From assembly GCA_903839085.1 (NCBI GenBank), contig CAIMBE010000163.1, positions 1 to 64,000 of the forward strand: a stretch of 64,000 nucleotides of DNA, in the 5' to 3' direction. The notes beneath the pieces are model-generated. The model had not been told where the DNA came from, searched no databases, and saw only the letters and a program-made list of their open reading frames with translations. Both the position numbers and the translations under genes were made by a program. Below are positions 1-64,000 of the stretch, piece by piece. This DNA comes from an uncultured beta proteobacterium (GTDB lineage: Bacteria; Pseudomonadota; Gammaproteobacteria; Burkholderiales; Burkholderiaceae_C). Position 1 is the first letter of the stretch. Each line of letters opens with the position of its first letter.

Positions 1-3000
1 ATTTCGCCGTTCTTGCGTTTGTTCCAGACCTCGCCCGACCAGTGGCCGCTGGCAAGCAGATCGCCCCACATGGCGACGTAGAACTCTTTGGTCTGGCGCC
101 CCGACTGCAGGATGCGCGGGTTTTGACCCAGCACCTCCTCGTGGCTGTAGCCGGTGATTCGCGTAAAAGCGGCGTTGACATCAATGATGCTGCCGTTGGA
201 ATCCGTGATCGTGACGCCCTCACGGGCATGGTTGAAGACGTTGGCGGCGAGTTGGAGCTTGGCATGGGCATTTCTGCGCTCGGTGATGTCCTGGATGAAG
301 CCCAAGACCCTGAGCGGCTTTCCCTGTGTGTCCTTCTCAAGCCGGCCGACCGAGTAGATCACCTTGGGCGATGAGCCGTCGGCGGGCTTAATCACATACT
401 CAACTTCATGCGTCATCCCATCGCTGATCCCCGCAGCCAGGATCTGCCCAACACGATCACGGTCTTCGATGCAGGCCAGAAAATCCTCCAGGGGGTAATC
501 CCGGACAACTGGCGGAAATCCGAACAAGGCGAGGCCGTGGGCCGAAGGGCGCATTGCGTTCGACGCAATGTCATAAACCCACGAACCCGTGCCGCCTATC
601 TGCTGCGACGCCGCCATCTGTGACTCGCTCAGGCGCAGCCTCTCTTCGCTGCTCCTCAGGGCTTGTTCTGCCATTCTGCGCTCAGTGATGTCTCTTGCGA
701 CGCCGAAGAAGCGCAGCGGCCTGCCTTCTGCATCGAACTCGGTCTCCATGAAGGTCTCGGTCCAGCGCTGCTCGCCATCAGGCCGAACCAGGCAGTAAAC
801 GATATCCTTGATGGTCTGGCCTGGCCTGAGTTCAAGCATCCGTCTCATGCAGTCAGCGTGGTAAGCACGGAAGTCTTCGCGAATCCACGACGTGAATGTG
901 TCGTAGTTCAATTCGACAGAGTGGGGCTCCCGGCCAAAAATTCGCCACAGTTCGTTCGACCACTCGATGGCAGCGCCAGCCACTTCATATGACCAGTTGC
1001 CCACGTTCGCAATCGCTTCCGCCCGAGCCAGGCGACCTTGGCTTTCTTGAAGGGCTTGTTCTGCCAGTTTGCGCTGTGTGATGTCCCGCATGATGGTGGA
1101 CAGGAGTTCCGGGTTTCCATGTTCATCGCGGTGGACCATTAACACCTGAGAGACGGGCGTCTCATGGCCGTCCCTGTGCAGCAAGGCGGTTTCGCCATGC
1201 CAGAACCCTTGCTTGAGCACAGCAGGAATGCCTTCCTCCATCACCAATCGCGTTGCCCACTGCGGGTGCATATCCTTGATTTCCAGCGCAGACAAGTCAA
1301 CGTCCTCAGCAAGCCCGACCAGCCTTGCACCGGCCCGGTTCATGTACTTGAGATGAGCCTGCATATTCGATGTGGCAATGAAATCCGGGGCATCTTCAAT
1401 GATTGCCAGCAGGCGTTTGCGTTCCCTCTCTGCCCTCTTGCGCTCGGTGATGTCCTGGATGAATCCATAGATTCTTCGGTGCTCCAGATCCGCTCTTCCG
1501 ATGGCGTGAACGTCGCGCCGATTGCCTTTGGCGGTGATGATTGCCGATTCGATATCAAAAGGTTGGCCATGGTCAACCGCCCGGCGCACCGCTTCCTGCA
1601 CAAGCGCCCTGCAGTCAGGGGCATAGAAATTGATGCCCTTCTCAACCGTCGGACCAAGGTCGGAATCGACTTCATGGATGCGGTAAACCTCCTCTGTCCA
1701 GGTCTGTTTTTCGCTATCGATATCAAACGCCCAGCCACCCACTTTTCCGATTCTTTCGGTCTCGGCGAGAAGATTGCGGCTTTGCAGCAGCGCGTGCTCG
1801 GCCCGCCGGGCTGCCACCACATCCCAGGCGATGTCGGCAAGCCGGGACACCGTCTCAACATCGCTCTGGTCGTAATTCGCGGGCTTGTTGCCGACTCCCA
1901 GAATCCCCACAATGAGCTCGCCGCGCAGAATCGGCACCACCAGTTCCCGCCTGACCGGCGCATGGCCCGCGGGCAGTCCCTTGCGGTGCGCCAGGCTGGG
2001 GTAGTCGTTGTGGATGACAGGACGGCGTTCGTGAATGCAATCGACCCAGACGCCGGCCTGATCCACCGAGTAGTGTTGCATCTTGCCATCGGCGGTACAC
2101 ATTTCCCGCAGCGTGCGTGTAGACCAGTCCTGCAGCCACAGCGTCTTTTGATCGGCCTCCAGGAAGTGAAAAAAGCCGATCTCGCTCCCGGTCAGAAGTT
2201 CGGCCTCGTCCAGTGTCTGGGTGAGCAGTTCCTCCAGGGAATGACCCAGTCCGTATTGCCTCAGGCGCAGGCTGGCCTGCAGGAACGCTTCGGCCTTCTT
2301 GCGCTCGGTGATGTTGTTCATCACAGACTGAACGGCGGGCTTTCCGTCGTAGGAAATCACCGCTCCCTGGACCTCAAGATCCATAATGACGCCATCGAGC
2401 TTGAGGGCTTTCAACTCAAACAGGCGAGCGTCGCCGCCATGTTCGGAAAGATACTTTATGCGCTCCAATATGATCTGACGAAAGTCAGGGTGAACCCATT
2501 CAAGTATCGGTGCGCCCAGAAGTTCATCCGCAGAACCTGCCCCAAACATTTTCATGGCTGCGGGATTGACATATAGCACTTTGCCGTCGCGGTGGACGAC
2601 AAGCGCCTGCGGCGTCAACTCGACCAAGGAGCGGTAGCGCTCCTCGCTTTCACGCAGGGCGTCTTCTCTTGCTTTCAACCTCTCCGTCAGGCGGTTAAAT
2701 TCGACGACAAGTTCGCCGATTTCGTCCTCAGAGGTGATGGGCAGGGGTTGTGTGGCCATCTCCATCTGCGACTGGGCGGCCAGCATCTTCGCGGTAGCAA
2801 GAATCGGTGCAATTTGACGCTTCAACCACCACCAAGTCAGCGAACCCGCAAGTATCGTCAGCAACATCGTCGCCACGACGACACGATGCTGCATATCGTA
2901 AATCGGCGCAAAGGCTTCCGCGGTAGGAATTGTTGCGACCACCCCCCAACCTGCCACTGGAACGGCCATTCTTGAGGCAAGCACATCGACCGCCTGAAAG

Positions 3001-3755
3001 TTCCTATAGACGACCGTGCCATTGACCCCCCCGACGAAGCGGTCAACTTCCGGGTTGACGCCAGGGGCAGGTAAGTTGGTCAGTATTCGACTCTTGTCGG
3101 TAGCAGTGACAATCAGTCGATTCTTGTTCTCGACAAGAAGATAGCCTCCGGTCTTGCCATACGTCGCGTTCGTAATTTTGTCCAGAAAATTGGGCAGACC
3201 CAGATTGATGGTGCTGACCAAGGTACCGACCACCTCGCCCTGACCATCAAGAACGGGAACCACCATGGCGAAAACTGGAGCCTTGAGCGTCTTGCCCATG
3301 TAAGCGCTTCCAATGACTGCTTTGCCTTGCCTGAGCGGCACGCTGATGGACTCCCTGTCCATGTAATTGGTGCCAACCCGACCCGCCACTACCGGGAAAT
3401 CCGCTATGGCCGTGCCATCGAGTCCGGTGATGAAGGTGCCGCCATTAAAGAGTGGGAGGAGACCCGCTTGCTCCTCAAGAAACGCCTTTGCGCTTGCACC
3501 GCTTGCCAGGACGGTCGGACTCATGCGACCCGCAACGCTTTTCAACACTTTCAACCTGTCCTCAAGCGCCTGATTGACCTCCGCGGCCACAATGGAAACA
3601 GTTGAGAACTGTTGTTCGCCCATCACCCGTTGCATATCCCTGCGCAACGTGCTGCTGACGTACGCCGCCAGCGACCAGATACTGATCATGAAGATGGCCA
3701 GAGTGAAGAGGGTTACCCTGGTTTTGATCGAGTTCCACCAAACAATATCGTTCAT
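1..3755 (-). CDS. Membrane sensor: N-terminal TM + Cache-like periplasmic domain, HAMP, about 6 PAS and one GAF domain; output domain lies beyond the window edge (probably GGDEF/EAL); partial
   Basis: Manual reverse-strand translation from ATG at 3755 (MNDIVWWNSIKTRVTLFTLAIFMISIWSLAAYVSSTLRRDM...) stays open to base 1; repeated PAS ends (NNITERKKAE, GFIQDITERK, TIMRDITQRK, VARDITERR). Missing from the ORF track because it has no stop inside the window. Confidence 0.85.
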   Translation of the reverse strand, partial: MNDIVWWNSIKTRVTLFTLAIFMISIWSLAAYVSSTLRRDMQRVMGEQQFSTVSIVAAEVNQALEDRLKVLKSVAGRMSPTVLASGASAKAFLEEQAGLLPLFNGGTFITGLDGTAIADFPVVAGRVGTNYMDRESISVPLRQGKAVIGSAYMGKTLKAPVFAMVVPVLDGQGEVVGTLVSTINLGLPNFLDKITNATYGKTGGYLLVENKNRLIVTATDKSRILTNLPAPGVNPEVDRFVGGVNGTVVYRNFQAVDVLASRMAVPVAGWGVVATIPTAEAFAPIYDMQHRVVVATMLLTILAGSLTWWWLKRQIAPILATAKMLAAQSQMEMATQPLPITSEDEIGELVVEFNRLTERLKAREDALRESEERYRSLVELTPQALVVHRDGKVLYVNPAAMKMFGAGSADELLGAPILEWVHPDFRQIILERIKYLSEHGGDARLFELKALKLDGVIMDLEVQGAVISYDGKPAVQSVMNNITERKKAEAFLQASLRLRQYGLGHSLEELLTQTLDEAELLTGSEIGFFHFLEADQKTLWLQDWSTRTLREMCTADGKMQHYSVDQAGVWVDCIHERRPVIHNDYPSLAHRKGLPAGHAPVRRELVVPILRGELIVGILGVGNKPANYDQSDVETVSRLADIAWDVVAARRAEHALLQSRNLLAETERIGKVGGWAFDIDSEKQTWTEEVYRIHEVDSDLGPTVEKGINFYAPDCRALVQEAVRRAVDHGQPFDIESAIITAKGNRRDVHAIGRADLEHRRIYGFIQDITERKRAERERKRLLAIIEDAPDFIATSNMQAHLKYMNRAGARLVGLAEDVDLSALEIKDMHPQWATRLVMEEGIPAVLKQGFWHGETALLHRDGHETPVSQVLMVHRDEHGNPELLSTIMRDITQRKLAEQALQESQGRLARAEAIANVGNWSYEVAGAAIEWSNELWRIFGREPHSVELNYDTFTSWIREDFRAYHADCMRRMLELRPGQTIKDIVYCLVRPDGEQRWTETFMETEFDAEGRPLRFFGVARDITERRMAEQALRSSEERLRLSESQMAASQQIGGTGSWVYDIASNAMRPSAHGLALFGFPPVVRDYPLEDFLACIEDRDRVGQILAAGISDGMTHEVEYVIKPADGSSPKVIYSVGRLEKDTQGKPLRVLGFIQDITERRNAHAKLQLAANVFNHAREGVTITDSNGSIIDVNAAFTRITGYSHEEVLGQNPRILQSGRQTKEFYVAMWGDLLASGHWSGEVWNKRKNGE

Positions 3756-4045
3756 GCGAACTCCTTGTGCCAGGCCCCAGAGCGAACCATGCTTGAAGGT
3801 GCCCCCGAAATCGTGCTTGCGTTGCCGGGTCGTCTTTGAAAGCGTGACCTTACTGATTATTCTGGTGCGATTCAATCAAATTGTCACTTGCAGGCATGGC
3901 TTTTGAATTGACGAAATAGACTCCTGATTGCCATCTATTCACCCATTGGCCGTTCAGTCAGAGCGCCATTTAGTTCTCAAGGATCAAGAACTGTCAGTTC
4001 AACTTGAAAGACTGCAAAGGCTGCGATCCGGCGCGACAACTTTCT

Positions 4046-4300
4046 CTAGCGCTGGGCTCCCGAAATCACCTGAGGCTCTCCAACTCGCAGGTCGTGATAG
4101 CGCGATCCAAACGTCTTGCGAAAAGCCTCGATCACTTCGTCGCTGCTGTCGTGTGGACTGAGCGACACCCACTTCGGACCCTTGGCAGCGAGCATGTCGA
4201 TTTCACGCTGCACATCTTCGGCGCTCGGCCCGCTGTCGGGGCCGTGGGTCGCCCAACGATTGGGTTGCCAGAATACGGGCGTCGGCGACCCATGGAAGCC
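4046..4300 (-). pseudogene. C-terminal coding remnant of unidentified protein (possibly hydrolase-like)
   Basis: ORF 4046..4354(-) has natural-looking protein sequence (FHGSPTPVFWQPNRWATHGPDSGPSAEDVQREIDMLAAKGPKWVSLSPHDSSDEVIEAFRKTFGSRYHDLRVGEPQVI) but no plausible start or N-terminus; it abuts the iorB stop. Confidence 0.35.
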
Positions 4301-4316
4301 GACACATCGCCGGGGT

Positions 4317-4886
4317 CTACAACTTGAGGGCGCGACCGCGTTCCAGAGCCTCAAGATTGACGCTGCGCTGGGCCGCGCCGCTCAGAGCGTCGGTGGCCTC
4401 GCGGACCTCGGCATAAGTGAAGAGGAAGTCTGACTGGCTCGAAGCAAAGCCGAGCAGCACCAGGTTGGCCATCATCGGGCTGTGCATCCGCAGCGCCACG
4501 GCGTCGGCATCGCAGGTGCGAACGGTGACCTGCATCTCGCTCAGCAGGTCACGCACCCGCTGGTCGGGAAAGGCCTGTCCGTCCGGGGCGTTGACCACGC
4601 ACAGCGCGCCCCGGCCGTTTTGTCTTGAACGCAGATAGGGCAGGGCGCGGTGAGATTCCATGGTGTCGAGTCCGAGCAGCAGGTCGGCGTCGCCTTCGCG
4701 AACCATGGGACTGCTGAACTGACCGATCTTCAGATGGGTCATGACCGAGCCGCCGCGCTGGGCCATGCCGAAGGTCTGCGATCCCAGCACCGCCACCTCT
4801 TTGCGCCGCGCCATTTCGATAAAGACCTTGGTCGTGAAAAGAACCCCCTGGCCGCCGACCCCGGCGATGATTGCCTGCGCTCTCAT
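4317..4886 (-). CDS. iorB: Indolepyruvate ferredoxin oxidoreductase, beta subunit (2-oxoacid:ferredoxin oxidoreductase gamma-type domain)
   Basis: MRAQAIIAGVGGQGVLFTTKVFIEMARRKEVAVLGSQTFGMAQRGGSVMTHLKIG...; start overlaps the iorA end. Confidence 0.85.
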   Translation of the reverse strand: MRAQAIIAGVGGQGVLFTTKVFIEMARRKEVAVLGSQTFGMAQRGGSVMTHLKIGQFSSPMVREGDADLLLGLDTMESHRALPYLRSRQNGRGALCVVNAPDGQAFPDQRVRDLLSEMQVTVRTCDADAVALRMHSPMMANLVLLGFASSQSDFLFTYAEVREATDALSGAAQRSVNLEALERGRALKL

Positions 4887-7800
4887 GCGTGGGCCTGCTG
4901 CTTCGGGATCGAGAGCGGCTGGATCGCTCCCTGCGCGCAAACCTGGATGCAGATGCCGCAATCGATGCAGGTGCGCCGGTCAATGTCGACCAGGCCATCG
5001 GGGCCGCGCTGGAGCGAGGGGCACTCGAACCAGGTGGTGCAATAGCCGCAGGCAATGCAGACGCCGGTGGGCGGCATGCTGATCGCGCCCCGCGGGCACT
5101 GCGCCTCGCAAACGCGGCAGGCGGTGCACTTGCCGGCGTCGATCTGGTAGCTGCCCGCGACCAGCGTGATGGCGGCGCTGGGACAGACATGGACGCAGAT
5201 GTCGCAGTGCGTGCAGACACCGCAGTGAAAGCAGCGCTCGCGGGCCTCGGCGCTGGCGGCCTCGCCGCCCAGGCCGAGATTGACTTCGTCGAAGTTCCAG
5301 ATTGAATCGGCCGGCGCGCGATGGGGCGCCTGGGCGCGTTCGGTCTTGCTGAAGAACTGCAGCTTGATGTCCTGCGCTGCCGTGACCGGCAGGGCCTGCT
5401 GCGCGCGCGCCGAGCCGCCGCTTGCCAGCTTCGCGCAGGCGATGCCCGGGCCGGCTGCCAGTTGCAGGGCCGGCGCATCAACCGTTGCGCCGCCAAGGCG
5501 CTCATGGATCCCCAGGGCGGCCCGCTTGCCGGCGTTGACGGCGCCCACCACGGTGCCCACGCCGCTGCTGGCGGCGTCGCCGCCGGCAAAAATGCGCGGC
5601 TGCGCGGTGCGTCCCCACGGGTCGACCTGGAGCCGGCCGTTGAGCGCCAAACCGGGCTCGCCGAGGTAGGCCAGGTCGGCGTCACCGCCGATGCACACCA
5701 GCACGCTCTCGGCCTCATTGGTTTCGCTGTGGAAGGGCGGCGAATCTGGCGGCAGCTCCGGCGTGGCCAGCGCAAGGTCGCGCAGCAGCAGCTTGAGGCG
5801 ATGGGTCTCGCCGGGCTCGAAACTGACCGGCACCAGCGCATGATGAAACACGATGCCTTCCTCGCGCGCCGCACTCACCTCTTCGGGTATCGCCAGCAGC
5901 ACGTCGTAGTAGACGTCCACCACGGCGCCCTGGCGCCGCGCGCTGCGTGCGGCGTCGATGGCGGTGTTGCCGCCGCCGATCACGGCGACGCGCGCGCCCA
6001 GCACGGGCGACTCTTCGGCACGCAGCCGGTACAGGTAGTCGAGCCCGCTGAGCACCCCGGCCCGGTCTTCGCCGGCAATCTTGAGACGCCTTTGTTGCCA
6101 GGCGCCGGTGGCCAGACAGACAGCGTCAAAGCGCTCGAGTTCGGACCAGGCCAAATCCGCGCCCAGACGAACACCGGTGTGCACGGTGATGCCGAGCGAC
6201 TTGAATACCTCGAGTTCCCGCTGCAGCACGCTGGTCGGCAGCCGGTATTGGGTGATGGCCCAGCGCAGCATGCCGCCGATCTCGGGCAGCGACTCGAAGA
6301 TCTCGACAGCGTAGCCCAGGCGCGCCAGCTGGTATGCGGCGGTCAGGCCGCAAGGACCGCCTCCGACCACAGCCACGGTCTTGCCCAGTGCCTGCCCCCG
6401 GCTGGCAAAGGCGGCGGCCGAGCGGCCGCGGTCACCGGCCATGCGCTCGATGGCGTTGATGGACAGCGCGCCGTCATGGACGCCCCGGTTGCAACTGCTC
6501 TCGCACGGATGCGGACAGACGCGGCCCAGCGTGGACGGAAACGGATGCTCCTGGTAGAGCATGTTGGCGGCGTCGACCCATTGCTCCTGCGCCGCCAGCG
6601 TCATCAGCCGCTCGATGTCGTTGCCGGCCGGACAGGCTTCGGAACAGGGCGACAAGCGGTCCTGATGGCGCGGCATCCACGGCGCATCCAGCGCCGCCAC
6701 GGTCCCCGCCGAGCGCGGGCGCGGCCCATGGCGCACCTCCACCGCAAGGGTCACCTTGCCCGGACCCAGGCCTTTGAGCTGGGCGACGCAGGCGTAGCGG
6801 GCCAGCACGACGGCGACGCCGCCCTGCTCGGCGCGGCTGTGCGCCAGCGCGTCCAGCAGCACGCGATGAAAGCTGGCCAGATCGTGCGGGTCGGCGTGCA
6901 CCAGGTAGTTGATGCCGCAGCCCCGGATCAGGGTCTCGAGCTGGACAATGCCCCCGCTGTGGCCATCGGCGGTCTGGCCGGACTCGGGAGTCGGCTGCAT
7001 GCCGGTCATGCCGGTGGTGCCGTTGTCGAGCACCAGCAGGACAAAGCGGGCGCCGTTGTAGACCGCGTTTTCAAGCCCCGCGGCCCCGGAATGAAAGAAG
7101 GTGCCGTCGCCGATGGTGGCGAAGATCGGCGGCGATTTGCCGTCCTGGGCGTAGGCGTGATAGAAGCCCGATGCCATTGAGATCGAGGCCCCCATGTCGT
7201 GCACGGTGTCAACCGCACCCTGGTTCAGCCCCAGCGTGTAGCAGCCGATGTCGCCCGGGAAGAGGGCGTCCGGAAAGGCGCGCCGCAGGGAGTAAAACGT
7301 GGCGCGGTGGCCGCACCCGGGGCAGAAGGTCGGACGACGCACCGGCAATTCCAGCGTCGCCACCGCCTGCAGCATGCGGTTGGCGGCGCGCTCCTGGGCG
7401 ACCAGCCCCGCCTCGCGGGCGGCCGCGACCAGATGCTTTTCGATGACGCCGGGGGTCAGTTCGCCGTGCGACGGAACGTGCCCGCTCAGGCGCCCCCAGA
7501 CCGGCATCGGCAGCCTGATCTGGAGTTCGACCGCGGCGTCGGTTTCCTCAAACACGATGAGCCGCTCGCAGCGGCTGGCAAAATCCTCAAGCAAGGCCCT
7601 TGGGAGCGGGTAGACGGTGGCGATTTTCAGGATCGGACACTGATCCGCCAGCCCGAGCGATGGCAAGAGATCATTCAGATAGGCGTAGCTGACGCCGGCC
7701 GCAACCAGGCCCAGCGGCGAGCGTTGCTGCCCTGATCCCGGCGGGAAGAAGGCGTGGTTGCCGGGCCAACTTTCGAACTCTTTTTCAATCGCCACCAGCT

Positions 7801-8446
7801 TCTCGTTGAGCTGCTTGTGCAACTGCAGTCTGGCGCGCGGCGTGGCCGCCCAGCGCTGTGGATTTTTCTCAAAATCGGCGCTTCGAACCGCGGCCTGCAG
7901 AGGCCCGCACTCGATCGATTGCTCGGAGTGGCAGACGCGCACGGTGGGTCGCAGCAGGACCGGGATCTGATGGCGTTCGGACAGTTCGAAGGCGAGCGCC
8001 ACCAGGTCCTTGGCTTCCCTGGGCGTGCTGGGGTCAAGCGCGGGGATTTTGGAGAACAGCGAAAACAGCCGCGAGTCCTGCTCGGTTTGCGAGGAGTGCA
8101 GGCCGGGGTCATCGGCGACGATCAGGATCAGGCCGCCCACGACGCCGATATAGGCGGAGGAAAGCGCCGCATCGGCCGCCACGTTGAGTCCGACCTGCTT
8201 CATGGCGACGGCAGCGCGCTTGCCGGCGTAGGCGGCGGCCAGCGCGGTCTCGAGGGCGACCTTCTCATTGGTCGACCACTCAACGTAAACCTTGACGTCG
8301 AGTTCATTCCTGAAGGCGACCACGGCCGGCAGGATTTCGGAACTGGGCGTGCCCGGATAGGCGCTCATGAACTGGCAGCCCGATTCCACCAGCCCCCTGG
8401 CCATGGCCTCGTTGCCCAGCATCACGCGCTGATCGGCGGCATTCAT
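4883..8446 (-). CDS. iorA: Indolepyruvate ferredoxin oxidoreductase alpha subunit fused to GltD/NfnL-like FAD-NAD(P) oxidoreductase and C-terminal polyferredoxin
   Basis: Start set at MNAADQRVMLGNEAMARGLVESGCQFMSAYPGTPSSEI; TPP part FCPGCGHRATFYSLRRAF...GDIGCYTLG; GltD part CSEACPAGNDIERLM...VCPHPCESSCNR...VAVVGGGPCGLTAAYQLARLGY...VAVIGGGNTAIDAARSA...FAGGDAASS; C-terminal CxxCxxCxxxCP clusters. Confidence 0.9.
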   Translation of the reverse strand: MNAADQRVMLGNEAMARGLVESGCQFMSAYPGTPSSEILPAVVAFRNELDVKVYVEWSTNEKVALETALAAAYAGKRAAVAMKQVGLNVAADAALSSAYIGVVGGLILIVADDPGLHSSQTEQDSRLFSLFSKIPALDPSTPREAKDLVALAFELSERHQIPVLLRPTVRVCHSEQSIECGPLQAAVRSADFEKNPQRWAATPRARLQLHKQLNEKLVAIEKEFESWPGNHAFFPPGSGQQRSPLGLVAAGVSYAYLNDLLPSLGLADQCPILKIATVYPLPRALLEDFASRCERLIVFEETDAAVELQIRLPMPVWGRLSGHVPSHGELTPGVIEKHLVAAAREAGLVAQERAANRMLQAVATLELPVRRPTFCPGCGHRATFYSLRRAFPDALFPGDIGCYTLGLNQGAVDTVHDMGASISMASGFYHAYAQDGKSPPIFATIGDGTFFHSGAAGLENAVYNGARFVLLVLDNGTTGMTGMQPTPESGQTADGHSGGIVQLETLIRGCGINYLVHADPHDLASFHRVLLDALAHSRAEQGGVAVVLARYACVAQLKGLGPGKVTLAVEVRHGPRPRSAGTVAALDAPWMPRHQDRLSPCSEACPAGNDIERLMTLAAQEQWVDAANMLYQEHPFPSTLGRVCPHPCESSCNRGVHDGALSINAIERMAGDRGRSAAAFASRGQALGKTVAVVGGGPCGLTAAYQLARLGYAVEIFESLPEIGGMLRWAITQYRLPTSVLQRELEVFKSLGITVHTGVRLGADLAWSELERFDAVCLATGAWQQRRLKIAGEDRAGVLSGLDYLYRLRAEESPVLGARVAVIGGGNTAIDAARSARRQGAVVDVYYDVLLAIPEEVSAAREEGIVFHHALVPVSFEPGETHRLKLLLRDLALATPELPPDSPPFHSETNEAESVLVCIGGDADLAYLGEPGLALNGRLQVDPWGRTAQPRIFAGGDAASSGVGTVVGAVNAGKRAALGIHERLGGATVDAPALQLAAGPGIACAKLASGGSARAQQALPVTAAQDIKLQFFSKTERAQAPHRAPADSIWNFDEVNLGLGGEAASAEARERCFHCGVCTHCDICVHVCPSAAITLVAGSYQIDAGKCTACRVCEAQCPRGAISMPPTGVCIACGYCTTWFECPSLQRGPDGLVDIDRRTCIDCGICIQVCAQGAIQPLSIPKQQAHA

Positions 8447-8830
8447 CGTCCGGCCATCACGTTGTCGATATCGGAACGTGGCTGCTGCGTGGTCATCGTT
8501 GCATCTCCGTCTATTCGAATGAAAGAAGGGCGAAGATAAGTCAGTTTTCGGGCGCGTGGTGTCGGTTATTTGCGACACACTTGAAATTTCACACGGACAC
8601 AGGGACGCGGCGAGTGCGGCTCGGGCCGACAGCATCGTGCCGGGCAAATGCCACCGGTTGGCCGCGATGCATCTGTGCAGTGGCGTCGCTGCTGCGAAGC
8701 GACTTTGCATGGTATGCATGGATTGAATTGTCTGCCCTTGTTTAGCACAATGCGTTGAGGAAACCAGGGCAGTCAGCACAGGTTGGCCGGGTGCGGGAGG
8801 TGAGGAAAGTCGTTGCAATGGGAGATCCGA

Positions 8831-9964
8831 ATGGATCGTTTTGAAATGGGTCGTCGCGCGTTCACGGGTCAACTGGCTGCGTTGGCGGCGTTCGCCGCAA
8901 CCGCAGCATCTACTTCGGGCGGGACGTTGGCTGGTTCGATTGGTACCTTGACACCTCCCGGGACAAACGATGGAATGGTCGTGTCGGCGCGCGGGCGCGG
9001 ACTGGTCTTTGGTTGCGGCATCAACGGGCCGGGCTTGCTCGACCCGGCACTGCTCGCCGCCCACGTGCAAGAGTCGGGGATGTGCGTACCCATTGGACAG
9101 GGTGCCTGGGCGCAAACGCATCCCGGGCCGGCGACGTGGAATTTCGCGGTCCTGGACAGGATGTGGGAGTGGGCTCGGTCCGTCGGCCTGCCGATGCGCG
9201 GCACACACCTCGTCTGGCATTCCAATATGCCGGCATGGTTCGCCTCCAACGTCACTCCAGCGAATGCCACGCAGTCCATGCGCGAACACATCTTTGCACT
9301 GATGGGGCGCTACAAGGGGCAGTTCCATTCCTGGAATCCGGTGAACGAAGCTGTCCTTCCCGCGGATGGGCGCCCGGATGGCCTGCGCCACACCCCTTGG
9401 ATGCAGTTGCTCGGGCCGCAGTACATCGCGCAGGCGTTTACCTTTGCGGCGCAGGCGGATCCCTCGGCGACTCTTGTCTACAACGAGTTTGGCATTGAGG
9501 AGGATTCCCCCGCCGCCGACCGAAAGCGCCATTTCACGTTGCGGCTGCTGCAGAATTTGAAACAGCAGGGCGTGCCGATTCATGCGCTCGGGATGCAGTC
9601 CCACATTGGCTCGAACTCCGTGATCAATGCGACCAGGCTGACGGCCTTCATGAACGCCGTGGCAGCGCTCGGACTCAAGATCTTCATCACGGAACTGGAC
9701 GTGAAAGACCAGGCGCTTGCCTCAGACCTTGCGGTTCGCGACGCCGCTGTGGCGGCGCAGTATCGCTCCTTCCTGACGACGGTTCTGGCGCATCCAGCGG
9801 TGAGTACGGTCATCATCTGGGGACTGAGTGATCGGTGGACGTGGCTGTCGGGGCAGGCGCCGCGCAGTGACGGCCTGCCGGTGCGCGTCCTGCCGCTGGA
9901 CGATCAGTTCCAGCGCAAGCCGGCGTGGACCGCGGTCATGAATGCGCTCAGAAGGCAAACATAA
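8831..9964 (+). CDS. Glycoside hydrolase family 10 endo-1,4-beta-xylanase with probable Tat signal peptide
   Basis: GRRAFTGQLAALAAFAATAA signal; GH10 motifs RGTHLVWHSNMPAWF, SWNPVNEA, FITELDV, IIWGLSDRWTW. Confidence 0.85.
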   Translation: MDRFEMGRRAFTGQLAALAAFAATAASTSGGTLAGSIGTLTPPGTNDGMVVSARGRGLVFGCGINGPGLLDPALLAAHVQESGMCVPIGQGAWAQTHPGPATWNFAVLDRMWEWARSVGLPMRGTHLVWHSNMPAWFASNVTPANATQSMREHIFALMGRYKGQFHSWNPVNEAVLPADGRPDGLRHTPWMQLLGPQYIAQAFTFAAQADPSATLVYNEFGIEEDSPAADRKRHFTLRLLQNLKQQGVPIHALGMQSHIGSNSVINATRLTAFMNAVAALGLKIFITELDVKDQALASDLAVRDAAVAAQYRSFLTTVLAHPAVSTVIIWGLSDRWTWLSGQAPRSDGLPVRVLPLDDQFQRKPAWTAVMNALRRQT

Positions 9965-10240
9965 AGCGATATTGAGAATTCGGCGTGATTGAAAGCAACC
10001 CCAGCTTCAAGGGCATCGATACAGCTTTTCGATGAGTTGTGCCGGTGGATCGACACCCACCTGGAAGAAACAGTCGGCTGGCAGAAGGTCGGCGACGGGT
10101 CGGTTGAATTTGCCCGCACCGTGCTCGCAAACCGGCCAATGCCGGGTCAGTGCCTTTGCAGAGTCGTCTTGCTGCGATCCACGCTGCGGCGATCATGTGG
10201 CCGCCAGGATGGCTGCTGGTTCAATTCGAAACCACGCGGC

Positions 10241-12256
10241 TCATCCCACGGCAGCGAAGTCGGGCGCGCGTCGTTCGCCAAAGGCCGCGATGCCCTCACG
10301 GGCAGCCGCTGTGCAGGCGCTGTCACCAAAAGCCAGGTAGCCGATCTCCAGCGCTGCGGCGAGCGTCGGCGCCTGCGCTGCCTTCTGCACCGCACCCTCG
10401 AGCAAGGCGAGCGTGGTTGGACTCAAGGCCATGCCACTCGCCGCCTTGGCATCCATGGGCTCGAAGGCGGGCAAGGCGACCGGCGCGTCGGCGATGCGAG
10501 CATGCCCCTGCGCCAGTGCCTGCACGCGCGCGACAGCCAAAGTGATCAGCTCGGACGAATCCTTCGCCAAAGCATCCACCACACCGAGCGCCAACGCCTG
10601 TTTCGCCTTGAGCTTGTCGCAGCGGCGCAGCATGCCGTGGAAGGTGCTTGCGGCCTGCGGCCAGCGGCGATAGGGCACCACCATGGCGCCGATGCCAGGC
10701 AGGATGCCCAGGCTCACTTCGGGCAACTGCATCCAGCTTTGCTCGAGAGCCACCAGCGCGTGGCAGCGCATGGCCAACTCAAAGCCGCCGCCCAGGGCCA
10801 TGCCGTTGATCGCGGCGACCACCGGTTTTTGCATCGCGTCCAGATGCACCAGCAAGCGCGAGCAGTCGCGCGAATACTGCGCGGCGGCGCCCTTGTCGCC
10901 GAGCATGGAGGGGAAGCGGCCAATGTCGGCCCCGGCGCAAAACGCCTTTGGCCCGTAGCCGGTGATCACAAACCCGGCGACGGCGGGGTCGTTCTCATAA
11001 CGACGGATCACCGCCAGAATCTCATCGGTCATCTCGTCATGCAAGGCGTTCAAGGCTTCGGGGCGGCGCAGCGTGATGACCTTGACGCCGTCCAGATCGT
11101 CCACCAGCACGTGGCGCTCGAAACGCAGGTAGTCGGCCAGCGGTTTGCGCGGCATCGGCATGCCGGCGCGCTCGTGCGCCAGGCGATCGAGTATGCGCTG
11201 CGCCTGGGCCTCGGGCATCTGGCGCAACAGTGCCAGCGGCCCGCTCTTGAAGCCCAGCGCCGTGCAGCAGCCCAGGTCGAGATCGGCGGCGCTGCCAATG
11301 GCGCGGTCCACAATGTCCACCGTCTGCGACAACAGGATTCCGAGCAGGCGATCGCGAATGGCGCCGGCCGCGGCGGCCGGCACCTCAACCCGTTTTCCGG
11401 GCGCCACGGTGAGCCAGTTCTCGACCGATTTGAAGATCGGCGCGGGCCGGTAGTGATCGCCTTCCTCGTCGGCCTGCAGGGTGTTGGTCTCCGTGATGAT
11501 CGGGTTGCCGCGCGCCAGATTAAGCACAAAGAAAGGCCCGGCATGCACGAACTCGCTGGCCACGCTGTCAATCTCGGCGGCACTCGCCCGCTCGAGCAGC
11601 ATGGCGGCCTCGTTGCACCAGTTGTCAAAGATGCGGTCCAGCATGAAGCAGGGAACGTCCGTGGTGGTCAGTGGCACCTTGCCGGTGTTGCAGAACACCC
11701 AGCGCAACCAGACCACCAGTTCCGGTGCCGCGCCCGACCAGGCGATCACTTCCACCGCCGGGTTGCGCCAGGCCGGCGCGAAGAAGTGCGTGACCGTGGC
11801 GCGCTCCTTGTGCCTGAGCTCGGAAAAGATGCGCTCGGCGGGCAGGGAGCTGGTGTTGGAGGTGATCACGGCGTCGCTGGCAACACGCGCTTCGACCTGC
11901 GCAAAGATGCGCCGCTTGAGGTCCAGATTTTCGGTGGCGGCCTCGATCACCCAGTCGCAGTCCTTGATGGCGTCGTAGTCGGTGCTGCCGTGCACCTGTT
12001 GCGTCACGGCGGCGGCCTGCTGCGGATTCATTTTTCCCTTGGCCACCGCCTTGCGCGCGTACTCGGCGAAGCGCACGAGTGCGGCGTCGATGGCGGCCTG
12101 CGAGATGTCGATGATCGTGAGCTTGAGCTCGGGCAGGGCGCTTTTCAGGTAGTAGCCGATGTCCGGTCCGATCGAGCCCGCGCCGATCACGGCAAGGTGG
12201 CGTGGCATGCTGCGGGCGGGGCGTTGCAGCAGTGGATTGTTCAGGGCTTCTTGCAT
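10241..12256 (-). CDS. Bifunctional 3-hydroxyacyl-CoA dehydrogenase (N-term) / enoyl-CoA hydratase (C-term)
   Basis: HLAVIGAGSIGPDIGYYLKSA Rossmann motif; SNTSSLPAERI; crotonase half KAFCAGADIGRF, MALGGGFELAMRCHALV, LPEVSLGILPG. Confidence 0.88.
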   Translation of the reverse strand: MQEALNNPLLQRPARSMPRHLAVIGAGSIGPDIGYYLKSALPELKLTIIDISQAAIDAALVRFAEYARKAVAKGKMNPQQAAAVTQQVHGSTDYDAIKDCDWVIEAATENLDLKRRIFAQVEARVASDAVITSNTSSLPAERIFSELRHKERATVTHFFAPAWRNPAVEVIAWSGAAPELVVWLRWVFCNTGKVPLTTTDVPCFMLDRIFDNWCNEAAMLLERASAAEIDSVASEFVHAGPFFVLNLARGNPIITETNTLQADEEGDHYRPAPIFKSVENWLTVAPGKRVEVPAAAAGAIRDRLLGILLSQTVDIVDRAIGSAADLDLGCCTALGFKSGPLALLRQMPEAQAQRILDRLAHERAGMPMPRKPLADYLRFERHVLVDDLDGVKVITLRRPEALNALHDEMTDEILAVIRRYENDPAVAGFVITGYGPKAFCAGADIGRFPSMLGDKGAAAQYSRDCSRLLVHLDAMQKPVVAAINGMALGGGFELAMRCHALVALEQSWMQLPEVSLGILPGIGAMVVPYRRWPQAASTFHGMLRRCDKLKAKQALALGVVDALAKDSSELITLAVARVQALAQGHARIADAPVALPAFEPMDAKAASGMALSPTTLALLEGAVQKAAQAPTLAAALEIGYLAFGDSACTAAAREGIAAFGERRAPDFAAVG

Positions 12257-12302
12257 GGGATCTTCTCGGGTTCAGGCGCCAACTTGAACTTGATCGAAGC
12301 AG

Positions 12303-12337
12303 TTGACACCGGCTTGATAAACGCATATCGTATACCG
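12303..12337 (+). promoter_or_regulatory. Putative promoter (TTGACA-N17-TATCGT) overlapped by operator-like GCATATCGTATACCG
   Basis: TTGACA at 12303-12308, TATCGT at 12326-12331; operator-like element 12323-12337 resembles 13333-13347. Confidence 0.45.
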
Positions 12338-12403
12338 AATACAACACACAGTCCAGCAAAAACTCATCATGACATCAAACGCGACAGCGATCAATCCGGA
12401 ACC

Positions 12404-13249
12404 ATGACCATGCATCAACGCCAGCCTGAAATGCCCGATCTGCGCGTCGTTCCGGTGGCCGACCTGCTGCTGCACGAGCAGCACGACGCGCAGCGAAGCG
12501 AGCCATTGCTGCAGCGCCTGCGCGCCGACGGCGTCTTGAAGAACCCGCCCATAGTCGCCGCGATCGACGGCCAGCAGCGTTATGTCGTCCTCGACGGCGC
12601 CAACCGAGTGACCGCGGCGCACTCGCTTGGCATACCGCACATTGCGGTGCAGGTCGTGGATTACGAGGACCCGGAACTGATTCTTGACACCTGGCATCAC
12701 CTTATCAAGGGCTTGAGCTGCGCGCACTTCCAGAGCGTGATCGCCGGGCTCGACGGCGTCAAGATCGAGGCAACCGACCTGATGCAGGCGCGTGCGCAAC
12801 TGGCGCGCCGCGAAATACTGGCGTTTGTCCAGTACCCGCAGGGCCAGGTCTGCAGCCTGCACGCCGAGGGAAATCTGCACCAGCGCACTCAGCGCCTGAA
12901 CGACATTGTGGATCTGTACAAGGTGGATTACCGGATATTTCGCGCCAATACCGATCACCTGCCGTCGCTGCTTCCGTTCTACGACGATGTGGCCGCGCTG
13001 GTGGTTTTTCCGCGCTTTGCACCGGCCGAGATCATCGATCTGGCGCGGGTCGGCGCCTGCCTGCCGGCCGGCATTACGCGCCACCTGATCCCAAGGCGTG
13101 CGCTGCGCATCAACCTGCCCCTGACGCTGCTTGGCGCCGGGGCCACCTTGGCCGAGAAGAACACCTGGCTGGCAGAGTGGGTGAAGCAGAAAGCGGCTTC
13201 GAAGACGGTGCGTTACTACCAGGAGTCGACCTTCCTGTTTGACGAATGA
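12404..13249 (+). CDS. ParB/Srx-fold protein of the SbnI/SerK type, candidate free L-serine kinase and/or regulator
   Basis: N-term VVPVADLLLHEQHD...YVVLDGANRVTAAHSLGIPHIAVQVVDY and C-term CLPAGITRHLIPRRALRINLPLTLL...VRYYQESTFLFDE resemble Staphylococcus SbnI as recalled (VPVDKIDLHE, VIDGVHRYTSL, VPAGVTRFNISGRCLNLQVPLALL, MRCYTEKVYLVE). ATG at 12404 chosen within the over-extended ORF 9989..13249. Confidence 0.8.
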   Translation: MTMHQRQPEMPDLRVVPVADLLLHEQHDAQRSEPLLQRLRADGVLKNPPIVAAIDGQQRYVVLDGANRVTAAHSLGIPHIAVQVVDYEDPELILDTWHHLIKGLSCAHFQSVIAGLDGVKIEATDLMQARAQLARREILAFVQYPQGQVCSLHAEGNLHQRTQRLNDIVDLYKVDYRIFRANTDHLPSLLPFYDDVAALVVFPRFAPAEIIDLARVGACLPAGITRHLIPRRALRINLPLTLLGAGATLAEKNTWLAEWVKQKAASKTVRYYQESTFLFDE

Positions 13250-13332
13250 CGGGCTGGCCCGGCGTCAGCATTCAAACCACAGTGCGAGGGTAAACCTCAG
13301 CAAACTGTGCTTCCAATTTTCAAAAAACGCGT

Positions 13333-13347
13333 GCATACTGTATACGG
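13333..13347 (+). promoter_or_regulatory. Operator-like GCATACTGTATACGG upstream of the TrpB2 gene
   Basis: Same GCATAyyGTATACsG pattern as 12323-12337; overlaps candidate -10 CATACT with TTCCAA 17 bp upstream. Confidence 0.4.
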
Positions 13348-13393
13348 CCACTTGCCATTTCGTGGTTATTAACAAATTTATTCAGGAGCAAAT

Positions 13394-14764
13394 ATGAGCA
13401 TGCAGACAAAGTATTTATTGGAAGAAAACCAGATGCCGCGCTTCTGGTACAACATTCAGGCGGATCTGCCCAAGCCGGCACCCGCCGTCTTGCATCCGGG
13501 CACTCTGCAGCCGGTCGGTCCCGATGATCTGGCGCCCTTGTTCCCGATGGCCTTGATCATGCAGGAAGTGAGCATGGAGCGCGAGATCGAGATTCCTGAG
13601 CCGGTGCGCGACGTTTTTCGCCTCTGGCGCCCGGCGCCGATGTTCCGCGCGCACCGGCTTGAAAAAGCGCTGGGCACCCCGGCCAAGATCTACTACAAAT
13701 ATGAGGGCGTCAGCCCGGCAGGCAGCCACAAACCGAACACGGCGGTGCCGCAGGCCTTCTATAACAAGGAGGCGGGCGTCAAGCGGATAACGACCGAGAC
13801 CGGTGCCGGCCAATGGGGTTCCTCGATGGCCTTTGCCGGCTCCTTGTTCGGCCTGCAGGTGGAAGTGTTCCAGGTTCGGGTCTCCTATGACCAGAAACCC
13901 TACCGGCGCGCACTGATGGAAACCTACGGCGCGCGCTGTGTGGCGTCGCCTTCCAATGAGACGGTCTACGGGCGCGCGGTGCTGGCCGAGAACCCGAATC
14001 ATCCGGGCAGCCTGGGTATCGCGATTTCGGAGGCGGTCGAGTTGGCTGTGCAGCGCGATGACACCAAATACGCGCTCGGCTCGGTGCTCAATCACGTGTT
14101 GTTGCACCAGACCATCATCGGGCAGGAGGCGATGGAGCAGATGCAGATGGCCGATGACTGGCCCGATGTCGTGGTGGGCTGCTGCGGTGGCGGCTCCAAC
14201 TTTGCCGGCATCGCCTTTCCCTTCATGGGCCATGGTTTGCGCGGCGGCAAGAAGTCGCGCTTCGTCGCGGTGGAACCCGCCGCCTGCCCGTCATTGACGC
14301 GCGGCAAGTACGCCTACGACTTTGGCGACACCGGCCGCATGACGCCCCTGACCAAGATGCACACGCTGGGCAGCCAGTTCACGCCGCCGGGCTTTCATGC
14401 GGGCGGCCTGCGCTACCACGGCATGTCGCCGCTGGTTTCGCATTGCAAGGAACTGGGCCTGATTGAAGCCGTGGCCTACAACCAGGTCGAGTGCTTTGAG
14501 GCGGCTGTGCTGTTTGCACGCAACGAGGGCATCGTGCCGGCGCCGGAATCCAGCCACGCCATCCGGGGTGCCGTTGTTGAGGCTCTGCGCTGCAAGCGCG
14601 AAGGCAAGTCCGAGACGATTCTCTTCAATCTGTCGGGCCACGGCCACTTCGACATGATGGCCTACCAGAAGTATTTTGCCGGCGAAATGTCGGACGCGCT
14701 CTACGACGAAGCCGAACTGGCCAAGTCCCTGGCGGGGCTGCCCAACGTGCCGGAAACGGCTTGA
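13394..14764 (+). CDS. trpB2: TrpB2-type tryptophan synthase beta-like PLP enzyme
   Basis: YYKYEGVSPAGSHKPNTAVPQAFYNKEAG (PLP Lys), ITTETGAGQWGSSMAFAGSLFGL, GCCGGGSNFAGIAFPFMG; long TrpB2-like N-terminal region; SD AGGAGC. Confidence 0.9.
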   Translation: MSMQTKYLLEENQMPRFWYNIQADLPKPAPAVLHPGTLQPVGPDDLAPLFPMALIMQEVSMEREIEIPEPVRDVFRLWRPAPMFRAHRLEKALGTPAKIYYKYEGVSPAGSHKPNTAVPQAFYNKEAGVKRITTETGAGQWGSSMAFAGSLFGLQVEVFQVRVSYDQKPYRRALMETYGARCVASPSNETVYGRAVLAENPNHPGSLGIAISEAVELAVQRDDTKYALGSVLNHVLLHQTIIGQEAMEQMQMADDWPDVVVGCCGGGSNFAGIAFPFMGHGLRGGKKSRFVAVEPAACPSLTRGKYAYDFGDTGRMTPLTKMHTLGSQFTPPGFHAGGLRYHGMSPLVSHCKELGLIEAVAYNQVECFEAAVLFARNEGIVPAPESSHAIRGAVVEALRCKREGKSETILFNLSGHGHFDMMAYQKYFAGEMSDALYDEAELAKSLAGLPNVPETA

Positions 14765-14765
14765 G

Positions 14766-15503
14766 TCAGCGGTAGGCGACCGACGGCCTGGTGACTGTCA
14801 GCAGACGGTCCAGGCCGCCGGTATCGATGCTGATATTTGCGTACTCTCGTACCCTGGGCTTGGCCCGGTACGCGACGCTGAGCCCTGCGAGTTTCATCAT
14901 TTCCAGGTCGTTGACGCCATCGCCGACGGCGATCACCTGCTCGTGCGAGCAGCCGATCTGCTGGCAGACCTGGGCCACCCGGTCGCGCTTGGCGTGCTGG
15001 TCGATCACCGCGCCGAGCACCCGGCCAGTCAGCCGCTCATCCTGGATTTCGAGTTCGTTGGAGAACGCAAAGTCCAGTCCCAGCCGAGGTTTTAGCCGGT
15101 CGGTGAAGTAGGTGAAGCCGCCCGAGATCAGCAGGATCTTGAGTCCGTCCCAGCGCGCATAGGCAAGCAGTTGCAATGCGCCCGGATTGAGCCGAAGTCT
15201 GTGCTCATAGACGCGCTGCAGCGCCGAGACGTGGGTGCCAGCCAGAATGGCGAGCCGACGGCGCAGGCTGTCTTCAAAATTGCTGATTTCGCCGCGCATC
15301 GCCGCCTCGGTGATGGCGCGAACCTGGGGGCCCTTGCCCACGACATCGGCAATCTCGTCGATGCATTCGATGTCAACCAGCGTGGAATCCATATCGAAAG
15401 CAATCAGCCGGTAGTCACTGAGCTTCAGGTCAGGCTTGATGCCCTGAATGAACAGACCCGTGCTGTCTTTGAGCGCTTCGCGTGGTCTCGAGGGGGCCGT
15501 CAT
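14766..15503 (-). CDS. serB: Phosphoserine phosphatase SerB
   Basis: LIAFDMDSTLVDIECIDEIADVVG, LLISGGFTYFTDRLK, VIAVGDGVNDLEMMKLAGLSVAYRAKP. Confidence 0.95.
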   Translation of the reverse strand: MTAPSRPREALKDSTGLFIQGIKPDLKLSDYRLIAFDMDSTLVDIECIDEIADVVGKGPQVRAITEAAMRGEISNFEDSLRRRLAILAGTHVSALQRVYEHRLRLNPGALQLLAYARWDGLKILLISGGFTYFTDRLKPRLGLDFAFSNELEIQDERLTGRVLGAVIDQHAKRDRVAQVCQQIGCSHEQVIAVGDGVNDLEMMKLAGLSVAYRAKPRVREYANISIDTGGLDRLLTVTRPSVAYR

Positions 15504-15669
15504 GGGTGTTTGCCTGCGATTTCTTCTTGTAAGAACTCAGTGGTTTCCCATCGACCGAAGAGGAGAACGGGCTGACTTTTCGTTGTGACGTCGGTCAGCA
15601 TTATGTATTCATTTGCGGTCGAGCGGGACCGCCTGGCGCAATGTCCGGAGCTCGCCATGGCTGTGTTTT

Positions 15670-18600
15670 TCACTGGGTTGGTTGTCCCAGGCTGCGCAGC
15701 ACATCGCGCACCATCTGCGCGCGGTCCCTGACCTGCGGCAGCTCGCGCTCGATGCGCAATTTCTCGTTGCCCGCCAGCTTGACATGCCTGTTCTTCTGGA
15801 TCAGCGCGATGATCTTCATCGGGTCGATCGGTGGATTCTTTCGAAAGCTGATGCTGATCACGCCCGGTGCGGCGTCGACTTTGGCAACGCCATAGGGTTC
15901 TGCCATGACACGCAGGCGGTGCACGTCGATCAGTGTCTGCGCCTGGGGCGGCAACCTGCCGAAACGGTCGGCAATCTCTTCGAGCAGGGCATCGATTTGA
16001 TCGGTACTTCTGGCGGTCGCCAGTTTCTTGTAAAAGGACAGGCGCAAGTGGACATCGCCGCAGTAGTCGCTCGGCAACAAGGCCGGGGCGTGCAGGTTGA
16101 TGTCGGTGGTGACGTTCAACGGACTGTGCAGATCGGGCTCGACGCCGGCACGCAGGCAGCGCACCGCCTCGGCCAGCATTTCGTTGTAGAGCTGAAAGCC
16201 GATTTCCATCATGTTGCCGCTCTGGCTTTCGCCCAGAACCTCGCCGGCGCCGCGGATCTCCAGATCGTGCATGGCAAGGTAAAAGCCGCTGCCCAGCTCT
16301 TCCATCTGCTGGATCGCGTCGAGCCGCTGGCTCGCCTGTTTGGTCAAGCCCTCCAGATCGGGCACCATCAGGTAGGCATAGGCCTGGTGATGACTGCGTC
16401 CGACGCGGCCCCGCAACTGGTGCAACTGGGCCAGTCCGAACTTGTCGGAGCGACTGATGACGATCGTATTGGCGGTCGGCACGTCGATGCCGGTCTCGAT
16501 GATCGTGGAGCACAGCAGCAAATTGAAGCGCTGGGCGACAAAGTCGCGCATCACCGACTCCAGCTGGCGCTCGGGCATCTGGCCGTGCGCGACCGCAATG
16601 CGCGCTTCGGGCAGCAGTTCTTCCAGCGCGGCGCGCCGGTTCTGGATGGTCTCGACTTCGTTATGCAGGAAGTAGACCTGACCGCCGCGCTTGAGTTCAC
16701 GCAGCACCGCCTCGCGGATCACGCCATGGCCCTCGGTGCGCACAAAGGTCTTGATCGCCAGGCGGCGCTGCGGCGCGGTCGCGATGACGCTCAGGTCGCG
16801 CAGGCCTTCGAGCGCCATGCCCAGCGTCCGTGGAATCGGCGTCGCCGTCAGCGTCAAGACGTCGACCTCGGCGCGCATGGCCTTCATGGCCTCCTTGTGT
16901 CGAACGCCGAAGCGGTGCTCCTCGTCGATGATGAGCAGGCCAAGGTCATGAAACCGCGTGTTCTGGCTGAGCAGCTTGTGGGTGCCCACCACGATGTCCA
17001 CGGTGCCATCGGCCAGGCCCTTGAGCGCGGCGGTGATTTCCCTGGCGGAGCGGAAACGGCTCATCTCAACCACTTTCACCGGCCACTTGGCAAACCGGTC
17101 GACCAGCGTCTGATAATGCTGCTCGGCCAGCAAAGTGGTAGGCGCCAGCAGCGCGACCTGCTTGCCTCCGGTGATGCCGATGAAGGCGGCGCGCAGGGCC
17201 ACCTCGGTCTTGCCGAAGCCCACGTCGCCGCAGATCAGCCGGTCCATTGGGCGCGGGCTGATCATGTCCTGAATCACCGCATGGATCGCGGCGCTTTGGT
17301 CCGGCGTTTCCTCAAACCCGAAATCGTTGGCAAAAGCCTCGTAATCGGCCGGCGAATAGCGGAATGGGTGACCTTCCCGGGCTGCTCGGCGCGCATAGAT
17401 GTTCAGGAGCTCGGCGGCACTGTCGCGGACCTGCTGAGCGGCTTTGCGCTTGGCTTTGTCCCACTGGCCTGAGCCCAGCCGGTGCAATGGCGCCTCGTCC
17501 GCGCTGACGCCGGTGTAGCGGCTGATGAGCTGCAACTGGCTGACTGGCACGTAGAGGGTGGCCTGGTCGGCGTATTCCAGGTGCAGGAATTCCTGCACCT
17601 CGGGCTCGCCGCTGGCCTGCATATTGCCAAGGTTGAGCGTGATCAGGCCGCGGTAGCGGCCAATGCCGTGAGCTGAGTGAACCACCGGGTCGCCCAGATT
17701 GAGCTCGCTCAGGTCCTTGATCAGGGCCTCGACATCGCTCACCTGTTCCTGTTTCTTGCGTTTGCGGGCCGCCGGGCTGGCCGCGAAAAGTTCCGTTTCA
17801 GTGACGAAATCGATGCCCGCCTCAAGCCAGGCAAAGCCCGTGCTCAGGGACGAGATGCCCAGCCCCAGCGCTTCGTCGCTCCGCTCGAACTCCGCCAGAG
17901 AATCGAATGTGGGAGGCGTCAGTCGGCTGGCGCTCAGAAAGTCCAGCAAACTGGCCTTGCGGCCCTGGCTGTCGGCGAGCAGGAGCACCCGATGCCTGGA
18001 TTGCCGGATATGCTGTTTCAAGCGGAGCAGGGGATCCTCGGCACCCCGCAGCACGGTCAGATCGCCGAGCGCTTCAAACCAGACGTGCTCGGCCCCTGCC
18101 GCAAGCGAAGGGCGAAGCGAGAGTTGCGGATACTCGTTGACCCGGGAATAGAACTGCTCGGCGCTCAGAAAGAGCATCTCCGGGGGCAGGGTAGGGCGCT
18201 GCGCGTCACCTTGCGCCAGACGGTGTCGTTCCCGGGTGTCCAGCCAGAAGCGCGAAAAGGCCGGCTCCACATCACCATGCAGCACCACGGTTGTCTGCGG
18301 GCCCAGATAGTCAAAAACGGTTGCCGTCTGGTCAAAGAACAGGGGCAGGTAATACTCGATGCCCGCGCTGGCAACGCCATTGCCGATGTCCTTGTAGATT
18401 CGACTGCGGGTCGGATCGCCTTCGAGCAGTTCGCGCCAGCGTTTGCGAAAGCCGGCGCGCGCCGCCTCATCCATCGGAAATTCCCGCCCCGGCAGCAGCC
18501 GGACTTCGGGTACCGGGTACAGGCTGCGCTGGCTGTCCGGATCAAAAGTGCGGATGCTGTCGATCTCGTCGTCGAACAAATCGACGCGGTAGGGCACGCT

Positions 18601-19137
18601 CGAGCCCATTGGAAAGAGGTCAATCAGGCCGCCCCTGACGGCATACTCGCCCGGGCTCGCCACTTGCGTCACGTGGCTATAGCCGGCCAGGGTCAGCTGT
18701 GCCCTGAATCTCGCCTCGTCGAGCTTTTGCCTGACCTTGAAATTGAAGGTGTAACCCGCCAGGAAAGAGGGCGGTGCCAGGCGATAGAGCGCGGTGGTGG
18801 CCGGCACGACGACCATGTCAGCGCCGGTCTCCTTGTCGCGCTGGCTGATTCGCCACAAGCTCGCCAACCGCTCGCTGATCAGGTCCTGGTGCGGCGAAAA
18901 AGTGTCGTAGGGAAGGGTTTCCCAGTCGGGAAACAGGACACAGCGCAGGTCCGGTGCGAAAAATGCAAGTTCGTCAATCAGGCGCTGGGCGTCGGCGGCG
19001 TCGGCAGTGACAATGGCAGTCAGACGCTTGCTGCCCTTCTCGCGCACGCCGAACTGGGCCAGCAGCAGGGCATCGGCGGAGCCCGTGGGTTGGGGGAGTG
19101 TGTAGCGTTTGCCGGGCAGCAGTTTGGGTAAATCCAT
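15670..19137 (-). CDS. mfd: Transcription-repair coupling factor
   Basis: 1155 aa; [62 protein letters not shown]. Confidence 0.98.
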   Translation of the reverse strand: [1155 protein letters not shown]

Positions 19138-19168
19138 GAACCGCCTATTCTAGAATGGCCTCACACGC

Positions 19169-19936
19169 ATGATTGACACTACCTCGCTTCCACGCGCCAA
19201 TGGAGAACCACAAGCCCGCTTTTGGGCCTTGATTCCGTGCGCCGGTCGCGGCTCGCGCGCTGGTTCGGAGGGGCCCAAGCAGTACCAGGTGCTGGCCGGA
19301 CAACCCATGGTGATGCACACGCTGGCAGCCTTTGCCGCTGTTGCGCGCCTGGCGCAGACGCTGGTCGTGGTTGCGCCGGGCGACAATTTTTTCCAACCTC
19401 GCAAGACCGCTTGTCTGGTCGCCGACTGCGGCGGCGCCACCAGGGCTTCGAGTGTTTCTCGGGGACTCGAATTCCTGCTGCGGCAGGGCGCTGCTGCGAG
19501 TGACTGGGTCCTGGTGCACGACGCTGCGCGTTGCCTTGTCACGCCGGCGCAGGTCAACACCCTGATCAATGCCTGCCAGAGCGACCCGGTCGGCGGCCTG
19601 CTGGCCCACAGCCTGTCCGACACGCTGAAAGCCGCTGTCGGCGATCGTGTGAGATCGACCCTGGAGCGCGCTGACAAATGGCTGGCCCAGACGCCCCAGA
19701 TGTTTCGCATTGGCATGCTGATGGATGCGCTGGCGAAGGCGGGCGACCAGGTGACCGACGAATCCAGCGCCATCGAACTGGCCGGCTTTCAGCCGCGCCT
19801 GGTTGCCGCCAGCGCGCAGAATTTCAAGCTGACCTACGCGGAGGATTTCGCGCTCGCCGAAGCCGTGCTGAGTGCCCGCGCGAAGACCCCCGATGCGGCG
19901 AAGAGCGAATCAGGAACCGGTTTGAGGGAGGCATGA
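19169..19936 (+). CDS. ispD: 2-C-methyl-D-erythritol 4-phosphate cytidylyltransferase
   Basis: [45 protein letters not shown]; adjacent ispF. Confidence 0.95.
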
Positions 19937-19937
19937 C

Positions 19938-20420
19938 ATGAGTTTCAGAATCGGCGAGGGCTGGGATGTGCACGCTCTGGTGGCAGGGAGAAAGCTGATC
20001 CTCGGTGGCGTCGAGATTCCCTTTGCGCTGGGGCTGCTCGGTCACTCGGATGCCGATGTGCTGCTTCATGCCATCACCGATGCGCTGCTTGGCGCGGCGG
20101 CGCTGGGTGACATCGGCACGCATTTTCCGGATACCGACGAGCGCTTCAGGGGAGCGGACTCGCTGTCCCTGCTGAGCGAGGCAGCAAAGCGCGTGCGCCA
20201 GGCAGGTTTTCAGATCGGCAACCTCGACAGCACCGTGATCGCCCAGGCACCAAAGCTGATGCCTCATATCGGCGCCATGCGCACGCGGATTGCGCAGGCG
20301 CTGATGCTCGATGAGGATCAGGTCAGCGTCAAGGCCAAGACGGCGGAAAAGATGGGGCCGGTCGGCCTTGGGCAGGCGATGGAAGCGCGCGCGGTCGTGC
20401 TGCTGGTTCGATCCGCATAA
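19938..20420 (+). CDS. ispF: 2-C-methyl-D-erythritol 2,4-cyclodiphosphate synthase
   Basis: [62 protein letters not shown]. Confidence 0.97.
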
Positions 20421-20462
20421 AGCCGGCAGCAAACTGGCGCTGAAACGCCGCTGACGGACTTG

Positions 20463-21362
20463 TCAGGCCAGGGTATGCAGGGGGATGTCCTTTTCCCTTG
20501 CCAGCGTTTCAAGCGCTTCTCTTGTCATGGTTTGCAGGTAGCCGGCGATCGCCTGACGGGTTTGCGGCGCGAGCATCGTCAGGATGTTGTCGTACTTGAC
20601 GTGCGCCGCGGCGCACACAGCCTTGGCGAAGTGGGGCTCCAGCGCAGCCAGCGCGACCCGGCCGTCCTTGCAGGCGTAGACCCGGTAACCGGCGTGACCG
20701 CCGCCGACCGCGGCGCCGGTTTGCGTCAAACCCCAGGTGCGTGGCAGAGCCAGATAGGCAGCGGCTTGCGACAGCGCGACCTCGATCAGCTGACCCTTGC
20801 CCTGACCCTTCATCAGCACGGCCTGCAAGACGGCCTCCGAGGCCGCGAGCGAGCCCGCCATGTCCGCGTAGAGGGTGGGCGGCAGGTCCAGTGCATTGAC
20901 TAGGTCGTTTTCCGCCAAGTAGGTGAGGTCGTGCCCGGGCTCCTCGGCGCGCTTGCCCGGTGCGCCGACAATCGCCACCTGTGACAGCATCGGAAAAAGC
21001 CTGTGAAGGAGCTTCCACTCCATGCCGAGTTTCTTCATGGCGGACGGCCGAAACGAGGTGAGCAATACATCGGCCTTGGCCAGTTCGCGGTGCAATATTT
21101 TCTGTCCCGTGTCGGACTTGAGGTCGGCCACGGCAACGCGAATGCCTTTGTGCAATGTCTCGTAAGCTGCTCGGTTGTACGAGCCCATGGGATCGCCTGA
21201 CAGGCCTTTGGCGGCACCAGCGGGCGGCGGCTCCAGTTTGACGCAGGAAGCACCCATTTGTTGACAACGCATCAACGCCGCCGGACCCGGCAGGTTCAGG
21301 CTCAGGCTGACGATGCGGATGCCCTTCAAGGGACGCGGTGAATTTCGGGTTGGGGAAACCAT
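20463..21362 (-). CDS. CaiB/BaiF (family III) CoA-transferase
   Basis: MVSPTRNSPRPLKGIRIVSLSLNLPGPAALMRCQQMGASCVKLEPP...AYETLHKGIRVAVADLKS...LLTSFRPSAMKKLGM; start chosen internally in ORF 20463..21620. Confidence 0.85.
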   Translation of the reverse strand: MVSPTRNSPRPLKGIRIVSLSLNLPGPAALMRCQQMGASCVKLEPPPAGAAKGLSGDPMGSYNRAAYETLHKGIRVAVADLKSDTGQKILHRELAKADVLLTSFRPSAMKKLGMEWKLLHRLFPMLSQVAIVGAPGKRAEEPGHDLTYLAENDLVNALDLPPTLYADMAGSLAASEAVLQAVLMKGQGKGQLIEVALSQAAAYLALPRTWGLTQTGAAVGGGHAGYRVYACKDGRVALAALEPHFAKAVCAAAHVKYDNILTMLAPQTRQAIAGYLQTMTREALETLAREKDIPLHTLA

Positions 21363-21628
21363 GGTGGTCAAGGTGTCTATGAGTTTATTGTTCAATTCAA
21401 AGCGTGCAAGCGTTCGCGCCGCACACGCCACGGCAGGCCAGCGCGAATCTACAACATCGGGCCGGGCAGGCCTGCCGCAGGCAGGCCTCGCAGTGCATAT
21501 TGTCCGACAATCGGGAAGGTAGAATTCCGCTGTGCGAGTCCGGTCAGGTTCGCCGATTTTCCCCCTGGACTTTCTTGGGCTGACGGCCAGGACGGTAGCC
21601 AGGCCTGCCAGTGGGCCCAAGGAATTTG

Positions 21629-22894
21629 ATGAAACGTGTTGATGACTTCCGCCTGAAGTTCGGAAAAAAAGAGTATGTGCCGATTGTGATTGGCGGGATG
21701 GGCGTGGACATCTCGACCGCCGAGCTGGCGCTCGAGGCCGCGCGCCTGGGCGGCATCGGGCATCTCTCCGACGCCATGGTTCCAGAGGTCTCCGACCGGC
21801 GCTTCGATACCCGGTTTGGCAAGGACAAGCTGCGCCTTTACCGGCACAATATTCACAGTTCTGACAAGTCCGGCATCAAGTTTGACCTGGGCGCGCTGGC
21901 CAATGCGACCCGGCGTCATGTCCAGGCCGCCATGGATTCAAAGAGTGGGGATGGCCTGATTTTCGTCAACTGCATGGAAAAGCTGACCATGAATGCGCCG
22001 CGTGAAACTTTGCAGGTGCGAATGGCATCCGCGCTGGATGCAGGCATCGACGGCATCACCCTGAGCGCCGGCCTGCATTTGGGTTCGTTCGGGCTGCTCG
22101 CAGATCACCCGCGATTCCGTGATGCCAAGCTTGGCATCATCGTCTCCTCCGTGCGCGCCTTGCAGCTTTTCTTGCGCAAGAACGCGAAACTGAACCGGCT
22201 GCCCGATTACGTGGTGGTCGAAGGCCCCCTGGCGGGTGGGCATCTGGGTTTCGGCGCCGACTGGGCGCAATACGATCTGGCGACGATTGTGGCTGAGGTT
22301 GTGACTTACCTGTCGACTGAACAGATCGACATTCCGGTGATCGCTGCCGGCGGCATCTTTACCGGCAGCGACGCGGTGTCATTTCTGGAGAGCGGCTCGG
22401 CGGCGGTGCAGGTTGCGACCCGTTTTACCGTGGCCAACGAGTGTGGCTTGCCGAAAAAGGTCAAACAGCAGTACTTCAGGGCGAGCGAAGAGGACATCAT
22501 CGTCAACAACATCTCACCGACCGGGTACCCGATGCGCATGTTGCGCAATACCCCCGCCATCGGCGCCGGTATCCGGCCCAATTGCGAGGCCTATGGCTAC
22601 TTGCTTGATGGCAGCGGCGGCTGCGCCTATATCTCGGCCTACAACCGCGAGGTCGCCCTGCACCCGGATGCGAAGACGATTGCCGTGCTCGACAAGACCT
22701 GCCTGTGCACGCACATGCGCAATTTCAATTGCTGGACCTGCGGCCAAACCACCTATCGCCTGAAGGACACGACGCGCCGGCTTGCCGACGGCAACTACCA
22801 GACCTTGAGCGCCGAGCACATCTTCAGGGACTACCAGTTCAGCATAGATCAGAAAGTGGCGCTGCCGCCGCTTCCTGAGTCGGCAACGGGCTGA
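21629..22894 (+). CDS. Nitronate monooxygenase / 2-nitropropane dioxygenase-like flavoprotein
   Basis: VPIVIGGMGVDISTAELALEAARLGGIGHLSDAM; VVVEGPLAGGHLGF; IPVIAAGGIFTGSDAVSFLESGSAAVQVATRF. Confidence 0.85.
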   Translation: MKRVDDFRLKFGKKEYVPIVIGGMGVDISTAELALEAARLGGIGHLSDAMVPEVSDRRFDTRFGKDKLRLYRHNIHSSDKSGIKFDLGALANATRRHVQAAMDSKSGDGLIFVNCMEKLTMNAPRETLQVRMASALDAGIDGITLSAGLHLGSFGLLADHPRFRDAKLGIIVSSVRALQLFLRKNAKLNRLPDYVVVEGPLAGGHLGFGADWAQYDLATIVAEVVTYLSTEQIDIPVIAAGGIFTGSDAVSFLESGSAAVQVATRFTVANECGLPKKVKQQYFRASEEDIIVNNISPTGYPMRMLRNTPAIGAGIRPNCEAYGYLLDGSGGCAYISAYNREVALHPDAKTIAVLDKTCLCTHMRNFNCWTCGQTTYRLKDTTRRLADGNYQTLSAEHIFRDYQFSIDQKVALPPLPESATG

Positions 22895-22897
22895 AGG

Positions 22898-24412
22898 CTA
22901 TTCGATTTCGACAATCTCGGTGACCGCAAGCGCTGAAATATCGCGCAATTTTTCATAGCGCGGCGAAGCCAGATCGACCAGTTCGGAGACCCGCGAGTAG
23001 CTGGCCTTGACGAACACTTCGTTTTTTTCATGATCCTGGCGCTTGACGCCGAAGCGCAACTTGCCGCGCTCCTCTGTGGAGAGTTTTCCCATCATGTTCT
23101 TGGTCGCCCACAAGGAACCGTGCCGCGCCAGATCGGACAGCCGGGCGGCATGGTTGATGGTGTCACCGAGCACGGTGAATTCAATCTTGGTGTCAATGTG
23201 AAATACACCCAGCCACTCATGACCTTCGTTCAGGCCGGTGTTCAGATACAACTCGTTGAGCCAGTTCTTGCGCAACTGCCATTGCTTGCTGATTTTTCGC
23301 ATTGCCTCGCGAATCTGGTTGGCGCAGCGCAGCGCGTTGTAGACGTAATTGCTGTCGGGTTGCGGGAAGAAGTAGTAGACCATGCCATCACCGACATGCT
23401 TGCCGTGCGTGCCGTAATAACGGCGGAAAATGGGCTCCATGGTGGCCCAGATCTGGTTGATGAGTTCAAAGTATTCCTCGGGCGGCAGTTCGGAGCATAT
23501 GCGCACGGAACCCTGCAGGTCGGCCACCATGACAGCGACGTTGGTGAGCACGGGCCGGCGCGCCTTCAACAAATTGCGGATCAGGTCGTCGCGCTTCTCA
23601 AGCATGCCAAGCAGGCTGCTGTGACCCGTTGTGTCGCTGGCAAAGATCACCAGGATGCCTTCGCGAAAGCGCGAGGCATAGACCCGGAAGTGCTCCTCGA
23701 CGCCAGACGGTGAAATCAGGACCAGCGGCCAGTCGGTGATCGGACGGGTGGCGCCCGGCGCGGGACCGGCAGCGGGCTGACCCGGCGCCGATGGCAGGGG
23801 CACGCGCCCCATCTGCTTGTGTATTTGCAGGAAGGCCTCGCGATTTTCCTGGCTGCTGCCGTACTGTCCATTCGAGAAAAAATCGATGACACTGCGTTCC
23901 TTGGTGTCCGCCGGCAAGCGTTCGAACGATCCCAGCAGCGTCATCTGGGCCTGCTCGTTGTACCAGCTAAGCTCCAGGTTGTAGTTCATCATGTAAGCGG
24001 CGCAGGGCAACTTGTCGATCGTCAGACGCAAGGGACCCGTTTCCGCACCTGGGAATTTTCCGGGGTCAACCGATGCCCGCGATGTGATGGGGGCATGCAG
24101 CGCCATCGGCGCCCCGGGTCCTGACAAGGTCGCTACCGGCGCCTGCACGGGCGTCACCTCCAGGACTCCCTGAGACAGTTCGCGGGCGATATCGGCCATG
24201 CTCATTCCTTGCCGCTTTTGGGACTTGATGTGTTCGATGCGCTCGATGACCTCCTGCGGAAAATAGCCGATCTGTCGCGCTCGGGTCTTTGAATCCTCAT
24301 CGGGATTTCGGACGATGGGCTTGGGCAGGAGGCCCAGGGCAATGTAGTTGTGCAAGGTAGCGCGCGAGATACCGGATACCTGCATGACTTCAAGACTGCT
24401 TAACATGATCAT
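22898..24412 (-). CDS. MerR-type HTH + PAS-like domain + class III adenylate/guanylate cyclase
   Basis: N-term SSLEVMQVSGISRATLHNYIALGLLPKPIVRN...IGYFPQEVIERIEHIKSQKRQGMSMADIARELS; middle AYMMNYNLELSWYNEQAQ; C-term VAVMVADLQGSVRICSEL, GKHVGDGMVYYFF, FTVLGDTINHAARLSDLA. Confidence 0.85.
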   Translation of the reverse strand: MIMLSSLEVMQVSGISRATLHNYIALGLLPKPIVRNPDEDSKTRARQIGYFPQEVIERIEHIKSQKRQGMSMADIARELSQGVLEVTPVQAPVATLSGPGAPMALHAPITSRASVDPGKFPGAETGPLRLTIDKLPCAAYMMNYNLELSWYNEQAQMTLLGSFERLPADTKERSVIDFFSNGQYGSSQENREAFLQIHKQMGRVPLPSAPGQPAAGPAPGATRPITDWPLVLISPSGVEEHFRVYASRFREGILVIFASDTTGHSSLLGMLEKRDDLIRNLLKARRPVLTNVAVMVADLQGSVRICSELPPEEYFELINQIWATMEPIFRRYYGTHGKHVGDGMVYYFFPQPDSNYVYNALRCANQIREAMRKISKQWQLRKNWLNELYLNTGLNEGHEWLGVFHIDTKIEFTVLGDTINHAARLSDLARHGSLWATKNMMGKLSTEERGKLRFGVKRQDHEKNEVFVKASYSRVSELVDLASPRYEKLRDISALAVTEIVEIE

Positions 24413-24437
24413 TTGGAATGCGCAATAACAATCCGTT

Positions 24438-24600
24438 GATTTAGACAGTCTGATATTCAACTGTTTAGACTGTTTAGTCAAGCCACTTTCGCCACCGCAG
24501 CGCCAATTTACTTGGCTTGTGTTGCAAATAGGTTGAACTCAACAGCGACCGTCCAACTAACAAGTATACAGTCTAACTGTAAACTAGTCTGTATATTTGG
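24438..24600. promoter_or_regulatory. Cluster of TTTAGACWGT / ACAGTCTA repeats, including near-perfect inverted repeat TATACAGTCTA-N9-TAGTCTGTATA
   Basis: TTTAGACAGTCT (24440-24451), tandem TGTTTAGAC TGTTTAGTC (24462-24479), inverted repeat arms 24565-24575 and 24585-24595 (10/11 pairing). Confidence 0.55.
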
Positions 24601-24660
24601 ACCGTATAACCACTGTCGCCACCGTCATCAACAACCGACTGCCACAGGACCCTTGCCATG

Positions 24661-25572
24661 CTAGCTGCGCTGGGCTTGCACCATCTTCATCGCCGAAGAT
24701 ATCAGTGCGGAAACCTCGGTCATGTTGCTGGGTACAACCAGCGTCGTGGCGGCGTTGGCGGCCACGCGCGAATAGGCGTCGACCGCCCTCTCGGCGACCT
24801 TGAGCTGAACCGCCTCAGCCCCGCCGGGCTGGCGAATGGCCGCAGCAATGCGTTCAATCGCCTGTGCCGTGGCCTGGGCGACCGCCGTGATTGACTGCGC
24901 CTCCCCCTGGGCCTTGTTGATGACGGCCTGTTTCTCGCCCTCGGAGCGCTGAATGAAAGCCTCGCGCTCACCGGTGGCAATATTGATCTGCTCCTGACGG
25001 CGACCTTCCGAGGCCGCAATCAGGGCCCTTTTCTCACGCTCGGCCGTGATCTGCTGCTGCATGGCATGCAGAATCTCCTTGGGCGGTGTGAGGTCCTTGA
25101 TTTCATAGCGCAGGACCTTGACGCCCCAGTTCAGGGCCGCCTCGTCGATCGCCTGCACCACCTGGGCGTTGATGATGTCGCGCTCTTCAAAGGTCTTGTC
25201 CAGTTCCAGCTTGCCAATGACCGAGCGCAGCGAGGTTTGCGCCAGTTGGGAGATGGCAACGATGTAGTTGCTTGAACCGTAACTGGCCCGCATCGCATCC
25301 GTGACCTGGAAATAGAGGATGCCGTCGACCTGCAATTGCGTGTTGTCGCGCGTGATGCAGACCTGGCTGGCGATGTCCAGAGGTATTTCCTTGAGCACAT
25401 GCTTGTAGGCCACCTTGTCGACAAAAGGCATCAGGAAGCTCAGACCGGGCGTCAGCGTGCCATTGTATTTCCCGAGGCGTTCCACCACCCAGGCATGCTG
25501 CTGCGGAACCACCTTGACTGATTGAGTGATGAACGCCATAGCGATCACGAACAAAACGATTGCGATTTCCAT
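24661..25572 (-). CDS. SPFH/band 7 (stomatin/QmcA-like) membrane protein
   Basis: VKVVPQQHAWVVERLGKYNGTLTPGLSFLMPFVDKVAYKH...ITRDNTQLQVDGILYFQVTD...AEREKRALIAASEG. Confidence 0.93.
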   Translation of the reverse strand: MEIAIVLFVIAMAFITQSVKVVPQQHAWVVERLGKYNGTLTPGLSFLMPFVDKVAYKHVLKEIPLDIASQVCITRDNTQLQVDGILYFQVTDAMRASYGSSNYIVAISQLAQTSLRSVIGKLELDKTFEERDIINAQVVQAIDEAALNWGVKVLRYEIKDLTPPKEILHAMQQQITAEREKRALIAASEGRRQEQINIATGEREAFIQRSEGEKQAVINKAQGEAQSITAVAQATAQAIERIAAAIRQPGGAEAVQLKVAERAVDAYSRVAANAATTLVVPSNMTEVSALISSAMKMVQAQRS

Positions 25573-25609
25573 TGATTTCTCCCGTTTACCGTCCAGCCGA
25601 TTGATGAAT

Positions 25610-26035
25610 CTACATGCACTTCTTGACGCTCAGCCGATTGCCGACGACCTCGACAATCGTGTGCCTGCCCGGTGATGGCGCGGCATCCACCGCCAAGACG
25701 CTCCAGTTGGTGCCGCGGTACTTGACTGAGCCGCTGCCATCCGGACCCCAGGCTTCGACCTGCACCACCTCGCCGATGTCCAGGTTGACATCGCGATTGG
25801 CGCCAGCCGGAGGGCTCGCGGGCTGTCGTTGCCGGTAAGCGCGCCAGCCGACGACCGCACCCCCGCCAAACGCCGCCGCCAGCACCAGCTGCAGGGTCAG
25901 GCTGGCACCCAGGTGCGCGGCAAGGGCCGCAGCCACCAGCCCGATCGAAAGCATCAGCAAATAAAAGGTGCCCGTCATCAGTTCAACAGCGATGAAGGCC
26001 CCTGCGAGAACCCACCAAATCGAGGATTGCGCCAT
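25610..26035 (-). CDS. NfeD-family membrane protein
   Basis: TM segments followed by DIGEVVQVEAWGPDGSGSVKYRGTNWSVLAVD; upstream of SPFH gene. Confidence 0.85.
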   Translation of the reverse strand: MAQSSIWWVLAGAFIAVELMTGTFYLLMLSIGLVAAALAAHLGASLTLQLVLAAAFGGGAVVGWRAYRQRQPASPPAGANRDVNLDIGEVVQVEAWGPDGSGSVKYRGTNWSVLAVDAAPSPGRHTIVEVVGNRLSVKKCM

Positions 26036-26163
26036 ATCTGCCTCAGTTGTGTTGGTATCGCCACATTTTGCGCCAATTGATGCGCTCGGTGGCGGAGGCG
26101 GCGCAATAAGTCCTTACACTTCGCGGCTGTTTCGGCTTTTTCTGCGCAGCGCTGGAGGTTTCA

Positions 26164-28452
26164 ATGAAGTTTCGTTTTCCCATTGTCATCATTGACGAGG
26201 ACTTCCGTTCTGAAAATACATCGGGTCTGGGTATTCGCGCCCTGGCAGAAGCGATTCAGTCGGAAGGCTTTGAGGTGCTTGGGGTTACCAGCTACGGCGA
26301 TCTCAGCCAGTTTGCGCAGCAGCAAAGTCGCGCCAGCGCCTTTATCTTGTCGATTGACGACGAGGAGTTCACACCCGGACCCGACCTCGACCCGGCGGTG
26401 CTTGACCTGCGCCATTTCATCGAGGAAGTGCGGCGCAAGAATCTTGATGTGCCGATCTACATCTATGGCGAGACCAAGACCTCGCGCCACCTGCCCAATG
26501 ACATTCTGCGGGAGTTGCATGGCTTCATTCACATGTTTGAAGACACCCCCGAATTTGTGGCGCGACACATCATCCGCGAAGCAAAGAGCTACCTCGAAGG
26601 GGTGCAACCGCCGTTCTTCAAGGCGTTGCTCGATTATGCGGAGGACGGATCGTATTCCTGGCACTGCCCAGGGCACTCGGGCGGCGTCGCGTTCCTGAAG
26701 AGCCCGGTTGGCCAGATGTACCACCAGTTCTATGGCGAGAACATGCTGCGCGCCGACGTCTGCAACGCGGTGGAGGAGTTGGGGCAACTGCTTGACCACG
26801 ACGGCGCCATCGGCAAGAGTGAGCGCAACGCGGCGCGAATCTTCAATGCCGACCACTGCTTTTTTGTGACCAACGGCACCAGCACCAGCAACAAGATGGT
26901 GTGGCACCACACGGTCGCCCCCGATGATGTGGTGGTGGTTGACCGCAATTGCCACAAGTCGATCCTGCATGCGATCATCATGACCGGCGCCATTCCCGTG
27001 TTTCTGAAGCCGACGCGCAATCACTTCGGCATCATCGGGCCGATCCCCAAGAGCGAGTTTGAACCGACCGCCATCAAGGCCAAGATCAAGGCCAATCCCC
27101 TGATCCAGCGCCATCTCAAGGGCGTCGACTCCAGCAAGATCAGACCCCGCGTGTTGACCCTGACCCAATCAACCTATGACGGCGTGCTGTACAACACCGA
27201 GACGGTCAAGCGATTGCTCGACGGCTACGTGGAAAACATCCATTTTGACGAGGCCTGGCTGCCCCACGCCGCGTTTCATCCGTTCTACGGCACCTACCAC
27301 GCCATGGGGAAGAACCGCGCACGTCCCAAGCATGCCATGGTGTACGCCACGCAATCGCTGCACAAACTGCTGGCGGGCATCAGCCAGGCCAGCCACGTGC
27401 TGGTGCAGGACTCGCAAACCGTCCAGCTCGATAAACACCTCTTCAATGAGGCTTATCTGATGCATACCAGCACCAGCCCGCAGTACAGCATCATTGCCAG
27501 CTGCGACGTCGCAGCCGCGATGATGGAGCCGCCCGGCGGCACCGCCCTGGTCGAGGAGAGCATCGCCGAGGCCCTCGATTTTCGCCGCGCCATGCGCAAG
27601 GTCGACGAGGAATACGGAGAAGACTGGTGGTTCAAGGTCTGGGGGCCCGACAAACTGGTCGACGAGGGCATTGGCCGGGCCGACAACTGGATCATCAAGG
27701 GCGAATCGCGCAATGCAAAGGCCGGCATCAACTGGCACGGTTTCGGCCAGATGGCGGCCGGGTTCAACATGCTCGACCCGATCAAGTCGACTGTCGTCAC
27801 GCCGGGCATGGATTTGAGCGGCAAGTTTGCCAAGACCGGCATTCCAGCCAGCATCGTCACCAAATTTCTGTCCGAGCACGGCGTGGTGGTTGAAAAAACC
27901 GGGCTCTACAGCTTCTTCATCATGTTCACCATCGGCATCACCAAGGGCCGCTGGAACAGCATGCTGACCGCGCTGCAGCAGTTCAAGGACGACTATGCCA
28001 AGAACCAGCCGATGTGGCGAATTCTTCCGGAGTTTTGCCAGAAGCACCCCAAATACGAAAACATGGGCCTGGCCGACCTGTGCCAGCACATCCACCAGCT
28101 TTATGCGAGGTACGACATTGCGCGCCTGACCACCGACATGTACCTGAGCGACCTGACGCCGGCCATGAAGCCCAGCGATGCCTATGCCCACATCGCGTTG
28201 CGAAAAACAGAACGCGTCGAAATTGATGCGCTCGAAGGACGCGTCACGGTCGGACTGGTCACGCCCTATCCGCCCGGCATCCCGCTGCTGATTCCGGGCG
28301 AGGTGTTCAACCGCAAGATCGTCGACTACCTCAAGTTTTCACGCGAGTTCAACGCCCAGTGCCCCGGATTTGAAACCGATATTCACGGCCTGGTAGAGGA
28401 ACATGACGAGCACGGGCAACGCCGCTATTACGCCGATTGCGTGAAAGTCTAG
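26164..28452 (+). CDS. Arginine/lysine/ornithine decarboxylase (fold type I PLP, biodegradative type)
   Basis: 762 aa; SWHCPGHSGGVAFLKSPVGQMYHQFYGENMLRADVCNAVEELGQLLDHDG, VYATQSLHKLLAGISQAS. Confidence 0.93.
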   Translation: MKFRFPIVIIDEDFRSENTSGLGIRALAEAIQSEGFEVLGVTSYGDLSQFAQQQSRASAFILSIDDEEFTPGPDLDPAVLDLRHFIEEVRRKNLDVPIYIYGETKTSRHLPNDILRELHGFIHMFEDTPEFVARHIIREAKSYLEGVQPPFFKALLDYAEDGSYSWHCPGHSGGVAFLKSPVGQMYHQFYGENMLRADVCNAVEELGQLLDHDGAIGKSERNAARIFNADHCFFVTNGTSTSNKMVWHHTVAPDDVVVVDRNCHKSILHAIIMTGAIPVFLKPTRNHFGIIGPIPKSEFEPTAIKAKIKANPLIQRHLKGVDSSKIRPRVLTLTQSTYDGVLYNTETVKRLLDGYVENIHFDEAWLPHAAFHPFYGTYHAMGKNRARPKHAMVYATQSLHKLLAGISQASHVLVQDSQTVQLDKHLFNEAYLMHTSTSPQYSIIASCDVAAAMMEPPGGTALVEESIAEALDFRRAMRKVDEEYGEDWWFKVWGPDKLVDEGIGRADNWIIKGESRNAKAGINWHGFGQMAAGFNMLDPIKSTVVTPGMDLSGKFAKTGIPASIVTKFLSEHGVVVEKTGLYSFFIMFTIGITKGRWNSMLTALQQFKDDYAKNQPMWRILPEFCQKHPKYENMGLADLCQHIHQLYARYDIARLTTDMYLSDLTPAMKPSDAYAHIALRKTERVEIDALEGRVTVGLVTPYPPGIPLLIPGEVFNRKIVDYLKFSREFNAQCPGFETDIHGLVEEHDEHGQRRYYADCVKV

Positions 28453-29258
28453 CTCTTGTTCTCGCCAGCCGACAGCGGTTCCACGACCGCGACGGCCGTT
28501 TGACTGACGCCGCAATCGACATAGGAAATCTGGCCGGTCATGCCGGAGGCCAGGTCACTCAGCAAGAAGGCGGCCACATTGCCGACCTCCTCGATCGTCA
28601 CGTTTCGTTTCAGAGGCGACGCGTTGGCCGAAATCGAGAGCAACCGTCCGAAATCCTTGATGCCGCTGGCGGCCAGGGTCTTGATCGCGCCGGCGCTCAG
28701 TCCGTTGACCCGGATGCCCCGTGGGCCGACAGCGTCGGCAAGGTAGCGCACGGACGATTCAAGCGATGCCTTGGCCAGGCCCATCGTGTTGTAGTTTGGC
28801 ACCACGCGCACGCCGCCCAAGTAAGTCAGCGTGAGCAGCGATGCACTGTCATTGAGGTAAGGCAGGGCCGCCTTGGCCATGGCCGGAAAACTGTAGGCGC
28901 TGATGTCATGCGCGATCCGGAAGTTTTCACGGCTCAGCCCGTCCAGAAAATTGCCCGCGATGGCCTCGCGCGGCGCGTAGCCGATGCTGTGGACAAAGCC
29001 GTCGAAACGCGGCCAGTGCAAAGCCAGATCAGTGAACAGGCTTTCAATCTGCGCGTCATAGCCGACGTCGCAGTCAAATATCAGCGACGAGCCGAAATCG
29101 GCGGCGAACTCCGTGATTCTTTCCTTGAAGCGCTCGCCGACATAGCTGAATGCCAGGGCTGCGCCTTGCTCATGGCAGGCCTGAGCAATGCCATAAGCGA
29201 TGGAGCGCCTGGACAAAACGCCGGTAATCAGTAATCTTTTGCCAGTGAGAAATCCCAT
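28449..29258 (-). CDS. fabI: Enoyl-[acyl-carrier-protein] reductase (NADH)
   Basis: MGFLTGKRLLITGVLSRRSIAYGIAQACHEQGA; HSIGYAPREAIAG; LTYLGGVRVVPNYNTMGLAKASLE. Confidence 0.95.
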   Translation of the reverse strand: MGFLTGKRLLITGVLSRRSIAYGIAQACHEQGAALAFSYVGERFKERITEFAADFGSSLIFDCDVGYDAQIESLFTDLALHWPRFDGFVHSIGYAPREAIAGNFLDGLSRENFRIAHDISAYSFPAMAKAALPYLNDSASLLTLTYLGGVRVVPNYNTMGLAKASLESSVRYLADAVGPRGIRVNGLSAGAIKTLAASGIKDFGRLLSISANASPLKRNVTIEEVGNVAAFLLSDLASGMTGQISYVDCGVSQTAVAVVEPLSAGENKS

Positions 29259-29459
29259 AAGGTCCTTTTCCATAATCCGCTTGATCAGCCCCGCGCTGTG
29301 GGAGCCTTCGCACGGAATTGTCGCATGCGCTGCACCGTGTCCCGGGTGGCGTGCCATCCATCTGATCGGCAGTTCGGCTGGACGGGAGGCATTGATCGGG
29401 CTGCCAGATGCGACTGCCTGCTGTGCTATGGTCCTGCCTTACCCATTTTCCGTGAATCT

Positions 29460-32201
29460 ATGAAACGCTGCCTTGTGCTATTGGGACTCCTGTTAACTGC
29501 GCTGACGCTCCAGGCCGGACCGGCCCTGGTGGACGGTTTTAGTCACGTTCGAACGGTTGGCAGTATCGAGGAATACACCCTGAAATCGAACGGCCTGCAG
29601 ATTTTGCTGCTTCCCGAGCATTCCAGTCCGACGCTGACCTTCATGGTCACCTACCGGGTCGGATCCAAGAATGAAGTCACCGGAAGTACCGGCGCCACCC
29701 ACATTCTGGAGCACCTGATGTTCAAGGGCACCTCGCAGCGCGACCGCAGCAAAGGCAATAATGTCGATCAATTGCTCGAGCGGACCGGAGCCAGGTACAA
29801 CGCGACCACCTGGCTTGACCGTACCAACTATTACGAAAACCTGGGCAGCGATCAACTCCCCACGGTGGTCGAGATGGAAGCCGATCGCATGCGCAACCTG
29901 TTGTTGCGGGAGGAAGACCGGCAAACCGAGATGACGGTTGTTCGCAATGAATTTGAGCGCGGTGAGAATTCACCCATACAGGCTCTGTACAAGGAAATCT
30001 ACCAGGCGGCATTCGTCGCCCACCCCTATCACCACAGCACCATCGGGCACCGCAGCGACATCGAAAAGGTTTCGATCGAGAAATTGCGGGAGTTCTACAA
30101 CACCTTCTACTGGCCCGACAACGCGACGCTTTCCATCATCGGGGACTTCAAGCCGGTCGACGCTCTGCTGCTGGTGAAACAATCATTTGGCGTCTATCCG
30201 CGCGCGCCCAAACCGATTCCGACCGTGTACACCGAAGAGCCGCCACAAAGCGGTCCGCGCAGGGTCGTCGTGAAGCGTGCCGGTCAGCTCGGTGTCGTCG
30301 CCATCGCGCACAAGATTCCGGCCGCCACGCACGCCGACTATGCCGCGCTCACGCTTCTGAGCGCCATTCTGACCGACGGCAAGAACAGCCGCCTGTACAA
30401 GGCAGTCACCGACCACAACCTTTCAACCGGGGTCGATGCCGATACGGGTTTCAACAGCGATCCGACGCTGCACATTATTTTCGCGCCGCTCGCCCCCGGT
30501 GCGCGACATGATGAGGTGGAGAAAATCATGGTGCAGGAGCTTGAGCGACTGAAGAAGGACGGCGTCTCCGAGACTGAACTGAAGGCTGCGATAGCGAAAA
30601 CCCGGGCCGACGCTGCCTACAAGCGCGACGGCTCCTTCGCGGTTGCCGGAAATCTCAATGAATGCATTGCGGCCGGTGACTGGTCACTTTTCTACACCTT
30701 GGACGAAGCGACGCTTGGGGTCACGATCGCCGACATCCGGCGCGTTGCGAATACTTATCTCAACGGGGATCAAAGCACCACCGGCTGGTTTGTTCCAACG
30801 GCTGCCGGCGCCACAACAGCGGCACTGGGAAAGGCGGCTTCCCGGGTCGGCAGTCCTTCTTACTATCGAAATCCCGATGAACTTTCCGCTGCCTTGCCAG
30901 CGCAGGCCGGCAGCGGCGAGGCGGGTCCCAAGGCTGGCGGCGGCAGCAAGATTGCGCCGAACGCCAGGCGCATGAAAATTGCCGGCATCGATGTCATCGC
31001 CTATCCAACCGGCGTCAAGGATGTGGTTTCACTGCGCGCCTCGATGCCCGGCGGCAGGAGTGCGGCTGGCTCCGGCAATCCGGCCATCCCGATGCTGACC
31101 GGCATGCTGCTTGACCAGGGCACCCGCAGCCAGGACAAGTTCTCGATCGCGGAAAAGCTCGAGGCGGTCGGCGCCAGCATTGATTTCAGCGCCGGCACCG
31201 ACCTGCTTGAAATCAGCGCCAAGTCATTGAAAAAGGATGTGCCGCTGGTTCTCGATCTGTTGGCCGAGCAATTGCGCATGCCAGCCTTCTCGGCCGATGA
31301 GTTCTCCAAGGTGAAGGCGCAGTACGCGGGAGGCATCAAACGCAGGCTGGAGAACACCGACTTCCGGGCCGCCGACGCGTTTTCGCGTGCTGCCTATCCA
31401 CCCGGCCACCCAAATCGCAACCCGGCGCCAGAGGACCTGCTGCTTGCGATCGAGGCTGCAAAACTGGAAGATGTCATTGTTTTCCATCGGGCGCATTACG
31501 GGCCTGGGCAGATGACGCTGGTTGTCGTGGGAGATCTTGACCTGGGTCAGCTTGCGCCGGCGTTGAACAAGGCATTCTCGGGTTGGCAGGGTGGCTCCAA
31601 GGTGGTCCCTGCCGCTCTTGCCAGCGTGGCCGATGCGCCAAGGAGTCAAGAGCTGTCGATGGCAGACAAAACCAGCGTGTCGGTGGTCATGGGCCAGGCC
31701 ACCGGTCTGCGCTATAGCGACCCCGACTATCAGGCCTTGCGCTTGGCGACGGCTATTCTGGGGGACGGTTTCACCAGTCGCCTGATGTCGCAGGTGCGTG
31801 ACAAGGAGGGCCTGACCTATGACGTCGGCGCCTGGATGGCCAACGACATGTTCAACGGCGGTGACTGGCGGATCACGGCGTCGTTCTCTCCCGCACTTCT
31901 CGAAAAGGGCATCGCGTCGACCCGGCGCCAGTTTGACCTTTGGTATGAGCAAGGGACCACCGTGGCGGAGGTCGAGGCACGCAAAAGCAGCCTGATCGGC
32001 ACATTCAAGGTCAACCTTGCCACCACCGAAGGAATGGCCAATTCCCTGTTGGCGGCGATCAATCGCGGCTACGACGTCAGTTGGCTTGACGACCTCCCGC
32101 TGAAAGTGGCTGCGCTGACGCATGAGCAGGTCAACCTGGCGATCCGGAAATATCTCAAGCCGGACCAGATGTTTTTGATAAGAGCGGGCACATTTCCTTA
32201 A
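29460..32201 (+). CDS. M16 family zinc metallopeptidase, tandem domains, secreted
   Basis: Signal peptide MKRCLVLLGLLLTALTLQAG; ATHILEHLMFKGT (HxxEH); second M16 half GRSAAGSGNPAIPMLTGMLLDQGT... Confidence 0.92.
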   Translation: MKRCLVLLGLLLTALTLQAGPALVDGFSHVRTVGSIEEYTLKSNGLQILLLPEHSSPTLTFMVTYRVGSKNEVTGSTGATHILEHLMFKGTSQRDRSKGNNVDQLLERTGARYNATTWLDRTNYYENLGSDQLPTVVEMEADRMRNLLLREEDRQTEMTVVRNEFERGENSPIQALYKEIYQAAFVAHPYHHSTIGHRSDIEKVSIEKLREFYNTFYWPDNATLSIIGDFKPVDALLLVKQSFGVYPRAPKPIPTVYTEEPPQSGPRRVVVKRAGQLGVVAIAHKIPAATHADYAALTLLSAILTDGKNSRLYKAVTDHNLSTGVDADTGFNSDPTLHIIFAPLAPGARHDEVEKIMVQELERLKKDGVSETELKAAIAKTRADAAYKRDGSFAVAGNLNECIAAGDWSLFYTLDEATLGVTIADIRRVANTYLNGDQSTTGWFVPTAAGATTAALGKAASRVGSPSYYRNPDELSAALPAQAGSGEAGPKAGGGSKIAPNARRMKIAGIDVIAYPTGVKDVVSLRASMPGGRSAAGSGNPAIPMLTGMLLDQGTRSQDKFSIAEKLEAVGASIDFSAGTDLLEISAKSLKKDVPLVLDLLAEQLRMPAFSADEFSKVKAQYAGGIKRRLENTDFRAADAFSRAAYPPGHPNRNPAPEDLLLAIEAAKLEDVIVFHRAHYGPGQMTLVVVGDLDLGQLAPALNKAFSGWQGGSKVVPAALASVADAPRSQELSMADKTSVSVVMGQATGLRYSDPDYQALRLATAILGDGFTSRLMSQVRDKEGLTYDVGAWMANDMFNGGDWRITASFSPALLEKGIASTRRQFDLWYEQGTTVAEVEARKSSLIGTFKVNLATTEGMANSLLAAINRGYDVSWLDDLPLKVAALTHEQVNLAIRKYLKPDQMFLIRAGTFP

Positions 32202-32250
32202 AAATCATGGTACTTAGAGCGATTTGAGATACAATCCAGGCTCACGACCA

Positions 32251-32281
32251 AACGGGCGGGTATCTACCGCCCGTTTTTTTT
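32251..32281 (+). terminator. Rho-independent terminator-like hairpin (possible attenuator) before rimP
   Basis: ACGGGCGG-GTATCTA-CCGCCCGT followed by an 8-T run. Confidence 0.75.
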
Positions 32282-32313
32282 GGTCGATTGTTTTTGCCTG
32301 CATTTGAGTACAA

Positions 32314-32925
32314 GTGAGACTGAAAGAAATTATTGAACAAACGGTAGCCGGTCTGGGCTACGAACTGGTGGAAATTCAACGCTCCACCGCCGGGTTGCTG
32401 CGCGTCACCATTGACCTGCCATGGAGCGAGCCCGTGGTTGGTGTCCCGCCAACCCCGAGTGGCGCCGCGTTTGTGACCGTGGAGGACTGCGAGAAGGTCA
32501 CGCGTCAGCTCTTGTTTGCGCTCGAAGTTGACAGCATCGAGTTCAAGCGCCTTGAAGTGTCTTCCCCCGGCATTGACCGTTTGCTGCGAGGCCAGCGTGA
32601 TTTCGAACGTTTTATCGGCGAGGTCATTGACCTCACGCTCAAGGAGCCGGTCGGGGGATCGACCGAGCAGGTCAGTGCCAGGCGGAAAAAGTTTCGGGGA
32701 ACGCTGGAGCATCGCCAGTATCCGCAGGGTGATCCCGGCAAAGTGCAGGGATGGCAAATCGTCTGGAGTGAGGTACCCGCCGTCAAGCCGGGACAGCGGG
32801 TCAGCAAGAAAAGGGCGCCGGCGCCGGTGCAGGTACTGGGATTTACGCTTGATGAATTGAAAGAGGCGCGCTTGGCGCCGATTGTCAGTTTCAAGGGGCG
32901 CGCGGCAAAGCCGGGTTTGGATTGA
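32314..32925 (+). CDS. rimP: Ribosome maturation factor RimP (GTG start)
   Basis: [23 protein letters not shown]...[14 protein letters not shown]...[25 protein letters not shown]. Confidence 0.93.
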
Positions 32926-32947
32926 ATTGAAACAGGAGAGTGATGGC

Positions 32948-34444
32948 ATGAATCGCGAAATGTTAATGCTGGTAGAGGCTATCTCACGCGAAAAAAATGT
33001 GGAGCGTGACGTGGTCTTTGGCGCCGTCGAGGCGGCGTTGGCGCAAGCCACCAAGAAACTTTACCCGGGCGACGTCGATATTCGCGTGGCGGTCGATCGC
33101 GACACCGGCGTCTACGAGACTTTTCGACGCTGGCACGTGGTACCGGACGAGGCCGGTCTGCAACTGCCGGATCAGGAAATCCTGTTGTTCGAAGCCAAGG
33201 AGCAGATCGCCGATATCGAGGTCGACGAATACATCGAGGAAACGGTCGAGTCGGTGCCGATTGGACGCATTGGTGCGATGGCGGCGAAACAAGTTATCTT
33301 GCAGAAAATTCGCGACGCGGAGCGCGAAATGCTGCTCAATGATTTCATGTCGCGCGGCGACAAGATCTTTGTCGGTACCGTCAAGCGCATGGACAAGGGC
33401 GACATCATTGTTGAAAGCGGGCGCGTCGAAGGCCGCCTGCGACGCGGCGAGATGATCCCGAAAGAAAACTTTCGCATGGGCGACCGCGTCCGCGCGATGA
33501 TCATGGAGGTGGACCTCACCCTGCGCGGCGCGCCCATCATTCTGTCGCGCTCGGCTCCCGAGTTCATGATCGAACTGTTTCGCCAGGAAGTTCCGGAAAT
33601 TGAGCAGAATTTGCTCGAAATCAAATCGTGCGCCCGTGACGTCGGCTCGCGCGCCAAGATCGCCGTCCTGTCACACGACAAGAGGGTCGACCCGATCGGC
33701 ACCTGCGTTGGCGTTCGGGGCACGCGGGTCAATGGGGTTACCAACGAACTGGCCGGCGAGCGCGTTGACATCGTGCTGTGGAGCGAGGATCCTGCCCAGT
33801 TCGTGATTGGCGCTCTGGCGCCGGCCAATGTCACTTCCATCGTGGTGGACGAGGAGCGCCACGCGATGGATGTCGTGGTGGACGAGGAAAACCTCGCCAT
33901 TGCCATCGGGCGCGGCGGTCAGAACGTTCGCCTGGCCTCTGAATTGACCGGCTGGAAGATCAATATCCTGGACGCGGCCGAGTCGGCTCAAAAGCAGGCC
34001 ACTGAAACCGACTCCGGGCGCAAGCTGTTCATGGAAAAGCTTGATGTGGACGAGGAGATTGCAGATCTGCTGATTGCCGAGGGTTTTACCAGCCTGGAGC
34101 AGGTGGCCTATGTGCCTCTGGAGGAAATGCTGGAGATCGAAAGCTTTGACGAGGACACCGTCAACGAATTGCGCACCCGCGCCAAGGATGCCCTGCTGAC
34201 GATGGAGATTGCGCTGGAAGAGAGCGTGCAGGAAGTGTCGCTCGATTTGCGGGATCTCGAAGGAATCACCCCGGAACTGATCAAGAAACTCGCGGACGCG
34301 GGCATTCATACCCGCGATGACCTTGCCGATTTGGCGGTGGACGAACTCACCGAGATCACCGGTCAATCTGCCGACGAAGCAAAGATACTGATTATGAAAG
34401 CGCGCGAACATTGGTTTGCCAATGACGCCGCGACACAAGCATAA
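32948..34444 (+). CDS. nusA: Transcription termination/antitermination protein NusA
   Basis: [39 protein letters not shown]...[34 protein letters not shown]. Confidence 0.97.
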
Positions 34445-34529
34445 AGCGAATGTCATGAATAAATGTTTTCAGTGATGGCTGCCAATTGGCCCAAGGGCCT
34501 GGTATGCCGAACTAAAGGTTACACAACAA

Positions 34530-37475
34530 ATGTCCAGTACGACCGTCGCCGAGTTTGCAAGCGAACTCAAGAAATCAACCGATACGCTGCTTGAGCAATT
34601 GAAGTCGGCGGGAGTGGCCAAGTTGGCTGCTTCCGACAAACTCAATGACGCCGACAAGCAGCGTTTGCTGGCTTATTTGCAGTCCACGCATGGCGCTGCC
34701 GGATCAGAGCGCAAGAAGATTACGCTGGTCAAGAAGTCAACCAGTGAAATCAAGCAGGCGGACGCCACCGGCAAGGCGCGGACGATCCAGGTCGAGGTCC
34801 GAAAGAAGCGGACATTCGTGCGCCGCGAGGACGGTGTCGATGTGCCTGTTGAGGCGCCCGAGGCCGAGCCTGCAGTTGAGTCCCCGCCCTTGCTTGACAA
34901 CGCGGAACTGGCGCGTCGTGAGGAACAGGCACGGCGCCAGGCCGAATTGATCCGGCGCCAGGAACAGGAACTGGCAGAACGCAGGCGTCTGCGCGAGGAG
35001 CAGGAGGCGCGCGCGCGCGAAGAAGCCACGCTGGCCGCAGAAAAGTCAGCTCAGAGCGTCGCGGCGCAGGCCATCCTGGATCAAAGCAAGCCCAAGGGCA
35101 CCGCTGCGGTGGGTCAGGAAGGGCGGGACCAGGCGGCGGCGAAAGTTCTTGAGCTTGCCGAAAAGGCGCAGGTGGCAGCCAGGGCGCAGGAACAGGCGCT
35201 GGAGAAGGCGGACGCTGATTCCAGGACCCAGGCGGCCGAAGATGTGGCCCGGGCCGATGATCTGGCCGGGCGCAGACGCACCGCCGAAGCCGAAGCGGCC
35301 GCGATCCGGCTGATGATGTCGGCACCGGCAAAGAAGCCTGCACCCGCCAAGAAGGTCGAGGAAAGCAAGGCGCCAGGCAAACCGGGCGCCGCTGACGCCG
35401 CCAAGGCGGCGAGTATCAAAGGGACTTTGCACAAGCCTGCGGCCGGAACAGTCGCTGCCAAACCGGCACGCCCCGGTGCGCCCGGAACGGCGGCACCCGG
35501 GGCCGGGGCTGGCACCGGCAAAGAGGTCAAGTCAGCCAAGCTTTCTAGCAGCTGGGCCGGTGATCCGGCGAAGAAGAAAGGCATCCCGACGCGGGGCGCC
35601 GTCGGCGCCGCTGGCGCCGGCCGGGCCAATAACTGGCGCACCGGACCGCGCGGCAAGCGCGGTGGCAGTGACAGGGATCGCGATGACCACCATGCACCAG
35701 CGGCTCCGGTCGAGATGCGCGTCATCGAGGTTCACGTGCCCGAGACCATCACCGTTGCAGAACTGGCGCACAAGATGGCCGTGAAGGCCTCCGAAGTCAT
35801 CAAACAGTTGATGAAACTCGGGCAGATGGTGACCATCAACCAGCCGCTGGATCAGGATACGGCGATGATTCTGGTGGAGGAGATGGGCCACAAGGCGGTC
35901 GTCGCCGCCCTGGATGATCCGGAAGCATTTACCGACGACGAGGTGTCGCGCCAGCAATCCGAGTCCTTGCCGCGCGCGCCGGTCGTGACCGTGATGGGCC
36001 ACGTGGACCACGGCAAGACCTCCTTGCTCGATTACATTCGCCGCGCCAAGGTCGCCTCTGGCGAAGCCGGTGGCATTACCCAGCATATCGGCGCCTACCA
36101 CGTTGAAACGCCGCGTGGCATGATTTCCTTCCTTGATACACCGGGCCATGAAGCGTTCACCGCAATGCGTGCGCGCGGTGCCAAGGCGACCGACATCGTC
36201 ATTCTGGTCGTCGCTGCGGACGATGGCGTCATGCCGCAAACCAAAGAGGCGATCAAGCACGCACGGGCTGCGGGCGTGCCGATCGTGGTGGCGATCAACA
36301 AGATCGACAAGCCGGATGCCAATCCGGAGCGCGTCAAGAATGAACTTGTGGTTGAGCAGGTGGTGCCGGAAGAATTTGGCGGCGACTCGCCGTTTGTGTC
36401 GGTTTCGGCGAAGACCGGCCAGGGCGTGGACACCCTGCTCGAGCAGGTCCTGCTGCAGGCAGAGGTGCTTGAACTGCGCGCACCGATCGACGCCATGGCC
36501 AAGGGCCTGGTGATCGAGGCCCAACTCGACAAGGGCCGCGGTCCGGTCGCCACCGTGCTGGTGCAGTCGGGCACGCTCAAGACCGGCGATGTTGTTCTGG
36601 CTGGCTCAACCTATGGCCGGGTTCGCGCCATGCTCGACGAGAACGGCCGCAGCATCAAGACCGCAGGCCCTTCGATTCCGGTCGAAATTCAGGGTCTGAC
36701 CGAGGTGCCGCAGGCGGGCGACGAATTCATGGTGATGGCGGACGAACGCCGTGCCCGCGAGATTTCGACCTACCGTGCCGGCAAGTTCCGCAACACCAAG
36801 CTTGCGAAACAGCAGGCCGCCAAACTGGAGAACATGTTCACCGACATGGCCGCCGGCGAAGTCAAGATGGTGCCGATCATTGTCAAGGCCGATGTGCAGG
36901 GTTCGCAGGAAGCACTGGCGCAGTCCCTGCTCAAGCTTTCCACGGACGAGGTCAAGGTGCAGATGGTCTACACCGCGGTTGGCGCGATCAGCGAATCGGA
37001 CGTGAATCTCGCCATCGCCGCCAAGGCCGTCATCATCGGCTTCAACACCCGCGCCGATGCGGGCGCGCGCAAGCTGGCCGAGAGCAACGGCGTTGACATC
37101 CGTTACTACGACATCATTTACGACGCGGTCGATGAGCTCAAGCTCGCGATGTCGGGCATGCTGACACCGGACAAGAAGGAAGAAGTCATCGGCACGGCCG
37201 AGATCCGACAGGTGTTCAAGGTCAGCAAGATCGGATCGATCGCTGGCTGCATGGTCACTTCCGGTCTGGTCCGTCGCAGTTCGCGACTGCGCTTGTTGCG
37301 CGACAACGTGGTCGTCTTTACCGGGGAACTGGATTCGCTCAAGCGCTTCAAGGACGATGCCAAGGAGGTCAAGGAAGGGTTTGATTGCGGTCTCAATATC
37401 AAGAACTACAACGACATCCAGGAAGGCGATGTGCTCGAGTTCTTTGAAATACGCGAAGTCGCCAGAACGCTTTGA
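34530..37475 (+). CDS. infB: Translation initiation factor IF-2
   Basis: 981 aa; [60 protein letters not shown]. Confidence 0.98.
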
Positions 37476-37492
37476 TCACAACGCCATAAATC

Positions 37493-37864
37493 GTGCGCAA
37501 GAAGTCAAGCACCCCGAACCGCAGCTTCAAGGTTGCCGATCAGATCCAGCGTGATCTGACCGAACTGATCGGGCGCGAACTGAAAGATCCGCGCGTCGGC
37601 ATGGTGACCATTCAGGCGGTGGAGGTGACCCCGGACTATGCCCACGCAAAGGTTTTTTTCAGCTTGTTGTCTGGCGACGCCGAAGAATGCACCAAGGGCT
37701 TGAATCAGGCTGCCGGTTTCTTGCGTTCGGGCCTGTTCAAGCGTTTGCATATTCACACTGTGCCGACGCTGCATTTTGTCTTTGACCGTACGACCGAGCG
37801 AGCCGCAGACATGAATGCCCTGATTGCCCAGGCGGTCGCCTCTCGTTCCAAAAACGAGGATTAG
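37493..37864 (+). CDS. rbfA: Ribosome-binding factor A (GTG start)
   Basis: [51 protein letters not shown]-type sequence; operon position. Confidence 0.93.
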
Positions 37865-37865
37865 C

Positions 37866-38816
37866 ATGGTCCTAGCGCCGCGTGCACGGGTTGCCAGGCG
37901 CCCCGTGCACGGGGTGCTGCTGCTGGACAAGCCACTGGGCTGGTCCAGCAACGATGCCTTGCAAAAGGCGAAATGGCTGCTGCGCGCAGAAAAGGCGGGT
38001 CATACCGGCACGCTGGACCCGCTTGCCACCGGGGTCTTGCCGCTGTGTTTTGGCGCAGCGACAAAATTCAGCCAACTTCAGCTTGAAGCCGACAAGACCT
38101 ACGAGGCGCTGGCGTGCCTGGGCGTGAAGACCAGCACCGCCGATGCGGAGGGCAGTGTGATCGAGGAGCGACCGGTCGAAGTCGATGAAGCAGCGCTTCA
38201 GCGCGTGGTGACGCAGTTTACCGGTCGGATTGAGCAGACGCCACCGATGCACAGCGCGTTGAAGAAGGATGGGCGCGCCCTGTACGAGTACGCGCGTGCC
38301 GGCATTGAAGTGCAGCGCGATGCGCGCGAGGTAACGATTTTTGAATTGAGGGCCGACCTGAACAGCGACCCGCAGCGGCGAACGACCCTTAAAATATGGG
38401 CCAAGTGCAGCAAGGGAACCTACATTCGCACGCTGGCCGAGGACATCGGTGAGGCGCTGGGCTGTGGCGCCCACCTGATTGCCTTGCGCCGCATCGGAAC
38501 CGGTGGCTTCGACCTGTCACAGTGCGTGACGCTGGAGGCCCTCGAGGGCATGCCCGAGCAGGAGCGGCTCAAGTGCCTGCTGCCGGTCGATGCCCTGCTG
38601 AGCGATCACCCGAGGGTGACCCTTGACGCCGAAAATTCGGGGCGCTTCCTCAGTGGCCTGCGGCGCCGCGGTGACTGGCCTGACGCGGCCCGGGCCGCGG
38701 TTTATGCAGCGAGCCCGTATGCCTTGCTGGGCACGGCCCATGTGCGGGCTGGCGAATTGATACCAGGGCGTTTGCTCAGTCCGACCGAGATTGAGCAGAT
38801 GAGCAGAATCATTTAG
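37866..38816 (+). CDS. truB: tRNA pseudouridine(55) synthase
   Basis: [54 protein letters not shown]. Confidence 0.97.
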
Positions 38817-38838
38817 ACGGAATTTTAGAAAGTGAACC

Positions 38839-40671
38839 ATGAGCCATAAGCAAATTCGCAACATCGCCATCATCGCCCACGTCGACCATGGCAAGACCAC
38901 CATGGTCGACCAGTTGCTGCGCCAGTCCGGCACCTTTGCCCAGCACGAGAAGGTGGTCGACACCGTGATGGACAACAACGCCATCGAGAAGGAGCGCGGC
39001 ATCACGATTCTGGCCAAGAATTGCGCCGTGACCTGGAAGGACACGCACATCAACATCGTCGATACCCCGGGCCACGCCGACTTCGGCGGCGAAGTCGAAC
39101 GTGCGCTGAGCATGGTCGATGGCGTGGTTCTGCTCATCGATGCGCAGGAAGGCCCGATGCCGCAAACGCGCTTTGTCACCAAGAAGGCGCTGGCCCTGGG
39201 CCTCAAGCCCATTCTGGTGGTCAACAAGGTGGACAAGCCTGGCTCGCGTCCGGAATGGGTCGTGAACGCGGCCTTCGACCTGTTTGACAAGCTCGGCGCC
39301 ACCAACGAGCAGCTGGATTTTCCGGTGGTCTACGCGTCCGGCATCAACGGCTGGTCGTCGATGGAAGAGGGGGCCCAGGGTGAGCAGTGGGGACCCGACA
39401 TGTCGGCCCTGTTCAACACCATCCTCGATCACGTTCCGCACCAGCAGGGAGACCCTGCGGCACCGCTTCAGCTGCAGATTTCGGCCATCGACTTCTCGAC
39501 CTTTGTCGGGCGCATCGGGGTCGGGCGCATCAGCCAGGGAACGATCAGGCCCATGATGGATGTGGTGGTCATGGAAGGCCCGGACGGCAAGGCCGTCAAG
39601 GGCCGCGTCAACCAGGTGCTGACCTTTCAGGGCCTCGAACGCATGCAGACCACGGACGCGGGTCCCGGAGAAATCGTCCTGATCAACGGCCTGACCGACA
39701 TCGGCATCGGCGTCACCATCACCGACCCGGTCAATCCGGCGCCTCTGCCCATGCTCAAGGTCGACGAGCCGACCCTGACCATGAACTTCTGCGTCAACAC
39801 CAGCCCGCTGGCCGGGCGTGAAGGCAAGTACGTCACCAGCCGCCAGATCTGGGACCGCCTGCAAAGGGAACTGCAGCACAACGTGGCGCTGCGCGTCAAG
39901 GAAACCGGCGAAGAAGGCATCTTTGAAGTCATGGGTCGGGGCGAACTGCACCTCACCATCCTGCTGGAAAACATGCGCCGCGAAGGCTACGAACTGGCCG
40001 TCTCCAAGCCGCGCGTCGTGTTCAAGTTCATCGACGGCGAGAAGTACGAGCCGATTGAGATGGTGACGGTCGACATCGAGGAGCAGCACCAGGGCGGCGT
40101 GATGCAGGCCTTGGGCGAGCGCAGGGGCGACCTGTTCAACATGGAGCCCGACGGACGCGGCCGCGTGCGCCTGGAGTACCGCATCCCGGCGCGCGGCCTG
40201 ATCGGTTTCACCAACGAATTCCTGAACCTCACGCGCGGCACCGGCCTGATCTCCAACATCTTCGACAGCTACGAGCCGCACAAGGGCGAGATCGGCGGGC
40301 GCAAGAACGGGGTGCTGATTTCCATGGACGCAGGTGAAATCTTCACCTATGCGCTGGGCAAGCTTGACGACCGGGGCCGCATGTTTGTCAAGGCCAACGA
40401 CCCGGTGTACGAAGGCATGATCGTTGGCATTCACAACCGCGACAACGACCTCGTTGTGAACGCCACGCGCACCAAGCAGCTGACCAACTTTCGCGTCAGC
40501 GGCAAGGAAGATGCGATCAAGATCACGCCTCCGATCGAATGCACCCTGGAATACGGCGTCGAGTTCATCGAGGACGATGAACTGGTCGAGATCACGCCCA
40601 AGTCGATTCGTTTGCGCAAGCGCCACCTGACCGAGCACGAGCGCAAGCGCGCCAACCGCGGACCGGTGTAA
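38839..40671 (+). CDS. typA: GTP-binding protein TypA/BipA
   Basis: [28 protein letters not shown]...[13 protein letters not shown]. Confidence 0.97.
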
Positions 40672-40679
40672 GGGCCCGA

Positions 40680-41555
40680 TTGAAGCTCACTCACAACCGG
40701 GCGGTTCTCCTGATGCTGGTGGTGACCCTGATGTGGTCGACTGCCGGGGTGGTGACGCGTCATCTGGAGCATGCGCGCAGCTTTGAGGTGACTTTCTGGC
40801 GCAGCTTCTTCACCGTGCTGGCCCTGCTGGTGATCCTGCCCCTGTTTCAAGGGCGCGCTGTTTTTCGCAGGATACAGGGCGGTGGCTCGGCGTTGTGGAT
40901 ATCGGGCGTCTGCTGGTGCGGCATGTTCACTTTCTTCATGGTCGCCATCACGCTGACCAGTGTTGCCAATGTGCTGGTCACCATGTCGATTGCCCCGCTG
41001 CTGACGGCCCTGTCCGCGCGCATCTTCATCGGCCACCGCATTGCGCCCAGAACCTGGTTCGCCATCGTGGTGGCCGGTTGTGGCATCGGCTACATGTATG
41101 GCAGCCAGATCAGCCAGGGCGTCAGCCTGGTCGGCACCCTGGTGGCCTTGTGCGTGCCGATCTCCGGCGCGGCCAACTGGACCTTGACCCAGGATGCGCA
41201 CGCCAAAGGTCAGGATGTGGATCTGATACCGGCCGTGCTGATTGGTGCGGTCCTGTCCTCGCTGCTGACGCTGCCGCTGGCTTTTCCGTTTCAGGCTTCA
41301 ACCCACGATCTGGTCCTGCTGGCCGGCCTGGGCGTGGTACAACTGGCCATTCCATCAGCCCTGTCGGTACGCTGCGCGAGCGTTCTGAAAGCGCCAGAAG
41401 TGTCCCTGCTGTGCCTGCTTGAGGTAATCTTCGGTATCCTGCTGGCCTGGGTCGGAGCCAATGAAGTGCCTGGGCCCAACGTTCTGACGGGCGGTGCGCT
41501 GGTCATCAGTGCGCTGGCGATCAATGAGATAGTCGGCTGGAGAAACAGAGGATGA
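40680..41555 (+). CDS. EamA/DMT-family transporter (TTG start or slightly downstream start)
   Basis: Ten-TM-like hydrophobic pattern; MLVVTLMWSTAGVVTRHLEHARSFEVTFWRSFF. Confidence 0.85.
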   Translation: MKLTHNRAVLLMLVVTLMWSTAGVVTRHLEHARSFEVTFWRSFFTVLALLVILPLFQGRAVFRRIQGGGSALWISGVCWCGMFTFFMVAITLTSVANVLVTMSIAPLLTALSARIFIGHRIAPRTWFAIVVAGCGIGYMYGSQISQGVSLVGTLVALCVPISGAANWTLTQDAHAKGQDVDLIPAVLIGAVLSSLLTLPLAFPFQASTHDLVLLAGLGVVQLAIPSALSVRCASVLKAPEVSLLCLLEVIFGILLAWVGANEVPGPNVLTGGALVISALAINEIVGWRNRG

Positions 41556-41564
41556 ATAGAAGCC

Positions 41565-42677
41565 ATGCTGCCACCAGAAGAAGCATCTGAAGTTCTGAGC
41601 GAAGTTCACGGCCATGTCGGCCTCATCACGTTGAACCGGGCCAAGGCCCTCAACGCGCTGTCGCTTTCCATGGTTCGAACCCTTACCAGGTGCCTGCTCG
41701 CCTGGCGCGACGACCCGCAGGTGAAGGCGGTGGCAATTCGTGGCAACGGCAAAGCCGGGTCGTTTGGCTCCTTCTGCGCCGGCGGCGACATCCGCTTTTT
41801 TCATCAGGCGGCGCTCTCCGGCAACCCGGAACTGGAAGACTTTTTCACCGAAGAGTACGCGCTCAACCACCTGGTCCATTGTTACCCCAAACCCTACATC
41901 GCTTTCATGGACGGCATCGTCATGGGCGGTGGCATGGGCATCAGCCAGGGGGCGACAACCCGCATTGTCACGGAGCGAACGCGCATGGCCATGCCGGAGA
42001 CCAACATCGGACTGTTTCCGGATGTGGCGGGCGGTTTTTTCCTCAGCCGCTGTCCCGGGCACAGTGGTGAATGGCTGGCCCTGACCGGGGAGGTTATTGG
42101 CGCCGGGCAGGCGCTGGACCTGGGCCTGGCTGACACCTTTTTCTCTGTCGCTCAACTGGGTTCAGCCTGGGACGCGCTGACCAGCGTGGCTTTTGATCGG
42201 GCCGGCGCGATGGAACAATGGCTTGAATTGTTTTCGACCCCGGCGCCCGAGAGCACCGGCGAGGAACTGGCGCAACTTGACCATTTCTTTTCGCGGGATT
42301 CGGTTTCTGCCATCGTTCACTCCCTGGAGAGCGACAAGTCGGCGTGGGCGCAGCATACGGCCCACACTCTGCGGCGACGCTCGCCCCTGATGCTGCACGT
42401 TGTTCTATCCCAGATTCGCCGCGCCCGCCACATGTCGCTGGCAGACGAACTGCGCATGGAGCGCGACATGGTGCACCACTGCTTTCACCCGCATCACCTC
42501 CATCGCGGCGAAACACAGAGTGAAACCCTCGAGGGCATTCGTGCGCTGGCGATCGACAAGGACAATGCGCCGCACTGGAATCCGGCGCGGATTGAAGACG
42601 TACGCAGCGCGATGGTGGCACCCTTCTTCCACAGCCCATGGAGCCCACAGACCCATCCGCTGCGCGCGCTGAACTGA
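41565..42677 (+). CDS. Enoyl-CoA hydratase/isomerase family, 3-hydroxyisobutyryl-CoA hydrolase-like
   Basis: VGLITLNRAKALNALSLSMVRTL; GSFCAGGDIRFF; DGIVMGGGMGISQGATTRIVTERTRMAMPETNIGLFPDVAGGFFLSRCPG. Confidence 0.88.
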   Translation: MLPPEEASEVLSEVHGHVGLITLNRAKALNALSLSMVRTLTRCLLAWRDDPQVKAVAIRGNGKAGSFGSFCAGGDIRFFHQAALSGNPELEDFFTEEYALNHLVHCYPKPYIAFMDGIVMGGGMGISQGATTRIVTERTRMAMPETNIGLFPDVAGGFFLSRCPGHSGEWLALTGEVIGAGQALDLGLADTFFSVAQLGSAWDALTSVAFDRAGAMEQWLELFSTPAPESTGEELAQLDHFFSRDSVSAIVHSLESDKSAWAQHTAHTLRRRSPLMLHVVLSQIRRARHMSLADELRMERDMVHHCFHPHHLHRGETQSETLEGIRALAIDKDNAPHWNPARIEDVRSAMVAPFFHSPWSPQTHPLRALN

Positions 42678-42690
42678 GCCGCGCTGCGCT

Positions 42691-43506
42691 TCAAAGCTGA
42701 CGATAGACCGCTTCCGCCAGTTTCATGAGAACTTCGCGCGGCACCGGACCGGCAAGCGCATACCCGAAGCCCTGATCCATCCAGTAAAAGCTGGGAACTG
42801 GCCCGGCGCTCGAGAAATTGAAACCCGTCTCGCTGGCATCGGGCCCCTTGGGCGTGCGCTCCACGGCGCCGAGATAAAGCGTAAGTCGGGTGCCGGTCAC
42901 ATTCTCAAACATGAACTGAGCTCTGGCCCCGCCGTCGCCGGGCAGCAGCCGGCCTCCGACCAGGTCGTATCCGAGCGCCGTCAAATTGGGAATCTTGAGC
43001 GGCTTGCCGACCCGCTTGGACAGCCATTTAACCAGATGCTCCTGCTCGCTGGCGGCAACCTCGACCGGATGGCGAAGCTCAGGCGAGTAGACGGCGTGGG
43101 CAAAGCTGGCCTGGCGCGCAAACTCCTGCCCGGGCCGAACCGCGGCGACGGTCGCGTCCGGTCGTGCCTGCTGCCATACGCCGTGGCTCAACCAGCCCAA
43201 GCCGAACGTCATGACCACGCTCGCCGCCATGCCGCCCCATCGCCACCAGCGATTGATCTCCTGCTGCGCGGCAGCCGAGCGCAATGCTGCCAATTTCAGA
43301 GCCGCCGCAACCGGCTCGTCGAGGATATCGCGGTGCAGATTCTTCAATGCCTCGCCCTGGCGCCGCCAGTTCTCTACCCTGGCACGCGCCGCGGGGTCAA
43401 GTGCCAGGCGCGCCTGCAGCGTGGCCAACTCGCCCTGCGAACCCCGTGCATCCACCAGCGCGTGCATCTCGTCATCCGTCAAGGGTCGTGAGGGTAGGCT
43501 GTCCAT
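42691..43506 (-). CDS. Anti-sigma factor, single TM
   Basis: N-terminal cytosolic region, TM WWRWGGMAASVVMTFGLGWL, periplasmic C-term; immediately downstream of an ECF sigma gene. Confidence 0.8.
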   Translation of the reverse strand: MDSLPSRPLTDDEMHALVDARGSQGELATLQARLALDPAARARVENWRRQGEALKNLHRDILDEPVAAALKLAALRSAAAQQEINRWWRWGGMAASVVMTFGLGWLSHGVWQQARPDATVAAVRPGQEFARQASFAHAVYSPELRHPVEVAASEQEHLVKWLSKRVGKPLKIPNLTALGYDLVGGRLLPGDGGARAQFMFENVTGTRLTLYLGAVERTPKGPDASETGFNFSSAGPVPSFYWMDQGFGYALAGPVPREVLMKLAEAVYRQL

Positions 43507-43523
43507 GGCGTTGTTCCGTTGGC

Positions 43524-44069
43524 TTATTTCAAGCGACGAAGAGGGACTGCCGTTGCGAAACCATCTGGCACCGGCACTCGTTCGGGGCTGCGGGCAGGTG
43601 CCTCGAGCAACTCCTGCAGCCGGGCGCGCGCGCGCGACAGGCGTGACATCACCGTGCCAATCGGGACGCCCATAATTCTGCCAACGTCGGCGTAGCTCAT
43701 GTCCTCCAGTGCGACGAGAAGCAAGGCGGCGCGCTGGTCGGTCGGCAATCGCATCAGGCAGCGCTGCAAATCAAGCGCCTGCGCCGGATCTGCATCGGGC
43801 GCGGCCAACTCGTGCGCCACGTCGTCGATGTCCACTGTGCTGCTGCCCGAGCGCCAGAATGAACGACGCATCTGGTTGACCGACAGGTTGTGCATGACGG
43901 TAAACAGCCAGGCTCGCAGGTCGGAGCCGGCCGTCCACAAACGCCACTTTCTGCAGGCGCGCTCGAGCGTGTCCTGAACCAGGTCGTCGGCAGCCCAGGT
44001 ATCCCCCGTCAGCGCGCGCGCATAGCGGCGCAGCGCAGGAATATGGTCAACGAGGGCGTGTGAGTTCAT
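43524..44069 (-). CDS. ECF-family RNA polymerase sigma factor
   Basis: DHIPALRRYARALTGDTWAADDLVQDTLERACRKW...FTVMHNLSVNQMRRS...QRAALLLVALEDMSYADVGRIMGVPIGTVMSRLSRARARL. Confidence 0.93.
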   Translation of the reverse strand: MNSHALVDHIPALRRYARALTGDTWAADDLVQDTLERACRKWRLWTAGSDLRAWLFTVMHNLSVNQMRRSFWRSGSSTVDIDDVAHELAAPDADPAQALDLQRCLMRLPTDQRAALLLVALEDMSYADVGRIMGVPIGTVMSRLSRARARLQELLEAPARSPERVPVPDGFATAVPLRRLK

Positions 44070-44115
44070 GCGGCGAGGCGCTGACAGCGGCGGTCCTGCG
44101 ACCGGTCGTCAAGCG

Positions 44116-44493
44116 TCAGGGCCTGGCAACCTGCCAGACTTTATTGAAACCGTCTCCTGTCCTGTCCCCGGGTTTGCTGTCCTTGGACCAGTGATACAGG
44201 GGTTTGCCCTTGGCCGCCCATTGCTTTGCCCCGTCGTCGCGCGTGATGATGCTGAAGTCACCGGCGGCCTGGTCGGTGCTGTCGGCCATCAAGGGCGGCC
44301 AGATGCCGGCGCAAGGGCCATTGCACACCGATTTGCCGCTGCTGTCCTTGTCAAAGGTATACAGGGTCATGTCTGCCGGACCGACCAGGACCCCGTCAAG
44401 CACTTTTGGCGGCGCTGCCATGGCGCTGGCGCCGATGACCGACATGAGGAAGGTGGCAGGCAAGGCCCAAGCAGAGCGAGGGGAAAATTTCAT
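44116..44493 (-). CDS. Secreted COG4315-type repeat lipoprotein-like protein
   Basis: Signal peptide; LVGPADMTLYTFDKDSSGKSVCNGPCAGIWPPLMA...GKPLYHWSKDSKPGDRTGDGFNKVWQVARP. Confidence 0.85.
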   Translation of the reverse strand: MKFSPRSAWALPATFLMSVIGASAMAAPPKVLDGVLVGPADMTLYTFDKDSSGKSVCNGPCAGIWPPLMADSTDQAAGDFSIITRDDGAKQWAAKGKPLYHWSKDSKPGDRTGDGFNKVWQVARP

Positions 44494-44512
44494 GTGGAAC
44501 TCCTGAGCTGAT

Positions 44513-44568
44513 GTTTGCAAACACCGGTTTGCAATGGGATAAACACCCAAAGTGCCGTGTTTATTCCC
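44513..44568 (-). promoter_or_regulatory. Candidate ECF promoter/operator: GGGAATAAACAC...GTGTTTATCCC inverted repeat plus GTTTGCAAAC palindrome
   Basis: Arms 44536-44546 and 44557-44568; palindrome 44513-44522; 20-75 bp upstream of the COG4315 start. Confidence 0.45.
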
Positions 44569-44585
44569 GGCAGCCGAAAATAAAT

Positions 44586-45059
44586 CTAATGCTGGCGCGC
44601 TTTCATGGCCCGTTCCACTTCGCGCTTGCCTTCCCGGTCCTTGATGGTGTCGCGCTTGTCATGCTCGGCCTTGCCCTTGGCCAGTGCAATGTCGCACTTG
44701 ATCTTGCCGGCTTTCCAATGCAGATTGAGCGGCACCAGCGTGTAGCCTTTCTGTTCAACCTTGCCGATGAGACGCTTGATCTCCTCCTTGTGCATCAGGA
44801 GTTTGCGGGTGCGCACCTTGTCCGGGGTGATGTGGGTCGATGCCGTGCCCAGCGGGTTGATCTGGAGGCCGATCACAAACAATTCACCGTTTCGAATGAC
44901 GACATAACCGTCGGTCAACTGGACTTTGCCCTCGCGCAATGATTTGACCTCCCAGCCTTCGAGTACCAGACCTGCCTCAAAGCGCTCCTCAAAAAAGTAG
45001 TTGTAGGCCGCTTTCTTGTTGTCGGCAATGCGGGCGGTGGTTTCAGGTTTCTTGGCCAT
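44586..45059 (-). CDS. smpB: SsrA-binding protein
   Basis: [67 protein letters not shown]. Confidence 0.97.
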
Positions 45060-45129
45060 GAGGTCTATTTTCGGGGTTGTCAGTCGTGCGTACAAGGCTT
45101 GTCTACAATCCCGCGCAATCTTGCATTCT

Positions 45130-45573
45130 ATGAAAACCGTCACAAAGTCCGTACTCATCTGGTACAGCCCGCAGGAAATGTATGTCTTGGTGACCGATGT
45201 TGACCAGTATCCAAAGTTCCTGCCCTGGTGCGACCGGGCCCGCGTCGTCAGCAGCGACGATGCCGGCATGACGGCGGAAATCGGCATCTCCTTCAGCGGC
45301 ATCCGTCAGACCTTCAGCACCCGCAATGCCCATGTCCAGAACCGTCAGGTCGCCATCCAACTGGTCAGCGGTCCGTTTTCCAGGCTCGACGGCGAATGGA
45401 ATTTCCTGCCGATCGGGGACGGCTCACAGCGCGCCTGCCGGGTTGAGCTGACTCTCAACTACGGCTTTGACAACAGCGCCCTGAGCAGAATTGTCGGACC
45501 CGTATTCGACAAGATTGCCAGCAGCATGGTTGATGCTTTTGTCAAACGTGCGATTCAGGTCTATGGCGGATGA
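45130..45573 (+). CDS. ratA: RatA/COQ10-like START-domain protein
   Basis: [34 protein letters not shown]; next to smpB. Confidence 0.92.
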
Positions 45574-45910
45574 GGCCCTGATTCGGGTCAGCGTCGTCTA
45601 CTCGGACGCGGCGCGGAACCTGCACGAGGTGAATCTCTCGCTGGAGCGTGACAGCACGGTCTGGCAGGCCTTGCTGGCGAGCAACTTCTTGCAGCGCTTT
45701 CCTGAGCTTGAGCAGGCGGGAACGGTGCTTGGCGTCTGGGGCCGCAAGTCGGGTTCGCGGCAGACTTTGCGTGAAAACGACCGGGTCGAAATCTACCGGC
45801 CGCTGCGGGTCGACCCCAAAGTAGCGCGGCGTGAAAGATTTGCCAAGCAGGGGGCCCGCAGCGCCGGGCTCTTCCTGAAGCAACGCGGCGACGCCAAAGT
45901 GACCGATTGA
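45563..45910 (+). CDS. ratB: RnfH/RatB family protein
   Basis: IRVSVVYSDAARNLHEVNLSLERDSTVWQALLAS...LGVWGRKSGSRQTLRENDRVEIYRPLRVDPKVARRERF. Confidence 0.92.
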   Translation: MADEALIRVSVVYSDAARNLHEVNLSLERDSTVWQALLASNFLQRFPELEQAGTVLGVWGRKSGSRQTLRENDRVEIYRPLRVDPKVARRERFAKQGARSAGLFLKQRGDAKVTD

Positions 45911-45934
45911 CGCACCCTGGATCCGAGGCAACCG

Positions 45935-46420
45935 TCAGTTGCAGTCTGAATCAATGATGGCCTGCAGACGGTTTACTTCGGCAGAACGGGCGGCGGCATC
46001 GAGGATCTCCGGCTCGCCCTTTTCGTTGACCTGAGCGATGCGGCGACCCGAATCAAAGCTGGCCCTTGCCCTTTTGGCACGCGCGCAATTGTCAGCCTTT
46101 ACCTTTGATACGGCCTCCTCGTCCCCCTTGCGCCGCGTCGCTTCGGCTTCTTCGAGTTTCTTCTTCTTCTCGGCCAGTTCCCGGTCGACGCCGCCGGGTC
46201 GCGGGTTGCTGGCAGCTGCCGCAGGACCTGGCACCGAAGGTGTATTCGTTGTCAATGTGACGGCCGGACGCTCCAGGATGTTCTTTTCGGGAATCTCGGG
46301 CGGTGGCGGGCGGTCGCTGAAAACCTTGCGCCCATCCTTGTCCAGCCATTGCCAGTGCGCCGAGACCTGAAAGCTCACCAGGCAGACCAGGACAGTCAAG
46401 AGATACCGGAATTTTTCCAT
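45935..46420 (-). CDS. DUF4124 domain-containing secreted protein
   Basis: Signal peptide; [28 protein letters not shown]. Confidence 0.8.
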
Positions 46421-46500
46421 CGGCGAAGTGTAGCGTGCGTCCTATAAGATTTCCAGCCGAGCCTGAGGTGGATACAATCTGCCATTTGGAGCCAAAGAAC

Positions 46501-47970
46501 ATGCGCCTCATAGGTAAAGCGCTCACCTTCGACGATGTTTTGTTGGTGCCGGCATACTCCCGGGTCCTGCCCAAGGACACCTCGCTGGCAACCCGATTTT
46601 CCCGCAATATCGCCTTGAATCTGCCACTGGTCTCGGCTGCCATGGACACAGTGACCGAGGCCCGGCTGGCCATCGCCATTGCGCAGGAGGGCGGCATCGG
46701 CATCGTGCACAAGAACTTGTCGGCGCAGGATCAGGCAGCTCAGGTGGCCAAGGTCAAGCGATACGAGTCTGGCGTCTTGCGCGATCCGGTCGTCATCACG
46801 CCCAGCCACACCGTGCGCCAGGTCATCAATTTGTCAGAGCAACTCGGTGTATCTGGATTTCCGGTTTGCGAAGGCGGCAAGGTGGTGGGGCTGGTCACGG
46901 GTCGCGACCTGCGTTTTGAGACACGTCTTGATCTGCCTGTCAGCCACATCATGACCCGGCGCGACAAACTGGTGACCGTGCCTGACGGCACCACGCTGGA
47001 GCAGGCCAAGGTGCTGTTGAACCAGTTCAAGATCGAGCGCCTGCTGGTGGTCAATGACGCTTTTGAGCTCAAGGGCCTGATCACCGTCAAGGACATCACC
47101 AAGCAAACCAGTTTTCCCAATGCGGCGCGTGACGCGCAGGGCAAGCTGCGCGTTGGCGCCGCCGTGGGCGTCGGAGAGGGCACCGAGCAACGGGTTGAAG
47201 CGCTGGTGCGCGCGGGTGTCGATGCCATCGTGGTAGATACGGCCCACGGCCACAGCCACGGCGTCATCGAACGGGTGCGCTGGGTCAAGCAGAACTATCC
47301 GCAGATCGATGTCATCGGCGGCAACATCGCCACCGGAGCCGCCGCGCTGGCGCTGGCCGAGGCCGGCGCAGATGCCGTCAAGGTCGGCATCGGTCCTGGC
47401 TCCATCTGCACCACCCGCATCGTGGCGGGGGTTGGTGTGCCCCAGATCATGGCCATCGACAGCGTGGCATCGGCGCTCAAGGGCAGCGGCATTCCCCTGA
47501 TTGCCGATGGCGGCATTCGCTACAGCGGCGACATATCGAAGGCGCTTGCCGCCGGCGCCAGTTCGGTCATGATGGGCAGCATGTTTGCCGGCACCGAAGA
47601 GGCGCCCGGCGAAGTCATCCTTTTTCAGGGCCGAAGCTACAAGAGCTACCGCGGCATGGGCAGCATCGGCGCCATGCAGCAGGGCAGTGCCGATCGCTAC
47701 TTTCAGGAGTCGACCACCGGCAACCCGAATGCCGACAAGCTGGTGCCCGAAGGCATCGAAGGGCGAGTGCCCTACAAAGGCTCCATGGTGTCGATCGTCT
47801 TCCAGATGGCCGGCGGTGTGCGCGCCAGCATGGGCTACTGCGGCTGCGCGACGATCAGCGAGTTACAAAGCGAGGCCGAGTTTGTTGAAATCACCACGGC
47901 CGGCATTCGTGAAAGCCATGTCCACGACGTACAGATCACCAAGGAGGCGCCGAACTACCGGGCTGAGTAA
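46501..47970 (+). CDS. guaB: IMP dehydrogenase
   Basis: [41 protein letters not shown]. Confidence 0.98.
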
Positions 47971-49580
47971 TGCATCAGAAGATCCTTATCCTCGATTTTG
48001 GCTCCCAGGTCACGCAACTGATTGCCAGGCGCATCCGCGAGGCCCATGTTTTTTGCGAGGTGCATCCCTGTGATGTGAGCGACGAGTGGCTGCGCGCCTA
48101 TGCCAGAGACGGCCAGCTCAGGGGCATCATCCTGTCAGGCAGCCATGCCAGCGTCTACGAAGAGACGACCGACAAGGCGCCGCAGTCGGTGTTTGAACTT
48201 GGCGTTCCGGTGCTGGGCATCTGCTACGGCATGCAGACCATGGCGCATCAGCTCGGCGGCCTGGTGCAAAGCGGGCACAAGCGCGAATTCGGTCACGCCG
48301 ACGTGCGCGCGCACGGCCACACCCAACTGCTTGAAGGCATCCAGGATTACGCCACGTCGATGGGCCATGGCATGTTGCAGGTCTGGATGAGTCATGGCGA
48401 CAAGGTCACCGAACTGCCGCACGGCTTCACGCTGATGGCTTCCACCGACAGTTGTCCCATCGCCGGCATGGCGGACGAAGAGCGGCGTTTTTACGGTCTG
48501 CAGTTTCACCCGGAAGTCACCCATACCCGGCGCGGCGCCGCCATTCTGGAGCGCTTTGTGCTCGACATCTGCGGCGCCCGCCCGGACTGGATCATGGGCG
48601 ACTACATCGCGGAGGCGATCGAGAAGATCCGCGCCCAGGTCGGCAGCGAGGAGGTGATTCTGGGCTTGTCGGGCGGCGTCGATTCATCGGTCGCGGCGGC
48701 GCTCATTCACCGCGCCATTGGCGAGCAGTTGACCTGTGTCTTCGTCGATCACGGCTTGTTGCGGCTCCATGAAGGCGACATGGTGATGGACATGTTTGTC
48801 GGCAAGCTGCACGCCAAGGTGATCCGGGTCGATGCCGCCGGACAGTTCCTGGGCCATCTGGCCGGGGTCAACGACCCGGAGGCCAAGCGCAAGATCATCG
48901 GACGCGAGTTTGTCGAGGTCTTCAAGAGCGAGGCCGGCAAGCTCAAGAGCGATCAATCGCGCCATGTTGCCTGGCTGGCGCAGGGCACGATCTATCCGGA
49001 CGTGATCGAGTCCGGCGGGGCCAAGACCAAGAAGGCGGTCGTCATCAAGAGCCATCACAACGTCGGCGGACTGCCCGAGCAGCTGGGCCTCAAGTTGTTG
49101 GAGCCGCTGCGCGAATTATTCAAGGACGAGGTGCGCGAGCTGGGCGTGGCCCTCGGTTTGCCCTACGCCATGGTGTACCGCCATCCGTTTCCGGGACCGG
49201 GCCTGGGTGTGCGGATCCTTGGCGAAGTGAAGCAGGAATACGCCGATCTTCTGCGCCAGGCCGACGCGATCTTCATCGAGGAACTGCGCAACTTTATCGA
49301 CGAGGAGAGCGGCAAGAACTGGTACGAACTGACCAGCCAGGCCTTTGCCGTCTTCCTGCCCGTGAAGAGCGTCGGCGTCATGGGCGATGGCCGCACCTAC
49401 GATTATGTCGTCGCGCTGCGCGCGGTGCAGACCAGCGACTTCATGACCGCCGACTGGGCCGAATTGCCCTACGCCTTGCTCAAGAAGGTTTCCAATCGCA
49501 TCATCAACGAGGTCCGCGGCATCAACCGTGTCACCTACGACGTATCGAGCAAGCCACCCGCCACGATTGAGTGGGAATGA
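47970..49580 (+). CDS. guaA: GMP synthase (glutamine-hydrolysing)
   Basis: [67 protein letters not shown]. Confidence 0.98.
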
Positions 49581-49610
49581 TTTAATCGCCCGTATCCACC
49601 TGTCATAACC

Positions 49611-50249
49611 ATGTACCTGCCGCCCCATTTCAGAGCTGGCGAGACCCAGCATGCGCTCAAGCTGATGCGCGAGAACCCCTTTGCCAGCCTGATCAGCGTG
49701 GATGATGAAGGGCTGCCTTTTGTCAGCCACGTGCCGCTGCATCTGGAGGAGCGGGGCGATCAACTGGTGCTGCTGGGGCACGTTGCCAAGCCGAATGCGC
49801 ACTGGCGCTATTTGCGCGAGCGCCCGCAGGCGGTGGTGACCTTCCTGGGGCCGCATGCCTACCTGAGTCCCCGCGTCTATCCGGACTTGCTGCGGGTGCC
49901 GACCTGGAACTACCTGGCTGTTCATTGCACCGTCCAGGCCACGCTGATCGAGGATCCCGACGCCAAGGACCGCCTTCTGAAAAAGCTGATTGCCGATCAT
50001 GAACCGACCTACGCCGAGCAATGGCGCGCGCTGGGATCCGAATTTGCACAGAAGATGCTGGCCGGCATCGTGGGCTTCGAGTTGCTTGTGGCAGGGCTCG
50101 AGTGCAAGCTCAAGATCAACCAGCATCGACCGGAATCCCATGTCGCCATGCAAAGCATGTATTTGTCGGGCAATGAGAACGAGCGGGTGCTGGCGCTCTG
50201 GATGGAGCGCCTGGGCATGACCGAGCCGCCCCAACCAGGCGATGTCTGA
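49611..50249 (+). CDS. FMN-binding negative transcriptional regulator, PaiB family
   Basis: MYLPPHFRAGETQHALKLMRENPFASLISVDDEGLPFVSHVPLHLEE...HVAKPNAHWRYL. Confidence 0.9.
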   Translation: MYLPPHFRAGETQHALKLMRENPFASLISVDDEGLPFVSHVPLHLEERGDQLVLLGHVAKPNAHWRYLRERPQAVVTFLGPHAYLSPRVYPDLLRVPTWNYLAVHCTVQATLIEDPDAKDRLLKKLIADHEPTYAEQWRALGSEFAQKMLAGIVGFELLVAGLECKLKINQHRPESHVAMQSMYLSGNENERVLALWMERLGMTEPPQPGDV

Positions 50250-51273
50250 GAGCCGTTTCATGCGGCAGGCGCTGGCCCAGGCGCGAGAGGCGCTCGGCGC
50301 GGGCGAGGTGCCGGTCGGCGCCGTGGTGGTGCGCTCCGGGCACGTGATCGCCGTCGGCAGCAATGCGCCAATTGGCCATCACGACCCGAGCGCGCATGCT
50401 GAAATCATCGCCCTGCGCGCCGCGGCACGGGCCTTGCAGAACTACCGTCTCGATGAATGCGAACTGTTTGTGACGCTGGAGCCGTGCGCCATGTGTGCCG
50501 GGGCCGTTCTGCACGCGCGACTCAAGCGGGTCGTCTTTGGCGCGCCTGACCCGCGAACCGGCGCCTGCGGCTCGGTGCTCGATTTGTTCGCGAACCCGCA
50601 GCTCAATCACCAGACGGTGGTGCAGGGCGGCGTGCTGGCCGATGAATGTTCGGCCCTGTTGCAGGCGTTCTTTCAGGGCAGGCGGGCCTTGCGAAAAATC
50701 GAAGACGAACCGCTGCGCGATGATGCTTTGCGCACGCCCCCGGCGCGCTTCCTGAACCTGCCGGCTTATCCCTGGGCGCCCCACTACCTCAACGATCTGC
50801 CCAGCTTGAACGGGCTGCGCCTGCATTATTTGGACCAGGGCGCGCCGGGCGCCGCGAACACCTACCTGTGCCTGCACGCAAGCACCGGCTGGAGCTACAT
50901 GTTCCGCAAGATGATCCCGGAATGGCTGTCTGCCGGTCACCGGGTTGTCGCGCCCGACCTGATCGGTTTTGGCAAGAGCGACAAACCAAAAAAGGCGGAC
51001 ATCCATACCCTGTCATGGCACCTGCGCGTCATGACAGAACTGGTGGAGCGACTCGACTTGAAGAACGTGGTGCTGGTCCAGCAGGAGCAGGGCGACGCCC
51101 TGGCCGACGCGCTGCCCGGCATGGCGCCGCAGCGCTATACCGGGCAGGTCACGCTCCTCGCGCCTGAAACTTCCGATCTGGCAGGGTCCGCGTGCGAGGC
51201 GCCGTTTCCCGATCAGGGACACCGCGCAGCCCTGCGCTCGCCATGGCGCACCGCCTCCAAGGTCGCGAACTGA
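50242..51273 (+). CDS. tadA: tRNA adenosine(34) deaminase fused to partial alpha/beta-hydrolase (haloalkane-dehalogenase-like) domain
   Basis: SAHAEIIALRAAARALQNYRLDECELFVTLEPCAMCAGAVLHARLKRVVFGAPDPRTGACGS; C-term LRLHYLDQGAPG...VVAPDLIGFGKSDKPKKADIHTLSWHLRVMTELVERLDLKNVVLVQQEQGDALADALPGM. Confidence 0.93.
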   Translation: MSESRFMRQALAQAREALGAGEVPVGAVVVRSGHVIAVGSNAPIGHHDPSAHAEIIALRAAARALQNYRLDECELFVTLEPCAMCAGAVLHARLKRVVFGAPDPRTGACGSVLDLFANPQLNHQTVVQGGVLADECSALLQAFFQGRRALRKIEDEPLRDDALRTPPARFLNLPAYPWAPHYLNDLPSLNGLRLHYLDQGAPGAANTYLCLHASTGWSYMFRKMIPEWLSAGHRVVAPDLIGFGKSDKPKKADIHTLSWHLRVMTELVERLDLKNVVLVQQEQGDALADALPGMAPQRYTGQVTLLAPETSDLAGSACEAPFPDQGHRAALRSPWRTASKVAN

Positions 51274-51285
51274 ATTGCACTGCTT

Positions 51286-52245
51286 ATGACAAAACGCATC
51301 TACATCTATTCCCCGTCCGGCGCCGTGCGCGACAAAGCGGCCTTTCGCCGCGGTGTCAAGCACCTTCAGGCTCTGGGCTACGAGGTCGAGATCGACGAAG
51401 CCGCGCTGGCCAGCCACTTGCGCTTCGCGGGTGACGACGAGACCCGCCTCGCCGCCATTCATCGCGCGGCCGCCAGTGGTGCCGACCTGGCCCTGATTTC
51501 GCGCGGCGGCTACGGCCTGAGCCGCATCCTGGGCGGCATTGACTACAAGAAAATTGCCAAGGCCGTGGACAAGGGGATGCTGTTCGTCGGCATCAGCGAT
51601 TTCACGGCGTTTCAGAGCGCCGTGCTGGCGAAGACCGGCGCCAGCACCTGGGCCGGGCCGGCCTTGTGCGAGGGTTTTGGCGTCGGCGGCAAGCCCGGCA
51701 GCGTCGATGGCCACGGCCATGGCGAGCGGCGCTCGCCCGACGAGATCATGGTCGCCTGCTTTGGCGATCTCATCAGCCGACAGGGGGAGGGTGCGGGGTG
51801 GCGACAAAACCGCCAGGACTTCTCCGGCGCAGCCCTGCACATTCGAAATTCGGTTCTGTGGGGCGGCAACCTGTCGGTCCTCACCTCCCTGCTGGGCACG
51901 CCGTACTTCCCGCAGATCAAGGGCGGCATCCTGTTCCTGGAGGACGTGGCAGAACATCCCTACCGGATCGAGAGGATGCTGACCCAGCTGCTGCACTCGG
52001 GCGTGCTGGCGCGTCAAAAAGCCATCGTGCTGGGTCAGTTCACCGAGTTCAAACTGGTGCCGCATGATCGGGGCTACAAGCTGGCCAGCGTCGTGAACTG
52101 GTTGCGCCAGCAAACCATTGTGCCGGTCCTCACCAATCTGCCCTTTGGTCATGTCGCCACCAAGGTGATTTTGCCGGTTGGTCTGAAGACCGATTTGCTT
52201 CTGGACGGGCGTGATGCCCTGCTCTTGTGGGGCAAGATGTCGTAA
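51286..52245 (+). CDS. ldcA: LD-carboxypeptidase (S66 family)
   Basis: IYIYSPSGAVRDKAAFRRGVKHLQALGYEVE; ISRGGYGLSRILGGIDYKKI; FVGISDFTAFQSAVLAKTG. Confidence 0.9.
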   Translation: MTKRIYIYSPSGAVRDKAAFRRGVKHLQALGYEVEIDEAALASHLRFAGDDETRLAAIHRAAASGADLALISRGGYGLSRILGGIDYKKIAKAVDKGMLFVGISDFTAFQSAVLAKTGASTWAGPALCEGFGVGGKPGSVDGHGHGERRSPDEIMVACFGDLISRQGEGAGWRQNRQDFSGAALHIRNSVLWGGNLSVLTSLLGTPYFPQIKGGILFLEDVAEHPYRIERMLTQLLHSGVLARQKAIVLGQFTEFKLVPHDRGYKLASVVNWLRQQTIVPVLTNLPFGHVATKVILPVGLKTDLLLDGRDALLLWGKMS

Positions 52246-52298
52246 TAGACGGTTATGCCCTAAACTCTGCGCCAGTTCAAAAATATATTTCGTTTCGA

Positions 52299-53225
52299 AT
52301 GAGTGTTCACGCGACCGTCGTCTTCACCGATCTGTTCGGCAGCACAAGCGTCTATGAGGCCTTGGGCAATGCTCAGGCGACGCAGGCCGTCACGCAGGTA
52401 ACGGACTGGATTGCCAAGACCATTGTGGAGCACGGGGGACGCGTCGTGAAGCTACTGGGTGACGGTGTGCTGGCCCTGTTTCAGAACAATCAGGCAGCCA
52501 TTGACGCGGTGGTGGAGATTCAGCGCAGGCACCAGGAGCGCATGGCGAAGACAGCCGTCGCGCACCGCCTGCCCATCCGCGTCGGTATTTCCCGCGGCGA
52601 CGTCGAGATTGTGGCTGGCGACTGCTACGGTGACGCCGTCAACGTGGCCGCGCGCTTGAGTGATCTCTCCGGCGCACACCAGATCTGGGCCAATAGCCTG
52701 GCGCTCGAGGGGATCAACGAGGCCGCGGGCGTGCGCTACCGGGTCTTGGGACCCATCACCATCCGCGGACGGGCCGAGCCCTGCACCGTTTACCAGGTTG
52801 ACTGGGAGGACGATGCGCCGTCGTCCCTGTTGACAATGCAGTCAGATATCATTCCATTGTTTGATCCCTCGCAGGTGGACACGCTGGGTGGGCAGATCGA
52901 ACTGTCGTGGATGGATACCAGTAAGACCTTTAAGTCGTTCGACTTGCCGATTCACATTGGCCGCCTGCGTCAGGCGGAGTTTGTGGTCGACGATCCGCGC
53001 GTCTCGCGTACCCATGCGCGCATTGACTGGCGCAATGGCAGCATGATCCTGGTCGACCTGAGCACCTATGGCTGCTGGCTGCGTTTTGCCGGCGACGGTT
53101 CTGATTTGCTGCTGCGGCGCGATGAATGTGTGCTGCACGGCCAGGGGGAGATCTCGCTGGGGTCAACCTTTGCCGATGTGACAGCGCCCACGGTGCATTT
53201 TTCGGTGTCTCAGCCCGTTTACTGA
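52299..53225 (+). CDS. Class III adenylate/guanylate cyclase with C-terminal FHA domain
   Basis: VVFTDLFGSTSVYEAL, RVVKLLGDGVLALF, GDCYGDAVNVAARLSDLSG; FHA-like IHIGRLRQAEFVVDDPRVSRTHARIDWRNGSMILVDLSTYG. Confidence 0.92.
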   Translation: MSVHATVVFTDLFGSTSVYEALGNAQATQAVTQVTDWIAKTIVEHGGRVVKLLGDGVLALFQNNQAAIDAVVEIQRRHQERMAKTAVAHRLPIRVGISRGDVEIVAGDCYGDAVNVAARLSDLSGAHQIWANSLALEGINEAAGVRYRVLGPITIRGRAEPCTVYQVDWEDDAPSSLLTMQSDIIPLFDPSQVDTLGGQIELSWMDTSKTFKSFDLPIHIGRLRQAEFVVDDPRVSRTHARIDWRNGSMILVDLSTYGCWLRFAGDGSDLLLRRDECVLHGQGEISLGSTFADVTAPTVHFSVSQPVY

Positions 53226-53302
53226 GTCGTTTGCTTTTGTGTTCCCATATATATTAACATAATATACATCGTATAAAATATCGGAGAGCCCAATCCGTCG
53301 CG

Positions 53303-53950
53303 TTACCGGGTCGGCCTGGCTGCCAGAAAAGCGTTGATCAATCGCACTGACTCCAACTGGCCACCTCTCTCGGCGAATGCCACTGCGGACAGCCCCTGGT
53401 CGTTCTTCAGGTCCGGATCCGCGCCGGCCTCCAGCAGCAGTTTGACAGCCTGTGGCGTCCCGTAATGCGCCGCCATCATGAGCGGCGTCGTGCCATTGGG
53501 TGATGTCGTGTCGATATAGGCATGGTGCTGCAGCAGCAAGTCGATCACCTCCAGATGCCCGTTGGTGGCAGCGTAATGCAGCGGCGTCCAGCCAGGCCGG
53601 TTGACATCGGCGTCGCGACCGATCAATTGGCGGCAAAGGTCGGTCAGGCCCTTGAAGGCCGCAAGCATCAACGGACTCTCGTCCCTTTCGGTCCGAGCCT
53701 CGATATTCACCTTGGGCCAGGCAATCAGAGCGCTGGCCACCCTGGGAGACGGCACCCGGATTGCGGCAATGAGCCCGTGTTCACCCGCCGGATTCGGTGT
53801 ATTTGGGTCGAAACCACGCGCCAGCAGCGCCACGACGACGGTCGCATCATCCTTTCTTACGGCCTCAAAAAAATCGTCATAAGAACCTGCATGACAAACT
53901 GAATAACCATATATAACAATAATATATAGAAGATATCTAATGCTATGCAT
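53303..53950 (-). CDS. Secreted ankyrin-repeat protein
   Basis: Repeats GWTPLHYAATNGHLEVIDLLLQHHAYIDTTSPNGTTPLMMAAHYGTPQAVKLLLEAGADPD; N-terminal signal peptide; overlaps tatD end by 8 bp. Confidence 0.9.
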   Translation of the reverse strand: MHSIRYLLYIIVIYGYSVCHAGSYDDFFEAVRKDDATVVVALLARGFDPNTPNPAGEHGLIAAIRVPSPRVASALIAWPKVNIEARTERDESPLMLAAFKGLTDLCRQLIGRDADVNRPGWTPLHYAATNGHLEVIDLLLQHHAYIDTTSPNGTTPLMMAAHYGTPQAVKLLLEAGADPDLKNDQGLSAVAFAERGGQLESVRLINAFLAARPTR

Positions 53951-54767
53951 GATGTTCTACCGAGGCCGCCAAGGGAGTCAGAACGCGCTTGAACAGGGCA
54001 TCAAAGTTTCGACTGGTGGCGAGCGCAATCTGCTCAAGGGGGCTGGCTCTGAGCCTGGCCAACTCAGCCGCGACATAGGGCACCAGCGAGGGGTTATTGC
54101 TCTTGCCACGGTATGGCACGGGTGCCAGGTAAGGGCTGTCGGTCTCGATCAACAGTCGCTCAAGCGGCACGAAGGCGGCGATATCGCGCAAGTCCTGCGC
54201 GTTCCTGAAAGTCAGAATGCCGGAAAAAGAGATGTAAAAACCAAGGTCGAGCGCCGCACGGGCGACCTGGGCGGTCTCGGTAAAGCAATGAAACACCCCG
54301 CCGGCGCAACCAGCCGACCCATCCTCACCCTCCTCGCGCAAAATGGCCAGGGTGTCCTCCGAGGCGGCTCGGGTATGAATCACCAGTGGCAGGCCCAGCT
54401 TGCGAGCCGCTCGGATGTGAACCCGAAACCGTTCGCGCTGCCAGGCCATGTCGGCCCGGCTTCGATCACCCAGACGGTAGTAGTCCAGGCCGGTCTCGCC
54501 AATGCCAACGACCCGCTTCATCTGGCCCAATCTCAGCAGATCCTGCAGGCTCGGCTCGGCAACCCCCTCGCTGTCAGGATGCACGCCCACGGTAGCCCAC
54601 AAATTGTCGTACGCAAGCGCCAGAGCCTGCACACTGGGAAACTCCTCCAGCGTGGTGCAAATGCACAGGGCGCGATCGACGCCGGCCTGGGCCATGGCCG
54701 AGCGAATCGCCGGCACCTGCGACGCCAGTTCAGGAAAATTCAGATGGCAATGCGAGTCGGTGAACAT
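53943..54767 (-). CDS. TatD-family hydrolase
   Basis: MFTDSHCHLNFPEL; VGIGETGLDYYR; VFHCFTET; LLIETDSPYLAPVPYRGK. Confidence 0.95.
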   Translation of the reverse strand: MFTDSHCHLNFPELASQVPAIRSAMAQAGVDRALCICTTLEEFPSVQALALAYDNLWATVGVHPDSEGVAEPSLQDLLRLGQMKRVVGIGETGLDYYRLGDRSRADMAWQRERFRVHIRAARKLGLPLVIHTRAASEDTLAILREEGEDGSAGCAGGVFHCFTETAQVARAALDLGFYISFSGILTFRNAQDLRDIAAFVPLERLLIETDSPYLAPVPYRGKSNNPSLVPYVAAELARLRASPLEQIALATSRNFDALFKRVLTPLAASVEHHA

Positions 54768-54814
54768 GGAGGAGGCCTTGACCTGGAGGCAGCCGGCCGG
54801 TCGCCAGCGCCCTG

Positions 54815-55165
54815 TCAAATCGTTTGCGTTTGGCGATCCGATGTCAGATGCGGGCCCAGGATCTCTTCAATTTTCTGCTTGAGGGCGCGCGCCTTGCCGC
54901 CTTCCGGAAAACGCACGCCAATGCCCTGACTGCGATTGTTGGCCGCCCTGGCCGGTGTGATCCATGCCACCTTGGCGGCGACCGGAAAGCGCTCGGGCTC
55001 GTCGGGCAGCGACAGCAGAACATAAACATCGTCACCGAGTTTGTACTCGCGCTGCGTCGGAATGAAGATGCCGCCCTCTGAAAAAAGAGGGATGTAGGCC
55101 GCATACAAGGCGGAGCGTTCCTTGACGGCCAATTGAATCACGCTGGGGCGGGGACTTAGAGGCAT
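54815..55165 (-). CDS. PilZ domain protein
   Basis: GGIFIPTQREYKLGDDVYVLLSLPDEPERFPVAAKVAWITPARAANNRSQGIGVRFPE; holB neighbour. Confidence 0.85.
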   Translation of the reverse strand: MPLSPRPSVIQLAVKERSALYAAYIPLFSEGGIFIPTQREYKLGDDVYVLLSLPDEPERFPVAAKVAWITPARAANNRSQGIGVRFPEGGKARALKQKIEEILGPHLTSDRQTQTI

Positions 55166-55186
55166 CGCAATATTTGTCGGCAGTAG

Positions 55187-56197
55187 CTAGTGCCTGGAGT
55201 TTAGGGCGTTTTGCGCCTGGCTCACCAGCGCCTCAAGCATCAGGCCCGCATTGAAGGGGTGCTCAGCCGTGCGCTGGCTGGCGGCCAGGGCTTTCGCCCA
55301 TGTCGTCAAGCCAGCGACCGAGGCCGTCGCCGGCAGGTCGCTCGCCTCAAAGAATCTCGGCTCGGCTCCGGCGCCGATGGCCAGCATGTCATGACACAGT
55401 TTTTGCAGCGCGTCGACGGTCTGCGATGCTGACCAGTCCTGCACCACGCCCGGATCGCCCTGTGCCATGGCCTTGGGCAGACGGACCCAGGCCTGGACAT
55501 CCTGCTCGGATCGAAAAAACTGCAGCGCATCCTGCGGGCGTCCACCCGCGGCGCGCAGCATCACCCGCGCCTGGCCGGCGTCCACGCCGTGGGCTTGCAG
55601 CCAGGCCAGCGCCGCATCAGGCTGCGGCCAGACCATGGTGTGAACCAGGCAGCGACTTCGAATCGTGGGCAGCAGCCGGTACGCGGCCTCGCTGGCCAGC
55701 ACGAACCTGACATCCCCGGCCGGCTCTTCGAGCGTCTTGAGCAGGGCGTTGGCGCTGACCACGTTCATGCGCTCGGCCGGAAACACCAGGATCGCCTTGC
55801 CCCTGCCGCGTGCGCTGGTACGCTGCGAAAACTCGACCGCGTCGCGCATGGCCTCGATCCGGACTTCCTTGCTGGCTTTGCGCTTCTTGTCGTCGATCTC
55901 GGACTGGGCCGCTTCGCTCAGGGGCCAGCCCAGGGTCAGCATGCTGGTCTCGGGCATCAGCACGCACAGATCGGCATGGGCACGCACGTCGATCGCATGG
56001 CAACTGGTACAGCGGCCACAGGCGCCCAGTTCCGAAGGCTCCTCGCAGAGCCAGGCTCGAGCCAGTGCCAGCGCCAGACTGTACTGACCCAGGCCGGAGG
56101 GCCCCGCCAGCAGCCAGGCGTGGCCCTTTTGAGCCAGCAAGGTCCCGAGTTGAGCGTCCATCCAGGGCGCTGCAGCGTCATCGCTCACGTCAGCCAT
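55187..56197 (-). CDS. holB: DNA polymerase III subunit delta'
   Basis: [27 protein letters not shown]...[21 protein letters not shown]...[25 protein letters not shown]. Confidence 0.95.
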
Positions 56198-56832
56198 CCC
56201 CTGCCCCGAACGGCATCCAGGACCCGTTGCCAGACCGCATCGCGCGCGTTGCCGGCGTCAATCCGGGCAAAACGCCCGGGACTGGCGATCATCCGCTGCA
56301 GGTATCCGGCCGCCACGCGCTGGAAAAACTCAAGCGGTTGTGACTCAAATTTGTCGGGAGCGCGGGTGCCGGCAAGCCGGCTCGCGGCGATCTCGGCGGG
56401 CAGATCAAACCAGATCGTCAGATCGGGCTGACGCAGGCCGGGCCCCTTCGCGCCGAGCGTGTCCTGCACCATGTTTTCAAGCACCGTGAGCAGGCTCAGG
56501 TCGAACCCGCGTCCGCCCCCCTGGTAGGCAAAGGTGGCATCGGTAAACCGGTCGCACAGAACCACGGCGCCTGCGGCCAGAGCCGGCTCGATGACCTGCT
56601 GCAGGTGGTCGCGCCGCGCCGCGAACACCAGCAGCGCCTCGGTCATGGCGTCCATCCGGTCGTTGAGAACCATGTCGCGCAACTTTTCGGCCAGCGGCGT
56701 GCCGCCAGGTTCGCGCGTCACGCGCACCGCCCTGCCCTGCATGCGAAATGCCTGCGCCAGGGCGTCGATGTGGGTGGACTTCCCGGCACCGTCGATGCCT
56801 TCGAAGCTGATAAAGAGGCCGCCTTGTGTCAT
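56185..56832 (-). CDS. tmk: Thymidylate kinase
   Basis: [48 protein letters not shown]. Confidence 0.97.
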
Positions 56833-56850
56833 ATGCCGTTTCGATAGGCG

Positions 56851-57834
56851 CTAGGGGGCGCGCTGGTATTTGTTGACCGCCCGATTGTGCGCCTCCAGCG
56901 TGGCGCTGAACTCGCTGCTGCCGTCGCCGCGGGCCACGAAATAGAGCGCCTTGCTGGCCGCGGGCTGTACCGCTGCCATCAGTGCCGACTTGCCCGGCAG
57001 GGCGATGGGGGTCGGCGGCAACCCGACCCGCGTATAGGTGTTCCAGGGCGTGTCGGCCTGAAGATCGCGCCGGCGCAGCTTGCCGTCGAAGGCCTCACCC
57101 AGGCCATAAATGACGGTCGGATCGGTTTGCAGCATCATGCCGATGCGCAAGCGGTTCGCAAAGACGCTGGCGACCAGCGGCCGGTCAGCGGGTCGGCCGG
57201 TTTCCTTTTCGATGATGCTGGCCAGTATCAGCGCCTGCTCGGGGGACTTCAGGCTGGTATCGGGCAAGCGCTGACCCCAGGCGGTCTCCAGGTTCCTGTC
57301 CATGGCCCGCATGGCCCGCCTGAGCAGCGCCAAATCGCTGCTGCCCTTGGCATAGGTATAGGTGTCCGGGAAAAAGCGTCCTTCCGGGTGCAGGCCTGGC
57401 TTGCCAAGCACCTTCATGATCAGGTAGTCGGGCAGTCCTCTGGAATCGGGCTTGAGCTGCTCGGCTTGTGACAGGGCGGTCCGAACCTGGCTGAACGTCC
57501 ATCCCTCCACCAGCGTCAAGGCGCGCAGCGCTTCTTCACCGCGCACCAGTTTGCGCAACAGGCTGCGCGGGCTGACGCCGGCCTCGATCTCATAGCTGCC
57601 GGCCTTGATCTGGCGCGACTCCCCGGACAGCCGAAACCACCAGTAGATCAGGAACGGGCTGACATCGACGCCGGCCTCGCTCACCATCTGGGCCACCGAG
57701 CGCACCGACGTGCCGGGCTCGATGGCCAGATCGACCGTCTCGGCGCGCAGGCGCAAGCTGTGGTCAAGCCACCAGGCCGTGCCGGCGGCCAGGGACGCGG
57801 CAAGCAAAAGAATCCAAAGAGAAAAACGACGCAC
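56851..57834 (-). CDS. mltG: Endolytic transglycosylase MltG (GTG start proposed; alternative ATG 57888)
   Basis: RRFSLWILLLAASLAAGTAWW TM; LILASIIEKETGRPADRPLVASVFANRLRIGMMLQTDPTVIYGLG. Confidence 0.93.
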   Translation of the reverse strand: MRRFSLWILLLAASLAAGTAWWLDHSLRLRAETVDLAIEPGTSVRSVAQMVSEAGVDVSPFLIYWWFRLSGESRQIKAGSYEIEAGVSPRSLLRKLVRGEEALRALTLVEGWTFSQVRTALSQAEQLKPDSRGLPDYLIMKVLGKPGLHPEGRFFPDTYTYAKGSSDLALLRRAMRAMDRNLETAWGQRLPDTSLKSPEQALILASIIEKETGRPADRPLVASVFANRLRIGMMLQTDPTVIYGLGEAFDGKLRRRDLQADTPWNTYTRVGLPPTPIALPGKSALMAAVQPAASKALYFVARGDGSSEFSATLEAHNRAVNKYQRAP

Positions 57835-57882
57835 GGAACCGGTAACCTTGCAGGAATGTGAGGCAGGATGATAATTCACCTC

Positions 57883-58800
57883 ATGCAAACCAAACTAAAC
57901 GGCGTGGCGCGACAGGCGCATCTGGGCGTGATCCGGGTCGATGGCGTCGACGCCGCCCAGTTTCTTCAGGGGCAACTGACCCAGGATTTCCTGCATCTGG
58001 GCCTGTCCGAGGCCAGACTGGCCGCTTATTGTTCGGCGCAGGGGCGCATGCTGGCCAGTTTCTATGGCTGCCGGCGCAGCGGCGGTGAAATACTGCTGGT
58101 CTGCAGCCGCGATATTCTGGCCGCCACGGTCAAGAACCTGTCCCGCTTCGTGCTGCGCGCCAAAGTCAGGCTGAGCGATGCCAGCGATGACTACGACCTG
58201 TACGGTCTGGCCGGCGCAGCGTGCGAGGCGGTGCTTGCCGGCGCGCACGCGGCCTGGACGAAGATCGACCTGGGCGACGCCTCGGTACTGTGTCTGTACC
58301 CGGCCGATCGGGTAAGCCGAGCCCTGTGGCTGGCGCCGGCCGGGCAGGCTGCGCCCGCCGGAGCGGCGCTCGGCAGCGATGCCTGGGCCTGGGGCGAGGT
58401 TCGCAGCGGCATCGCCATGATCACGGCCCCCGTGGTGCAGGCCTTCGTGCCGCAAATGCTCAACTACGAGTCGGTCGGTGGCGTCAATTTCAAGAAGGGC
58501 TGCTATCCCGGACAGGAGGTGGTCGCGCGCAGCCAGTTTCGCGGCACCCTCAAGCGCCGCGCATTTGCGGCACACGCCGAGGCCGCCATGACCGCCGGCG
58601 ACGAGGTTTTTCAGGATGGCGATCCCGGCCAGCCCTGCGGCATCGTGGTGCAGGCGGCCGCCTCGCCGGACGGGGGCCATGACGCGATCGTGTCGATGCA
58701 GGTCTCAGCGGCCGACGCCGGCGGGTTGCACCTGGCTTCGGCGGACGGCCCGGCGCTGCTGGTGGCGCCGGCGCCCTACCCCTTGCTGGCCGATATCTGA
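57883..58800 (+). CDS. ygfZ: YgfZ/GcvT-like folate-binding protein
   Basis: VDAAQFLQGQLTQDFLHL...NFKKGCYPGQEVVARSQFRGTLKRR. Confidence 0.92.
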   Translation: MQTKLNGVARQAHLGVIRVDGVDAAQFLQGQLTQDFLHLGLSEARLAAYCSAQGRMLASFYGCRRSGGEILLVCSRDILAATVKNLSRFVLRAKVRLSDASDDYDLYGLAGAACEAVLAGAHAAWTKIDLGDASVLCLYPADRVSRALWLAPAGQAAPAGAALGSDAWAWGEVRSGIAMITAPVVQAFVPQMLNYESVGGVNFKKGCYPGQEVVARSQFRGTLKRRAFAAHAEAAMTAGDEVFQDGDPGQPCGIVVQAAASPDGGHDAIVSMQVSAADAGGLHLASADGPALLVAPAPYPLLADI

Positions 58801-58881
58801 TCGGTCGCGGACCGCTTGCCTTGCTTCTTGAGGCATGCGTGGTACGCCCGGCTCGGTAATTGGACTGTCTAAACGGAGCCT

Positions 58882-59748
58882 CTAAAGCGCGTGCGCCATC
58901 TCGATGTGCACAATGCCAGCCTCCTCAAAGGGCTCGCCGCGCGGCACAAAGCCGAGCCGGGCATAGAAACCTTCGGCGGACCGCTGCGCGTAAAGCAGCA
59001 CCTCGCGGTCGCCGCGCTCGGCGGCCGCCCGCATCAGCGCGCGCAGCACGTCGCGACCCAGATGGGAGCCGCGCAGCACCCGGTTGACCGCCATGCGCCC
59101 GATGCGCCCGACACCGGGTGCATGCCGGAGCAGGCGCCCGGTTGCCACGGCCAGCCCCAGGCGGTTGCGCACCAGCGCGTGCACGGCCGTCTCGTCGGCC
59201 TGATCCTGCTCGATCGCGGCCGCAATCCCCTGCTCGTCGACAAACACCTCGGTGCGCACCGCGCGCGCCGCGCTTCCCAGATCGTGCCAGTTGCCCACCT
59301 CAACCTGAACCATCGGCGCCCAGGTTTCGTAGGTCAGCAAAATATCGCGAAACGCGGCCGGGACCGGCTTGGAGGTCTGGCTGGCGGGGTCGGCAAAGAC
59401 ATAAACCAGTTCGCAGCTGATCAAATGCCGTTCTGCGCAAAATATGGCGCCCGAGTACAGAATCGACGAGGTGCCGATGCGGCTGCATTTGACCGCCACC
59501 TCCAGCAGGTCGTCCATGCGGGCTGAGGCATGGTATTCAACCGTCGCCTTCTTGACGTACAGATCGCCCGCCAGCGATTGCATGGTCAGGTCGTAGGGCA
59601 AGGCGAGCGCACGCCAGTAGTCGGCAAGGGCGGTGTCGAAGTACATCAGGTAGTGCGAGTTGAAGACAATCTTTTGCATGTCGACCTCGGCCCAGCGTAC
59701 CCGCAAGCGGTGAAAGAAGCGAAAATCGGAGCGGCGTGCGTCGGTCAT
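58882..59748 (-). CDS. 4HBT (YbgC-like hotdog) thioesterase fused to GNAT N-acetyltransferase
   Basis: RVRWAEVDMQKIVFNSHYLMYFDTALADYWRAL hotdog half; WHDLGSAARAVRTEVFVDEQGIAAAIEQDQADETAVHALV...GRIGRMAVNRVLRGSHLGRDVLRALM GNAT half; start chosen internally in ORF 58882..60414. Confidence 0.88.
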   Translation of the reverse strand: MTDARRSDFRFFHRLRVRWAEVDMQKIVFNSHYLMYFDTALADYWRALALPYDLTMQSLAGDLYVKKATVEYHASARMDDLLEVAVKCSRIGTSSILYSGAIFCAERHLISCELVYVFADPASQTSKPVPAAFRDILLTYETWAPMVQVEVGNWHDLGSAARAVRTEVFVDEQGIAAAIEQDQADETAVHALVRNRLGLAVATGRLLRHAPGVGRIGRMAVNRVLRGSHLGRDVLRALMRAAAERGDREVLLYAQRSAEGFYARLGFVPRGEPFEEAGIVHIEMAHAL

Positions 59749-59835
59749 GGTGGTGCCTGTTTCTGTTGATCGGCGTATTTTCATCCCAAATCGTAAGCAT
59801 GCACTGGCACCAACATTGCTAGTATCCGTCGCACC

Positions 59836-62800
59836 ATGTCCATTCACGCCGCCCTGAACCACGTCACCCGATACAGCTACGACCGCTTGGTCACCCTGGG
59901 CCCGCAGGTCATCCGCCTGCGCCCCGCGCCGCATTGCCGCAGCAGGATCATTTCCTACTCGCTCAAGCTTGAACCGGCGGACCACTTCGTCAACTGGCAG
60001 CAGGACCCGTTCGCCAACTACCAGGCGCGCCTGGTCTTTCCAAAAAAGACGCGCAGTTTCAAGGTCACGGTGGATCTGGTGGTTGAAATGGCGGTCTACA
60101 ACCCGTTTGACTTCTTCCTGGAACCGGGCGCCGAAGACTATCCCTTTCAATACGATGAACTGCTCAAGCAGGAACTGGCGCCCTACCTGGCTGCCGAGCC
60201 ACTGACCCAGCGCCTGCGCGACTGCCTGGCGCGCATCAGCCGCGAGAAACGCCGCAGCATCGACTTTCTGGTCGATGTGAACCAGAGGGTGCACCAGGAC
60301 ATCAGCTACCTGATCCGCATGCAGCCGGGGGTGCAGTCGCCCGACGAGACGCTGAAACTCGGCTCCGGCTCGTGCCGCGATTCCGCCTGGCTGCTGGTGC
60401 AACTGATGCGCCACTGCGGTTTGGCGGCCCGCTTTGTCTCAGGCTACCTGATCCAGCTCAAGCCTGACGTCAAATCGCTTGACGGGCCGAGCGGCACGGC
60501 GGTCGACTTCACGGACCTGCATGCCTGGTGTGAGGTCTATCTGCCCGGTGCCGGCTGGATCGGTCTGGACGCGACCTCCGGCCTGCTGGCGGGCGAAGGG
60601 CATATTCCGCTTGCCTGCACGCCGCAACCCTCGGGCGCGGCACCGATAGAGGGCGGCGTCGACGAGTGTGAGGTCACCTTCGAGCACCAGATGGCGGTGA
60701 CACGAATTTACGAGTCACCCCGGGTCACCAAGCCCTATACCGAGGCCCAATGGCAGGACGTCATGGCACTGGGCGAGGCGGTCGACCAGCAGTTGCAGGC
60801 TGGCGACGTGCGCCTGACCATGGGCGGCGAGCCCACCTTTGTTGCCGTCGCTGACCGCGATGCACCGGAGTGGAACACCGATGCACTCGGTCCGACCAAG
60901 CGCGGCTTTGCCACCGCTTTGGTGCAGCGCCTGCGCGCCGAGTACGGTCAGGGTGGTTTCCTGCACTTCGGACAGGGCAAGTGGTATCCCGGCGAGCAGT
61001 TGCCACGCTGGGCCCTGAACATCTACTGGCGTGCCGACGGTCAGCCGGTCTGGGCCGATCCGGCCCTGTTCACCGACGAGAGAACACCCACCCGGTACAG
61101 CAGCGACGACGCACAGCGCTTCGCCCGGGCGCTGGCCGGCCGGCTTGGCATCACCGACCAGTTCATGCAAGGCGCCTACGAGGACGTCTGGTACTACCTG
61201 TGGCGCGAGCGCCGCCTGCCGGTCAATGTGGATCCATTCAAGTCCAGGCTTGACGACGAGAGCGAACGCGCCCGCTTGCGCCGGGTGTTCGAGCAGAAGC
61301 TCGACCGCGTGGTCGGCTATGTGCTTCCCCTCAAGGTCGCTAGCGATGCAGCTTCGACCGGCCCCGCCTGGACCACGGGCTCCTGGTTCCTGCGCGACGA
61401 GCGCCTGTACCTGATGCCGGGCGACTCGCCGATGGGTCTGCGCCTGCCACTGGACGCCCTGCCCTGGGTCAAGGAGGAGGATATCCCGTACCTGATCGAG
61501 CAGGATCCCTGGGCGGACCGTGCTGGCCTGCCAGCGCATCAGGCGCTTGCCGCTCGCTACCTTGGCGCGCAGGCGCCCTCTCCTGCTGGCAGGCAGGCAG
61601 AGCCGGGGTCATCCTCACGCCGGCCCAAGTCGCAGGAGTCGGCGCCCTGGATCGCGCGCACAGCGCTGTGCGTAGAGGTGCGCGACCCGCGCCGCGCGAG
61701 TGGCCCCAGGGCCGAGGCGCTGGGGGAGAAATCGGGCGTGCTGTACATCTTCATGCCGCCGCTTGAAAAGCTCGAACATTATCTGGATCTGCTCGCCGCG
61801 ATCGAGGCCACCGCCAAGAGCCTGGGCCTGCAGATCGTGCTGGAAGGCTACCCGCCGCCGCGTGACCCGCGCCTGAAGCTGTTGCAGGTCACACCCGACC
61901 CGGGGGTCATCGAGGTCAACATTCACCCGGTCGCAAACTGGGCCGATCTGGTCCACAACACCGAGTTCCTGTACCAGGCGGCATTCGAGTCCAAGCTGTC
62001 GGCCGAGAAATTCATGACCGACGGACGCCACACCGGCACGGGCGGCGGCAACCATGTTGTGATGGGTGGCGCCACGCCCGCCGACAGCCCTTTTCTGCGC
62101 AAGCCCGAATTGCTGACCAGCCTGCTCCTGTACTGGCACAACCATCCCGCGCTGAGCTACCTGTTCAGCGGCCTGTTTGTCGGACCGACCAGCCAGGCGC
62201 CAAGGGTCGACGAGGCCCGCAATGACCAGCTCTACGAGTTGGAGATCGCCATCGAACAGATTCACAAGCACCGTGAAATTCACGGTCAATCTCCGGCCGG
62301 GCCGTCCCGAGGCGTGGGGGAGCGTGGCGGGCTCCCCATGCCGCCCTGGCTGGTGGACCGCACCCTGCGCAACATCCTGATCGACGCCACCGGCAACACG
62401 CATCGCAGCGAGTTTTCGATCGACAAGATGTACTCGCCCGATTCGGCCACCGGCCGCCTTGGCTTGCTCGAACTGCGCGCCTTCGAGATGCCACCGCACC
62501 CGCGCATGAGCGTGGTGCAACAACTCCTGCTGCGCGCCCTGGTGGCGCGCTTCTGGCAGACGCCGTACCGCGCGCCGGCGGCGCGCTGGGGCACGCAGTT
62601 GCATGACCGCTTCCTGCTGCCAACTTTCATCCGGATGGACCTTGAGGACGTGCTCACCGAGATGCGCGGCGCTGGCTACGCCTTCGACGGGAGCTGGTTC
62701 GCTCCGCACTGCGAGTTTCGCTTTCCGATGGTCGGTTCGGTTCAGTCGGCCGGCATCGAGCTCACGCTGCGCAACGCGCTGGAGCCCTGGCATGTGATGG

Positions 62801-63273
62801 GCGAGGAAGGCGCGCCGGGCGGCACGGCACGCTATGTCGACTCGTCGCTCGAGCGCATCGAGGTCCATGTGAGCGGCCTCAACGAAAGTCGCTACGTGGT
62901 GACCTGCAACGGTCGCGCCCTGCCCCTTCAGTCCACCGGCACCGCGGGCGAATATGCGGCGGGTGTGCGCTACAAGGCCTGGAACCCGCCATCGAGCCTG
63001 CACCCCGGCATCGGCGTGCACGCGCCGCTGGTCTTTGACATCGTTGACACCTGGATGAAACGCTCGCTGGGTGGCTGCCAGTACCACGTCGCGCACCCGG
63101 GCGGCCTGAGCTACGACAGTTTTCCGGTCAATGCCTACGAGGCTGAGAGTCGGCGCATGTCGCGTTTCGTGGCCATGGGGCACACGCCCGGCACGCTGGT
63201 GATACCGCCGGCCACGATCAACGTGGCGGCCAGTCGCGAGTTTCCATTCACACTCGATTTGCGGCGCCCATAG
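59836..63273 (+). CDS. Transglutaminase-like / DUF2126 large protein
   Basis: 1145 aa; LGSGSCRDSAWLLVQLMRHCGLAARFVSGYLIQL (catalytic Cys), DLHAWCEVYLPGAGWIGLDATSGLLAGEGHIPLACTP; long C-terminal DUF2126-type region. Confidence 0.9.
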   Translation: MSIHAALNHVTRYSYDRLVTLGPQVIRLRPAPHCRSRIISYSLKLEPADHFVNWQQDPFANYQARLVFPKKTRSFKVTVDLVVEMAVYNPFDFFLEPGAEDYPFQYDELLKQELAPYLAAEPLTQRLRDCLARISREKRRSIDFLVDVNQRVHQDISYLIRMQPGVQSPDETLKLGSGSCRDSAWLLVQLMRHCGLAARFVSGYLIQLKPDVKSLDGPSGTAVDFTDLHAWCEVYLPGAGWIGLDATSGLLAGEGHIPLACTPQPSGAAPIEGGVDECEVTFEHQMAVTRIYESPRVTKPYTEAQWQDVMALGEAVDQQLQAGDVRLTMGGEPTFVAVADRDAPEWNTDALGPTKRGFATALVQRLRAEYGQGGFLHFGQGKWYPGEQLPRWALNIYWRADGQPVWADPALFTDERTPTRYSSDDAQRFARALAGRLGITDQFMQGAYEDVWYYLWRERRLPVNVDPFKSRLDDESERARLRRVFEQKLDRVVGYVLPLKVASDAASTGPAWTTGSWFLRDERLYLMPGDSPMGLRLPLDALPWVKEEDIPYLIEQDPWADRAGLPAHQALAARYLGAQAPSPAGRQAEPGSSSRRPKSQESAPWIARTALCVEVRDPRRASGPRAEALGEKSGVLYIFMPPLEKLEHYLDLLAAIEATAKSLGLQIVLEGYPPPRDPRLKLLQVTPDPGVIEVNIHPVANWADLVHNTEFLYQAAFESKLSAEKFMTDGRHTGTGGGNHVVMGGATPADSPFLRKPELLTSLLLYWHNHPALSYLFSGLFVGPTSQAPRVDEARNDQLYELEIAIEQIHKHREIHGQSPAGPSRGVGERGGLPMPPWLVDRTLRNILIDATGNTHRSEFSIDKMYSPDSATGRLGLLELRAFEMPPHPRMSVVQQLLLRALVARFWQTPYRAPAARWGTQLHDRFLLPTFIRMDLEDVLTEMRGAGYAFDGSWFAPHCEFRFPMVGSVQSAGIELTLRNALEPWHVMGEEGAPGGTARYVDSSLERIEVHVSGLNESRYVVTCNGRALPLQSTGTAGEYAAGVRYKAWNPPSSLHPGIGVHAPLVFDIVDTWMKRSLGGCQYHVAHPGGLSYDSFPVNAYEAESRRMSRFVAMGHTPGTLVIPPATINVAASREFPFTLDLRRP

Positions 63274-63282
63274 CGTCAGGCA

Positions 63283-63304
63283 GAAAAAGGCCCGGGCGGG
63301 CCCG
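63283..63304 (-). terminator. Rho-independent terminator for the minus-strand cytochrome gene
   Basis: Minus strand GGCCC-GCCC-GGGCC followed by TTTTT. Confidence 0.6.
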
Positions 63305-63320
63305 CAAGGTGCTCGCCAGC

Positions 63321-64000
63321 TCAGCAATTGGTGTAAGTGCAGCTCGTGCCATGGCTTTTGCCGTGGCAGGTCAGGTTGCAGCTGCCGTTATTGGCCTGGC
63401 CGGCGCTCGACGGCGTGAAACTGCGGAAGGTCACCTGGCTGGTGTCGAAGTTGATCAGCGACGGGTAGTTTGCCGAGCCATGCGGATCGTGGCAGGTGTT
63501 GCAGGTGGCGCCAATGCCGCCTGTGGTGTGTTTGCTATGGCTGCTGCTGCCATTGAATTTGGTGTAGGTCGTGGTGTGGCACTTTGCGCACAGCGCAGAC
63601 CGGGTTCCGGTGTTGGCGCGCTCGAGCAGGCTCGGATTGGTCGAGCCGTGCGGGCCGGCCGGGCCGGCGCCGTTGTTGCCGGGGCCGGCGTTGTTGTTGT
63701 GGCAGTCGCCGCATTTGAGGACGCTCGAACTGGTCCATGGCGAGACCAGCACCGAAGCCGGAGTCACCTGGGGGCAGGCACCGGCGACCGCATGGCACGA
63801 CTTGTTGGAGGTCAGGAAATCGAGCCGGGTATTGTTCTGACCTGAGACACGCGCGGTTTTTGGCGCGGGCTTGTTCAGGCTGTCGGCGTGGCAGCGGAAA
63901 CAGATCTGGTATTCCGCTCCAGCCGGATTGACTTCGATCCCGCTGATGCCGATTCCGCGCACACCGCTGAGCGAGCCCGCCAGCGTGCCGGCGCCGGCCT
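63321..64000 (-). CDS. Multiheme c-type cytochrome (partial, runs off window end)
   Basis: CFRCH, CGDCH, CAKCH, CNTCH heme motifs plus CNLTCH (CxxxCH); frame open to base 64000. Confidence 0.85.
   Translation of the reverse strand, partial: AGAGTLAGSLSGVRGIGISGIEVNPAGAEYQICFRCHADSLNKPAPKTARVSGQNNTRLDFLTSNKSCHAVAGACPQVTPASVLVSPWTSSSVLKCGDCHNNNAGPGNNGAGPAGPHGSTNPSLLERANTGTRSALCAKCHTTTYTKFNGSSSHSKHTTGGIGATCNTCHDPHGSANYPSLINFDTSQVTFRSFTPSSAGQANNGSCNLTCHGKSHGTSCTYTNC

Follow-up and report, generated by a model that had tools for sequence, protein, structure and literature searches.

The gene at 22898-24412 on the minus strand of the window, i.e. the 64,000-nucleotide stretch of DNA analysed here, encodes a 504-residue protein that combines a MerR-type winged helix-turn-helix (wHTH) domain, a PAS-fold domain and a class III cyclase domain, as read from the open reading frame (ORF) and Pfam matches. 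Based on the promoters of this gene and its relatives we consider it probable that this one-component sensor and predicted adenylate cyclase is a dedicated transcriptional autoregulator, most plausibly an autorepressor. The MerR-type wHTH would recognize the palindrome TTRGACWGTYYAA at the gene's own promoter, and occupation of these operators, including the one inside the -35/-10 spacer, would most likely block RNA polymerase so that the gene is repressed.

According to the ORF listing the gene starts with an ATG at 24412; a longer ORF with a TTG start (to 24481) overlaps the predicted -35 box, and this start is unlikely to be the true one. From the N- to the C-terminus the protein comprises the wHTH (residues 1-85), a disordered linker, the PAS-fold domain (residues ~125-262), a helix and the cyclase domain (residues 288-503/504). 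The window's own genome contains one full-length copy and five other places that match the cyclase domain only. A census of the architecture, proposed in an earlier sequence-only reading of this DNA, established by search and BLAST check that the fusion is real and recurs in ~80 independently assembled genomes, mostly from Betaproteobacteria and some from Alphaproteobacteria, and thus is neither an assembly artefact nor a product of chance. Isolates with full-length relatives include Novimethylophilus kurashikiensis, Sulfurisoma sediminicola and a Polynucleobacter. The distribution is patchy, with full-length relatives in 9 of 37 genomes from the window's genus, 13 of 399 of the order, 2 of 369 of the class and 5 of 399 of the phylum (the window's own genome counted in each case), and a plasmid search found no full-length member.

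The N-terminal domain (24158-24412, minus strand), already recognized as a MerR-like HTH in the sequence-only reading, matches the Pfam family MerR_1 over residues 8-80 (E 2.2e-5; 24.9 bits against a cut-off of 21.6), as do 40 of the 42 aligned members at E 0.01. Structure prediction with AlphaFold2, using an alignment of these 42 members, resolves every domain with confidence and yields a winged HTH with helices 6-13, 17-25, 54-67 and 72-85 and wing strands 33-35 and 48-52; pLDDT values of 10-residue blocks range from 88 to 97 in this monomer model, and a separate model of residues 1-262 agrees. The alignment places the recognition helix region, SRATLHNYIA, at residues 16-25 (24338-24367, minus strand), and the helix motif SRATL[N/H]NY is present in 80 of 81 aligned members. 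A long coiled-coil dimer helix following the wHTH is missing from the monomer model, where helix 72-85 is followed by a disordered linker (residues 84-128). Compared with classical MerR regulators the protein thus has the MerR-type N-terminal wHTH and lacks two further hallmarks, the coiled coil and the long promoter spacer.

Reading of the upstream DNA first revealed that the 13-bp near-palindrome, with the half-site TGTCTAA, is repeated upstream of nearly every member of the family, typically in 2-6 copies. A strict pattern is 228-fold denser in the 300 bp upstream of the genes (54 occurrences in 24.7 kb) than in the rest of the loci (7 in 730 kb), and a symmetric matrix detects 178 sites of at least 14 bits across 70 of 80 promoters as compared to a mean of 1.66 in dinucleotide shuffles. 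As motif and matrix were derived from the same promoters that were then scored, an additional matrix was trained without the window's genus; it recovers four operators of the window (19.9, 13.6, 19.4 and 15.6 bits), and these constitute four of the five matches of at least 13 bits within the 64 kb. The sequence-only reading had named the gene's own upstream region as a target to be tried, and the conserved operator array at this very promoter fits that suggestion.

In the window, the predicted promoter consists of a -35 box, TTGACT (24476-24481, minus strand), and, after a 17-bp spacer, a -10 box, GAATAT (24453-24458, minus strand). The latter has three mismatches to TATAAT and is weak if taken alone, and a strict promoter scan makes no call here; the assignment of both boxes draws support from the like arrangement in relatives. 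One operator covers the -10/start region (24439-24455; 19.6 bits, or 19.9 bits with the leave-genus-out matrix) and another lies in the -35/-10 spacer (24463-24479; 15.2 bits). Two or three more are located ~100-150 bp upstream, at 24562-24578 (18.6 bits), 24582-24598 (15.1 bits) and, weaker, 24595-24611 (13.6 bits); the spacer operator and the first two of these are also found by the leave-genus-out matrix, which scores the weaker one below 13 bits. A 15-bp direct repeat (93%), with copies at 24483-24497 and 24610-24624 that lie 127 bp apart, adjoins the two operator clusters and points to a duplication of the promoter block.

Throughout the family the sites keep fixed positions relative to the promoter; with the beginning of the -35 box as reference, one group has its centres at +11/+34/+57 and another at -14/+19/+40. 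In 31 of the 51 called, σ70-like promoters an operator centre falls within the -35/-10 spacer, which is the classical place of MerR binding (PMC5859096), and PdeL, another HTH protein fused to a signalling enzyme, activates its own expression (PMC5052742). The protein might hence be a MerR-like autoactivator or ligand-switched regulator that binds the spacer and, by ligand-driven remodelling of the promoter or by PdeL-like activation, establishes positive feedback. We regard this as unlikely, as the called spacers measure 16-18 bp, in a search that permitted 16-19 bp, and thus fall short of the 19-20 bp found in classical MerR promoters, as the model is devoid of the coiled-coil dimer helix, and as further operators cover the start site. 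Spacer length and the operators over the start site are also the reasons why we prefer autorepression.

Relatives in which the HTH was lost or its recognition helix decayed serve as natural controls. Where the helix is intact, each of the 79 promoters tested carries sites, 75 of them with a site of at least 11 bits. The remaining four (L046, L056, L057 and L060) each retain at least two TGTCTAA-like half-sites, which are further apart, with a centre wider than in the 13-bp palindrome; this subgroup hence suggests that the distance between half-sites is flexible. Among 1,024 background segments only 0.9% reach the 11-bit mark and 1.3% the two-half-site mark. In all four HTH-less or helix-decayed genes, which represent three independent events, operators are missing. 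In G056 and G920, two species of one genus, the gene begins after the HTH and is preceded by no operator, one match of 11.0 bits only just reaching the mark. Genome G1026 has a second full-length copy, L148, in which the helix reads SRAALQSYK, the catalytic residues are lost and there is no operator. L086 has intact cyclase motifs but a helix decayed to SRAVLNSLV, and operators and half-sites are gone, so that the presence of the operator goes with the HTH rather than with the cyclase. The link between HTH and operators is strong, though the three independent losses behind it are few. In a further locus (L055:3360-6179) the cyclase gene is interrupted by a transposase gene that sits between the HTH and PAS domains.

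In the genomes checked, the motif is essentially private to the cyclase gene. Pattern matching in 12 whole genomes, with the reversed pattern as control, showed no genome-wide excess, i.e. with one mismatch allowed the motif was not commoner than its reversed control, G064 being a possible exception (42 versus 24). We thus reject a broad regulon, and the result fits a dedicated autoregulator rather than the site of a global regulator. The exact sequence TWNGACWGTYYAA occurs, without mismatch, at one place in the window's own genome (58860-58872), as part of a lone near-perfect operator (58858-58874; 21.6 bits) between the converging ends of a ygfZ-like and a GNAT-type gene, which is either a chance occurrence or a relic. 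Perfect sites inside holB of L103, L104 and L117 are coding coincidences, as they encode a GLGQSK motif, and sites in acyl-CoA dehydrogenase genes, which encode GGQFKW, look likewise coincidental.

The sequence-only reading had proposed a DNA-binding cyclase that would place cNMP synthesis at a promoter or couple the cyclase state to transcription. For sequence-specific DNA binding the conserved private operator and its absence upon HTH loss provide support that is indirect but strong.

The C-terminal domain (residues 288-504; 22901-23551, minus strand) is a complete class III cyclase domain, and AlphaFold2 models it with a cyclase fold. The Pfam family Guanylate_cyc matches residues 290-445 (E 1.1e-10; 41.9 bits against a cut-off of 21.9) and is found in all 42 of 42 aligned members; the closest solved structures, by sequence as well as by fold (Foldseek), are the class III adenylyl cyclases CyaB (3r5g; 2e-13) and CyaC (1wc1). 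The two metal-binding Asp motifs and the GDTIN-HAAR motif, noticed already in the sequence-only reading, are present and show little or no variation in 81 relatives; the same holds for the individual residues, i.e. both metal Asp residues (D298, D342), K338 and the transition-state residues N420 and R424. Position 413 is variable (Thr in 34 of the 81 members, Ala in 24, Val in 22 and Ile in one). The window copy has a Thr, T413, which we take to be the likely partner of K338 in the adenylate specificity pair (Lys plus Thr/Asp), as in CyaC, and the K338/T413 pair predicts cAMP as product, i.e. an adenylate cyclase. Outside the window's clade ATP specificity is less sure, because the partner of K338 is Ala or Val in 46 of 81 members.

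Alternatively, the cyclase domain could bind ATP or cAMP purely as an allosteric input and form little product, so that the protein would mainly be a transcription factor. Such a role has been proposed for Mclx2 and Mclx3, where catalytic residues are missing (PMC4452763), and the degenerate paralogue L148 is in line with it, but all six active-site positions checked (D298, K338, D342, E411, N420 and R424) are intact in 80 of the 81 members. Such conservation would be hard to account for if the protein were not catalytic, and makes this role improbable. Immediately downstream of the intact gene, L071 has a degenerate paralogue (1590-3203) that lacks the HTH and has altered cyclase motifs, possibly an inactive partner subunit. 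The window's own genome encodes nine proteins with a cNMP-binding domain; in a search for a cAMP receptor the motif was readable in five of the nine, among which only a SulP-like transporter has a cyclic-nucleotide motif that looks canonical.

The weakest alternative is that some other regulator binds the upstream motif and the HTH of the cyclase protein has a different role or target, for which there is room as the motif is known from sequence only, yet this is very improbable, given that the motif is not enriched genome-wide, that the gene would be nearly the sole target of such a regulator in ~80 species, and that the operators vanish with HTH loss or decay while the cyclase part remains.

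The middle domain (residues 125-262; 23627-24040, minus strand), noticed as a PAS-like segment in the sequence-only reading, adopts a PAS fold in the AlphaFold2 models and matches PAS domains in the PDB (best E 1e-3, Foldseek). It is probably the sensor of the protein. The MmyB-like ligand-binding domain (MLTR_LBD) is matched by 19 of 40 relatives (best E 9e-4); the three printed scores, 13.4-15.7 bits, are below the curated cut-off of 26.3, and the window copy has no match to this profile. A PAYMVN...W.N motif in the middle domain has the same spacing as the conserved residues P110, A111 and N124 of MltR, whose crystal structure contains a fatty acid (PMC3406030). We do not claim a fatty acid as ligand of the PAS-fold domain, the MmyB-like match being weak and a lead only. 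Genes for a 3-hydroxyacyl-CoA dehydrogenase and a thiolase are found near the cyclase gene in nine loci (L042, L044, L047, L048, L072, L074, L083, L084 and L091), and together with the weak MmyB-like match these neighbours are a lead towards an acyl ligand. Neither a His nor a Cys is invariant in the PAS region, and this speaks against a conserved site for heme or a cysteinyl flavin. In 11 loci (L032, L035, L037, L039, L040, L063, L069, L076, L089, L090 and L094) the neighbourhood of the cyclase gene includes genes with GGDEF/EAL domains of various kinds, hinting at a link with c-di-GMP signalling; a partner gene conserved family-wide was not found in the loci of the relatives.

Alignment and model show a conserved helical connector, RRDxVIRxLL (residues 265-287; 23552-23620, minus strand), between PAS-fold and cyclase domains. 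The state of the PAS-fold domain may be passed via this helix to the homodimeric cyclase, which would make cAMP. As both the DNA-binding and the catalytic part probably need dimers, a change in ligand state could act on DNA binding and cAMP synthesis as a joint switch. The sequence analysis itself shows the architecture, its conservation throughout the family, and an operator array that is private to the gene and missing where the HTH is lost, and from these we infer physical binding, repression, catalytic activity and specificity, a ligand and coupling. More tentatively, and with less than even chances in our view, the family may consist of ligand-gated, DNA-bound cyclases in which operator occupation and cAMP synthesis are mutually exclusive or drive one another. 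If so, the enzyme would report a signal and at the same time count its own copies at the promoter, making it a cAMP counterpart of the trigger enzymes on a MerR-type scaffold. The system provides a clear DNA sequence to test, natural versions of the protein that lack the HTH or have a decayed helix, and a route to ask directly whether second-messenger synthesis and DNA binding are coupled in one bacterial protein; moreover, wHTH and compact operator could serve as parts for controlled cAMP production.

Fusions of an HTH with a signalling enzyme are already known. PdeL (YahA), a 'trigger' phosphodiesterase from Escherichia coli, consists of a LuxR-type HTH and an EAL domain and binds and activates its own promoter (PMC5052742). 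The cyclase protein resembles PdeL in that an N-terminal HTH is fused to a second-messenger enzyme and putative sites are located at its own promoter. Nevertheless, the two are not homologous as a whole: PdeL has a LuxR-type HTH, its EAL domain degrades c-di-GMP, and it activates itself from a single imperfect palindrome far upstream, whereas the cyclase protein combines a MerR-type wHTH with a PAS-fold and a class III cyclase domain and has several operators over its promoter. Mclx1-3 from Mycobacterium (Rv0386, Rv1358 and Rv2488c) also unite a class III cyclase and a LuxR-type HTH in one protein (PMC4452763), but in the order N-terminal cyclase, central ATPase, C-terminal HTH, as opposed to N-terminal wHTH, PAS-fold domain and C-terminal cyclase. 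That work describes no operator array for Mclx1-3, and they, too, are not homologous to the cyclase protein as a whole. CyaB, CyaC and the photoactivated adenylyl cyclases share catalytic fold, active site and an upstream sensor, but lack a DNA-binding domain. In MltR and MmyB-like regulators an HTH precedes a PAS-like ligand-binding domain whose P-A...N motif is equally spaced (PMC3406030), but their HTH is of the Xre type and they have no cyclase.

For the DNA-binding part, BldC from Streptomyces, a MerR-like protein of 68 amino acids that binds direct repeats at several adjacent DNA sites (PMC5859096), is a better model than a classical MerR regulator. The two have in common a MerR-type wHTH that lacks the long coiled-coil dimer helix, and several adjacent sites, which are putative for the cyclase protein. 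BldC has no other domains and uses direct repeats, whereas the cyclase protein has two additional domains and a palindrome as its site. In the open literature searched, which leaves most subscription journals outside, we found no description of a MerR-cyclase fusion or of this architecture. The combination of a MerR-type wHTH, a PAS-fold domain and a class III cyclase with its own conserved operator array is thus undescribed within that literature, and we claim no priority. What this analysis adds to the known HTH-enzyme fusions is the conserved, private operator array of a cyclase with a MerR-type wHTH.
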